This document shows, piece by piece, positions 1 through 64,000 of a stretch of DNA of 64,000 nt. The DNA comes from Physcomitrium patens (taxonomy: Eukaryota; Streptophyta; Bryopsida; Funariales; Funariaceae), in NCBI RefSeq assembly GCF_000002425.4, contig NC_037258.1, forward strand, positions 957,719 through 1,021,718, written 5' to 3'. The stretch's first letter is position 1. Every line of letters starts with the position of its first letter. Under the pieces are notes generated by a model. The model searched no databases. It was not told the DNA's origin and saw only the letters and a list, made by a program, of their open reading frames with translations. Both the position numbers and the translations under genes were made by a program.

Positions 1-1140
1 GATCGAAGTATCCGGAAGAGCGGGAAGGGGCAGCATCCTCTATAGGGTTATAGGAAATCTATGTAGGAGGCATTCTAAACAAGGCTTAATGGAGTTAGGA
101 CGTGTCCAAAGAGAGCTCTTCACGATTGACACAGCAAATAGAAGAAGAAGATGCTTTCCGGCAGAGAGCATCAGGTCAGCGTTGTCCTCATGATGTTACT
201 TCTGGCACTTGGCACCTGTGGTCTCCGCTTTTTGCAACATCGCTAGTGGACTGCCCGTGCTGGATCCTCTTGTTCAACCACACACCACGGAACACCGCAA
301 GGATGAGGATTTCCTCGGATTTCGATCACTCAACTCAACAGAGTCTGGGCAGACATGTGGAAGTGCGTTCCTCAGTTTATGGTTTTGAGAGTAACAGTTT
401 TTTCTCAGGTAATACTGGGGCCGTTGTGATGCCATGTGGCGAACCAATGATCGCCAAGCTTTGCAGCAGGAGTTGCATCTCTGCAATTGTCATACACGCC
501 ACATGTGCGGTCCCCGAGGAGAAAGTCGGTAAATTTACCTGGGTGAGCTTGTCGAAATCATGGCTAACTTATAACTATCTTCAGCATTCCTAATGTTGCG
601 TTCACTGCAGCAGCAGAGGCACATGTTAACTCTCATTACTCTCTCTGCTTGAAGTGTGATGCAGCAATAATTGTAGTGCCCACAATGACTGAGACAAGCA
701 AACAATCCCAATTTTTTTTTTTATTATTATTATAAAATAAACAAACAGTCAATCTGTTGCTGGGCTTGACCTAATGTAGCCTCGATGTGGTCATTTTCAT
801 GAGGATGGTATCAAAAGTACAACAGTAGCAGAAAAAGCAAAGCCTAGTTTCATGCAACAACTGGGTAGAACGCGAGGAACAAGCAACGTATAGTTTATCA
901 ACATTAGCTGGACCATTGAAAAACTACCCCCATGAATTCAACTGGTTTGATCATCCATAAAGGGGAAATCAATTAGGAAGGACATGCATTGTAAAGACGT
1001 TATAGTGTAGTATACCAAACATTATAACACAGAAAAAGGTTATGCTCTCATGTTTTGTTGCTTGTTTGGAGCTTGGGCTTATGAGGTAGGAAGTACATAA
1101 GAAACAAAATCCTTTGTCTAGACTTGGATTTATGACTAAT
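1..1140. other. Unresolved flank, no gene assigned
   Basis: Base composition is ordinary up to about 700 and then becomes AT-rich. A 163-codon open frame lies at 102-593 (+), but it opens on GTG, has no recognisable domain and no plant-like start context. It could be the 3' end or UTR of a gene cut by the window edge. I do not call it a gene. Confidence 0.3.
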
Positions 1141-1720
1141 TTGTAAGAAATGAGACTTTCAAGTTGATTTTATTGAAAATAATGATGATTTATTATTGTA
1201 AAGATATTACATAGTTACAAAAAGCATATGAAGTTATTATGTTATTCTTCAATGCCTTATAATATTTTAAATTTTCAAGTTAGATATAAAACTTTAATTA
1301 AATTTATTATTTATTAAATAATTTTTTTAGATTAATTGAATTATTAAATTTACTATTGATATATGAAGCAAAAATTTTATTTAAAAGATTACAAATAAAT
1401 ACATATATTATTAAAAAATATAATTTATAAAATATAATTTATTTTAATATCTTAAAAAATAAAACTCTTATTATGTTAAAATGTAATATTCCATCACTTT
1501 TATTTAACATCTTAATTAACATTTAACTTAATATTTAATCAAACTTAAGTCACAAATCTTAATAAAATTTAAAATAATCAAATCTATGTAAATTAAAGAA
1601 TTATTTCAAAAAAATTACTTGACAAGTCTTAGTAAAAAATATTAAATAAATTAATTTAATTACTTATATAGAAAAAAAAATCATGTGGTCAACAAAAATC
1701 ATATGCTTTGTGGTAAAGGA
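1141..1720. other. AT-rich spacer
   Basis: Long A/T runs with stops in all frames. Nothing coding is visible. Confidence 0.6.
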
Positions 1721-1924
1721 ACAAATGCACAGATTAGGATGATAGGCAAGCAAGTTTAAATTGGGATTTTTTGGCAAAAATTCCTAGTTTCTTTAGAATA
1801 AGGTTTGGAAGATGTCCTAAAATATGGCCTTAATGGTCTTCTCCCACATAATTAGAGAAGCATGTTAGTAGAAGGCAATGTGTACTTATACTAGTGACAC
1901 AAAGGAATATGCACATTGATTTTA

Positions 1925-2960
1925 CAATGATGAAAGAGCTGCAAACACATTGAAAATCTATTATAAGGATAAAATTTGGCTTTGCGCTTGACACGTAAGA
2001 TGAGAACACAAATTAAGTTATTTTAGTGTGCTACTTGTTTTGTGAGAAGCTGGGCTGCAAAAAAATCAATCTCACAAGATAAAAGTATAAGCAAACAATA
2101 AATATGAAATCTTTACAATTCCATTTTATGTTGACAACATCATGGTACATATGAAGTTGCAACATGCTAAGGCATGGGCAAAGTAAATTACACTTCTTGA
2201 TGCTTTGAAGAAGCTGTTCTTTGACCAAGTGAATTTCAATAATACTCTCATAATTCATTTCAACAATAAGAATGTACTCATGTTTAGAATCAATCGGGAC
2301 ATTGTGGATGCCATTATTGGTGTCATGCTATTCAATGCCAATGACAAGGAATTTGATTTAAAACATAAATAAGCACTTTCAATTTTTAAGCTCTTTGAAG
2401 ATGCAAAAGTTGACTATGTTGAGTTTGGTCAATAATAAGATCTGAAATGAGAAGCACACAAGGTGGAGATTAAATCTTTTCATTTTTTTTTTGTCTCATG
2501 TGGAGCTTTGTTTCAAATGATGGCACATCTCTTAGGATTATCACCAAAATCGTGTTGCACATAAGCTAATTCAATAGATGCAACAAAAATCACATGACTT
2601 TGTTTGTCAAAGTGGTATGTGTTGTGAGCTTATAGAAGATTACAGAGATATTGTGCATCCAATGGGCATTTTTGCTCACTCTTGACATTTGCTCAAAATA
2701 AAGCACTTTATATTTTAAAAGTCAACTTTGTTACTGGTTTGAAACTTTTGGATGTTATTACTTTAAAGAAAAATACATAACTTAATGGTATTAGCACAAA
2801 TAGCAAGTAGACAATATTAAGGCAATTTTTTGGTGTTGCAACAAGGATGGTCAAGGTAGCTATTGATGGTATTATTCAAGTAATACGCTTTGTATAAACT
2901 TAGCCTTGTGGCCCAAGCTAAGTATATCAAGTTATATGACAACCAGTTTGTAAATATCTT
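1925..2960 (+). pseudogene. Decayed unrecognised coding stretch
   Basis: Between about 2100 and 2370 one plus frame reads as protein-like sequence interrupted only by a TAA. It includes YVDNIMVHMKLQHAKAW, then after the stop DALKKLFFDQVNFNN and DIVDAIIGVMLFNANDKEFD. Further short coding-like pieces continue to about 2960 with more stops and frame changes. The even mix of charged and hydrophobic residues is unlike the surrounding AT-rich spacer. I do not recognise the family. A degraded mobile-element protein or a broken host gene are both possible. Confidence 0.35.
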
Positions 2961-3956
2961 AATGGGTCTCATGTCTTGTCAAATTTGATGGACATAGATG
3001 TTTTAGGACAACTTTATAGATGACTTTCATCCATTCTTAGTTTACTTAGAATAAAATATTGCTAGAATCCTAAAATAAGCTAAATTAGATATTTTAAACC
3101 TTTTTCTAATTTAAAGTGGTTTCTTGATAGGACAAAATTTAAACTTGTTAAGAAATTTATATATATATATATATATATCCTATTAATAGTTATTAGAAAG
3201 AAACATGAAAAAAATTTATGTGTAAATTTTTGAGAATACATGTATATTAATAGAGAATGATAGTTTTACAATGCAATGATTGTTGCATGTGCTTGAGGTA
3301 AAAAAATAGTTAAGAATATATTTTCTTGAATTTGTACAAAAATAATGAAGAAGAATACAAAAGTCATTGAAAGAATGTCAACATAGAATCTATTGAAGAA
3401 TAAAAAATCTTACCAAATTATCATATTTTACATTAATTTTTAATTATTCATGTTTTGTGGACAACTTTACAAAATTGCACATTTATTTAATTTCATTTAT
3501 AAACATCAATCATTTAAAAACATCATTTTCCCAAAGAAGTAAGAGCTATTGCCTTTAATTTTAATTTTTTAAATGGCTTGAATATTTTAGATTGAATTTA
3601 GGTTTTACAATTCTAAAACTTTGAGTGATGTAGCTAAATTAGAAAATTCGTTTTAGGTTGCATAGGTTGGAAACCATAAAAAGAATCATATCTGTTTTAA
3701 AATTCTTTTCTAGGATATTAAGCCCAAGATACATTTTGTCCCTAGATCATATTCTAAAGTTGATGTTTCTTATACTGGGGTATTAGCTGTTAATGATACC
3801 TTAGATGCATACCTTCCTGGTATGCTTTTGGACTTGCTTCAAAAATGTGTTTCTGGCAGTTAATCAACCTCGAAACAAGCAAAAGAAAAAGAAAATAATA
3901 GAAAGGTCCACTGGGATACTTTTCATTCTCTTCCATTGCAGAGTGGTGTGTTTCCG
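2961..3956. other. AT-rich spacer with (TA)n
   Basis: AT-rich sequence containing a (TA)n microsatellite at 3159-3178. No gene is visible. Confidence 0.6.
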
Positions 3957-4020
3957 CACACGCACACACACACACACAAATATATATATGTAGAGAGAGA
4001 GAGAGAGAGAGAGAGAGGGG
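3957..4020. repeat. Compound microsatellite (CA)n-(TA)n-(GA)n
   Basis: Three different dinucleotide runs follow each other directly: CA to about 3978, TA to about 3989, then GA from about 3992 to 4016, ending in a G run. It lies about 200 bp past the stop codon of the GDSL gene, probably in or beyond its 3' UTR. Confidence 0.9.
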
Positions 4021-4215
4021 GAACATATGATCATAGATATATCGCACAATGAAGGAATTCTCGATTCTACAACTCTGATATGAAGATGATTTGTGGGATG
4101 GAAGCAGGTCAACTCCTGACGCGGAGCATTGGCAGTGTCGGTACGGAGCAGGAACAACGGCGTCGAAGCAGAAGTGGTAAGGAGGGAGGGAGGTGGAGGA
4201 TCGGCGAGGGGTCAG

Positions 4216-5699
4216 TCACACATGGTGCAGCTTGATCCAAGAGTGGAGCGGGGGACCCAAAGCGGTGAATCCCGGCACCGAAACATACAGGTCGATCACC
4301 ACTTTCCACGCCGCTTGAGTCGGGTGAATGCCGTCGAAGATTACCGACTTCGCGACATCTGCACATACCTTGTACAGAGGGCGTCCCTCGCTGTCTGTAT
4401 GGCCGCAATTGAGCACGTAGGAATCGTTAATCCCCGTGCAACAAGGTGTCAAGGCATCTTCGAAACCTGCAGCAATAGTCAGCAAATAAGGTCAATCAGG
4501 CACAGCGCTTCGGAGATACTTCCCTGCATGGACTACCCCTCCCCTCCTTGGAACTGCAATCTCTTGCTTGCCCAGCTACTGTCCAGCGTACCGTATTGGG
4601 ATCCGTGGTGGAAGATGTGTTCGAAAGCCTTGGTTTGGTTCACGATCACGAAATGCGCCCCTCGTAGCTGCCGGTTGAGCAGCTTGACTCGCTGTTCCAG
4701 CAGTAAATTGTGATTCAAGGTTTCGAACGCCAGCGAAGCGTTGCGGCTGCAGGAGGTGTATTTGGACTGCACTGTGATGTAGGGAGAGCATGACATTGAT
4801 GCCAGGTTTGCGACGATGATGTTGCGGAACCCGAGGCTGTGTAGGCGCGCGAGATTGAGTGCGATTCCGTCCACCACCGTCGTGACGGTTGTCTTCATCT
4901 CCGTTGCATATTCTGATTCCTTGAAGGTACCATACGCATTGTGAGAACCGTAGTCATTGACTCCGAGGCTCACTAACGACACCGACTTGCCCAGGTGAAG
5001 CTTGGACAGCGCGCCACTCTGCACCAAAGCCTCCATCTGGTCCACCTGGGTGTCAAGCGGAGTGTAGCCAAATGCGTATGTGACCCCGGCTCCGCCTTGG
5101 GCAAAATTTACACCCGCTTTGCTTTCAGAAGCGTTCTGCAATTGCGAGTAAGGGGTTGGGTATGGCACGCCAAAAAGCTCCGCTGGGAGATGGATCAGTT
5201 TGCACAGTACAGATTGTGAGAATGTATCTTGGCACACAGTGTTTTATCACGAAATTACTGCTTATCTAACAATCTTTTGTTACAGTATGTGTTTCACAGG
5301 AGTTGGATAGAGGTTTGATATGTTTTTTTTATTTGATTAGTTCCTAGCTTCGCAGAGAAGCTTGAATTAACATCTCACCGAAGTAATCGGCTTGGTTGCG
5401 GCCGTCGCTGGCTCGGCCACCGGGGTATCCTGGCCATGTCATACCATAGGGTGGCCCCATGTAGCCTCCATTCCCTGTGGTGACAAACGAATCGCCAAAT
5501 GCGTAGAAAGCTTCTGCTGCGTCAACTGGATCTGCACATCCCGTCAACATCGTAATTCCCAAGGCTCAAAGACTGCAGCTCCCGAAACTATAAAACAGTG
5601 TGGCAAAGACGAAGTAATGACCAGCTTACCGAAAGGATTGGAGAACCTCATTAGCACCATAAATAACACCAAACAGCTCTGAATCTTTTTGGTTGACAT
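4216..5699 (-). CDS. GDSL esterase/lipase, secreted (4 exons)
   Basis: Serine hydrolase of the plant GDSL family, expected to cleave ester bonds of lipids or wall acyl groups outside the cell. My exon model on the minus strand is 5699-5630, 5531-5379, 5182-4580 and 4466-4216. All junctions are GT-AG and the phases match, giving 358 aa, typical for the family. Residues 1-23 (start MSTKKIQSCLVLFMVLM) form a hydrophobic signal peptide. Block I is FGDSF with the nucleophile Ser. Block II is GVNFAQGGAGV. Block III is SLGVNDY with the Asn. Block V is DGIHPTQAAW with catalytic Asp and His. The catalytic set is complete, so the enzyme should be active. The physiological substrate cannot be read from the sequence. 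The first start was chosen because it alone supplies a signal peptide and joins in phase. Confidence 0.9.
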
Positions 5700-6935
5700 C
5701 GTGGATTCAATACTCAGGGTCGATTACGACGTGGTGGATGATGTTGTAATCAATTTGGTGATCGCTGCGCCTGCACACAGCAATCATGTCAGCAATCACA
5801 ACTTGGAGTGGATATCTATCACTGCCAATTTATGCATTTCCTTTCGGAAAGACCAGTCTCCCCTCTTTTCAAGCAATCCGTCCCTTTGCCTTGGCGCGCA
5901 CTTCAGCGTTACTAAGTACTCAATTTTCCCACAAAAAAAACGCTAGAGCATATTCCTTTCTCTATTCGCGCATTGCAATGCTGAGCCTTGCGTGTATATA
6001 CATGTGTGTCATTTGAGGACAGTCCTCATGATCTCTTGATGAAAGGGTGCCTGCTTCAGTCAGAAGCTGCCTTTTATTCATCAGATCGGTAGCTGGTCAT
6101 CGCTCAAGCCATTCTCTCGCAGTGATTCATCAGGATTGGATACATTCGATGACTCATTCCGTACCCAGACATACATCAGGTCAATTTCAGAACTCCGACA
6201 TTACCCACGTCGTATTCGAATTCCGCGTCCCACTATCGGGCAGTTTAATTTGTTAACTGACCTGTTGGGCTGCAGTAGGTGCTGTACTTTGCTTATTAAA
6301 ACAACGAAGATGATGTGCTGCCTACATAATGCAAGGCTAACTATATTTCCATGAATCTGGAATTTTTGGTAAAAGCTCTATAGACCACAGATTCTTAGCG
6401 TGCACAAGAAATGTAGTAGATCTATGGACTTACAGGGTGATTCAATCACAACTAGCTGTTTAATGTGGTCCTCGTCTTTATAGGGGAGTGGAGTTATCCT
6501 AGACAGACACTAGCGCTTTTAGGTGTAGAGGCGCCAAATGATTCCGACTCTTGAGCTTGCACATCAGCCACCACAACAGGTGGGCTGCTTCGGTGGTCCA
6601 AGTCCCCAAGAGCTCCGTTTCTGGAGTTGCTTTTGCATCCTCCATGATGGAAACGTAACTGGAGGTGGGGGGGGGTCAACCCCGGCATGTTGACCATGAA
6701 CAGCCCCCTTAATCAAGGGTTTGAATATTCCTCCTAACAACGGGAAAAATAGTGTATAATGTGTTACGAAAGGAGCTGACTGCCAGTGTACCAAATTTAT
6801 GCTTCCTTGACTACCACAATAGCAACCATTACAAGTATTGTATTTCCTTGTATTCCCTCGGATTTTTATTTAATTCACAGGATTGCATGTGCAGATAAAT
6901 GCACAGAGTATGATTGGCTACGTCAGGACTTGCCA
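5700..6935. other. Upstream region of the GDSL gene, no gene recognised
   Basis: Should hold the promoter and 5' UTR of the minus-strand GDSL gene. Open frames at 6047-6354 (+) and 6494-6794 (-) have no recognisable domain and look like chance frames. A G run occurs at 6667-6674. Confidence 0.4.
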
Positions 6936-7385
6936 GCAACGTAGAACGCCCTGTGAAACGCCTTTATCAACTGTAAAACGCCCTATGGAACGCCCTGTGA
7001 ACTTCAGAGAAGGTTAACTTTTTTAATGAAAACGAAGACTGATCCATGCAACCATTGAAAACCACTACTTGATGAACCCGTGCCGTTGTGAACTCTTGAC
7101 AACATTACCTTTTGTGATGAAAACAAAGAGGGTGCATGCAGTGAATGAGATCCACATTCTGTCTCCACGGAACGTGAACATTTTTTTGATAACAAAGACC
7201 ATGCAGTGAATGAGAGCCACATTCTCTCTCCACAGAACGTGAACATTTTTTTGATAACAAAGACCAAATGAGTGCATGAAGGCACTCACACTGTAAAACA
7301 GCCTGTGAACTCTGTAAAACGACCTATGAACTTTGACCCATCCATGCAACCATCTAGAACCATCCATCCAGAACCACTACTTGTC
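6936..7385. repeat. Degenerate repeat cluster
   Basis: A phrase close to CTGTAAAACGCCCTATGGAAC recurs in variant form at about 6945-7005 and 7290-7335. A second phrase, CCATGCAACCAT followed by AACCACTACTTG, occurs at about 7044-7075 and 7342-7382. Together they bracket the 65-bp tandem duplication, so the cluster looks like a worn minisatellite or a small rearranged element. Confidence 0.55.
7136..7265. repeat. 65-bp tandem duplication
   Basis: 7136-7200 and 7201-7265 are adjacent copies that differ at only a few positions. Each contains a T7 run and the phrase GATAACAAAGACC. Open frames here on the minus strand repeat the same peptide because of the duplication and are not evidence for a gene. 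Confidence 0.9.
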
Positions 7386-8700
7386 TCCTTGAGCATTCTT
7401 AATATATAGAATACCCTGAACCTCATGTCATGATTATTAGCTGCATTCTCGCGTCAAGAAGGAGAAGCATCGGAAGTTACGTCTGAACGTGATGAGCTCG
7501 TAAATCAACGATATCTCTGTGAACACGAAAGCTTTAAAGCCGCCCTAATGAGGTTCTTTTGCCAATCCTATCGCCGATAGTGCTTATGCTTGTCAATCTG
7601 GGCGGCCAAAACGCTATGAGTGTTCTAGGGAAGCGTGGCCGAGATTCAAGCTAGTCATCAACTTCACATCTGAGGCCTTTTTTTCTTTTTCTTTTTCTTT
7701 TTTTTTTTCTCTTTTTCATTTGTCTCGGAATATGAGCTACGCAATGGACAAAATCATACCACGAGTTGTGGGGGAGCTCGGAACTGATTGGAGTGTGGAT
7801 TGTATGTAGTTCCAAGCACTCGCAAATGATGAGGACATGAAACCAAAATATGTGGATCGTCACTCAACTGGTTGCTTCTACGGTGCGGCAATCGTGCAAC
7901 ACAGGCCACGAAGAGTCTTGCAGTCCGCATGGACATTCGCCTCATCATTCCCACGACAACTGCATGATGTCGGAAAATTAGCATGTTTTTGACGGCAACG
8001 ATTGCAAACTATGATTATGTAGAGGACTCTCAGATGAATCAAAATATGCAGAGATCTTCAACACTCCGATCCTTACTAAACAAGACTGAACATTGAGGGA
8101 ATAGATGTTCAAGAGTTCACATGCTTCAGAATGCTTCACAAGGCTGAAGATAACGCCGTTACCACATCCTGAGGAATTTTTGTCTAAAGTTTTAAGTCAT
8201 GTTGTAATCAAACTCCACATTTCCAAGTATGGGGTAGAATTTCTGTCATTCCACTAAGTTTGTGCTTCTGCAACAGCAGGAAGTCACTTGAGGGGTGGAA
8301 GAATTTATTGTAGTTTCTTAGTTCATGAAGCTTTACTAAATCAAAGAGATGTCTGTCTGATGTCTAGGGAACTAAGGTTGGTTTTCAGATGAGAATTACT
8401 GAAGATCTTAAGGGTCAACTAATCATTTGATGTTGGCTCAAAATTAAGTGAAGTTTATGTTTGTGACTTTTTGGTGTTGTTACAGGAGAGTCCAAAGACC
8501 ATTTGCTTTTTATATATATATGTATATATATTGACTTGGCAGGAGGACATTTCCACAATGCTGGTGTGATTTTTAAGTGTTGGTAAGAGGTCACGAAGAG
8601 ATTGTGACTTAGATGGGAATGGGTACAATTTAGAGGAGTCTGTGTGAAAAATATTAAGAAGAAATGACCATGCAAACTACAACCAATAAAAACCAACCAC
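7386..8700. other. Spacer, no gene recognised
   Basis: Moderate base composition with a pyrimidine tract (CTTTTT type) at about 7678-7717. Short minus frames (7651-7984, 8415-8702) show no domain. Confidence 0.4.
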
Positions 8701-8846
8701 ATTCATCATGATTATTATGTATTTCATCTAAAGTAGATCTACTTCATAAAAAAATTGATTTATTTAATATTCTCTTATATATATTATAGTAATTATTATT
8801 TAATTGAAATTTTAATAATTATTAATTAGTTTTAAATTTCTTTTAA

Positions 8847-8878
<32 letters not shown>

Positions 8879-10740
8879 ATCAAATATGACTACTTTAGAT
8901 ACTATTGTTCAAAAATAAAACACTATATACCGTGGCAACCAATTAGTGTCCCTTATTGCAAAAAAAAAAAAAAAAAAAAGATTAAAATCTATTTAATAAA
9001 AACACACACATACACAATATATCTTGGCAATCGATGCCTCCACTACTCTAGCCAATGGGATTTTTTGACGCTACATACAAACATATGTTGCTTAATTTTT
9101 TTTCTAATATAATAATTAATTTAGTAAAAAATATGTAAATAAAACATATCATAGTAATTTTTAAATATGGTAATTTTATAAGTTTATTTCTATTCAATTT
9201 TATGTGGCTTTTCAAACATAATATCTATTTCTATTTATTTGTTTAAATTTTATTTTTTAATTATTTAAATTTGAAATTAAAAATATTCTCCATTAAAATT
9301 TATAAACTTTGGATTTTATGTTTAGGAATTTATATAGCAATATTATTAGTGAAGATTTTGAATTATTCATTCAAAATAAAGATACTTTCACTTATACAAA
9401 ATTGATTTACTTGAAGGTTTTTGTGACATGATAATAAGAACTAAGGCATTCAGTGATTTTTTAAATACAAAAATGGTGATAATGTAGATAAAAAGCAGTC
9501 ACGTCAAAATAGGCTTATTTACTAGTTTTGATCATCTATGGGCATAATTGTTGTAAATTAATATGATAATAATAAACAAACATGCAAAATAACAACAATG
9601 TATTGCACAAAATAAAAAAAATTTATCCTAATTATTGATTGACTTATATGTATTTCTTAAAGAACCAAGAACTAGAAAGAGCAAAATCATAGTAGTAAAT
9701 ATTTTTGTATAGGAAGCAAAATTATGAAGCATCTAAATATATAACACAGTACATATTGGTGCTCCAAAAAAATGATTGAGTTATTCAATCTCTTCTTTAG
9801 CTAACAAAGTTTTTGCCATATATGTCATCCAATTACTTATATCTGATATGTAGGACACAACATTTATTATTAGAAATTCTATTTCTGGTTTTTTATTATA
9901 ATTATCTAATTTAGTTTTAAATTGTAATTGCTTCTACTTCAAAATCCACAAGCAAGTTTTATATACATATGTGTATGTAAACATTTTACTAATAACTTGC
10001 CAAATTTCTTGTTTAATATGTTGAATCTTAAATGTGTTGAATCTTAAATCTCAAATTCATCTTGTTTCAAAACTACCACCATTCTTTAAAAATATGGAAC
10101 AAACAATACTTAATTAAGTGCACAAATAACACAAATTTTATATTGCATACTAAGCTAACAATAGTCAAACAATAAATTCCTTATTAAATTATTCAATTAG
10201 TTTTTTGAGTAAAAGAAACTGCTGAAGACATAGGCCACAAGAAACAAAGTCTTCAAAAAAAAAACTATTCATTGTCTCTTTGTTCAAACTTTTCTTCTTA
10301 GTAATCTGTTAGGCTATGGATTGTATTACAAACTCGGTACAATATGCAAGATTACAAACTTCATTTTAAGGCAAGAAGCATGCAATTGAAATGAGATTTT
10401 TAATGGAAAGAAAAATAAAATAAAATCCTTGGCCTTAATTTTATGATTCTTATCAAAGAGAAAATTACACTTTTTTGTATCACTTGCTCTGATGAACCCT
10501 TCACTTCCTTCTACTAAAGGCAAGCCCATTAGAAAATTTACCCTTCTAGTGAGTCTATAGAACACCACATTATTTCAAAACACTCCTAGACCACTATAAG
10601 TAGCAACACAAAGGAGAAGGTACATTCAAGATAATAATGTCATCAAAAGAGTAGAAGAAGGCACATACCTTCTGTTTTTCATTTTTCATTTTTAAAATTA
10701 AAATTTAATTTATTTGTTTTCTTATAACTTCACAACACCC
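8701..10740. other. AT-rich spacer
   Basis: Very AT-rich, with a (TA)n run at about 8852-8878 and an A run at about 8961-8979. No gene is visible. Confidence 0.6.
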
Positions 10741-11076
10741 CAAGCCTGCAATTAGCTATCTGGATGAACATCTCCTTAAAGGATGAAAAGGAAAGGACGA
10801 GGCTGAAGTAGAAGGCCGCCACGTTCATCCATGAGCGGGGATGGGGATGAACATGGCGCGGTCATAGGGGCGTTGGCGGGGCTGGGATCGCGGAGCCTCG
10901 CGCGCATCATTGTGTTTTCATGTGCACCGCAATCGATGCTTCAGTAGCACTACCAGTTGTTGCGGCGATGGCCAGTGCTATGGCAGTAGAACTCTCAGCT
11001 TACCCAGCGGAGTGCAGAGCTTAACAACGTTCTACCGTTGCCTGGACCCTGGGCATGTTTTCTATTGATCCCAGCC
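10741..11076 (+). other. GC-rich leader of the IF-2 gene
   Basis: Base composition jumps from AT-rich to GC-rich at about 10800, in step with the following gene. Probably holds its promoter and 5' UTR. The coding frame is open back to 11038, but only on a TTG. Confidence 0.4.
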
Positions 11077-13431
11077 ATGGCCAAGCCTTCTTCGTGGCGC
11101 CGCACCACTTCCCTGGCCAGAGCTCTCGCGGAGTCATCTAGAAGCGATCGGGTTTCAAGCGCGCAACCGTTGCCACAATGCCTCAGCTCGTTGGTAGCGT
11201 ATTCGAAGGATGCTGCTGCTGCTTGCACGTTGCATCGTGACCATGGAGACAATGTCGTCGGGGGCTATACCTGTGAACGTTGTTCAGCAGCGCCGGGTTT
11301 GAGGGACGGGTCCTTCTTTAGGGTTTTGGAAAGGTTTTCGGATTCTTTATCGGGTCGTTTGGGCACGAATGGACCCCGGTGTGGTGTTATAGATTTGGAT
11401 TATCGTCTAGTTGGTGTAGGTTTGGTTGGGAGAGGTATCCCGAGCACAATTCCGGGGGCTGAGTGTGGAACGCGTGCATTTAGGTCATCCGCGATTTCTT
11501 CCGCAAAGGCGAAACTAGGCCCGTCAGGTTCTGTTCAAGGGCACAGATATAAGGGCAAGAAACCGCATGACAAGGGTGAGCAATCGAAAGCTGCCGTAAC
11601 TCCAGTCCAGCAAGAGAAAGAGGATGTTGTTGTCGAAATTTTTGATGGCATGTCTGTTTCGGAACTAGCGGCTCGTGTGAGGCAGTCTGTGGACGCTGTC
11701 AAGACTGTATTGACCGGAATTGGGGAACCTGTTTCGCAAGCCGTGACTGCTGATGCGGCGGAGCTCGTGGCATCAGAGTATGGGATGAGTGTGAAGAAAG
11801 TACTGAATCAGAAAGGGAGCGTTGGCGGAGAGTTTCCGCGATCACCCGTGGTTACAGTTATGGGGCATGTGGATCACGGGAAGACCACCTTATTGGATGC
11901 CCTCCGGCAGACATCTCTGGCGGCGCGGGAGGCTGGAGGTATTACGCAGCATTTGGGAGCATTTGTCGTGGCCATGCCATCGGGCTCTTCCCTTACGTTT
12001 CTTGACACTCCTGGTCATGCTGCTTTCAGTTCTATGCGTGCGCGCGGGACCGCTGTGACGGATATAGTCGTCTTGGTCGTGGCTGCCGATGATGGAGTCA
12101 TGCCGCAGACCCTCGAAGCTATGTCTCTTGCCCAGGAAGCTGGTGTCCCTGTCGTCGTGGCTCTGACTAAATGTGATAGAGTTGAGGCAAACCCTGCCCG
12201 GGTCCGACAACAGCTAGCTTCTCATGGTGTCGAGCTTGAGGATATTGGAGGTGATGTTCAGGTGGTGGAAGTATCTGCGATTACGAAATCGGGACTTGAG
12301 AAGTTGGAAGAGGCACTGCTGCTCCAAGCGGAGTTGATGGAGCTTAAGGCTTCATCCTCTGATGAAGTGCACGCGGTTGTAGTGGAAGCGCGTGTTGATC
12401 GTGGCCGCGGCCCTCTTGCCACGGTCGTTGTACGTTCGGGAAACCTTGTTCCTGGTGCAATTGTTGTTATAGGGACGCAGTGGGGACGAATTCGTGTGCT
12501 GAAAGATATGCTTGGGCGAACAGTTACATCTGCAGGGCCTTCGACACCTGTTGAGATAGATGGTTTGCGGGGTCTTCCAGAAGCTGGGGATTACATTCAG
12601 ATTGTAGCAAGCGAGGAGAGAGCGAGAAAATTGAGTCAGGTTCGGCGGACGAGATTAGAGGAGAAGCGCATGTGGCAGCTGAAGCGACGAGTCGTTGCCG
12701 CCGAAGCTGCCGCTGCCGCTGTTGCAGAGGATGGGGCGGAAGTTGTCGTTCCAGAGAGGCGAGAAATGACCGTAATTGTGAAAGCGGATGTTCAGGGTAC
12801 TGCCGAAGCAGTGAGCCAATCTCTCACTCTCCTCAGTTGTCCTCAGGTTGACGTGAATATAGTGCACTCGGGGGTAGGACCGGTTTCTCAATCTGACATT
12901 GACCTTGCCGCGAGTACCAGAGCTCATATTGTTGGGTTCAATGTGGGCTCTATGGGATCTGCAATTGAGACATCAGCTAGATTAGCTAAAGTCAAGGTTT
13001 TGAAGCACCGTGTTATCTACCATCTGCTGGAGGAAGTAGGGGCCCTCATTGTGGGCATGGCCCCTGGTGTGAAAGAGGATCAAGTAGCAGGTCAGGCTGA
13101 GGTTCTCAGCGTGTTCGAGCTGAAGGGCAAAGGACGCACTGGAAAGGGGGCAACAAGAATTGCTGGATGCCGAGTGTTAGATGGACGCTTAGAAAGGGCA
13201 GCCCGGATCCGAGTGTTGCGCAGTGGGGAGGTTCTGTTTGAAGGTCTCATGCAATCGCTCAAAAGAGAGCAGCAGGATGTGGAAACGGTGGCGAAAGGAG
13301 TGGAGTGTGGTATGATAGTGGAAGAATGGGTCAATTTTCAGGTTGGCGACGTGGTTCAGTGTATCACCGACTTCCGACGGATGCCCAAGTTTGTGTCGTC
13401 CCAGAATGGAGCTGCTCGCATTGAATGTTAA
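11077..13431 (+). CDS. Translation initiation factor IF-2, probably mitochondrial
   Basis: GTPase that brings initiator tRNA to the organellar small ribosomal subunit and promotes subunit joining. I start it at ATG 11077 (context CCAGCCATGG), giving 784 aa in one exon; the longer frame to 11038 has no ATG. The N-terminus (MAKPSSWRRTTSLARALAES) is rich in Arg and Ser without acidic residues at first, as in mitochondrial presequences. An IF2_N-like segment (VEIFDGMSVSELAARV) is near residue 186. The GTP-binding motifs are complete: GHVDHGKTT, GGITQHLGAF, DTPGHA, TKCD and SAITKSGL. The C-terminal part carries KADVQGTAEAV and continues to a normal C-terminus. It is shorter than plastid IF-2, which has a long N-terminal extension, so a mitochondrial role is favoured; plastid targeting is not excluded. 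Confidence 0.92.
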   Translation: MAKPSSWRRTTSLARALAESSRSDRVSSAQPLPQCLSSLVAYSKDAAAACTLHRDHGDNVVGGYTCERCSAAPGLRDGSFFRVLERFSDSLSGRLGTNGPRCGVIDLDYRLVGVGLVGRGIPSTIPGAECGTRAFRSSAISSAKAKLGPSGSVQGHRYKGKKPHDKGEQSKAAVTPVQQEKEDVVVEIFDGMSVSELAARVRQSVDAVKTVLTGIGEPVSQAVTADAAELVASEYGMSVKKVLNQKGSVGGEFPRSPVVTVMGHVDHGKTTLLDALRQTSLAAREAGGITQHLGAFVVAMPSGSSLTFLDTPGHAAFSSMRARGTAVTDIVVLVVAADDGVMPQTLEAMSLAQEAGVPVVVALTKCDRVEANPARVRQQLASHGVELEDIGGDVQVVEVSAITKSGLEKLEEALLLQAELMELKASSSDEVHAVVVEARVDRGRGPLATVVVRSGNLVPGAIVVIGTQWGRIRVLKDMLGRTVTSAGPSTPVEIDGLRGLPEAGDYIQIVASEERARKLSQVRRTRLEEKRMWQLKRRVVAAEAAAAAVAEDGAEVVVPERREMTVIVKADVQGTAEAVSQSLTLLSCPQVDVNIVHSGVGPVSQSDIDLAASTRAHIVGFNVGSMGSAIETSARLAKVKVLKHRVIYHLLEEVGALIVGMAPGVKEDQVAGQAEVLSVFELKGKGRTGKGATRIAGCRVLDGRLERAARIRVLRSGEVLFEGLMQSLKREQQDVETVAKGVECGMIVEEWVNFQVGDVVQCITDFRRMPKFVSSQNGAARIEC

Positions 13432-15240
13432 CCCTTTCACGAGTGTTGGGAATGCATGGCCCTCTTCTCTTGTATTTCTGGATTGAATTGTTACAGAGTT
13501 GGTTCTGGCCTTAACAGATGAGGTTCAGGTATCTGCTCCAAATTTCACGCTAGCTGTGAGCTAGATGGTATATTAACACTTATTAAACAATGAAGTCCTT
13601 AGACATAGGGATGAAACCAATATTTTTAGGAGGCTGCCACTTCAGCACCTTCTCAAATTTTGCACTAGAATTTACAGATATCATGTGACGCTTGACGCTT
13701 GTGAGCAGAGTGGCAAGTGTGCTACGCACATTGTAGTATAATGCTGATAGGAAAGTTCAATCTTTATGTTCTTACAGTGCGCTAGACGCTATGCCTTTTG
13801 ATCCGTGCTGAATGAGAATTGCCTGTAAGATGCTGGCAACACGAACACTTGTCATTTTGTTTGCAACAGGAGCTTCTTCAGTTAAAAGTTGGCACTACGT
13901 TTTGTTGGCGAACTGTCCAATTTTGGTAACCAGCTTGCCCCACTACCAATTGTTGTGTTGTGTTTATTTTCTTTATTTGTTCATTGTTTGATAGTTGAAC
14001 GATCAAGATCATACTAGTGAACAGTGTTTGTTTGGGGGAGTGCATTGCAAATGATGGTATACACTTGATCTCTGAGAAATCAGGTAAGTTGCAATGAAGA
14101 AGCTTTTGGTAGCTGATGCAACTGCACTCCCAAACAAATTTTAGCAGTGTCACGTCTCGGTTGCTTTCGTTCCTTTTAGCAGTTGAGGAGAGTTGGAATA
14201 TCCTTCAATGCTGTGCTGCTGGAAAGGTTTTGGACTTCGGTTTGGTCCATTTGTCTTGTTCAGTGCTGGCACTTTTGGTCAACATGGATGTTTGCCGACT
14301 GATTCTAGGATTTATTATCCAATTCGTTGTCTTAACTTAAGGATGCAACTGGCAAGGGAGTGTTGCTGGATCAGACAATTTTTCTCAATATAAGTATGAG
14401 AATTAATCCATCTTTCCTTGCAAAATGCATTGTCGATCGTAAAGTAGAGAGTGGGTCGTGGAAGTGGCATTTCAAGCTGGACTCAAGCAAGACTTCTTCG
14501 ACCTGCGCTTTAACCACATTGCACAAGGCTGGTCAGCTGTGGATGGCAAACGTGAGATTACGAAGAGGGCTGAACCAGTTGGTAACTTTTTCCAGATCAA
14601 GGCAACCTGAGCAATCACACATTACCTTTGGTAACTTCGTCTTTTGTCATGAATGCATGGTACCCAGGCCTCACAACTTCTTCCACCAAGAACACTAGTC
14701 CTCGAAATGAAGGACCGCCGTCCTTTCTTTTTAACTCATGAAACTCGCCGCGTGACGGAGGAATTCGGAATTCAGAATTCGAACAAATAAATGATGCCCG
14801 AGCGACCTGAAGAGTCTGCAGGGCGCCGATCCGATCATGTAGAGTCGACATGTGACGATTCATGTATGGTGGAGTTTACGATGCACTCCCGTCCATGCCA
14901 AGAATACTCGGAACGCACTGGTGTAACGACAGTGGAGATGAGGCACGACGTTGACTCTCTGCATGGCGCCTGCAGAATCGGTTACACCGACTATTTCTGC
15001 GTCTGCTATTGGACATCGAGTCCAAGGACACTTCCCCAGATAAAGGTCCCACTCAGGCAGCGCAGTGAAATTAGGGGAGCATGTAAGGGAATGCAATTTC
15101 ACAGTTAGCACCCCCCCTTACAAACAGTAGAGAGAGAGAGAGTGTGGACATGTGTGGACGGAGGTAGAAAGTGGGATTTACGGCAAGATAATTAGATGCA
15201 TCTAAATTCCTTCTTGTGGGTGTGATTCAGAGTGCAAGAG
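13432..15240. other. 3' flank of IF-2 and spacer
   Basis: Moderate base composition. Contains the 3' UTR of the IF-2 gene, several short domain-less open frames (14116-14698 +, 14615-15111 both strands) and a (GA)n run at about 15129-15141. No gene is assigned. Confidence 0.4.
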
Positions 15241-16469
15241 TTGGGGGCATGCATGACAATACATGAATCTAATCTTGATATTTGGTGTGAAGAGGCTGTT
15301 GAATAGCATGTTGTCTCTATTTGCTTTTAGTGAGCACAAACATATGGGTGCATAAATTATCAATGTTGTAAATTTTAGATTTATTATACATGTTTTTGGA
15401 TTAGTAGATTGACATATTATATGTTTTCAACTTGAGTCGAGAGCATTCTTTGCCAATTTCAAGTTTGATTTTTACTTTGAAATTGCTTTAAAATAATTGT
15501 GAAGTTTTAATCAAATCATGATCAAGTATAGATTAAAGAATGAAAGATGGCTTGGAATATGATTGTATTGAACATAGTTGGGTCTATTATCCTCTCTATA
15601 GTTTTCATGTTTTATATTTATCATATTTAGTAGATAATATGTAGTATTCAAGATTTATGATCTATTATTATGTTGTCAAGATTATGATTCTTGCTTGCGT
15701 TTTCTTCTTATACAAAATTGTTATGTATGCATGTATATTTTAATGATATTTTCTAAATGTATGATTTTGTTTTTAGAACTTGCTTTCATCTTAAAATCAT
15801 GCAAAATATCATAATTTTGACAATTTATTATAAAATTATGCATGATATATGGCATAATTTTCTATTGCACATACCTTGTTTTATTTTATATAGATGTATG
15901 CTAATATTATATTCGTAATTTTATTAGATTGTAATTATGAAATTTATTAAACAATTTACAATGCCACTAATTCTTGTTTTGATTGTTTATAATTAAAAAT
16001 ATAATCTCTTACATAAATTATTGTTTATAATATGAAAAAATTTATCAAATTTGTTTTTTCAATTTTATTTAATTAGATTTATAACTTGCATTTACAAACA
16101 TATAACAATGCCTGATTATTATTTAATGATGTCTAATATAAATCATAATTTTTAGTATATAATATTTTTTAAACATTTAAATATATTTAAATATATTTTA
16201 GCTAGATGAGCTTCTATTTTAAAAAATCAATAAATATTACATAATATTGGCCACTCATAATGTAATAATATATTTTTAAATTTATATATTTTTTATCTAA
16301 ATAATTATCTATAATATGAATATCATTGAATATACATATAGATGTTACTATTGTGTACTTTTTGAACAATATTTTTAATATAGATAATTTAATAATATTT
16401 TATTTTATTTTTAATAATAATGATAAAAATAATAGATAAAACTTACAAAACTTACAAAAGCAATGCTAT

Positions 16470-16980
16470 CAATAATATGAACCAAGATAAAACTCTAAAA
16501 AAACAACACACTCTTGTGTGACTCAAATAGAGAAAGTAGACAAATAAAAAAATAGATATAAGATAGAAACAAACTAAAATGACTATTGCCAATTATGAAG
16601 AATTTAAAGAGTATTAAATTAAGACCAAAATTCATGAAGTATGTTGACAAGTTTGACGATAGTCTTCATATTGATTCTATATATCCTAGCTACTAAAAAG
16701 GTCTTGTCAAAGCTTTCTATGAAATACAAGGCTTGCAGATCAAGTATTGATTCTATATATCCTAGCTACTAAAAAGGTCTTGTCAAAGCTTTCTATGAAA
16801 TACAAGGCTTGCAGATCAAGTATTAAATTGAAGGTTGTTTTGAATGTGGCTTTTTAAAAATTAGAACATGTAGGACAAGTTTTAATAGCCACATGGCATA
16901 TCTATCAGAGTCTAAATATGTAATCCTTACCTAAGAAACTCCCTTGGAGCTTCTTAAGACAAATATTACCTAAGCAACAT
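16470..16980. mobile_element. Diverged solo-LTR-like relic
   Basis: Scattered phrases occur in the same order as in the LTRs of elements A and B near 52.6, 58.4 and 61.0 kb: a CTCTTGTG segment, ACTAAAATGACTATTGCCA, then TCTATATATCCTAGCTAC and a TTGACAAG phrase. No internal coding region follows on either side, so this looks like an old solo LTR or fragment of a related chromovirus. It is judged by eye only. Confidence 0.45.
16669..16820. repeat. Exact 76-bp tandem duplication
   Basis: 16669-16744 and 16745-16820 are identical as read, and 4 bp of a third copy follow. The two copies have not diverged although the surroundings are decayed. Confidence 0.95.
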
Positions 16981-18400
16981 GTTTTTATGTGCTTTTGCTT
17001 ACTTCTATATATTAAAGTAATATAGATATCTATTAAATATGCATATATTTTTTCCAAAATTACCATTTAATATCTTTTAAGTACCAAATTGTATAATTAT
17101 ATTGTTGCAAAATGTAAACATAAAAGAATTGATGAATAATAGTTAAAACATCTCATATTAATAATATAAAACAACAATTTCAAGTTTAAACAATATATTT
17201 TCTTAAATTCAAAGAATATCAATCAATATATTTTTTATTGTTAACTATTTATTTATACAATTTCTAAGTTTTTAATTTGATACTACTACAAATAATAAGT
17301 TTATATAAAATAAAATTCTTGTAGATGTAGTTTTTTTTTCACTTTAATATAATAATCCAACTTTTAGTAAGACTAATTTTATAGAAGTTGAGATAATTAA
17401 AGCACTTATATGTATATCTAAATATATATAGTTTAAATAATATTTTATTTTTTTTAGACCTTCTACTATATTAAATAAAGATAAGAAAAAATTATTAATG
17501 TGAAAAAATAATATTCTAATGGTTGAATGTTAACATGATAAAAAAACCGATTTTTCTATAAAGCTTTAAATTAAAATGTTATTATAAAATTTTATCTAAA
17601 ATTTTAATTAAATTATTATAATTTCTTATTTATTACTAATAAAATATTTATAAACAGTATAAATGATACATAAAATAACCTAAATTTTAAATTAAAATAA
17701 CATACTTAAATCGCCTTTTTGGTTTTATTTTTATTTTTATGATAGAAAAATTTTAAGTAGACTAACAAAAAAAACTAGAGAGTTCCTAAAGACTTTGATT
17801 AGAATTACATTTGAATAAAAAAAAGGAACAAATTTAAGTATAACTTAGGATTATAATGTATCTTTATTTCAACCAATTGGAAATATTTGAAATCAATAAT
17901 TCATAATTGAACATTCTTTATAGAAATACACCTCCTTTTTCTTTATTATTTTATTTTAATGAAGACCCAGATTCTTTATTAGAGGGTATAACACCAAAAC
18001 TTCTTCTTCTATTTTGATGATGTAGGTAATCTTTTAAGTTTTCAACCATCACAAAATAGGCACCTATTATAGGCACTAAAAACATACTCTATTGTTGTCT
18101 TAGAGAAATACATGTAGAAAAAAATTGACAAACACAAGGGATCTTGTTGATCTGTTGTGTAGAAATTGGGAGAAGCCAAGTGTGTAAAAACTTGATTTTT
18201 TTGGGTGAAATGCTTGTAGATGGTTATAAAATCTGTCAAACTTGGTAACAGAAAGGAAGCGTTTTATTAAATGACTTAGGGTAAAATAGGGTCTAAGATT
18301 CTTGCATGATTTTGTGTTTAGATACACACAGCTGTCATCACTATACAAAAGAAATCCAACAGCACAGGTCTCACGGACAGAATGAATGAATGAGATGGTG

Positions 18401-19703
18401 CACTGAGTGAGTGGGTTTCATCCATCGTCGTCATTCGTTCCCAAGTTCGGAACCACAGTGCTGGACGGAGTTCCTTCGTCCGCCGGGTGTCAGACGCCGT
18501 CGTCGAGTCTCATCGATGAAACCCCTCCCGCTCCCCCCGGACCCGTCCCGTCCCGTCCCGCTCCTCGCCCCGCCTCGCAGAGTGTGTGCGCCAACCCCTG
18601 GCTCGTCGGCGCCGAGTAGGACGGATCGCTTCGCCCAAGTGACGACGACACGGCGTCGGCCAATCCGCACACCACTGGTCGGAGTGGAATCTTGAGAAGA
18701 AGAGCCAGATGCTCTGCGAATGAATGGAATGAATGCAAGAATGAATCCATGCGCTATTCCCCGATCATCGTCCTCGCAACAGCATCGAGGTGCATCCAAG
18801 ATGGAAATGGCGAGAGGGAAGAGTTAGTCTTTCTTTCTTTATTTGCTTCCTTCTTTCCTGTTTTGTTTCTGTCTTTCTTTGTTTCTGTCTGTTTTGTGTG
18901 TAAGTTAAGTTAGTACGTTAAGTAAGTGAGTAGAGTCTGGGGGATCGGGCTCAGATTGCATCTCTATCTTTATCATCGTGCCTCGTCTGCGCCTCCTTGA
19001 CCTCCTCTTGCTCTTGCTCTGTGACGTCCCGTTCGCTGTTCTGATGCTCCCCACACAAGCCCCCCCCCCCCCCTCGATGTGCCTTCCGTTTGAATTTCTT
19101 CGTGTCTCCAGTTGCATTTTCACTTCCCTACTATTGCTTCACCTTTCTGGTTTATCGCCTACCCTTCCTCTACAGTTGCCCTTCCCATTAACCGAATTAG
19201 GTCGATTGTTTATGTGTTCTCCTGTACCTGCGACTTCTTTCTCGGCTATGCGCAATTGTTCGTTGGTGTCGTATGTCCCTATGTTATTTGTTCTGGTCAC
19301 TTCCGTGGGAGAGCAATCCCGGTTTTCGTCTCTGTTACCTCTCTTATGGTAGAGGTAGTAGTGGTTCGCTTCTTCTTGCGGAATCAGGGGTAGCCGAATT
19401 GAGGTCATGAGCAACTTTCTGACCTTGCATAGCTGAGCATACCTTTGTCCTCACGTTCATCCATGTCGCGAAAGGTTTGAATCTAGAATTTGTGGAGGGT
19501 TTACATACTGCTGGAGTTTGGGGGCAGGATGGGTGTTGGGGCGTTTTGTTGTACATTCTAAAACATTAGAATGCCCGCCCTACGAGCGAATGTACCTAGA
19601 GGGTGCTTGCAATTTGCACTCGGAATAAGTTTACAACATAGAAAGGCAGATGCAGAGGATATGCTTCTGGTAATGCAACCTGACCACATTCCTGACTCGT
19701 AAA
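18401..19703 (+). other. GC-rich leader of the BRUTUS-like gene
   Basis: Composition changes sharply at about 18400. The segment contains a CT-rich stretch (about 18826-18900) and a C run at about 19060-19073. It is likely promoter and 5' UTR, possibly with a leader intron. Overlapping open frames on both strands have low-complexity products and no domain. Confidence 0.45.
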
Positions 19704-22700
19704 ATGGCAACCTCAGTTGCTCTTCCTCAAACTTTTCAGCCAGTCCCGACGCCATTAATCACCGCGCTAGGTATGGGCGCGTCTTGTGTGCCCTTGGCGT
19801 CTCCAATTACAGAGTTTGTCTTTTTCCACAAAGCAATACGTGTTGAGATGGACAGATTACATCGCGATGCACTGGCGGTGGAGAATGGAACAGATAAGGA
19901 CATCCAGAATTTCATTGATCGTTATATTTTCCTACGCACAGTGTACAAGCATTACTGCAGCGCGGAAGACGAGGTTAGTTTTTTCCTTGCGATTCCCCGA
20001 ATGTAATTTGCGAGTATCAGATAATACTGCTTAACAGTCTGTTACATTGTTAGCTTGATTTCGCGCATTGTTGAAGTTTATCTACGGAGAGTCCATCATG
20101 AGAGTTTGGCGCTCATGTTGAAACTCATCTTTATTTTCATTGATCAGCTCGTTGGATCGGTGGATATGGGTCCTAAGTCATGGTATTCACACTAGAGCTT
20201 CCCGTTGGACCATTCTGCAGAGATATTAAAATCTAGGAAATCCCGTCCAATGAATGACCTCGTTCCTTTACATACGTACTGCCGATCTCTGCAGTCTTGT
20301 ATGCGGAGTCTTATTTTTTAGTCATCTTTGATTTGGTGAAGTCTCTTACGGTGGAAGCCGCCTCCAGTTTTGTTCTGTCAGAGCTCCGATGGCGTAAGTC
20401 TTTATTAAGAAGCTGGTAAATCGCGTCTGTAACAGGTGATACTTCCTGCCCTCGATTCTCGTGTGAAGAATGTAGCCCACTCCTACTCGCTGGAGCATAA
20501 GGTGGAGAGTGACTTGTTTGATCAGATAGCTAGTCTTTTAAGTGCTGCTTTGGCTGAAAAAGGAAAAGTTGCGTCGACCCTGCACTCGGATCTTGTTTGC
20601 TGCACACAGGCCCTACATACTACCCTCTGCCAGCATTTAGCAAAGGAAGAGGAACAGGTACAAACCGTCCTAAGTCCCTACATCTACATAATAGATAAGA
20701 TTTAACTGGCTACTATTTTTCAACGCTTGCTAGCTTGATCAGCATTGCAGAAGGTCCTTGAAGAATTTTAAAGAACGTTGTTAACTTGGTTGCATACATT
20801 TTCTCGGTTCAGAAGTTCATGCCCAAACACATATATCGAGCTTGATTGGCTTTTGGTGGTAGATCACATCTCATTCAGTCCTGTTGCTTATTAATTGCCA
20901 CCGTATGCAGGTATTTCCCCTTCTCATGCAGCATTTCACTTACAAGGAACAGACTGGGCTGGTCTGGCAATTTATCTGCAGTATTCCTGTCAACCTTTTG
21001 GAGAAGTTCCTGCCGTGGCTTGCTTCTTCTCTCTCAGATGAAGAGCGTCAACAGATGGTGGCAGTCATGCGTGAAGTCGTTCCACCAGAAGAGTTGCTTC
21101 AGCAGGTTAGATAAGAAAGTAACTTTTTCGAACTTAGTTTTTGTTAGTCACTCGTTTTGTCCAGCAGCCTTAACACACGAGGAACTTAGTAAGATAATGT
21201 GGCTAAAGGTGATTTTGTAGGTTTTTTGGTTTTTTGGTTTTTTGTTCTTAATGTTCGGATGATGCGTAGATATGGTATTTTCTGTCTTTTTGCACTGTCC
21301 CGAAGCTTCTAATATTGGGAAAATCAAGGTGTATTTGATGTTTGTTGAGGATCTGAAGGCCGACTTGTAGGCACTTCAATCAGGAATGCACCAGTTGACT
21401 TCTAGCTTCTCAGATAATGAATGTTGGTGATCTTTGAAAGTAATCACTGAAATTTATAGTGCTAATGGCCACGGCTTCATATTGTCGTGATGGTTGCAAG
21501 TGAATCGGCTTCTGCAAGTTATTAGACAATCTTCGTCCAGTGATGAAATGTTATGGTCGTCATCTCTGTAGCATAGATCCGTACTTTCTGTAAGAATAAG
21601 CCATTAGGAAGCGTTGAAGTGTTGAGCAGGACATTCTTACAACATATTTAATCCTCGAGGCTACGATACATCTGATATGCTTAACGGCGTTTCATGTTCA
21701 TCGTATTATAGGTGAGAGCGCTTCGTTCTCTTGTGTCTTGTTCATAATTAGAATACCAGATGTTGACTAGTTAATTGGTGTTTCGTTCCTGTGCTGTTGT
21801 GTGTAGGTGATACTTGCATGGTTAAGAGGGGGAAATAGAGCAATAGATGCTTATAATTGTCCTAGATCGGATCTAGATGCAAAAGCAGTTGCTTGGGCTT
21901 CAATAGACTCAAAGGTGGCAGGAGACTTGACATGGGCTCTAGATAGAGACAGCTCAGTGAACCAAGGGAATTTACATCCAAAACTACTTAGAAGTAGACC
22001 ATTAGTTTCTCCTCTTAAGGAACTTCTCTACTGGCATAATGCAATTCGCAAAGAATTACAAGAAATTGCTGAACAAGCTCGTCAAATTCAACCCAGGGGG
22101 GGTTTATCTCTGGCAAAATTAACTGCTTTCATTGAGCGGTCCCAGTTCTTGGCTGATGTGTGCAATTTTCAAAGGTGAGATCCTTCTGTTTCGATTTTTA
22201 TGTTGACAGAATAATTTCTCCCATTGGTCTGCAGTATGGTAGATACCTGTAGCCATAGAATTACAATTTAATTATGAAAGAAACATAGACAAGACTATAA
22301 TTTAGTTTGCAGCCAAGGCTTCTACTTGCTTCCTTGGATGAGATTTCTTGTCCTGAAGTTGAATACGTTACCTGTTGTCTGAATACTGACGCGTTTGAGT
22401 GGTTTGGTAGTTCGGCGGAGGATAAATTAATGTGCCCTTCTTTACACAAGAAAGTCCAGGAGCGGGTGACTTATCTAATGGACCATGCCGAGAAAGATCG
22501 AAGATTTGAGGATGTACTTCGATTGCTTGAAGGTGTGCAGGATGCTGTAAATAATAGTGCAACAGTTGCTCAATTGCATAGCGAACTTTGCAAGAGAGCA
22601 GAACTTATTGTGGAGTCAATTCAGCAACATCTTTTGGAGGAGGAGGAGGTATAAAGTTTTCTTTTTGCTTTAAATTTCACTTAAGTTGCTCAAGCACTAC

Positions 22701-25700
22701 AAGTGCCTGTCCTCTTTCTTAGATATTATAGAGAATAAGGTTCACTTTCGGGTGGTGATTTTATGTATTTTTTTATAAGTAGGAGTTGATAACCAGCGTC
22801 AAGCTCGACTTACAATGTTGTCTCTAGTTTAGTTCAGAGAAATGTTTGTGCAGTTCACTTCCTCTTAACGTAGGAATGATAATTTGAAAATAGTTTTATT
22901 TACCAAGTGATGTCCGGGGCCACTGTACAACAACCTTTTCAATTATGTTTCATGTGAACATCTCTGAAGGTTCCATTTGTGTCTTCTTTTCAGGTACTCC
23001 ATTACCCACAATCACATTGTAGCGTTGAAGAACAACGTGTTTTATTATACCGAAGTTTGAGGCTAATGCCCTTAAAGTTACTCGAGCGAGTTCTCCCGTG
23101 GCTGGTTGCCATCTTGAGTGAGGATGAAACAAAAGTAATGCTTGAGAACTTGCGGCTGGCAGGTAGCTGTGACTTCTTCCTTTAATCATTGACGAAACTT
23201 TGGAGACCATCTTAGGCTTTTGAAAATCAGCTTTATTTAGTGCTAACATATTGTTTCTTGAATCTACAGCTCCTGTTGAAGATAATGCCCTTGTGACCCT
23301 GTTCTCAGACTGGGCATGCAAAGGGCATCCAAAACATTTCTCGAGTACAGGAAGCATCCGCTGTCTCTCTACATCACAAGATGAATGTTCTGTTAAGAGG
23401 ATGAAATTTAATGCAGGGAGTCGACCCGTAAACATGCAAAACGGGTCAACTATTCCCTCAAAACACAATTCAGTAGATATGGGTACTGTGCATGGGCCAG
23501 ATGACTCTCCAGAAATTTTCGATACGAGAGCATCAAAACGTCCTCGAGGAAGTGAATTTGAGGACGCTAGTATAGATTATCCAACTAAGGATACCACGAG
23601 CAAAAATAGTTGTGAAGGTGCTGCCAGATGTTGTGCCCCTGGGCTAGGCTGTGGTAGTTTAACCACCCGTCCTTCAGGGCTAGCCATAAAGCCGTATACA
23701 GCAAGTTTGAATAGTAGTTCGTCGAACTCTGAACTTTTTGGATGGGTCAATGATTCAGGTCCCACTTGTGATCCAGGACCAAAGCCAATTGACCATATCT
23801 TTCAGTTCCACAAGGCTATCAGGAAGGACCTTGAGTACTTAGATTCTGAGTCTGCTAAACTTGCTGATTGTGATGAAGACTTTCTCAGGCAGTTCCAGGG
23901 AAGGTTTCAGTTTCTGTGGGGGCTGTACAGGGCGCATAGTAACGCTGAGGATGATATTGTGTTCCCTGCTCTTGAAGCAAAGGAGGCTCTGCATAACGTT
24001 AGCCACTCATACACAATCGATCACAAGCAAGAAGAGCAATTATTTAAAGATATTGCTGAGGTAAATGGAATTCCAGATGATTTTTTTGGGTAATTTACCA
24101 TATGAGAATAAAGTTACCCACAATTCGTTATGTCGTGTGATCCAGCTTATGTCCTTCAGCTGACAACTTACCCTTCTTTGTTGAAGGTACTTGTGGAACT
24201 GTCTACACTGCACACGCGTATGCACACCCAGGCAATTCCAACTTTTACATCAGACATGGAAAATGGTAAGGATGAGCTTAAACAAGATTGCATGGAGAAA
24301 GAGACTTCTAAAGCCGAAATGATTCAACGAAGGGCTTTGGCCGGCAAGCTGCAAAGGATGTGCAAATCCATTAGAGTGAGTCTTGATCATCATGTTTCTA
24401 GGGAGGAGCATGAGCTCTGGCCTCTTTTTGATGTTCATTTCAGTATCGAGGAGCAGGATCAAATTGTCGGACGTATCATTGGAACTACTGGTGCCGAAGT
24501 GCTGCAGGTAAGCTGCATGTTAACCTGAACTCATATAAATTGTGATGGCTTAGTTCTTTATTTCATGTCATACGGGTTCATAAACGTTTGAAATCTCACT
24601 CTCTGAAATGCTGATCGTTGTTGTGTTCTGTCTATCCATGGTAGAGATCCCATTCCATATTGCTTTTCGTTGCACATGATCCTCCTGGCTTTGACTTTTA
24701 CAAAACTTTAGCAAGTCATCACACGCATATGGATTCTTTTGAGCTAAAATATTCGACATCGGAATAACCTTTCATGAATATCCTAAGTGGTGGTATGTAG
24801 GATCCTAATTTTGCAACTAGATGACCTTGATTCCACCCTTCATAGTTGCTTAAAATTTCAATGAAAAATCTCGATATCTATTACCATCATCTTGTCAACT
24901 CGTATTTTTAGTCGGTCATAGCTGTTACTTTTACGTGGATCAGTTACATTAAGTTACTGTTTTTTATCCAAATGATACGGTGCTGGGATAGGCTGTCTCC
25001 CTTTTCTGCTTTAAATTGGCAACTTTCTTAACTTCGATTAATCACATCGACGCAATTTTTAAGTATGTACGAAAGTTGTGCACATTTTATGTATTTCATG
25101 TTTGTTTTTGACAGGGATTGTTTCCTTTGTAATCGATGCGTTTTTTTTCTTGTGCATCCCACAGACTCTAATATCACATCACTCTTGTTGCAGTCAATGT
25201 TGCCTTGGATCACAACAGCACTCTCCGAGCACGAGCAGAACATTATGATGGATACATTGAGACAGGCTACTCGCAACACCATGTTTGACAAATGGCTGCA
25301 GGCCTGGTGGAAGAATAACCCAACGTCTAATAGCAACACTGTGGAGTCCTCCGAAAAACATTCTGTTCCCCACATGGGCACAAGTGAATCGTTACAAATG
25401 GTTGTTGACTACCTATCTAAAGGCGTTGTGGATACAGGAGAGGTAACTGGTGATGAGAAGCTTCGAACATTAGATGCTTGCAATCATGAAGGCGTTATTC
25501 AATCAGGTTTGTCTCATAGATTTATGCGTTTCTTTGTTTGTATGAGATATTGTATGATCGAAATATTCAAGGTTCCTAGTTTCACTGCAATTGCTGGAAT
25601 CTTGGCATTGATTGATATTGGTTGGTCGAAAGAGAGTTCGAAAGATTATGCTTTTCTCTGCGAATCGTTCTTGTTGGGGAGCTTGTAGTAGTACTTAGGC

Positions 25701-28240
25701 TGGGACTTAACCGTGATGCTAAATCAATCCTTGAGTCTTATCCTTGGTTCCAGATTCTGTTCATGCAAACACTTGCGGCACCGATGATGAAGATATGCAC
25801 GCAGCGAACCTGAGTAAACCCACTGCAGACCATGCGAATAGGTATGCAGTCTTCAAACCTGGATGGCGTGATATCTTCAGGATGAATCAAATAGAGTTGG
25901 AGGCAGCCATTCGGAAAGTTTCTAGTGACAGTTCTCTTGACCCGCGTCGGAAGGCCTATCTCATGCAAAATCTAATGACTAGGTAATTTATCCAATCCTA
26001 AATGCCCGCGTTTGTTTGTCAGGACCATTCTACATCGTGATGTGCGCAATCAAATATATGTTTGCGACTGAACTTTCTCACATTTTGACCTGATCGTTCG
26101 AAATTGGGTTGCAATCACAGCCGGTGGATAGCAGCGCAGCAATTGGTTTCAAATGAGATGCTAATACAAGAAGGGGACAATCCTGCTGATATTCCTGGTC
26201 GGAAAAAGTCTTATCAGGACGAAGAAAATGGTGTATATGGTTGTGAGCATTATAAACGAAACTGTAAACTCCGAGCTGCCTGTTGTGGGAACCTTTTTTC
26301 ATGTCGTTTTTGTCATGACAAAGTCAGCGATCACTCTATGGATAGGTAATTTCGACCATGAATGATGTGTAGGGCTTCTTGCTCATCGTTTTCTGACGTT
26401 ATATCTTGGTGCGAAGGATGATTTGAAATGCATCCAGCAATGATTCTTTTGTTGTTGTGTAAAGATGGATTGATTTGGCTTAAGTACAAGCAATATTATT
26501 AAGATTCCTGTTGTTCAATTTCGCAACTATCAAAGGCTTCTCGATAGTTATGATATTGTGCAATTTCTTACTTTATTTCACACACTATAATCTACAATAT
26601 ACATTAATGCGGCAGTTTCTTGCAGGCATGCAACGAAGGAGATGATGTGCATGCAATGCTTGCAGGTGCAGCCTGTTGCTTCTGTCTGTAACACTCCGTC
26701 ATGCAACGGTTTCTCTATGGGTCGTTATTTTTGTAACATCTGCAAGTTCTTCGACAATGACAACAGGTGAAGACTCTTATCACTTTTTATCCTGTAAGAA
26801 CTTAGACTTCAATCGATTCACTTCTCCAAGAATGTTCGCAATTCAAAAATTAGTGTCGATTCAAATCACACAGAATAAATATCCTGTTGTATGATAGTGC
26901 TGGGGATATTAACCTGACATTTGGCTGATTTGATTTGCAGGGATATATATCACTGCCCATCCTGCAATCTTTGCCGTGTTGGTAAGGGTTTAGGCATTGA
27001 TTTTTTTCATTGCATGACATGCAACAGTTGCATGGCTATGCAGCTTAAAGAGCACAAGTGCATGGAGAAAGGCCTCGAATCTAATTGCCCTATTTGCAAT
27101 GATTTCTTGTTCACTTCCAACACGCCTGTCAAAGCTCTTCCGTGTGGTCACTTCATGCACTCCGCCTGCTTTAAGGTGTGCACTGACCTTTTCTACTAAA
27201 AACTTTGTGTACTCAAACCAGGTTTAGGTCCCAGGTGCAGATCGTTTTGTAGTAATCTTCTTTAGTCCAGTGGTTTGTTTTAGGGCCTACGATGTTCTCG
27301 GAACTCTTAGTATTTGCAACCTATCTCATTTAGTGAATGTTTGAACGATATACCCCGGGAACTGACCATCTTTTTTATTTGAGACTTAGATTGCCTTGTT
27401 TTAAAGTTATTATATTTTGTTACTAATTTTCCACCATTTGAAACCTGACATTAGATTTATTGTCGTTCTTGATTCTATCTGTTGCCTTCATCAAAAAAAA
27501 GTTCAACTTGGACAAACCCGTTGATTGTGTATGGTCACGTATCGTAAGCAAGAGTTCATTATATTTTGCAGGCCTATACGTGCAGTCATTATACTTGCCC
27601 TATCTGCTGCAAGTCCCTAGGGGATATGGTGGTAAGCAGATTTTATGGATCTGGTCAATCTTGAGATTATTGTATGGTTTGATCCTTGTTCGAAGCATTT
27701 ATTGTTCATATAAGAACTATTGTCTGAAAATGCTTGTGACTACCTTTATTATTACTTCTACCCTGTAATTTTGTGATTTCCAGTTTTCTTTTATCAAGTT
27801 GTAAATATCTTATCATTCCTTTTGTCTGCGATTGTCTAATTATATCTGTCTGATTTTGCAGATTTATTTTGGTATGCTCGATGCTTTATTGGCATCTGAG
27901 CAGCTTCCTGATGAGTATAGAAGTAGAAATCAGGTATACATTTTGGCCATGACCTATGAATGATAGTAGTGTCACCTGACAGTCACGTTCATAGTTCGTA
28001 ACATGAATGTCAACCCTCAGCACATTGAATTTCTGTCAAACTGTTGAAAATCACTTTTGATCATATCATATTAAGCAAATTTTTGAGAGCAATTTTCTGA
28101 TCCTGAAGCGTTTCATTGGATGTATTGATTCTATGCAGGAAATCCTATGTAACGATTGTGAGCAAAAAGCAACTGCACCTTTTCACTGGTTATATCACAA
28201 ATGTGGAGGATGTGGCTCTTATAACACCCGTGCTATATAA
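19704..28240 (+). CDS. BTS-like: BRUTUS-like hemerythrin RING E3 ligase (16 exons)
   Basis: Plant iron sensor and E3 ubiquitin ligase that represses iron-uptake regulators. My exons are 19704-19973, 20436-20657, 20911-21105, 21807-22174, 22411-22648, 22994-23162, 23270-24060, 24187-24507, 25194-25506, 25754-25982, 26121-26345, 26626-26766, 26941-27175, 27572-27631, 27862-27933 and 28139-28240. All are GT-AG and in phase, giving 1316 aa, close to the family length. Three hemerythrin repeats lie near residues 29-229, 290-490 and 650-900. They are followed by a CHY zinc finger (from [18 protein letters not shown]), a CTCHY finger, a RING ([21 protein letters not shown]) and a C-terminal zinc ribbon ([23 protein letters not shown]). 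Repeat 3 has the usual iron ligands; repeats 1 and 2 are altered at one position each (see findings). The start ATG has context AAAATGG. A second in-frame acceptor exists for exon 5. Confidence 0.93.
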
Positions 28241-29200
28241 TGTAACACTCCAAAGCTCGTATCAAGTTATTATCTTTTATCAAAATTTGCAAAGAAGCTG
28301 TTCCGTTTCTGTATGCTCAGCGACTCACATATTTTGGCATCACCATTTACAATTTAAAAAAAATTAACATCATTGGATAATCTATTTGGCTATTCAAATA
28401 CTAAAATAAGATTGGTTAGGTTGCAAGTGGGCATTTGAGGTTGTAATTGATGATCCTTTCGTTGTCTTGATTTATTTAACTTTCGTGAGGAGAACGAACA
28501 TTAGACTGAAGAAACATTCGGTAGAGAATGCGCAGGTTTGAAAGGTAGCACGTTGTATTCCCCTAAGAAAACACTTTACAAAATGTTAGTTTCAGGTACT
28601 CATGTGTATCAACTTATATCTTCTATTTCAAACGTTCTGGTAGTGGTTGCTTGGGGTACAAGGGGATGCCTTCTGTAAGTACCAAGTTGGCAATGTTTGA
28701 TCCTGATGATGCCTGAAAATCTTTCTGTGTTTAACTATATTTTTGTTGTGCTGTTCCCAGTGGGTTTCCGGTTAAATTGTTGTTGCGCAATTCCATTTAC
28801 GAAGACATCAGCCACTTTTAACTTCTGTGTGCTCAAAGGTGTTGCGCTTTGCTCAATAAATGTAATAGTAGACCAGGAATATGTGGGTTGTGTCTGTCAT
28901 CATATCGAGGCTTCGGACGTTGTAAAATGGTGGGGAAACACTGCACCCAGTGTTTTATTTTCTGCACAAAATGACTTATTCTGCAACTTTATTGGTATAT
29001 CGACGTCTAAACTTTCTCAGTTGAATTGATATCGCTTGTTATTTGGTTGAAAGTGGTGTTATTTTCTTGCATAGTTGTAACATTGAGCAGTAAATATGAG
29101 ATCGCTTCTTGCCGATGTGTTGCTCTTGAACTAGTAATGGTGAATGGTGCTGATATTATTCTTCTTAAGGAGCAATAACTTTGGAGTGTTCTAATATTTT
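28241..29200 (+). other. 3' flank of the BRUTUS-like gene
   Basis: Moderate composition that fades into AT-rich sequence. An AATAAA motif occurs near 28855 and could serve polyadenylation. The 110-codon open frame at 28697-29029 has no recognisable domain. Confidence 0.4.
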
Positions 29201-30549
29201 CAAAAGTTTATTGGATCTTTAAGGTACTCTGATGAGTTTAAATTAGTTTAATATTTTAAAATATAAATGCACAAGATAATTCAATACATGTGCAATTTCA
29301 AGTCACATTTTTCATGCTAAGCATGCAATTTATATTTGTAATATTTGAATAAATGAATAAAAGTGTAATCTCTACTGCATGTGAGAACATGATAAATAGA
29401 GATAAGGTTATTATATCTTCTCTTTGATAATGGGTTTTACATTTAGATTTCGGCTTTCTTCACTCTGATAAATGGGGCTAGAATTGCAACAATGATGTCA
29501 TTTTGTATATATATATATATATATTTATTGTATGTTAGATATTGATTAACATTGCAAGGTATATTAGATTTTTAAGTAATAGCTTTTAGAAAATTTTATG
29601 TGAAGTTTAATTTGTATGATATTGTTTGTGGATTTTATTTCAAATTAATTAGATTTTGTATACCTAGTGGTCTGTTTGGGTTTGCAACAATCTACCCTGA
29701 CCAATGGAAATGAGATGTTTGGTAGTCAATGTAGAGCAAAAGGATTGTATTGTCAACATTGGGCAACAAAAGTGCATGGGTTGTTAAAATCATATTCAAC
29801 ATTCAAAGTCCATAGTCTATGTGCCAACTTTACTTAAAGATTTCTTGTCACTATCAAAATCCTAAATTTATTTTTCTAATATATTAAGCTCTTAAACTGA
29901 GAATAAAATAAACATTAAATATTTATTTATAAAAAAGATACCATAAATAACTAAAGTTTAGAAAAACTTATTTGAATGAAATATTTAAATTTTTGGAATA
30001 TTAGGATTTTTTAACATGTATGTAAAAACATCAACTTTATTAATTTAAGCATGTTTGCTAAAATATCTACATTTTAAAATAACAGTAAGTAAAATAAATA
30101 CCAAAGTTTAACTAGAAATTTATAATATTTAAAATATTGAAAAAATATCTAAAGAAGATTTTTTTAATAAGATAATTTTTTATATTTACAATCTCAATTA
30201 TATATACATATGTGTTATTAGAAAGAATGTTGATAATTAAAATTCTTTACATAAAAAAAAATTAATTTTGATTATATATCTAATTATCTAAATACTATTC
30301 AACACATTTATAGTTTTATAAATGAAATATTTTTAACTATGATATAAAGTATTCAAAAATAGAAAAAAATAGTTCTGTGCTTGCTTTAAATATTCTTTGA
30401 TGATGATTTAAAAGTTGGAATCAATTATTAGATAAAATATTATTATTTTTATTATTATATATATTATTTTTTGAATATATGCACTTTGAGTTTTTGTAAT
30501 AACTTTAAATTGTATATAAATATAATTACATAAGTATAAATAAATAAAT

Positions 30550-30585
<36 letters not shown>

Positions 30586-30938
30586 TGAATTTGAATTTGT
30601 TATAATCTATAAGCTTTAAAATCTTCTATAATATTATAATTTATTTATGAGTTTTTTAAGATTTACTAACAAATAAAACTACACCAACTATAAAATTTAG
30701 AATTTGATCATCTTGAATCAATAATTCTCTTTTTAAAAATACACAGTAATATTTTTTTTAAAGGAATTGTAAACTAATTATTAAAATATAAATAATTTTC
30801 AGTTTTATATTTAAAAGTAATAATCAAAATAACATTAATTTAATTTATTTTTAATTATTTAAAATACTCTAGTATTTATATTTTATGTTTTTCTTTTTTT
30901 CTTTTTCTAAAAATAATTAACTTCTTAATTTTGTAAAA
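29201..30938. other. AT-rich spacer
   Basis: Very AT-rich, with (TA)n runs at about 29504-29523 and 30553-30581. No gene is visible. It ends abruptly where the virus-derived segment begins. Confidence 0.6.
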
Positions 30939-31083
30939 AAGAAAGCCCAATAGAGATTCTTATAAACTTGTGGTACAATTCTTTGAGGCTCTATAGTAAA
31001 CTATAGAACGTCTTCAGGAAGATTCATATCGCTTTTAAGATGTTCTACAAGCATCTTAAAAGTACCCCAAATTGGGCTTTCTT
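30939..31083. repeat. Hairpin-rich inverted repeat
   Basis: Outer arms of 13 bp (30939-30951 and 31071-31083, AAGAAAGCCCAAT and its complement) match perfectly. Inside are a perfect 11-bp hairpin (31032-31042 with 31052-31062, 9-base loop) and the small palindromes CTATAG-TAAA-CTATAG and TCTTC-AG-GAAGA. It could be a miniature inverted-repeat element or a viral intergenic hairpin. It lies about 100 bp before the open helicase frame. Confidence 0.75.
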
Positions 31084-31180
31084 GTTGAGAGTTTTCTTGC
31101 AAGATCTACAGAATAGGCCGTGTTGACTCTTCTTTACTGCAAGTCAATAATAAGGGAAGAAATACTGATTCTAAGCATAA

Positions 31181-32131
31181 TCTAGGATTCCATTTGTACC
31201 ACTTGATTACAACTCAGAAGCAACTAATGAGGTTCTTGATCTCTTAGCAAAGGTGTTCCCTAACGAAGACATAAGAAGATACTTTATGAGGTTCATCTCA
31301 TCATGTTTAGAAGGAAGAAATGCGAACAAGATATTTTCTATATGGTCAGGATCTGGAGACAACGGAAAGACTGTCATGGTTTCTCTAGTTGAACGAGCGT
31401 TTGGAGACTATGCAGTGAAGATGCCAACATCATTGCTTATGGGAAAGAGAGTACAATCATCAGCAGCTACTCCCGAGCTAGCAATGCTTAAAGGAAGACT
31501 TATAGCTCTCGTTCAAGAGCCTGATGAAGGTGACAAACTTAACCTTGGTGTTATGAAGGAGCTTACAGGAAATGATAGTCTCTATATTAGAGGATTGTAC
31601 GAAGAAGGAGCTATCATACCTCAGACAGCAAAGTTTGTACTCATTGCCAACAGGATCCTACAGATGAGTACGTTTGATAAAGCAGTGTGGAGTAGAGTTA
31701 GAGTAATGCCATTCGTATCAACGTTTGTTGATAAGATAGAACCATCTCACAATCCTCTTACAACACACTTGAAGGATATTAACTTCTCCAACAAGATTCC
31801 TTTGCTTGCTCCTGTATTCATGAGATTAGTAATAGAAGAGTACAAGCAATATCTAACTTATGGTCTTGAAGAGCCTGACGAAGTTAAGGACTGCACTGAG
31901 ACAATTCGTGTGTCTAATGATATCTTTGGGCAGTTCTTGAGCGCTAATGTTGAGAAGAGCAACAAGAGTATAGTTGCTATAAAGGAGCTGTATGATACCT
32001 ACAAGTACTGGTCAAAGGATATGTTCCCAACAATGAAAGTAAAAGATATATCGTCTCTACGACAATATCTAGTTAGGAACTCGTATACTATAGATGCTGT
32101 AGATCAGATTCAAGGATTATCTTTGATATAG
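31181..32131 (+). pseudogene. NCLDV D5-type SF3 helicase, N-terminally truncated
   Basis: C-terminal helicase part of a giant-virus D5 primase-helicase, a DNA replication protein. The frame is open from 31181, just after a TAA, to the TAG at 32129-32131, about 316 codons. Codons before the first likely start still read as family sequence, so the frame continues a longer ancestral gene. Walker A is GSGDNGKT (31349-31372). Walker B is LIALVQEPD (about 31499-31525). A sensor Asn is in LIANRI, and Arg residues follow in WSRVRVMPF. The D5 C-terminal region follows to a natural-looking end. The primase half is absent; upstream frames are broken. Composition is far less AT-rich than the flanks. It is an endogenous viral remnant; expression is unknown. 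Confidence 0.88.
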
Positions 32132-32139
32132 ATAACAAC

Positions 32140-32155
32140 AAAAAAAGCTTTTTTT
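32140..32155. terminator. A/T palindrome just after the helicase stop
   Basis: Seven A, G, C and seven T form a perfect 16-bp palindrome, 9 bp past the helicase stop codon and between two convergent frames. It resembles a viral transcript-end hairpin. That role is a guess. Confidence 0.35.
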
Positions 32156-32302
32156 TCTGCATACTTATCAGTACTGCGTCTTGTCCAAACAAACTGCACA
32201 GCCTACCGCGATCATGGTGTATGTATAACACTTCTTTCTACCTCAAAGAGAAAGGAGGTGTAGTTGATGTGAAAGCATAAAATGCGCTAGCTATGTCAAA
32301 CA

Positions 32303-32794
32303 CTAAGTACTGGTATCAATAGATAGAGCGTGTCTCCTTAACTTAGTCATCAAAGAAAGCACTTCGACTCTTGATTCAAAAGATGATAATCTCAATCCTC
32401 CTATGCTTGGATACTTCTTTACTTCAAGCTTCTGTTCAGGAAGTCCTCCAAATAGAGACACTATGTACTCTTCAGTAAACACCACCCTTATAATGGACAC
32501 TTCATCACCCTTAACATTAATTCCATACATTACCTCAGGAAGTATGTTATTTGAGAATATGCTATAATTCTGCTGACATGCAGCAATGAGAGCACTAACA
32601 AGTTGTATCTCTCCATTTCTGTATCTTATATCACGTTTGTGTTTGCTTTCTTGCAGTACCCATACTAACTGTTCACCTTTTCTTCCTTCTCTGTCACTAA
32701 AGGTAGAGAACATCTCATCTGCAATTCTCATTCTAAGCATTGATGGCACTATATGAGGCTGAAACTCTTGAGACTTGTGGAAATACTGGTGCAT
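32303..32794 (-). pseudogene. Unrecognised ORF of the virus-derived segment
   Basis: 163 codons, convergent with the helicase frame and sharing its composition. I do not recognise the family. The protein is mixed alpha/beta in appearance, with VWVLQESKHKRDIRYRNGE near the N-terminal third and EVMYGINVKGDEVSIIRVVF in the middle. There are no Cys or His clusters and no membrane segments. Protein-like sequence also lies upstream in another frame (32801-32986 and nearby), so the present ATG may follow a frameshift and the ancestral protein may have been longer. Confidence 0.55.
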
Positions 32795-32800
32795 AGTCCT

Positions 32801-32986
32801 TTAAATAGAGATTGTATTGTAAGGCTTTTTTGAATTCCACAAATAAATTTCATGTGATTTTTTACTCATAAGTTGGACGAGATTTCCCCTATAAAGATTC
32901 AAGATGCACCTAAACCGTGCTATATCTTTGCTATTACCCATTTCTCTTTGAAGATTGTAAATAGGATTGTTTGAAAGATGAAGCAA
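32801..32986 (-). pseudogene. Possible upstream part of the unrecognised viral ORF
   Basis: A 61-codon frame (start MLHLSNNPIYNLQREMG) directly upstream of the 32303-32794 ORF and on the same strand. An overlapping frame also looks protein-like across the junction, which suggests one or more frameshifts in a once continuous gene. No family was recognised. Confidence 0.35.
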
Positions 32987-32990
32987 AGGT

Positions 32991-33535
32991 AAACACGTGA
33001 AGAGAATGAATTAGCAAATCTCAGCTCCGGATATCTGGAGACTACTCTGCGGCTGCAGGGGCAAAGCCTGATTAGCTACTGGGGCGTGGCGAACTCTACT
33101 AAGAGAGTAGAGTAGAGTAAAGTAAATTAAAGTAGGAGTCGGTCACGGGGAGTGGTTTTGTTGCCGGGGGATGGCTGGCTGGATGGAGCCCTCCCTGGGC
33201 ACTGCCGCTTGTCCCAGCTCAGCACACACTACATAACAACATTCACTTACACTTACTGGTGCATGTGTTGTGAGGCGGCTCCCCGCATGGGCCCCAGAGC
33301 TGCTGCTGCTGCAATCAAAGCCAATGTTTGGAACCTCTACGAATGCTGCCACCCCGACTCTCCCACTTCTGGCTGGCTAACTGGCTGGCTGAGGGTGGTC
33401 TGCGAGTAAGTGCACCTCTTCATCACTAATTCTCTCTCCCCTCCGAGACGCACGCGAACCCAGTGTCAGTCCGCCATCCAATACGATGATGATGCATGGA
33501 AGCGGAAGAGACCCACAGTCGTCAACTGCACGCCA
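32991..33535. other. 3' flank of the HMA-domain gene
   Basis: Composition returns to host-like values at about 33000. Short overlapping frames show no domain. It contains the likely 3' UTR of the minus-strand HMA gene and a GAGTAGAGTAAAGTA repeat near 33105-33135. Confidence 0.45.
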
Positions 33536-34942
33536 TTACGGCGGTTGGAAGATGTTCCACAAGTCGCTGACAGTCTGGTAAGGAACGGGTTTTGGAGGCG
33601 GCACAAACGCGGCCTCTGCTCCTTCAGCTGTGCGGAAGTGAGGCCAGTCATAGAAGAGCTGGCGTGAGTTGGGGTAGGGGTTGTATGGCAGGAGAGGGTT
33701 GTAGGATTGGCTCGGATGATAGTCGAAGCTCGGGTACCGCGACACCAAATATTCATAAGGAGGGTACTGGACTGCTTGAGGAGGTGGTGCTGGTGCTGGT
33801 CCTTTGGGTTTGTCCTCTTTCTTCTCCTTTCCCCCTCCCTCTTCTTTTTTCTCTTGCTTCTCCTCTTTTTTTTCCTTCTTTTCCTCCTCATTCACTTTCT
33901 CTTCCTTTTTCTCGACCTTTACTTCCTTCTTCTTCGCCTCTGCCTTGTTCGCCTCTTCTTTGGGAGCTGGTGGGGATGGAGGCCAGAAATGTGCCTTTTT
34001 GTCGATTTTCTTCGCCCTTTTCAGAACGTCGGGTGGGTATGGTTTCCCAATCACCGTGACTTTATTCGAGGAGTAGTCGCACTGCACATCTAACACTCCT
34101 GCACAGCACTAGCATAAATCCTCGGTGGCTTGGACCAACATGCCATAGAACTTCGTAAGCATGAATGGCAATCCTTATCCATCCTTCCTCTGTATAGTAG
34201 TTAATCCTTCCCACTCTGTTATTCGTACAATCTGAGTAGTACTTTGATGCTCACCAGGTACTTCTCTGATTTCTTCCGAAATAATCTCCGCGCATTTCAT
34301 GCAACACATGCCCACCTTCAAATCCAGCTTCTTCAGTCCCACCAACTGCAACGCACAATTGCCATTCCCAGAGTCTAATCAACTATTCAATACATTCATT
34401 CACTTCCACGAAAAACTGGAAGCAATTAGCTCCATATCTGAGCTCTTGCTGCCTACCTCAGGAAAAAGCTTCTACTCTCAGATGCCATTCAACTATAGCA
34501 AGTGGCATCTTGGTCACTTACATACCCAGAAACGATTATACAAAAATGTGCATTTGCAGACCATCGGAGACTACAGGCAAGGAGACGAACACAGTGCATG
34601 AGTAGCAGATAGAAGACATACCGGCATTGTCTCAGCAGGGGCAACTTTAACTGGGGCATACCAAGAATTGCTTTCCAGCCAATTAGGAGGTGGACCTCCA
34701 GTGAAGTAAGTGAACACCTGCACATGTGCACATATGACACAGTTCGACTTGTGTCACAGCGCCTCAACTCCAGTCCGAGCGAAACCATTCCACACAAAAG
34801 TGCCAATCGGGCAATACACAACACTATCTCACCGAGTATGCTACATGAGACAACTTACGTAAAACTGAATCTATCAAGGGTTCGATCCAAGGAAGAAGAG
34901 TTAACTTGAGCATCACTGTCATCGTACCTCTTGGTTCTCCAT
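33536..34942 (-). CDS. Heavy-metal-associated (HMA) domain protein, 4 exons
   Basis: Plant HMA-domain protein, expected to bind a soft metal ion such as copper, zinc or cadmium, as a metallochaperone or detoxifier. My exons on the minus strand are 34942-34928, 34717-34622, 34345-34255 and 34098-33536, all GT-AG and in phase, giving 254 aa. The HMA domain starts near residue 38 (LVGLKKLDLKVGMCCMKC). Its MxCxxC metal motif is at residues 50-55, followed by the second half (VLDVQCDYSSNKVTVIGKPY). Next come a Pro patch, a long Lys/Glu-rich low-complexity segment and a Tyr/Pro-rich tail ending NIFQPP. There is no C-terminal Cys prenylation box, so it is HPP-like rather than HIPP. The first coding exon has only five codons (MENQE) and is the least certain part. 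Confidence 0.82.
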
Positions 34943-37836
34943 CCCAATTCGTCCCAAGAGCTTGCAATTCAACGGCTATCCACTAATAGCTCGACAGTAA
35001 GACGAACGTTCTGTTGGAGATCCAAGGTTTGCCTTAAAATTCAATAATCGGGTGAAAAACTTATAAAAGCGGATATGGTAAGAAAAAAGAGGACATGAGA
35101 GTATCAGATTATGCATTTCCAAAGTTTGGAGATTAGTATGGCCTGGCAAAGAAAAGCATTTCCAAATTGTATCTATCATCAAATACTGTTGGCTCGGATT
35201 CCATACAATTGAAGCCACGGTAACTAGGGCTTTTTGTAACAAGCCCCGAGTCAAGAGAGAACTCCAATCCAGCATTAATGACGAGATTTCCTCACAAGCA
35301 AAACCCCAAACTCAAACTATTCCGTAATTCCAGCACTAGAACTTAAGCCTTTCAAAACACCCTGACACAACGTACTGCAGTCAGTCCGAACGACTGGTCG
35401 TTAAGACCGGGACAACCATCGAAGCAGTATGGGGACCGTGGTAAAGATTCAAATTGTACTGCTTTGAAGGAAGGGAAACGATACAGTACATCTTCAACAA
35501 GAAATCACGCGTGCGCATAGATGAGATTCCTGTGTTCGTGTAAGTTAACATCAAGGTAAATTATCTGACTAACAAGCATGAACCTGGCAGCGGGCCCGAA
35601 CACGAGTGAGACCAGCATCCATATCCAAACTAGTGATAATTTCAGCCACCAAGATTCTTACAAGGATCTAAACATCACTTAGACGGAAAGCTCTCTTCCA
35701 AGTGATGTATCTGAGATACAATATATCGTAAAAATACAGCACACTCTAGCAAGTCCTCAAGATGACTCAAGTTTGCAAGGTAGTAGTTCAAACAGGTTCG
35801 TAGAGCCTGCCGCTTGCAACGAGTAGCTACTCAGACTCAGCGAAGAGAACTGGACAAAATGAATTGCAGCAAAGCCGACGTTGATCAATTTACTAGGTTA
35901 GTGAAAGAACACTCAATCATGCAGTCCTAGACATCGTTAGGCGTGTGGGGAGCCCAAGTAGAGTCGGCATCATGGGATTTCAGAAGCTCAGGTTGTGATC
36001 TTACTGCTTGAGCCTAGTCTCGCTACAAGTCCCCACTGCGCTTCCAAGATGCAAGCAATCAAACCCCACAAACGCAATGAGCAGAATCCCTTGCGAAGCG
36101 GATCCTAGCTCAAGGTTGTAACTAGATAATCTTGCAGTTCAAAAAACAATCCCCGTTGGCCACAGTGGCTGTCTCAACTGCCTCATTAAGTCCGCTTGAA
36201 CCAGCTAGGAAACCAAACTTGTCGCGTCACCACCCCTACCCACATACCAAATATCGCAGTTTGACTAGAAACAAAGATGAGCATAGAGATAGGCTCGGAG
36301 CAAGGACGGAGCGACAGCACGCCTGAAAAGGTGAAGGAAACCGAGAACAACTGGCCATGTGGTTTAAAAAATTCAAAGTTGGCCTACATACTGGACCAAG
36401 CGTTTTGCATCAGCAGGCACCTTCTTTATCGGCGCAAATTAGATCAGGCAAATCAATTAGATAATTTGAACTGGGTACTATACGTAGCCCTCATCAGTCT
36501 CCAGAGCTGATAGTACAAGCTTTGGCTTGCGTAGTCGATGTGGAGGTGAGGAGCGCCTCTTGTAACCGTGACCCGGTCAAGCATCCACAAGGCTTGCGTC
36601 TGCAGCCTATTCGTCTGCCGAGATAGACGCTGCTCCTCTGCTTACTTTGTATCGTTTAGTTTGACTGGAGGAGCACGTTCCATTAAATAAGATTGCTTGA
36701 TGCTATTTTATCAGTTTAGACCTCCCAGAATAGGGTATGACGTGTGTTCCTGTGGGGGGCTAGCTGGGGACGTTAAGGTTGAACAATATGCACCATGTCC
36801 TAGAATGTTGCATTTCTGCATAAGTGCTGTTGACCTTACGTGTAGGTATTCGTATTCCTCGCGTCCTTCTAACTCCCTCACTAGTTAACTTTTATTTTCA
36901 GGAGGCAAGTCTGTCTCGTGTGAATGATTTTAAAGAAGTAATCCTTCTTTCACGAGGACAGACATGAATATTACCAAGGGATGCACTACCGACTTGGTAA
37001 TCCTGTTAGTCGAAAACTGCACGCCAACTGCTGAAACATACATCCTTCCAAACAGATCCAGATTGTAATCAAGCACTCTCCGGCACAGTGAGACAGGCTT
37101 CAATCACTGCAACGATGCAGTTGAAGTGCAACCTTAAGAATCAGATGGCATGGAAACTCACATGGTGATACGAAATTGTCCGAATGATGGAATACATGCA
37201 TCATGCTCTCAAAAAAAATGCCCCCCGCAAGCTAAACTCACCACCTGTGAAGATTGAAGTGTCATGGTACGGTCAAACAACTCGATAACATATGCAACCG
37301 AGATAAGGTAAAAGAACCATAAGATTGAATTCAGAAGTTATTGTGAAGACAAAGCATTGTTTTGTCTTGACGATTTGTACCTACTTGCGCGGTCAGAGAA
37401 TTGGGGAAACTACACACACGGTAGAGCTATTCCCTGGACAGCACGCCAATCGCCTGGACATATCACACTCTAGCGATCTCCTCAAGGCCAACCGGAGCAG
37501 CAGAGTGGCACTGAAGCCCCAGCTCCAAACTCTGCAGGGTGTGTGACCACCCTGCCTTCCTTCCTGCCTGGCTTGGTAGGTGCGTGGATGCGGCGCAGCA
37601 GGCACACATGCCAGCCCCCAAGTGAGGTCAAAGCCCACACAATAGCTGTGCACCTCCTCCCCTTCTCTCCCTCCTTTGGGCACTGCAAACCCACAGCTGC
37701 ACGCATTCCATTCGGGCGGAGGAACCGAGGAATGCATCAATAAATTCTAGGTGGATGAAAAGATGGATGAATGAGTGCCGGAAGCCAGGAACTGCACCAC
37801 TGCCTACCCCAGAGAATGGAATGGAAAGTATACATG

Positions 37837-37842
<6 letters not shown>
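34943..37842. other. Upstream region of the HMA gene, no gene recognised
   Basis: Nearly 3 kb of host-like composition with only short domain-less frames on both strands. It may hold the promoter and leader exons of the HMA gene, or a non-coding transcript. A GC-rich patch lies at about 37480-37740 with a GGAAGGAAGG-type repeat on the minus strand. Confidence 0.4.
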
Positions 37843-37867
<25 letters not shown>

Positions 37868-38105
37868 TCAAAGAATTGATATTGCTACACCTTAACTAAC
37901 ACCTGCCACAACTGGGTGGGGGTACCAGATAGGTGAAGCACCTCCTTGCAGTGATCAATGAGTGGGGTTGAGAGGTAGTGCCTCTTCGGGGTCTTGCAAA
38001 CAAAACTCCCCAAAAGATTATTATTTTTGGATTCTGTTTCTAAAACCCAATTTGAATTGTAGAGGCTCTTTTTTGAAACCCCAGTTTCCAGAATTGTCTT
38101 TTTCT

Positions 38106-38141
<36 letters not shown>

Positions 38142-38744
38142 CTTGCCAAGGTATTATTGCTATATTAAAGTCCATGATTAAGTGATGTGCTAAGGCAATG
38201 AGAGTGAGAACAAGCTACAAAAATGGACATAGAATAAGGTAGAAAATTGAAGATAGAAGAAGATAGAGAATAGTAAAAAGAACAAGTAACATAAATTATC
38301 CTCTTAATAGCCAATATAATTCACTCAAATATTTCATCACTAACATTCGATAATTTGCACTTTCCTATAGTTACATCATTGTTAAGAAGCAATCAATATG
38401 CAACAACAAAGTTTGGTTCAAATGTGACAAGGAGGGAGAAAGGGGAAGGAGGGTGGTATATTGGCAAAAGTAAAATTGGATGTGGTGCCAACAAACTAAC
38501 TTCACCAATTGCCTCTTTAAAGCTATTACATGATATAATAAAATATTAGAAAAATAAGTGTGCTTAGTAAAAATTGGCATATACAATCATCCAAAGACAA
38601 TAGATATGTCTACTCATCTTATAATATACCACTTTAGTCCTTGTATGTACATGTGTGTCTGGAGTCTTCTTGTTGCAAAAACTAGGCGAAGTATGGTATT
38701 AACCTCCATTAGAAATGATTATGGCAACATGTTGGCTATTTCAT

Positions 38745-38782
<38 letters not shown>

Positions 38783-39187
38783 TTTGACTCCATATGTGAT
38801 ACCAAAAAAAATTTCTTAATACAATTCTTTTTTGGTCATCTAACTTCAATTTGCTTAACTTGCAATTATCTTTATGTCTTCTCAATAGATTGTTGCTCAA
38901 AGACTAATATAATTTGTATGTTTTTGCTACATGTTATGGATGTGATATCACTAAATTCTTTGATTTTTCTTGTTTTTGATTTTTGAAGGAAGAAAAAAAA
39001 AATTATACTTGGATTTTTGAATAAATGCAAAATCTTTTTGTTGATAGAATTATGCCGAAGATCCTTATAATTGATTGTAAGCTTATGCTTATGTTTGCAT
39101 TACAAATTATTTTTCTTTTAACTACAAAGCTATTTTATATTTGGTACATCAATAAGAATATTTTGGCATATTGTGTCACGCACATAC
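37843..39187. other. AT-rich spacer with simple repeats
   Basis: Contains (TA)n at 37843-37867, a T run of 29 at 38109-38137 and (AT)n at about 38749-38779. The rest is AT-rich. The 142-codon frame at 38558-38986 runs through the (AT)n repeat and is not a gene. Confidence 0.6.
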
Positions 39188-39412
39188 TATCATGAACATA
39201 CATACTTATTCTAGTAATTACCTAAATGATTAAATAGAAGTAAGTAAAAGTAGATAAAAATAAATCAATATCTTCTAAAAAAAATATTTTTTCTTATTAA
39301 GACATAAGCATATTAGAAGTTGCAAATTACCCTCTTCTAAACTAATATTGTTCTTGGTAGTTTCTTTGTTCTCAAGTCTTTTCTTCTATTTGACTTGAGT
39401 AATATTCTATAT
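39188..39412 (+). mobile_element. Element D, left part: start of an LTR and leader
   Basis: 39188-39275 matches the first 80-90 bp of the element A LTR read on the opposite strand (TATCATGAACATA and onward). About 39290-39412 matches the internal leader of element A (reverse complement of about 58200-58320). The rest of the LTR is missing between them, so D lost most of its 5' LTR. D is a plus-strand chromovirus interrupted by element C at the TATAT target site. Confidence 0.7.
39408..39412. repeat. Target-site duplication of element C (left)
   Basis: TATAT directly before the TG end of element C. The same 5 bp follow its CA end at 47765-47769. Confidence 0.85.
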
Positions 39413-40239
39413 TGTTATTCTCGTTGTGTTCAAGCTTCAGTATACCAAAGCAATTAAACTAATAGAAGTGGGTTCGAACATGGCGAAAGACTGATTATAT
39501 GAATTGGGTTTGTTAGTGTCACAATTGACTGTACTTTGCTTATTTGAAATCAATTATCAAACTACAAAACACCAAGGCTTACTACTTCCATCTTAATTCA
39601 ATGCATAATCCATTCTACGACTATCAATTCAACAATACTTCCATATTCTTATTCGTTCATCTCCCACTTATTCTCTTTGTGGTTTATATATATTTAATTA
39701 CTCATCTCCAGCTTACTTATTATATTCAGTTTTTCAATTCATCACACAGAATTTAATATCTTCACTTAATACAATACAATTCGATAATCTCAATTCTCAA
39801 GGTCACAGATTTTTTCCAAAATGATCAGTCCAAAATTATATTCCACAATATTCTAATCACAGTTTCAATAATACTTCTTTCAATCACAATTCTTCATCAG
39901 AAAATAATAAAAGCAAAGAAAACAAAGAAATAGGACCAAGCTAATCCTAGCTTATGACACTTATAGTCTGGATCTTGGCTTATGACTCTCACAGTCTGGC
40001 TCTCGACTTACGACTCTTACAGTCTGACTTTGATCTCTCTTTCTTCAACCTCTTTATCCTACCAAAAAGATGATCTGTCGGCCAGCAGATTCTAAAGGTT
40101 ATGATCCTTTGAATTCTTAACCATTTATTTCACCAACAACCTATTGTTACCAACTAAACTGCCTAACCATCAGTATAATTCTCAAGGTTATCAATAACCA
40201 ACCAACAACTTATCACAAAGTTTATTTGCCTATTTTACA
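39413..40239 (-). repeat. Element C 3' LTR (827 bp)
   Basis: Nearly identical to the copy at 46994-47764. It is longer by 56 bp because a short unit ending in CAGTCTGG / CTTACGACTCT is present about three times here (about 39950-40030) and once in the other copy. Confidence 0.93.
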
Positions 40240-40252
40240 TAGCCCCACTCCT
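40240..40252 (-). other. Element C polypurine tract
   Basis: On the minus strand AGGAGTGGGGCTA lies directly before the TG of the 3' LTR, the normal place for plus-strand priming. Confidence 0.75.
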
Positions 40253-40291
40253 AATTGTGCAGCGTTCTCACAAACATTATTTAGCCTCAAC

Positions 40292-40746
40292 TTATAAAGA
40301 CGTAGCAACGTTGGCTTCTTCAATCAATGGCGTTTGCTTACCACCCTTTGAATTGGTGATCTTCTTCTCTACTACATCTTCGTTGTCTGCCTCGATATTC
40401 GAGGGTTCTTCATCCAAACACGTCATCAGATCTTCATTCAACAAATCCAATTCCCATACCTGAGACTCACGTTGGTAATTTGGTTGTTACGCTCTTCCAA
40501 CATCTTCTGCCATTCTTCTGTCGATTTCAAAGGTATCTCCAAAGGTGTTGTTGCTGAAATTGGCATATTAATCCACACTAAATTATTGGCCTCCTTTGCT
40601 AATGCAGCTAGTTTAGTCTGCAACATCGCAACCTCTACCTGCAGCCACTCTTGTCGTTCCTTCCAATCAGTCTCCAACCTTGCTTTCTCAGACACCATGT
40701 TTGCCATCTTCTCCTTAACCACAAAAGAAAATATGATGCTTGTCAA
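40292..40746 (-). pseudogene. Extra coiled-coil ORF after pol in element C
   Basis: Sense-strand frame between the integrase and the polypurine tract. It opens MTSIIFSFVVKEKMAN and has a Lys/Glu/Ala/Leu-rich helix (EWLQVEVAMLQTKLAALAKE) that looks like a coiled coil. One frame ends at 40438; a second frame continues as an acidic tail (LDEEPSNIEADNEDVVEKK) to a stop at 40292, suggesting one frameshift. Tat and Athila elements often carry an extra ORF at this place. Function unknown. There is no clear membrane segment, so an envelope role is not supported. Confidence 0.55.
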
Positions 40747-40886
40747 GAGCCCCCCTCCTACTTCTTACTATGGTCCAATCAATTTGATCAATTCTCCCTT
40801 ATTTTCCATGATTCGTCATGATGAAATATCCTATCATCATGATTATTTAACCTCCCCCTTTTTATAACAGAAAATCTGTCCCGGAT

Positions 40887-41078
40887 TTATGTATAGTAAA
40901 GTTTAAGCCGATTGCCATTGATCCGTGTCGTAAATTTAGTATCCATAAAATCTTCCAATTGTACTGAATCATTTAGAAATTCATCAATAACTTGATATGG
41001 CCCATGCCATTGAACTTGAAATTTTTTTGGAATTTTTTTAAATTGACTATCATAAAGAAGTACCAAATCATTTGGCAT
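40887..41078 (-). pseudogene. Element C integrase C-terminal part
   Basis: Short frame with the GPY/F motif of gypsy integrases (HGPYQVIDEF). It is separated from the integrase core by a stop near 41080-41120. Confidence 0.75.
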
Positions 41079-41120
41079 AAAAGTCTTTGGTCTAAGCTTA
41101 CTATCATAATAAGTCTTCCT

Positions 41121-41966
41121 TTATTTTTGTGTAGTTTCCATTATCATTAATGCATTGGCTCTAGTTTCATCTAATTTTTTTAATTCTTCTAAATGGTGCC
41201 GTAATGAATCCTGATCTTCCAATCTATTATTTATAGTAATTCGTAAACTTTGGACTTCCAATTCAATAGGTAATATTGCTTCCTGACCATAAACCAATTG
41301 GAAAGGGGTAGCATTGGTAGTAACTTTATACGCAGTATGGTATGCCCATAAAGTTGCAAACAACTTAGTGTCCCAATCTGTTCCCGCTCTTGAAACTATT
41401 TTTATTAAGATTTTACATAAAATTCTATTAGTCTTTTCTATTTGTCCATTGACTCTAGGATGATACGGTGTAGTCTTTCGATGTTTTATCTCGTATTTAG
41501 CCATGAGTGCTTTGATTGTACTATTTATTAAATGAGTTCTTCGATCACTAATCAATTTTTGTAGACAATCAAATCGTGTAATAATATGTTCATACAAAAA
41601 AGTTGCTACTGTACTTGCACTATTGGTTTTCATAGCTACGGCTTCAACCCATTTTATTACATAATCCGTTGCTACTAGTATATACCATTTTTGTTCATTT
41701 CTCAAGGCTGGTATAATTGGTCCCACAAAATCAATTTCCCATTTTTCAAAAGGCACTTGAGCTAGAATTGGTACCAATGATATTGTTGAAGTTCCAGTAG
41801 GTCGACCCATTCTCTGATATGGGTCACAATGATGGACAAATTGATAGGCATCTACAAACGTTGTTGGCCACCAATAACCAGCCTGTAAAGCTTTACAAGC
41901 CATGTTGTCCTCCACAAAATGTCCACCACGACTATCCAAGTGGCAACCTGCCAATATAGTACGCAC
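41121..41966 (-). pseudogene. Element C integrase core
   Basis: 281 codons. The HHCC zinc region is recognisable (GGHF, then HHCDPYQRMGR with the first Cys kept). The core has EIDFVGP, SDRRTHL and GQIEKTNRI, the positions of the D, D and E residues. The second block is normally SDxGTxF, so it is altered. The first frame starts inside the domain; a further upstream piece is at 41988-42206. Confidence 0.85.
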
Positions 41967-42398
41967 TTCAATCTGATAAATATAGTATCACAAAACTCCA
42001 TCCTTACCTTGTTTATATAAAACTTCACCAATCATCGTATAAAATGTACATTTTAATATTAAGCGTTGTTTGAGCTTTTCATTAAAATTAGGTGGGAAGG
42101 TTTGAAATGTCAAGTACTGAATTATTTCACTATACTCTGGAGTAATTACATCTACCACAAACAGTTCCGCATTGGATAGTGCATCATTAATAGAATCATT
42201 ATCCAATATATTGGATAACCAAGATAAATGGTCCGCATTGGAATGTGATTTTCCTAGTCTTACCTGAATAGTAAAATCAAATTCCTGTAAGAGTAAAATC
42301 CATCATGCAATACGACCACTCAATTGAGGCTTATTAATCATATATTTTAAAGCATCATGGTCAACATGAAAAACAAATTTATAACCAAGAAGATAATG

Positions 42399-43592
42399 TC
42401 AAAACTTTTGTATGGAATAAATCATCCTTAATGCTTCTCTTTCGGTTGTTGTATAATTTCTTTCAGTTGCTATCAATTGACAACTTGCATAATAAATAGG
42501 GTGATCAAAATCTTGGTCATCTTTTTGGCTTAGCATAAAACCAATCGCGACATTAGATGCATCCACATAAACTTGGAATGATTTTGTCCAACAAGGTGCC
42601 ACCAATATTGGTGCTGAAACCAATTTCTGTTTCAATGTTTCAAATGCAATTGTACATTCCTTTGTCCAAAATAGATTGATTCCATTGGTTGGTGGTTTCT
42701 TCAAGAGATTTGGCAAAAAAAGGCATATAACTATGAATAGATAGATAAATTGCCGATAATAATTGATATGGTCGACAAATACTTGAACACCCGTAACAGT
42801 GTCTAATTGCTTTAATTCTATTATAATCTTTATTTTATCCAGATCTATAGCAATGCCTGCCATCAAAACTATATGATCCAACAGTTTACCAGAAGGTACA
42901 CCAAATTGATACTTTTTTGAATTTAAAGAAATTCCATATTTGGCACATTGATTTAAACATTGACCGAGACATTTTAAATGCATGGCTCTCGTACTAAATG
43001 TATAGAAATCATCTAGAAATATTTCCATTGAAATTTGTAGATAATCTTGGAACACTTGCATCATTAACCTTTGAAATGTAGCTGGTGCATTATAAAGCCC
43101 AAATGGCATAACCTTATAGGCAAAGGTCCCTCAATCTGTAGTAAAAGTAGTTTTTAATTGGTCGTCTTTTGAAATCTTAACTTGATTATAACCAGAGAAT
43201 CCATCAAGAAATAAATAATATTCATGTCCCACGATAACATTCAATATACTATTCGTGAATGATGAAGGAAAATAATCCTTTTTGGTAGCCGTATTTAATT
43301 TTAAGAAAACTTGACAAATGTAAACTTTTCCATTCTTTTTTGGTACCATAACAATTGGTAAAACCCATTCACTGAAAGAAAGTAGATAGATAAATCCAAC
43401 CTCGAAGAGTTTATCTAGTTCTTGTTTTACCATGAGTGAGTATTTTGGATTAAGCCGATGTTGTCTTTGGCATACTAGTATAGCATCTTCTTCTAATATA
43501 ATTCGATGCTCACAAATTTCGGCTTGAATTCCTTTCAAATCCACATACGACCATACAAAAGTAATTTTATGCGTTAAAAAGTATTCCATCAA
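42399..43592 (-). pseudogene. Element C reverse transcriptase and RNase H
   Basis: Two frames, 43592-43131 and 43109-42399, meet at a short frame break. The first has VPKKNGK and FLDGFSGYNQV. The second has MPFGLYNAPATFQR, the catalytic FLDDF, and the RNase H start FQVYVDASNVAIGFMLSQ. All these are Ty3/gypsy hallmarks. The frame break near 43110-43131 makes it inactive as read. Confidence 0.88.
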
Positions 43593-43718
43593 AATTTCTT
43601 TCTCCTTACCTTTTATACCGTCGTAAGTCTAAATGATTTGGAAAGCCTGCCTTGTACCTAAATTAATTGATTGAAATCATGGAATTTCAGGAGTTACTAG
43701 AATAATATTCTGCTCAAT

Positions 43719-44411
43719 TCAAAAATCTTTCATAAAATCCGACACATTAGAACTTTTTAACTCCAGTTCCATAGCACTAACATAATTAACATCCTGTCTA
43801 TTCATCCAATATTCAATCATATGATCAGAATCATCAATAACATCTGGAGGAACTAAGTACTCTTTCGATCCCATGCACTGATATTTTATTCTAGTGTGCT
43901 CAATAACTTGCCTTACATCAACATAAATTGGGTCAGATGCACCAATTTCTTCTTCTGTAGAACAATCTTTACAATTCGACAAGAAATCTGAAGTGACAAC
44001 GTGATATTGGACAGGGTACATTTGCAGCACAATTTTATCATTACCTTTCTCAATCGTCAATGTACCAAGGCCTCAGTCATTTTGAGCTTTAATTTGATAC
44101 AACTACGATCGCTCCAATAAAATTGGATATAACAATATAGAGCTTTACAATCAAAAAATAATATAATAAATTTTATAGGTAATCCCCATAATTACTGTAT
44201 CAATACTTCGTAAAATATCCATAAGTTTAACTTGACTAGAATCAGCCATTCTCAAAACTACTGTAGTAGGCAATAAGTGATCCAAACCCAATTCTTCTAT
44301 TGTAGCAACATTCATAAGATTTACACTAGATCCTCCGTCTACTTGCACTCCCGATAATAATACTCCATCAATTGAGACATCAATCATTGATGCACCCAGA
44401 TCAGGATTCAA
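43719..44411 (-). pseudogene. Element C protease region
   Basis: The frame at 44411-44151 has VDGGSSVNLM, an aspartic protease active-site variant typical of Tat/Athila-type elements. A second frame at 44060-43719 continues toward the reverse transcriptase without a recognised motif (linker). Confidence 0.75.
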
Positions 44412-45136
44412 ACTTACTTCTTGGATTTCTTTATTTCAAGATTTGCAATGAATTAATGAGGAATTCAAGATACTTCAGCACTCATGTGCTACTACTAATA
44501 GTTGCTTCATAGAAATAGTGGATTGTATGGTACCCAGATCTTTTAGAATATTATATGGTTCTGTATTAGTCATAATTTCCAATGTCCGTTTCTTCTTCTT
44601 AGTCCTAGATATCGATGCAGATAAATTGATTTTTTCTATATTAAAAATTGGTAAAGCTATTAGAATTGAATTTGATGGAGCTTGTAAAATTGGTTCTTTC
44701 AATGGGTAAGATTCTTCTCCCAATTGGACTGATATTGATTCCTTAGAATTCATGCCTCTAAGAGGATCTTTCAACAAAAAAGACGTTTTTTAAAACTGTG
44801 TAGAGAACGGAACAGCTTGATACCAAACCAAAGCCTTCGTAATTGGTACCTCATTGGGATGCATAACCGATTCAGGTCTTATATTGAGTAAGGAGCCTAT
44901 GTCAGGACCTGGATTGGATGGCCCCATAATTGGGTCCAATTGGCCCTTTACTTCAATATCACCCAAATATTGAATTGGTTTTTTTTTTTCTTTTGCTGAC
45001 TATTTGTAAGGATAGCTTGGACTACTTCTATTTGATGGATTGGTGAATCTTGAGGACTTTGATTTATCTCCTCCATTGTTCTTTGGCTTTGGATCTGCTG
45101 ATCTCGATTATTGAAATTGAATGGAGCATTACATTG
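44412..45136 (-). pseudogene. Element C gag-protease linker
   Basis: Contains a 100-codon minus frame (44777-44475) and short broken frames. They lie between the zinc-finger part of gag and the protease. No domain was recognised. Confidence 0.45.
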
Positions 45137-46654
45137 CTAAAAAGTATGTCCCGACTGCTTGCAATTTGTACATACCAGTGCATAATCATCACTGGCTCTG
45201 GGATTGGGACATTCTTTGGCATAATGACCAATCTGTCTGCAACGAAAATAATGAAGTGGTCTTCTTGCACCTCCATCTGGCATATTAGATGTCTCCATTG
45301 ATATATACCTACTAAGCTTGTTCCATATAGGATTAGAAAATGATCCTGCTTGTCCAGTTGGTACGGAGGATATTTGGTTCAATGACGTCGGTGGAGCATA
45401 TTGTTGATACCTCTGTTACTCCTTCTTGTAGTTCTGGGAGTTTGATACACACCTCTGATTAAAATTGGAACTTTGAAAGTTATTGAATGTTTGATTTTGT
45501 TGATTAGATCGATTTCCATTCCATCCATATGTATTTTCCATTTGAATTTGATTGACTTCCCATTGAGTCGGTGGGATCATGGTCTGATTACTGAATTCAT
45601 GTTGCCTTTGTAAATGACAGCAGTTTTGAGTAGGGTACTTTCCTCTGCAAAATGTACATTGAACATCCATTTGTTTGGGCGAGGGACATTCCGTATCCAA
45701 GTGACCTTATTCCTTACAATTATTACACCATACATTAGGTCTCGTATTAGAAGGCTTATGTCATTTTTCTTTATGTTTAGCCAAATTCATGGCCAATTCT
45801 TCCATCTTCTTTGTTAGATTTAATAACAAGGCTTCATTTGGATCTTTAACAGTCACATTTGTGAACAACTCCGATTGTTGAAAGGTTGGGAATGTAAAAT
45901 AAGGTGTCATTCTCATTGGCGCTATTGCTTAAAGTGGTGTAGCATTAATTGGTTGTTGCAACATAATATTCTTCATGTTGGATGCAGCCATTTGTGGATA
46001 ATTATCCATCGATATATTTTTGAGTTGTATTTGTTGGCTTCCTGAACTTCGAATCGTCGTGGCCCCCATTGTTAACAATTGGTCATAATGACATTCTTTC
46101 CACACCTTTGCTTGTATCAATGATGCCCCTACCGTAGCTGGTTGAGCCTCTTTTACAAAAATTTTCAATTTTGGTGGATGCAAACCATTGATTAATATCG
46201 ACACTATAGATACATTTGACATTTGATTATTTGTGCATTTATGAAGTATATCTGTGACCCGACCATAATAGGACTCCACTGATTCCCTCGCAAATATTTT
46301 GCTATTCATAGAACTTTCTCCAAGCGGATTTTCAAATCTAATTTGTCTAAAATGGGTTAGGAAGGCATTCCTCAAGGCCTCCCAATTGGAAAATCTACCT
46401 GCTAGTTGCCGAATATACCATTCAAAAGCTATATCTTTTAAAGTTACTGGCAACCATCTCAACCAAATGTCTTCAATTCTACCATTATTAGCCACGCAGG
46501 CTGTCAAGAATTGAGATATATGGTGATCGGGATCAAAGCCCGACCAACCACTAAAAGTAGGTAATGGTGCCACACTTGTAGTTCGATCTTCTACTGCTTC
46601 TATTTGTACTGCAATTGATACTTCTGGCACTCCTACGGCCATTGGTGTTATCAC
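45137..46654 (-). pseudogene. Element C gag
   Basis: The capsid-like frame 46654-45929 contains FDPDHHISQFLTACVANNG and LKDIAFEWYIRQLAG, typical of retrotransposon gag. It is followed by broken frames (45700-45416, 45382-45137). These hold Cys/His knuckles, including a worn one (CRQIGHYAKECP) and CTNCKQSGH. Confidence 0.82.
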
Positions 46655-46973
46655 TAGTCTCCTTGCTATTTGAATTTGAATTTTTCTTCCTTTGGTTTTA
46701 CTTGGACGTACAATTCCTTTTTGTCATTCCCATAGGAGATTTCTTAAGCGTAATCGCTCCTGTCTTTCTTTCACTTATCGATTAATTCTTTGATAATCCT
46801 CCTCTTTATGATTATCACTCATAATCTTTTATTCTTCTTTACAAAATCAATACTGCCTTGAATTATAACTCACATATTTGTAACCCTAAAACTGGTTCTT
46901 TTCATGTTCTCATTCAACATATAACTCCATCTTCCATACAATCAATTTCTAACATTTCATATTGTTATCATTT
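46655..46973 (-). other. Element C leader between primer site and gag
   Basis: AT-rich untranslated leader. No separate feature is visible. Confidence 0.5.
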
Positions 46974-46990
46974 CTCTGGTAGTAGCGCCA
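46974..46990 (-). other. Element C primer-binding site
   Basis: On the minus strand TGGCGCTACTACCAGAG follows the 5' LTR after 3 bp. It resembles the TGGCGCCGTTGCC site (Asp tRNA) of plant Tat/Athila elements, with several changes. Confidence 0.65.
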
Positions 46991-46993
46991 AAA

Positions 46994-47764
46994 TGTTGTT
47001 CTCATTGTGTTCAAGCTTCAGTATACCAAAGCAATTAAACTAATAGAAGTGGGTTCGAACATGGCGAAAGACTGATTATATGAATTGGGTCTGTTAGTGT
47101 CACAATTGACTGTACTTTGCTTATTTGAAATCAATTATCAAACTACAAAACACCAAGGCTTACTACTTCCATCTTAATTCAATGCATAATCCATTCTACG
47201 ACTATCAATTCAACAATACTTCCATATTCTTATTCGTTCATCTCCCACTTATTCTCTTTGTGGTTTATATATATTTAATTACTCATCTCTAGCTTATTTA
47301 TTATATTCGGTTTTTCAATTCATCACACAGAATTTAATATCTTCACTTAATACAATACAATTCGATAATCTCAATTCTCAAGGTCACAGATTTTTTCCAA
47401 AATGATCAGTTCAGAATCATATTCTACAATATTCTAATCATAGTTTCAACAATACTTCTTTCAATCACAATTCTTCATCAGAAAATAATAAAAGCAAAGA
47501 AAACAAAGAGGTAGTACCAAGCTTACCCTGGCTTACGACTCTGACAGTCTGGCTCTGATCTCTCTTTCTTCAACCTCTTTATCCTACCAAAAAGATGATC
47601 CGTCGGCCAGCAGATTCTAAAGGTTATGATCTTTTGAATTCTTAACCATTTATTCCACTAACAACCTACTGTTACCAAGTAAACTACCTAACCATCAGTG
47701 TAATTCTCAAGGTTATCAATAACCAACCAGTAACTTATCACAAAGTTCATTTGCCTATTCTACA
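46994..47764 (-). repeat. Element C 5' LTR (771 bp)
   Basis: Pairs with 39413-40239. It differs by scattered substitutions and the 56-bp length difference. It is followed by the TATAT target duplication at 47765-47769. Confidence 0.93.
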
Positions 47765-48339
47765 TATATCTTATCTTTTCTAAGTGTTATCATGGCATAG
47801 CTTTTTAAAATAAAGAATATAATAGTTCAAATGTAAGAGCAATTAAAAAAAATTAATGCTTGCAATGCATCAATTGAAGATACCATTATAAGGAGCAATA
47901 AGAATGGTAAGGAACAAAGATATAAAGATGATTAGACTTGCTTCAACATTTGTACTAAATCATGTTCTTTCTCTTATGATAGAATATCCTTTCACTATTA
48001 GAAAATGAAAGATTGTATTGCTTGAGAAGTTTAATAGCACAAGATCTAAGTTTCAAGAATTTATGAATCAAGTATAATTTGTGATTGAACTGCAACTCCA
48101 AAGCTATCTAACTCCAAGATTGCAAGTTAGATTAATTAATATACTTCTTCAACGTTGAGTATTACTATGATTTTCATCTTTTTTTGAACAACAAAATCCA
48201 ATATTAGATAATCTAAAGCCTTTTTTAATGGAATTTTGATCCATATATAGAGAATATAATACAATTTATATTGCAGCCAACAAGATCCATATTTTGCAAC
48301 AAGGCAATTAATTAGTAATATTATATGCTATATATTTTT
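47765..48339 (+). mobile_element. Element D, right part: gag remnant
   Basis: Continues element D after element C: joining the two flanks across one TATAT restores similarity to the leader of element A. From about 48000 the plus strand reads as gag (QLQSYLTPRLQVRL matches QSQSYPTPYSQVRF in element A), interrupted by stops. Similarity to A stops at about 48333, where the LTR of element E seems to begin. Confidence 0.7.
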
Positions 48340-48768
48340 TGTAATGGAGTATGAATAAGATATTTATATTATTATCAAATAGAAATAGGTAATTAGAGCC
48401 ATGTTTAGAAAGTTTTTAGAAGTTTTCAGAATTAAGGCTAAATTGGTGGTCTATGTCAAATATTTTAGAAAGAACTTAGGGTGATTATTTATGTAAAATT
48501 GATCATTAAGAACATTTTATAAGGTTCCAAGATGGTTGGACAAAGTATAAATAAGATTGATCAAGGTCATTTGGATATCTGATTAGATATGGCTTCACTT
48601 TCTTTTTTTTAATCAAGTTTGATTTTGTACTTTTCAATTCAATTTTGTTTTATTTTGTTTTATTTTTTTTTTCCTTTCATATTCTATTGTATTTAGTTTT
48701 ATTCAATTTTATTGGGATCTATATTTTCCTACATTGTGAAGGAATTTAAATTACTATAGATTGAAAAG
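48340..48768 (+). repeat. Element E 5' LTR, left part
   Basis: Begins with TG where similarity of element D to A ends, and stops where element B is inserted. Its remaining end lies at 61522-61561, directly before a Met-tRNA-like primer site. The assignment rests on these two junctions, because no second LTR of E is in the window. Confidence 0.5.
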
Positions 48769-49268
48769 AGTCAAGGACATGAATCTCAAAGAAAGAAAAT
48801 CGTCAATATACTCTTATGTCAATGAAGAGAACTAGAAAGTTACTCAAAAGGTGAGATAATATTAAATTAGAATGCCTATTGCTTAAAAAAAAAAAAGACT
48901 AAAAAGTCTTGAAATAAGATTAAAGGCTAAAAAGGCCTTAATAAGAGTGAAGAAGGCTTCATTCTTCTTTCCTATACTCTTAACTAGGAGCTACATTGCA
49001 ATGTCATATAAGACCTCAAAAACGTGTCGACTTTGCAAGAAATGTATCTTAACTTACAAGGCAAGTTTTTTATATGTGCGCCACGTAATTAACTTATTCT
49101 ACAAGCTACCAACACATGATTAGCTTGTTGACTAAGTTTCTAACCTACCAATCAATTATAAATACATGTAAAGTCGAACAACATCTATGAAGCTTTTAGG
49201 AAGCTTCTCTAAAAGGTCTTATGAAATTAACTTACTTTTATGTAATTTTATCTATGTATATTCATAAA
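48769..49268 (-). repeat. Element B 3' LTR
   Basis: About 500 bp, alignable by eye to 60986-61521 through shared phrases such as GAAGGCTTCATTCTT and TTAGCTTGTTGACTAAGTTTCTAACC. The inner end is degraded and its exact position is uncertain. A purine-rich tract (AGAAAGGAGAGG on the minus strand) follows. Confidence 0.8.
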
Positions 49269-52200
49269 ATTACCTCTCCTTTCTAAGTGCAAGTTCCACA
49301 ACAAGCAGTCTTCATGTATTGAAGAAGTTTAAGGTGTGGCAAATTATCTTTGCTACATATTCCGATCTTTGCTCTCTTCAAAGATGGTTGATAGGTCCTT
49401 TCAGCCATCAATTGTGTCCCATAGTAGGACGAGAAGACCACGTGATATTTGGTCATTATTGAGGCCTTCATAACTTCTTTCGAATAAAATATTTGAAATA
49501 CCATCAAGAGTTGTTCCGACCTTTAATAAAATCACCAAACATTAGAAGTTTCTTCTGAGGTCACCATATCAAACACGTTGTATCTTGCTATCTATTCAAG
49601 AAAGGACATGTCATTTTTAAAGATCTTCATCTTGATTTAATTGACTTGAAGGTTGTGATAATTATAATATCTTATCTAGTAAGTCTGTAAATAAAAACTC
49701 TTCAGTTGAATCTAGTGGTTATTGGTTCTCCATCTTTGTAGCATTACAAATACATAGATGTTACAAAGAAAGATAGAAAGTAGAATGTTATTTTTTTTAT
49801 CTTGTTCATTTTATAGCAAATATTTGTTATTCTTCATGTTAATTTTGATTGATGTCGTTGATGAAAGGCTTCAACTTTCTTTATTGCATTTGTAAGATAC
49901 TTTAATGGCTCCCATGTGCATTCACTAATATCATATCCTCTACTATTAAATAAGATATTTCAAACTATTTTGATGTCACCTTAATTCTAAGACTTCTTCT
50001 ACCTTGAACTCTTGATTATTATCTACTTTTATAGAAAGAGGTTACATTTGTCTTCTTCTCAAGATATTCATTGTCTTATATGGCTCAAGAAAGGACATGT
50101 GAAATACAAGGTGGATCTTCATAGACTTCACTAGATGTAATCGATAAGCAGCGGGATTGATTTGTTCACAAATAGAAAAAGGTGTCAATGTACAATAGTC
50201 CAACTTATCATAAAGATGAATAATCTTGATATTACAACAAAATAACTATACCTTATCACTTATATTGAATTGTGGTTGCTCCTTGTAATAGGCATCTGTA
50301 TTGAACTTTTGTCATTCTTGAACTTCCTTTAATTGTGTCTTCATTGTTGCATGTAGCTTTGACAAACGATTTGCTAAATCTTCTGTAGTAAGATTATGAA
50401 TTTTTGAAAAGTCAAAGGTATCAAGTTGTAGATGATAACCATAATTAGCAAAGAAAGGTATTTGTTGAATAGAAGAATATATCAAATTATTGTATGCAAA
50501 CTCTGCGAATGGTAAAAGAATTGTCTAATCATCTTGATAATAGTTGATGGTACACCTCAAATACTGCTACAAAATTTGATTCATCCATTTTGTTTGTTCA
50601 TTAGTTTAAGGATGAAAAGTTGAAGTGAGTTTTATATCTACTTTTAGAATCCTAAATAAGATTCTCTAAAATCTTGATACAAATTGAGTCTTCCTATCTG
50701 ATATAATATCCTTTGACAATCCATGATAGTAATAGATATTGCCAATAAAAAGCTTAAGTATTTCTTTGCTTGAAATATATTTTACACATCATTCAAAATA
50801 TGCCATTTTGATGAAGAGATCTACAATTAAAAATATAGAGTCATATGAACTTGAACTTAAAAGATTTGTAATAAAATCCATAGAAATAAAAGACTATGAT
50901 TATTCGGATATAGGCAATGGTTGAAGAAGTCTATAGGATTGATGACGAGGAGTTTTTGAGCTTGAACAAAGTCACATGACTAAACAAAGTCTTTTACCGC
51001 CTTTCACATTTGAGGCCATTAAAAATCTCTATATATAAGCTCTAAAGTCTTATTATATCCAAAATGCCTTGCTCTTGAAAAGTCATGACGTGCTTGAAGA
51101 ATATATAAATCTACTTCTTCTTCTGGAACATATAGGCATCCTTCGAAGTAAAGTAGGTTGTTTTTGAATTCAAACTTTGAAATAACATAAGACTTAGAAG
51201 AAAGATTCTTGATATTATGAACAAGAGGATTAGAGGACATACTTGATTGAATTTATTTGACAAAGATCAAATCAACAATCAATATTGATTTCATTGCTTA
51301 AAAAAGAAAATACTTTGGCTTCAAGAAGATTATTCTTTGTTAATAAAAAGATACATCTCTTTCTTTTGGTATAAGATAACAGTGTCTAAAAAGATAATAT
51401 GATAAACCTTGTTATTTTTTATGTCAATATGTGAACTTGAAGTCAAATCTTGCTAATGACATGCTCTAACAAGCTTGGCGACAATTCAAAACACGTGTCG
51501 ATATGAAATACTCAAGATTTTTATATTTTGTATATATTGGGATTAGACTTGAGGTGCCTTCTAAATAATAATACTAATCTTGAAATGAATCCACAATTGC
51601 AAGAAGTTCTTTGTTGTAGATCTCAAAGTTAATCTTCGATGCTAAAAATTTCTTAGAATAAAAATCTACTGAATGGAGTTTTTTATTTATTCCCATTTGT
51701 GACAATATTACACCTAAGATAAAATCGGATGCATTTATTTCCATAAAAAATATCTTAAAAAAGTAAATACAATACAAAGTTGGTATAGAATTAAATTCCT
51801 TCTTCAAAACAACAAACAATATTTTGGCTTCTTTATTCCATTCAAGTTTGTCTTTACAAGTCAAATATATAAGTGAAGCTACAACTTGAGAAAATTTCTA
51901 AATAAAGATTTGGAAATAATTCACAAAGTCTAAAAAACATTGCACATCTCTTACTGTTTTTAGGATCTTCCAATCTGTGATAGTTCATACCTTCTTTGAA
52001 TCTATCATAAGGCCTTCATTGGAAATGATGTATCCCAAAAAGTCAACTTGAGTAGTATGGAATACACCCTTTTTCATCTTCACTTGTAATCTTACATCTC
52101 TTAGTTTTTGTAACACATGACAAACATGAACTTCATGCTCTTCTATGTTCTTAGAATAGATTAAAATGTTGTCCAAATTACAGATGATAAAATGATCAAG

Positions 52201-52553
52201 AAATTCAGGAAAGATATTATTCATTAGATGTTGAAAAGCAGATGGTGCATTCGTGAGTCCAAAAGGCATAACATTATATTCAAAATATCCACATCTAGTT
52301 TAAAAAGTAGACTTCTATTCATCTTCTTTTTTGTTTTGGACCAAGTTATATGTTCCTTGTAGATTTATTTTTCTAATGATCTTTGCTTGATTAGTTGATC
52401 AAGTAGTTCAAAAATCAAAGTTAGACGATATTTGTTCTTGATGGTGATCTTATTAAGTCCTCGATAATCTACTTATATTTAAAAAGATCCATCTTTTTTC
52501 TTCTCAAATAAGATAAGAGTCCCGACTGGAGATTTAGAATGGCATATAAAATT
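49269..52553 (-). pseudogene. Element B pol remnant (RT, RNase H, integrase)
   Basis: The RT frame 52269-51985 has MPFGLTNAPSAFQHLM and a catalytic block reading CNLDNIL, where YxDD has become NLDN, so the enzyme is dead. RNase H-like sequence follows at 51864-51574. The integrase zinc region is near 51240-51019. The core and C-terminal part run to about 49860 in broken frames closely matching element A. Open frames on the plus strand here (for example 50739-50924) are shadows. Confidence 0.78.
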
Positions 52554-52558
52554 CTTAG
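52554..52558. repeat. Target-site duplication of element A (left)
   Basis: CTTAG directly before the left LTR. The same 5 bp follow the right LTR at 58932-58936, and joining them gives a continuous element B sequence. Confidence 0.88.
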
Positions 52559-53108
52559 TGTTAAGGACAAGAACTTGATAAAAACAAATAAACAAGTGAG
52601 ACTTTTATCGAAGAAAGATGATAAAATAAAAATAACTAAATATAAATATTAAGAAAGAAACTGGAATGGCTATTGCCAAAAGACAAGAAAATAAGAGATC
52701 CTTGAAACTAGACTAGAAGCAAAAAAGGAGTTGACAAGAGTGAAGAAGGCTTCACTCTTGCTTCTATATATACTATCTACCTAGGAGCTATGTGGAAACG
52801 TTCTATAGGACCTCCAAAAATGTATTGACTTTGCATAACACGTATCTTAATTTATAAGGCAAGTTTTCTATGTAAGTGCCATATAATTAGCTTGTAGAAC
52901 AAGCTACCAACATGTGTGGTACGTGGTTAACTTATTGACCAAGTTTTTAACCTACCAATTAAATATAAATACATATAAAGTTAAAATAGTATCTATAAAG
53001 CTTTCAAGAAGCTTTTCTAGAAGATATTATGAAATTAATCTACTTTTATCTACTTCTATCTATTCATATTATCTAGAAAATAATTGTAATAAATATATGT
53101 TCGTGATA
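52559..53108 (-). repeat. Element A 3' LTR (550 bp)
   Basis: Same length as the copy at 58382-58931 and similar throughout. A purine tract (AGAAGAGGAGGTAA on the minus strand) lies directly beside its inner end. Confidence 0.92.
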
Positions 53109-53679
53109 TTACCTCCTCTTCTAGGGACGAGTTTCATGAGGAGTGGTGATCACATATCAAAGAAGTCTAAGATGTGGCAAATTGTATTTGTCACATACTC
53201 TAATCTTTATTCTCTTTGAAGATGATAGATAGGACCTCTCAACTATCAATAGTGTCCCATACCAGAGCGAGAAGATCACCCAATTATTTGATCATTGTTG
53301 AGGCCTTCATAACTTCCTTCAAATAAAATATTTGAAATACTGTCAAGAGTTGTTCTTACCTCCTGACAGTAAATCACCAAATATTGGGAATTTCTTCCAA
53401 GGTCGTGATACCAAACACATTATATCTCACCATCTATTGAGAAAGAACATGTCATTTTTGAAGATCTTTATCTTGATTATGTCGTCTTGAAGGTTGTGCC
53501 AATCATAATGTTTCATCCGATAGGTTAGCAAACGAAGGTTCTTGAGTTAAATCCATTGATTGCTGATTCTCCATCTACTTAATGTCACAAATACACAAAA
53601 ACCACAAACAAGAATAAAAGGTAGAATGCAATCTTAGTTGGACCTTGTTTCTTTTTTAGCAAAGACTTAATATTCTTCA

Positions 53680-53940
53680 ACTTGATTTTGATGGATGTCG
53701 TCAATGAAAAACCTCCATCGCTTTTGTTACATTTGTAAGATTCTTTGTTGGTTTTCATGTGCATTCACTAATATCATATCTGCGCTAATGGACAAGTTAT
53801 TCAAACCTATTTTGGTACCACCTTAAGTGTAGAACTTCTTACACTTCAAATTCTTCATAATTGTCCATTTCTATAGGAGGAGGTGAGACTTGTCTTCTTC
53901 TTGGTATGTTCATAGTCTTGTATGGTTCAAGAAGAGACAC
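53680..53940 (-). pseudogene. Element A chromodomain
   Basis: The minus strand reads PPPIEMDNYEEFEV, then (after a stop) EVLHLRWYQNRFE, LVH and RRYDISECT, matching the end of chromovirus integrases. Stops sit where the family has conserved Trp codons. Chromodomains steer such elements to chromatin. Confidence 0.7.
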
Positions 53941-54150
53941 ATGGAATACAAGATGGATCTTCATTGACTTTGGTAGATGTAATCAATAAGCAACAGGATT
54001 GATTTGTCGATAAATAGGAAAAGGTCTAAGCCTGTAATAGTCCAACTTATCACAAAGATGAGTGGTCTTGATATTACAACAAAGTAATCATACCTTATTA
54101 TCCATGTGGAATGGTCATTGTTCCTTTCGATAGACATCCGCATTGATCTT

Positions 54151-55000
54151 TTATTGTTCTTGAGCTTTTTTTAACTGTGCCTTCATTGTTGCATGTAGGT
54201 CTGACAAATGATTTGCCAAATCTTTTGTCACAAGTTTATTAACTTTTAAAAAGTCAAAAATATCAAGTCGTGGATGATAACCATAATTGGCAAAGAAAGG
54301 TGTTTGTTTTGTAGAAGAATGTACCGTATTATTATAAGCAAACTCTGCCAATGACAAAAGAGTTGTCCAATCATCTTGTTGGTAGTTGATGGTACATCTT
54401 AAATAATACTCCAAAACTTGATTAACACACTTTTTTGTCTATCAGTTTGAGGATAGAATATCGAAGATAGTTTTATATCTACTTTTAGAATCTTGAAAAG
54501 AATCTGCCAAAATCTTCATATAAACTGAGTTCTCTAATTTGATATAATATCCTTCGATAATCCATGATTTCGATAGATATTATCAAGAAAGAGCTTAGCT
54601 ATTTCTTTACCTGTGATAGATTTTGTACATGGTACAAAATGTACCATCTTGATAAAATGATCTACTATCACGAGTATAGAATCATAAGAACATGAAATTA
54701 CAAGATTCATGATGAAATCCATAGAAACAGAAGACTATGGTTGTTTTGGAATGGATAATGGCTGAAGAAGTCCATAAGGTCAATGACGAGGAGTTTTTGA
54801 TCTTGAGTAAATATCACAAGATTGTACAAAAACTTTGACTGCCTTCTAAATTTGGAACTACTAAAAATCCTTGGGTATTAGTTCTAAAGTTTTATTATAT
54901 CCAAAATGTCCTGCTATTGGAGAGTCATGATGAGCTTGAAGAATACATAATCAAGCTTCACTTTTTAAAACATATAGGCTTCCCTTGAAATATGGTAGAT
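54151..55000 (-). pseudogene. Element A integrase
   Basis: The frame 54722-54534 begins the catalytic core (MDFIMNLVISCSYDSILVIVD). The frame 54414-54151 has DDWTTLLSLAEFAYNNTVHS and the TPFFANYGYHPR block typical of chromovirus integrases. Several stops separate the pieces. Confidence 0.8.
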
Positions 55001-55510
55001 TGTTCTTGAATTGAAACTTAGAAGTATCATGAGACTTTGAAGGATTTTTCTTAATATCACGAATAAGAGGATTAGAAGACATACTTGATTGAACTTACTG
55101 AATGAAAGTTGAATCAACAATTAGTGTTGATTTCATTATTCAAAGATGAAGATGTTGTGGCTTCAAGAGAATTATCTATTACTGATCAAAAGCAACATCT
55201 CCTTATTTTGGTGTAAGGTAAGATCATCTAGAAAGTACATCTAACAATCTTTGTTATTTTTCCAATCGATAAGTGATCTTGAATTCAAATCTTGACAAAG
55301 ACATACTCCAACAAACTTAGCGATGATTCAAAATATGTGTTGAAATAAAATATTCAAGGTTCTTGTGATTTGTATATACTGTGACTAGACTAAAAGCACC
55401 TTCTAGATAATGGTGCCATTCTTAAAACGAATCCACAATTGTAAGAAGTTCTTTGTTGTGTATCTCATAGTTATTCTCAATTGCTAAAACTTTTTTGGAA
55501 TGAAAAGCCA

Positions 55511-56430
55511 CTAAGTGAAGTTTATCATGTATTCCCATTTGTGACAATACAACACCAAAGCAAAGTCTAATGCATTTTTTTCCATAAAAAATGGCTTAGA
55601 AAAATTGACGTGATATAAAATTGATGTAGACACAAAGATTGTCTTCAAAGCTTCAAATGCTACCTCCACTTCTTGATTCAATTGAAGTTTATCTTTACAA
55701 GTCAAACGTATAAGTAGAGCTGCAACTTGAGAGAAGTCTTTGATAAAGATCCGATAATAGTTGGCAAATTCTAAAAAGCATTGGACATCTCTTATCGTTT
55801 TTGGGATCTTCCTATCCATAATAGTTTGAACTTTCTTAGGATCCATCATAAGTCCATCATTTGAAATGTTGTATCCTAAGAAATCTACTTGAGTAGTATG
55901 AAATATTTACTTTTCTATCTTTGCATAGAGTCACGCATCTCTTAGTTTTTGTAATACGTGATGAATATGAAGTTCATATTCTTTTGTGTTCTTAGAATAG
56001 ATTAAGATGTCATCTAGATAACAAACAACAAAATCATCTAAAAACTCCCAAAAGACATCATTCATTAGATGTTAGAATGTTGCTCATGCATTTATAAGTC
56101 CAAAAGGCATGACGTTGTATTTAAAATATCCATACCTTGTTTGAAATACAGTCTTCTATTCATCTCCTTCTTTGATGCATACCAGATTGTATGCTCTTTA
56201 TAGATCTATTTTTGTATAGATCTTAGCTTAATTCAACTGATCAAGGAGTTCACATATCAAAGGTAGTGGGTACTTGTTCTTGATGGTGATTTTGTTGAGT
56301 CCTCAATAATCAACATACATCCACAATGATCTATCTTTTTTCCTCACAAATAAAATTGGAGTTCCTACTAGAGATTTGGAATGACATATGAAGTTCTTGC
56401 CAGATTTTCTTCAATATATTCCTTGAATTT
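55511..56430 (-). pseudogene. Element A reverse transcriptase
   Basis: The catalytic YLDDILIYSKN is encoded near 55996-56025. The connection and RNase H start are in the frame 55849-55511 (PFFMEKNALDFALV, where the RNase H Asp is replaced by a changed block). Frame breaks occur throughout. Confidence 0.8.
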
Positions 56431-56574
56431 AGCCAACTCATTTTGTGATAAACTATAGATTGGTCCAAATGGCAGTTGTGCTTCTTCTTGAAGGTCAATT
56501 GAGCAGTCATAGGAAAGATGTTCTACAAGAGTATCATCATTTTTCTTCTTAAATACATCTTAAAAATCTTGATA

Positions 56575-57095
56575 TTAGCTTGAAATGCCACTTGAAGTTT
56601 TTTCACTAGTAGAAAGAGGTGTGGCGTAAATGACACAAAGTGATCCTTTTGTTGCAACATGCAAGAAAGCTCTTGCATCTATAAATACAAGTTTAATTAT
56701 ATTAGACTTATAACTTTCTATTTGATTAACTACACTCTTAGTTATGCTTTCAAAAAATTCAAGACTACGAGAAGTCCAATCTATTTTAGGGTTATATTTT
56801 TCTAGCCATGATAAACCTAAAATGTTTGGATTAGAAGGAGATATAATGATATTAAATATTATAAAGCTACTATGAGCATTAGTTGCTACTTCTATCTGAA
56901 GGATTTCATGAGTAACATCTCTTAAAGACAACGGACGACCATCTATGACTTCTATATGAACATATTTAGTTTTCTTCACTAAAAATATTCTATCTCTTTT
57001 AGCAAATTCTTCATCTCAGAAACATATTGAGGCTCCTGAATCTATGAAGGTAGAGGCTTTGTGATGTTTAGGTCCTAAAATAATATTTATCATAA
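56575..57095 (-). pseudogene. Element A protease
   Basis: The active site FIDSGAS is encoded near 57040-57060 and is followed by a stop. The frame 56979-56575 holds the second half, including NILGLSWLEKYNPKIDW, a chromovirus protease hallmark. Confidence 0.8.
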
Positions 57096-57249
57096 AACAA
57101 GGAGAGGGTTCTGAGGAGAGAATAGAACCTTCATTAGGTGTTGTATAAGGTTCCAACCACACGGTTCCTATTGTAATTGGACAAACTTATTTTTTGACAT
57201 ACTATCTTCTTTGATGGCTATACTCTTTATTTTATGGTTGCATTACTTC

Positions 57250-58066
57250 TTTGGATAATGTTGAGTAATGTGCTTAGGTTTTCCACAATATAAGCACAAT
57301 CCTTCATGACGATGACGAGTCTTTTCTTACTCGGTAAGGAATTTGAAATGTACTGCATCAATTTACATATCTTCTATTTTTGAATGTATGTAGTGAAGAG
57401 ATATTGGTATTGCCATTGAATTATAGTAATGTTGAGGTGCACTTGTATAGTTCTCAGATCGAAATTCAAAAAAAAAGATTGTTGCATTTTACAATAAAGT
57501 CAATTGTTTATCTCAATGTTTGAAAATCAGGTAAGTTGAGCATTAATTTTTTTTATTTCATATTGTAATCCATAGAAAAATTAGCTAACAAGTGCAGTAT
57601 CATTCCACTTGATATCAATTATAAGTTATCAAAATTGTAAAACATACAATGTTACTGATCGATTGCCTTCTTACAAAATACAAATCTTGTTGGTTGTAAT
57701 ACGAATAGCATCATGTTGTCCATACATGGATTGAAACTCTACAAAAAAAGCCTCTAAATTATCTAATATTAGATCTTATTGTTCAAGAAAAGATAAAAAA
57801 TATAATAATATTAAATCTAAAAGAAGCGTACCAATAAATCTAACTTGCGAATATGGAGTTGGATAGCTTTGGGATTGAAGTTCAATCACAAGTTGTACTT
57901 GATTGATAAATTTTCTAAACTTTGATCTGGTGCCATCAAACTTCTTGAATAGGATAATTCTTGCTTCTCTAACATTGGAAGGATATTCTATCATATGAAA
58001 AGGGACATGATTTGGTGTACAGGTTGAAGCAGCTCCAATCATTTTTATATCTTTACTTCCTATCAA
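57250..58066 (-). pseudogene. Element A gag with zinc knuckle
   Basis: The frame 58066-57776 is gag (FDGTRSKFRKFINQVQLV). After stops, a knuckle CLYCGKPKHITQHYPK is encoded near 57255-57310, with the last Cys changed to Tyr. Confidence 0.75.
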
Positions 58067-58381
58067 TCTTGTTCTTCCTTATGGGGGTAAATTGAATTGA
58101 TGCATTGTAAGCATTCAATTGCTCTTGCATTTATGCCATTGCATTCTTCATTTCAGCAACTTCTGCTATGATAACACGTAGAAAAAAAAAGATGTCTAAT
58201 ATTGCTCAAAATAAATAGAAGAAATGACTTAAGAACAAAGAAACTACTAAGAACAATATTAGTTTAGAAGAAGATAATCTGCAACTTCTAATACACTTAT
58301 GTCTTATCAAGAGAAAGGAGTAATCCACTCTTAATCAAGATTAGACAAAGCTTTGATATTGTAAGTGCACTCTTGTCAATC

Positions 58382-58931
58382 TATCAAGGACAAGAACTAT
58401 ATAAAAATAAATAAATAAGTGAGATTTTTCTCAAAGAAAGATGAAAAAATAGAAATAATTAAATATAAATATTAAGAAAGAAATTGGAATGGCTATTGCC
58501 AAAAGATAAGAAAATTAGAGACCCTTGAAACTAGACTAGATACAAGAAAGGAGTTGACAAGAGTAAAGAAGCCTTCAATCTTGCCTCTATATATACTATC
58601 TACCTAAGAGCTACATGGTGACGTTCTATAGGACCTTCAAAAATATATTGACTTTACACAATACATATCTTAACTTGTAAGACAAGTTTTCTATATGGGC
58701 ACTACATAGTTAGCTTATTTTGCAAGCTACCAATATAAGTGGTACGTGGTTAATTTGTTGACCAAGTTTCTAACCTATCAATCAAGTATAAACACATGTA
58801 AAGTCAAAGCAACATCTATGAAGCTTCTAAGAAGCTTTTGTAGAAGATATTATAAAATTAATCTACTTTTATCTACTTCTATCTATTCATATCACCTAGG
58901 TAATAATTACAATAAATATATGTTCATGATA
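58382..58931 (-). repeat. Element A 5' LTR (550 bp)
   Basis: Pairs with 52559-53108. The terminal TG/CA are worn (TATCAAGG at one end, TGATA at the other), but the CTTAG duplication fixes the limits. Confidence 0.92.
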
Positions 58932-58936
58932 CTTAG

Positions 58937-60985
58937 CCAAGTTCTTATCAAGTTCTTGTAAGTGTAGCCAACTCATTTTGTGATAGGCTATAAATTGGTC
59001 TAAATGGTAGTTTAGTTCTATCTTGAAGATCGATGGTACAATCATAAGAACAATGCTTCGGAAGAATATCTACATTTTTTTTTTTTTTTCAAAAACATCC
59101 TAGAAATCTTAATACTGGTTAAGAATACCACTTAATATCTTCTCACTATCAATAATGGACATGGCACATATAGCAAAAGATGGCCCTTCATTTGCAACAT
59201 GCCTGAAAGCTTTTGCATATACTAATAAGAATTTGGATATACTAGACTTATGGATTTCTACTTGCCTAGCAAGTACTTGGGCTAAATTATGGAAAAAATC
59301 AAAATTATAAGAAATTTAATTTATTTGAAGGTTATATCTTGTTAATCATAATGATCCTAAAATGATTGGATTAAAAAGAGATATAATTACATTAATTATT
59401 ATTAAACTATTGCGACGACTAATTGCTACTTCTAGAAGAATAGTTTCATGTGTAACATTTCAAAGATAATGAATGTCCATCTATCACTTCTACATGTATA
59501 AGTTTGATTTTTTTAAGTAAGGATATATCTTATTTTTTGACATAATCTTCATCTATAAAAATAAGTTGAAGCTCGTGAATCCAATAAGGTTAAGACTTTA
59601 TAATTTTTTGATCTTAAATAGACTTCTATTTTAAAATAAGGTGAGGAATTAGAAAAAAGAATAAGACCTTTGCTAGATATTGCACATGATTTCAGCCACA
59701 CAGTCTCTATTATAGCTGGAGTAACTTATTTTCTAACACATTGTCTTTTTTGACAATCAAGCTTCTCATTTTGTAATTATGTTATTTTTTTTGGATAATG
59801 TTGAATATCATGTTTAGCTTCTCCACAATATAAGTATAAGCCCTCTTGATGTCGTTGATTCTTTTCTTGCTCTGTGAGAGGTTTAAAATATATCCTATTA
59901 TTAATTCTGACTTTGATTAATAAGTTTTTAAAAAATTAGGAATTATCATCATTATTTGATTTGTTCCTCTTCAGCCATATTTTTGTTCTTGATATCTTTT
60001 AAGTAATCAATTATCACATGTAATGGCTTGAATAATAAATTATTCCCAAATTTTTGTCTTTGACATTATTAGTAATAAGTCTTTGACATTATCCTTCAAC
60101 CTAGATCAAAATTGATTGATGAGGGTTTTGTCATTCTAGTCCATGTTGCAAGCAAGGTTTTGGATTTTAGTAGTATATATGGTAGCTAATTATGATCCTT
60201 CTTGTAAAGATAAGAGCTTGGCCTCAACTACTCTTTCTCAATCACTTTCTCTAAATGTGGCCGTAAATACTTCTAAGAATGAATTCAAATCATAAAAGAG
60301 TCGCAAATCTTTTTTCATTAAAGGTGAAAATTAAGAGAGAGCACTTCTTCATAGTAGAGTGCCTATGAATCCAACTTGAGTAAATCCATTGGGGTATCAA
60401 AAAGGTTGCAAGTTTAAATAGAGCTTGACTTCTTGTAAAAATCCTTAAAATTTTGATCTTGTTCTATTAGACTTCTTAGGCATATTAATCCTTATCTTCA
60501 TCACTTGTGGAAGCAAAACTCCTTGGATTTGGTTATGAGGTCAATCTACTTGCTTCCTTCAATTGTACAACTTTTTGTTGTAGACTCTAAACTTCTTCCA
60601 TAGGCGTAGGCATAGTACCTCCATGATTCATGTTAGAAATACGTGAGATTTTTACTCTTGGAGTATTGATAAGCTCATGAAGATCTACAATAGTTACAAA
60701 TCTATTCTCACTTTTACTAAGAATAGCATCCATAATCTTTTCTTCCATAGACAATTCAAAAAAATTCAAAAAGTTAAATTAGAGGAGGGTAATCCACAAC
60801 CTCTAATAAAAATTTCTACAAAGAAGAATAATCTACTCTCTTTAAGAAAAATATCAATGTTAAAAAATAAGATTTTTTATTTAAAGTTGGATAGTCTACA
60901 ATCTTTAGAATAAAACAATAGAAGTAGGATAATTCAATCACTTCTAAAATAAGATAGAAATATTATATTAGCACTCTTGTCAAAC
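58937..60985 (-). pseudogene. Element B gag and protease remnant
   Basis: Continues element B after element A. The gag start is in the frame 60769-60587 (MNFFELSMEEKIMDAILS), and broken gag follows. A worn knuckle (YLYCGEAKHDIQHYP) is encoded near 59815-59860, with the first Cys changed to Tyr. Protease-like sequence continues toward 58937. Confidence 0.7.
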
Positions 60986-61521
60986 TGTCAAGGATATGAA
61001 TCTCAAAGAAAAAAAATCCTCAATACACTCTTGCATCAATAAAGTGAACTAGAAAATCACTCAAAAGGTGATGTAATATTAAACTAGAATACTTATTGCC
61101 AAAAATAAGAAGATTAGAAAGTCTTAAAATAAGACTAAAGACTAGAAAGGCCTTGAAAAGAGTGAAGAAGGCTTCATTCTTGCCTCTATATATACTTTTA
61201 ATTAGAAGCTACGTGGCAATGTCTTATACGACCTCTAAAATGTGTTGACTTTGCAAGACATGTATCTTAACTTGCAAGATAAGTTTTCTATATGTGTGCC
61301 ACATAGTTAGCTTGTTCTGCAAGCTATCAACATGTGGTTAGCTTGTTGACTAAGTTTCTAACCTATCAATCAATTACAAACACATATAAAGTTGAGCAAA
61401 ATCTATGAAGCTTCTTAGAAGTTTTTTTAAAAGATCTTATAAAATATATTTTTATCTATTTTTATCTATTTCTATCTAATTATATAACTATTTATTAAAA
61501 TATCTATATATGTCCGTGACA
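60986..61521 (-). repeat. Element B 5' LTR (536 bp)
   Basis: Starts TGTCAAGGATATG and ends GTCCGTGACA, keeping both inverted termini. Pairs with 48769-49268. Confidence 0.88.
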
Positions 61522-61561
61522 AAAGGGTCTTAGATCTTAGAAATAATTCAGTTTTATTTCA
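61522..61561 (+). repeat. Element E 5' LTR, right end
   Basis: Short remnant ending in CA, separated from 48340-48768 by element B. Confidence 0.45.
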
Positions 61562-61577
61562 TTGATATCAAAGCAAG
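61562..61577 (+). other. Element E primer-binding site
   Basis: TTGATATCAAAGCAAG matches the initiator-Met-tRNA site TTGGTATCAGAGC apart from two G-to-A changes, and directly follows the CA end. Confidence 0.65.
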
Positions 61578-64000
61578 TATTAGTCTATTTTATAGTAGTG
61601 TATTAATAGCCACTATCTAGTCAGAGGTCAATTATTATGATTATATCAAGTATTTTTTTGAAGCTACTACAAGCTACTTTTAAGAAGTTAGTTACAAGAT
61701 GAGAAGACATTACAGTAGTAGAGTTTAATAAAGAAATTGTAGCATAGAAGATATGATAAAGTAATCTCAAATAGAAACTCAGATATAATACCTTTTAAAC
61801 CACATAGCTACTCTATAAAGATAAATAGAAGCCTTCTAGATAAGGAAGTCAACATTTGTTAGATTGAAATTAAGTAAATGTGATATATATTGTGGGACTT
61901 GAAGGTAAGAAGATGTATGCGAATGGCTCTTCAACATATGACAATACTTCAAATTATTTGGAGCAAATACCATCAAAAGAATAAAATACATCATCAGTTA
62001 TTTGAAAGATGTGGCAATCATTTGGTGACAACATCAAGCTCAAAGCTATAGAATTTAAGATAGATTTGTGATTGAGAGGAGTTGAGACCCAGTTTAGGAG
62101 TCAATTTTAGCTCACTAATGTGGAAAAAATAGTACATGATTAGTTACTAAATCTTATATAATCTAGGTCAGTGCAAGATTATGTCTTTCAATTCAAGTTC
62201 ATCTATCTTTAAATTGAGAATGTTTTAGAAGCAAAGATGATAGATTGATTTGAAAAAGATTGAAACTTAAGGTTTAGAAAGAGGTGGAATTAAGGAATTT
62301 ACAAACATTTGAGGAAGCAATTAGGATTGCAGAGAAGGTCAATGCTATAGATTTCAAAAATTGTAGAGCATGATCTATAGCACAAAGTCTTATGCCACTA
62401 TCGAACACTATGGCACAACAACTAATATTGATAGAGATTGATGCCCTGTAAAAATTATTGACACCACAAAGACAATAAATATTGGTATAAAAGAGATTAT
62501 ATTTCTATATTTGAAAGCCAAACCATTAGATTGGATGTTATCCAAAACATCAAAATTCAGGCACAAAAAATCAAGGAAGGTTTATAATCTTAAAATTCAC
62601 CTAGTTAATAAAAAAATAGAACTTCTCAATAAAGGCATTGAGAGTTAATACTAGAAATAGCTGATATCTTTTAGAGACAAATGGCATAGCTTTGAATAAC
62701 TATCAAAAAGATCAATTGGTGTATCTAATAGGTCAATTAAGAAGATAGCTATGTCGAGTGCTTATAGATTCTAGATCTATAAAAAATTATATGTCAATTG
62801 GAATTCCTGACCAACTTGGGATTAAAACCAAGATGATCAAAGGAAAGAATATATATCTAAGAGATGACTTAGAGAATGTATTAAATGAGACATGTAATGA
62901 AGAAACGTGGAGGTTGAATGACACCTATGCCTTAAGAAAGAAGTTCAAGTTAACAAAGCTTAGATATGACATTATTTTTGATATGCTAATGCTAGAGGTG
63001 GAAAACAAGTAAGTTGATTGGCTAGAAAGGACAATTTCCTTTAAAGATAGTAGATGCAATTTGATTCTTTGTACCTTTATATCAAGTGTGATAAAAAAAT
63101 AATCTACAATTAAAAGTTTTATTTTAGAGATGAATTTTGTAAAGAAACAAATACAGTATAAGCAATAGATATATATGGTGGTTTCAAATCTTACTTCAAT
63201 GGTAGGAAAGACAGTCAAAAGAACAGAACATGTAGAGCAACTCATACATGAATATTGAGATGTCTTTGCAATCGACTTATATAATAGTGTATCACTTAAT
63301 TAAGGTGCATCCTTCCAAATTGAATTATTGCCTAGGACCAAATTAACAAATAGGTTACTTTATTCCTTAGTACCAAATAAACTTAAAGAGCTATAAAAGA
63401 TATTAGACAAACTCTTGGAAAAGGGCCATATTTCAGAAAGCATGTCATCATATAGAGCATTTGTACTCTTTGCATCTAAAAAAGATGGTAGATTTTGACT
63501 TTGCATCGATTATCAAGGCTTCAATAAGTAGATGTCAAGAATGCATATCCACTTTCATACATGGATGATCTTTTTGATCAACTTTTAAATAAAACTATCT
63601 TTAATAAATTAGATCTTTGGAGTAGCTATTAAAAGATATATATTATAAGAAAAGACATAAAAAAGATAGCCTTTTTTTACGTGCTATAGATATTTTGAAT
63701 GATTTATTTTATCTTTAGGCCTTACTAATGCTGTAGCCTCTTTCATGGATCACATGTTTGAATTATTTTGAAACCTTTTGAATAAATATGTAGTTTTCTT
63801 AATTGATGATATTCTAGTTTATAATAAAATCCTTAAGGAGCATGAATAATATTTATAAGAAGTATTGTGGTGGCTATAAGATAGTCATTTCTATTTAAAG
63901 GTCGGCAATGTCTAATATCAAGATTATTATTTTAGAAGTGGCTTGCTTTATTTTAAGAAATAAATTTATGTATTTGATGATGCTATACTCTAAATATACA
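61578..64000 (+). mobile_element. Element E internal region: decayed chromovirus gag-pol
   Basis: Plus strand. Gag remnants lie at about 61980-62360 (LQTFEEAIRIAEKVNA). A protease relic (VLIDSRSIKNYMS, where DSG has become DSR) is at about 62756-62800, within a frame open to 63012. RT follows at about 63300-63970 with ASKKDGRF, CIDYQGFNK, TNAVASFMDHMFELF and FLIDDILVYNK. Many stops occur, and the element runs off the window. Confidence 0.78.

Follow-up and report, generated by a model that had tools for sequence, protein, structure and literature searches.

A young-looking two-gene relic of a giant virus in the genome of the moss Physcomitrium patens

The stretch of DNA analysed here (the window, 64,000 nucleotides of the Physcomitrium patens genome) contains a relic of a giant virus that is real, looks young and belongs to a kind already known. 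It includes part of a D5-type helicase gene, the reading frame of which is probably still open because the fragment was captured recently, and not because the moss has kept it by selection.

Two convergent gene fragments and their edges

A stop-free frame of 316 codons, followed by a stop codon, lies on the plus strand at 31181..32131 and carries SF3 helicase motifs, as the earlier note on this DNA had described. It is what remains of a D5-type SF3 helicase gene, namely the C-terminal two-thirds; the 5' end (the D5_N part) has been lost, and the first in-frame ATG is codon 36. On the same strand, the sequence contains the Walker A motif GSGDNGKT (residues 57-64, 31349..31372), a Walker B-like EPD (residues 113-115, 31517..31525), the asparagine N157 (31649..31651), which we take to be the sensor residue, and an arginine region, R172-R174 (31694..31702). 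Q112, E113, N157 and R172 are invariant in 13 relatives. The frame keeps 49 of the 51 invariants of these relatives, and the two others (S64T and F110L) are conservative changes present in other moss copies too. G62 of Walker A is replaced by Arg in P0004, P0008 and P0020, which are predicted proteins of other moss copies. The SF3 AAA+ core (Walker A, Walker B, sensor and arginine residues) is present in the frame and would be retained in its product, but as the product would lack the D5_N part, it is not expected to act as a replicative helicase.

The D5_N domain has no match better than E 0.9 upstream of 31181. It is found in the moss copy L087, where a D5 gene with D5_N is open for 494 codons (4866-6347, minus strand), and in the relatives P0009 and P0011. 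Judged by its sequence, the window D5 is a fragment of a gene consisting of D5_N and helicase, not a whole gene. The earlier note held that a primase half is gone, which is probably wrong, as neither the nearest relatives nor the moss copies have a primase part. The 19 nearest relatives are 409-626 residues long, although the limits set on protein length in the searches work in favour of short relatives and longer kin may be missed. The primase domain AEP_C962R is found in all four of the long, more distant relatives scanned. The primase parts of these four have no match (E<=1) in the window piece or in any of 12 moss stretches of 10 kb, whereas their D5 parts match all 13. The shortness of the near relatives and the lack of a primase match in the moss stretches suggest that the moss gene was originally a short D5 form, probably of about 490 codons as in L087, of which the window retains the last 316. 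An assignment of the window D5 to the C962R type was narrowed, as the AEP_C962R domain is absent and the resemblance is limited to the helicase part.

The second gene, ORF2, runs in the opposite direction. Its frame is open over 32303-32800 of the minus strand, and homology to metagenome and fern proteins identifies 32303..32752 as the C-terminal half of a virus-type gene. ORF2 is 61-68% identical to six metagenome proteins and 39% identical to a protein of Ceratopteris richardii (P0037, 263 aa). Residues 17-165 keep all 47 family invariants, residues 1-16 none of six. The family is predicted to have a PD-(D/E)xK-like fold; a search of the PDB gave no sequence relative of ORF2 (best E 1). The G+C contents of the three codon positions are nearly equal in D5 (0.46/0.35/0.36) and ORF2 (0.46/0.35/0.33), which we count as support for a two-gene viral fragment. 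The same D5-ORF2 order occurs at two divergent places in the moss, L089 and L090. In L089, ORF2 (5795-6712, minus strand) is open for 306 codons. The window copy is thus not the only open virus-type piece in the moss, as the D5 of L087 and the ORF2 of L089 are open too. The recognisable viral core of the window extends, on homology, from 31181 to 32752 (about 1.6 kb), and neither gene has its N-terminal part complete.

The tails of the two convergent genes face each other across an A/T palindrome, AAAAAAAGCTTTTTTT, at 32140..32155. The pattern A6+[GC]0-2T6+ occurs only once in the 64-kb window, at this position, and is found close after the D5 stop in seven of 13 moss copies examined (L060, L063-L066, L074 and L076). 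The RNA fold of the palindrome alone is not significant (z -0.45). The palindrome is predicted to be a viral transcript-end signal, which is a possible reading of it. It is also near this point that the moss copies lose their alignment to the window, none of the 10 long copies aligning beyond 32164. At the other end, the D5 homology begins at 31181/31182: eight of the 10 long copies align from there and none further upstream.

A 95-nt spacer separates the start of the D5 homology from a foldable 150-nt element with a 13-bp terminal inverted repeat, which forms the left edge (30936..31085). The DNA to the left of the element is AT-rich (G+C 0.21), and at the element the G+C content rises to 0.34. 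The fold has a z of -5.6 (176 nt, 200 shuffles) or -7.3 (150 nt, 30 shuffles) and is the strongest among the 150-nt stretches seen, the best of 511 scanned plus-strand windows having -5.6. In Rfam, the element has no match at the gathering score (the sole row is sub-threshold, E 0.44), and two hairpin patterns have no exact match in IMG/VR. Pithovirus-type palindromic repeats are described in a passage of PMC10664404; the proposal that the element is such a repeat was dropped, as its only match in the genome is itself and it is absent from the moss loci fetched. The left neighbour, around 23 kb, is a hemerythrin-domain gene, and a right-hand frame at 33.5-34.1 kb has no Pfam hit. Elsewhere on the plus strand, the window contains an intronless frame of 813 codons for translation initiation factor IF-2 (10990-13431) and a snoR101 C/D-box snoRNA with a score above the Rfam threshold (14056-14120).

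Relatives of the helicase and its copies in the moss

The earlier note had called the helicase NCLDV-type, and the protein search and the phylogeny both bear this out. A search of 5.8 billion proteins (candidates of 174-553 aa) gave 28 hits to the window D5. One is the product of the window frame itself and six are proteins under the name of P. patens, with 79-95% identity; 11 proteins (P0009-P0019) are at 37-43% and 10 others at 24-42%. The nearest relatives, at about 37-43%, come from metagenomes and fungi. When a profile of nine relatives was used for the search, longer proteins and proteins of the fungi Linderina and Coemansia were recovered as well. That the helicase came from a bacterium or a phage is highly improbable. 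PHROG and NCBIfam models of phage and plasmid primases do match the window D5, and so do 802 phage records, but the identity is 25.6-28.2% for the 20 of these that are listed, 23-29% for bacterial relatives in GTDB (25 of 25 loci) and only 24-29% for IMG/VR relatives reached through the alignment A4 (33 of 33 loci). Direct searches of IMG/VR gave no kin to the window D5 frame, to ORF2 or to an 879-aa relative. The best solved relative is the primase-helicase C962R of ASFV, which is about 20% identical to the moss D5 and has a primase domain, a part that the closest kin of the moss D5 do not have.

In a maximum-likelihood phylogeny with 79 rows (65 proteins and frames from 14 of 25 extracted loci, without P0020, P0026, P0028, P0030 and P0079), the moss D5 proteins fall in one clade with support 100. 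They group with P0009-P0017, P0038-P0043 (which include fungal proteins), P0049 and P0054-P0056, and a split with support 94 divides this group from the AEP_C962R proteins, the phages and the bacteria. The phage and bacterial rows cluster together (support 99-100). The AEP_C962R proteins do not form one clade, P0070 being on the phage side with support 74. In both identity and tree, the window D5 is closer to proteins of eukaryote-virus type than to those of phages or bacteria, and an NCLDV-type origin is supported. The D5-like proteins of Coemansia and Linderina (P0040, P0041 and P0043) fall in the same D5 clade as the moss gene, P0040 being 40% identical to the window frame, but they come from other hosts and represent a deeper lineage. 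Giant-virus traces linking moss and fungi have been noted earlier, in a passage of PMC7466625.

The P. patens genome (470 Mb, 101 contigs) has at least 22 matches to D5 at at least 19 places, three of which have two rows each. The earlier note's attribution to a plant genome agrees with this and with the six P. patens-named proteins. There is hardly any probability that the fragment is an assembly contaminant, as it is situated inside a 19.5-Mb contig and the 21 further matches are all on other contigs, many of them with decay of their own. With viral genes in a host chromosome and related copies elsewhere in the genome, the fragment belongs to the endogenous giant-virus elements of P. patens.

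Ten places have a long nucleotide alignment to the window copy, from which they differ by 6.7-14.0%. All ten are broken, nine by one to five in-frame stops and L068 by a one-base length change. L089 and L090 are more distant (76-80% DNA identity). Beyond D5, the fetched copies have several more kilobases of sequence in common, and other virus-like frames adjoin them. A Pfam scan of ten chosen frames near the copies gave, among others, a protein kinase, an AIG1-type GTPase, DUF5757 and DUF2738; two frames had no hit and one was a retrotransposon. On contig C15, L084 (1735-6339) and L085 (572-5177) are inverted copies of each other, 99.6% identical over 4.6 kb; this pair is a recent local duplication after integration.

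Divergence in the virus and decay in the moss

The dN/dS ratios are pairwise Nei-Gojobori values. The nucleotide work covered 10 of the 18 other places; those left out of dN/dS (L070, L073, L074, L075, L076, L078 and two without a locus) are shorter or more divergent. Against the 10 copies, the window frame has dN/dS of 0.08-0.23 (0.135 for the window), with dS of 0.24-0.49 and dN of 0.025-0.077. The differences concentrate at the third position of the codons (in L060, for instance, 13/8/43 over the three positions). Pairs of the copies themselves, all with broken frames, have a median of 0.19 and a range of 0.11-0.57 (44 of 45 pairs, the near-identical pair L065-L067 being excluded), somewhat above the value for the window, as expected when decay is added. 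As neutral decay raises dN and dS about equally, the share of divergence that arose after integration cannot much exceed dN, so that most of it arose in the virus, before integration. The comparison with copies elsewhere in the genome, which the earlier note had proposed, therefore gives a low dN/dS that is a legacy of the virus and no evidence of selection in the moss, as the broken copies are low too. Selection inferred from low dN/dS was set aside for this reason. Of the recent arrival or selection that the earlier note had offered as alternatives, recent arrival is favoured and selection is unsupported.

It is accordingly improbable that the moss retains the shortened helicase by purifying selection as a domesticated gene, for example as an antiviral decoy. 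The open frame, the conservation of the family invariants (both deviations being shared with other moss copies) and the low dN/dS against the copies would fit such a role. The ratio is equally low among the broken copies, however, the unrelated half-gene ORF2 alongside is just as open and intact, and the D5_N part is missing.

Counted only where the other copies are unanimous, the substitutions private to the window copy number six in 950 sites. Four are silent and two replacing, none is C>T or G>A, and none creates a stop. These six changes, together with the open frame of the truncated ORF2, make recency a sufficient explanation. With random substitution at 0.5%, 2% and 4%, simulations without selection (400 runs each) left the D5 frame open in 80%, 40% and 13% of the runs, respectively; when 1% of the C/G sites were deaminated, the figure was 85%. 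The moss neutral rate is about 9.4e-9 per site and year, and if every change is post-integration, the insertion would be some 0.7 to 3 million years old; it would be younger if the changes are viral, as the 4:2 ratio of silent to replacing changes hints. The branch of the window copy in a FastTree tree is 0.029, which is more than the six private changes; if this branch were all post-integration, chance survival of the frame would be less likely, if still conceivable, and this speaks against recency.

An old insertion that mutates slowly, for example because it is unmethylated, is unlikely. It would agree with the length of this branch, with the lack of private C>T or G>A changes and with the loss of both gene ends, which implies some history. 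Against it, there are only six private changes of any kind, and other copies with little C>T excess already have stops. Several moss copies have an excess of C>T and G>A relative to the window in the nucleotide data, and at the amino-acid level 54 of 76 unique differences are C>T or G>A and 10 are opposite. The statement that all other copies are methylation-decayed was narrowed to several, as L060, L062 and L066 carry stops and have no clear C>T excess relative to the window.

On the preferred reading, recent capture, the process can be described as follows. The differences between the moss copies would have arisen mainly while the gene worked in the virus. As even pairs of broken copies have dN/dS of about 0.1-0.2, the captured DNA came from several virus strains or paralogues. 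In the case of the window, the repair of a double-strand break probably brought in a broken piece of viral DNA. After capture, the copies would decay, several of them with the C>T and G>A excess expected for methylated silent DNA; the window copy appears to be without such decay so far.

One virus or several strains

Maumus 2014 and Lang 2018 reportedly described NCLDV insertions of Physcomitrium patens. The known insertions are in the same genome and include the same D5 gene; the window copy, which may already be among those listed, is distinctive as a small piece of two genes in which what is left of either frame is open. A 2017 survey (PMC5294986, Table 1) placed the D5 and the DNA polymerase of P. 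patens in putative Pithoviridae, and the placement ('Pitho') of these two genes is taken from that publication. Methylation is reported to be enriched at the viral genes of P. patens, the V5 annotation having these regions masked (PMC12344493), and the genes are described as silenced, with some loci expressed (PMC12142844). In titles and starts of abstracts, with few subscription papers and the ORF2 family outside the scope, we found no report that uses dN/dS to judge whether P. patens captured such DNA repeatedly. The fragment is ordinary in kind; what is new here is the dN/dS control, together with the palindrome and the family of the second gene.

The most interesting reading left is that strains of a virus were captured repeatedly. 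The moss might contain a series of captures from different strains of one giant-virus group, each strain still replicating at the time, with the window copy as the latest, and we consider the chances of this to be about even. The reading is suggested by the viral purifying selection under which even the broken copies differ and by the retention of the same order, D5 then ORF2, in two divergence classes. The copies could be paralogues of one virus instead of several strains. One large integration of a virus with a D5 gene family, later shuffled, is a possible but rather doubtful alternative, which competes with repeated capture and not with the recency of the window copy. The further kilobases shared by the fetched copies near other virus-like frames, and the L084/L085 pair as proof that local duplication after integration exists, agree with it, and the computed results leave paralogues and strains unseparated. 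The order of the two genes in L089 and L090, despite their distance, is rather what two related virus genomes would give.

To our knowledge, there is no isolate of any giant virus that infects land plants. ORF2 provides a family marker common to moss, fern and metagenomes. The window also illustrates a trap: the low dN/dS of an open relic against its relatives is no proof that the host uses it if those relatives were live viral genes while they diverged. If serial capture is true, contact between a giant virus and the germ line of the moss was recent and is perhaps continuing, and such recent presence would be testable through sites that are empty in some accessions. With strains that were diverging as they were caught, one after another, the moss would then be a dated sampling series of such a virus.
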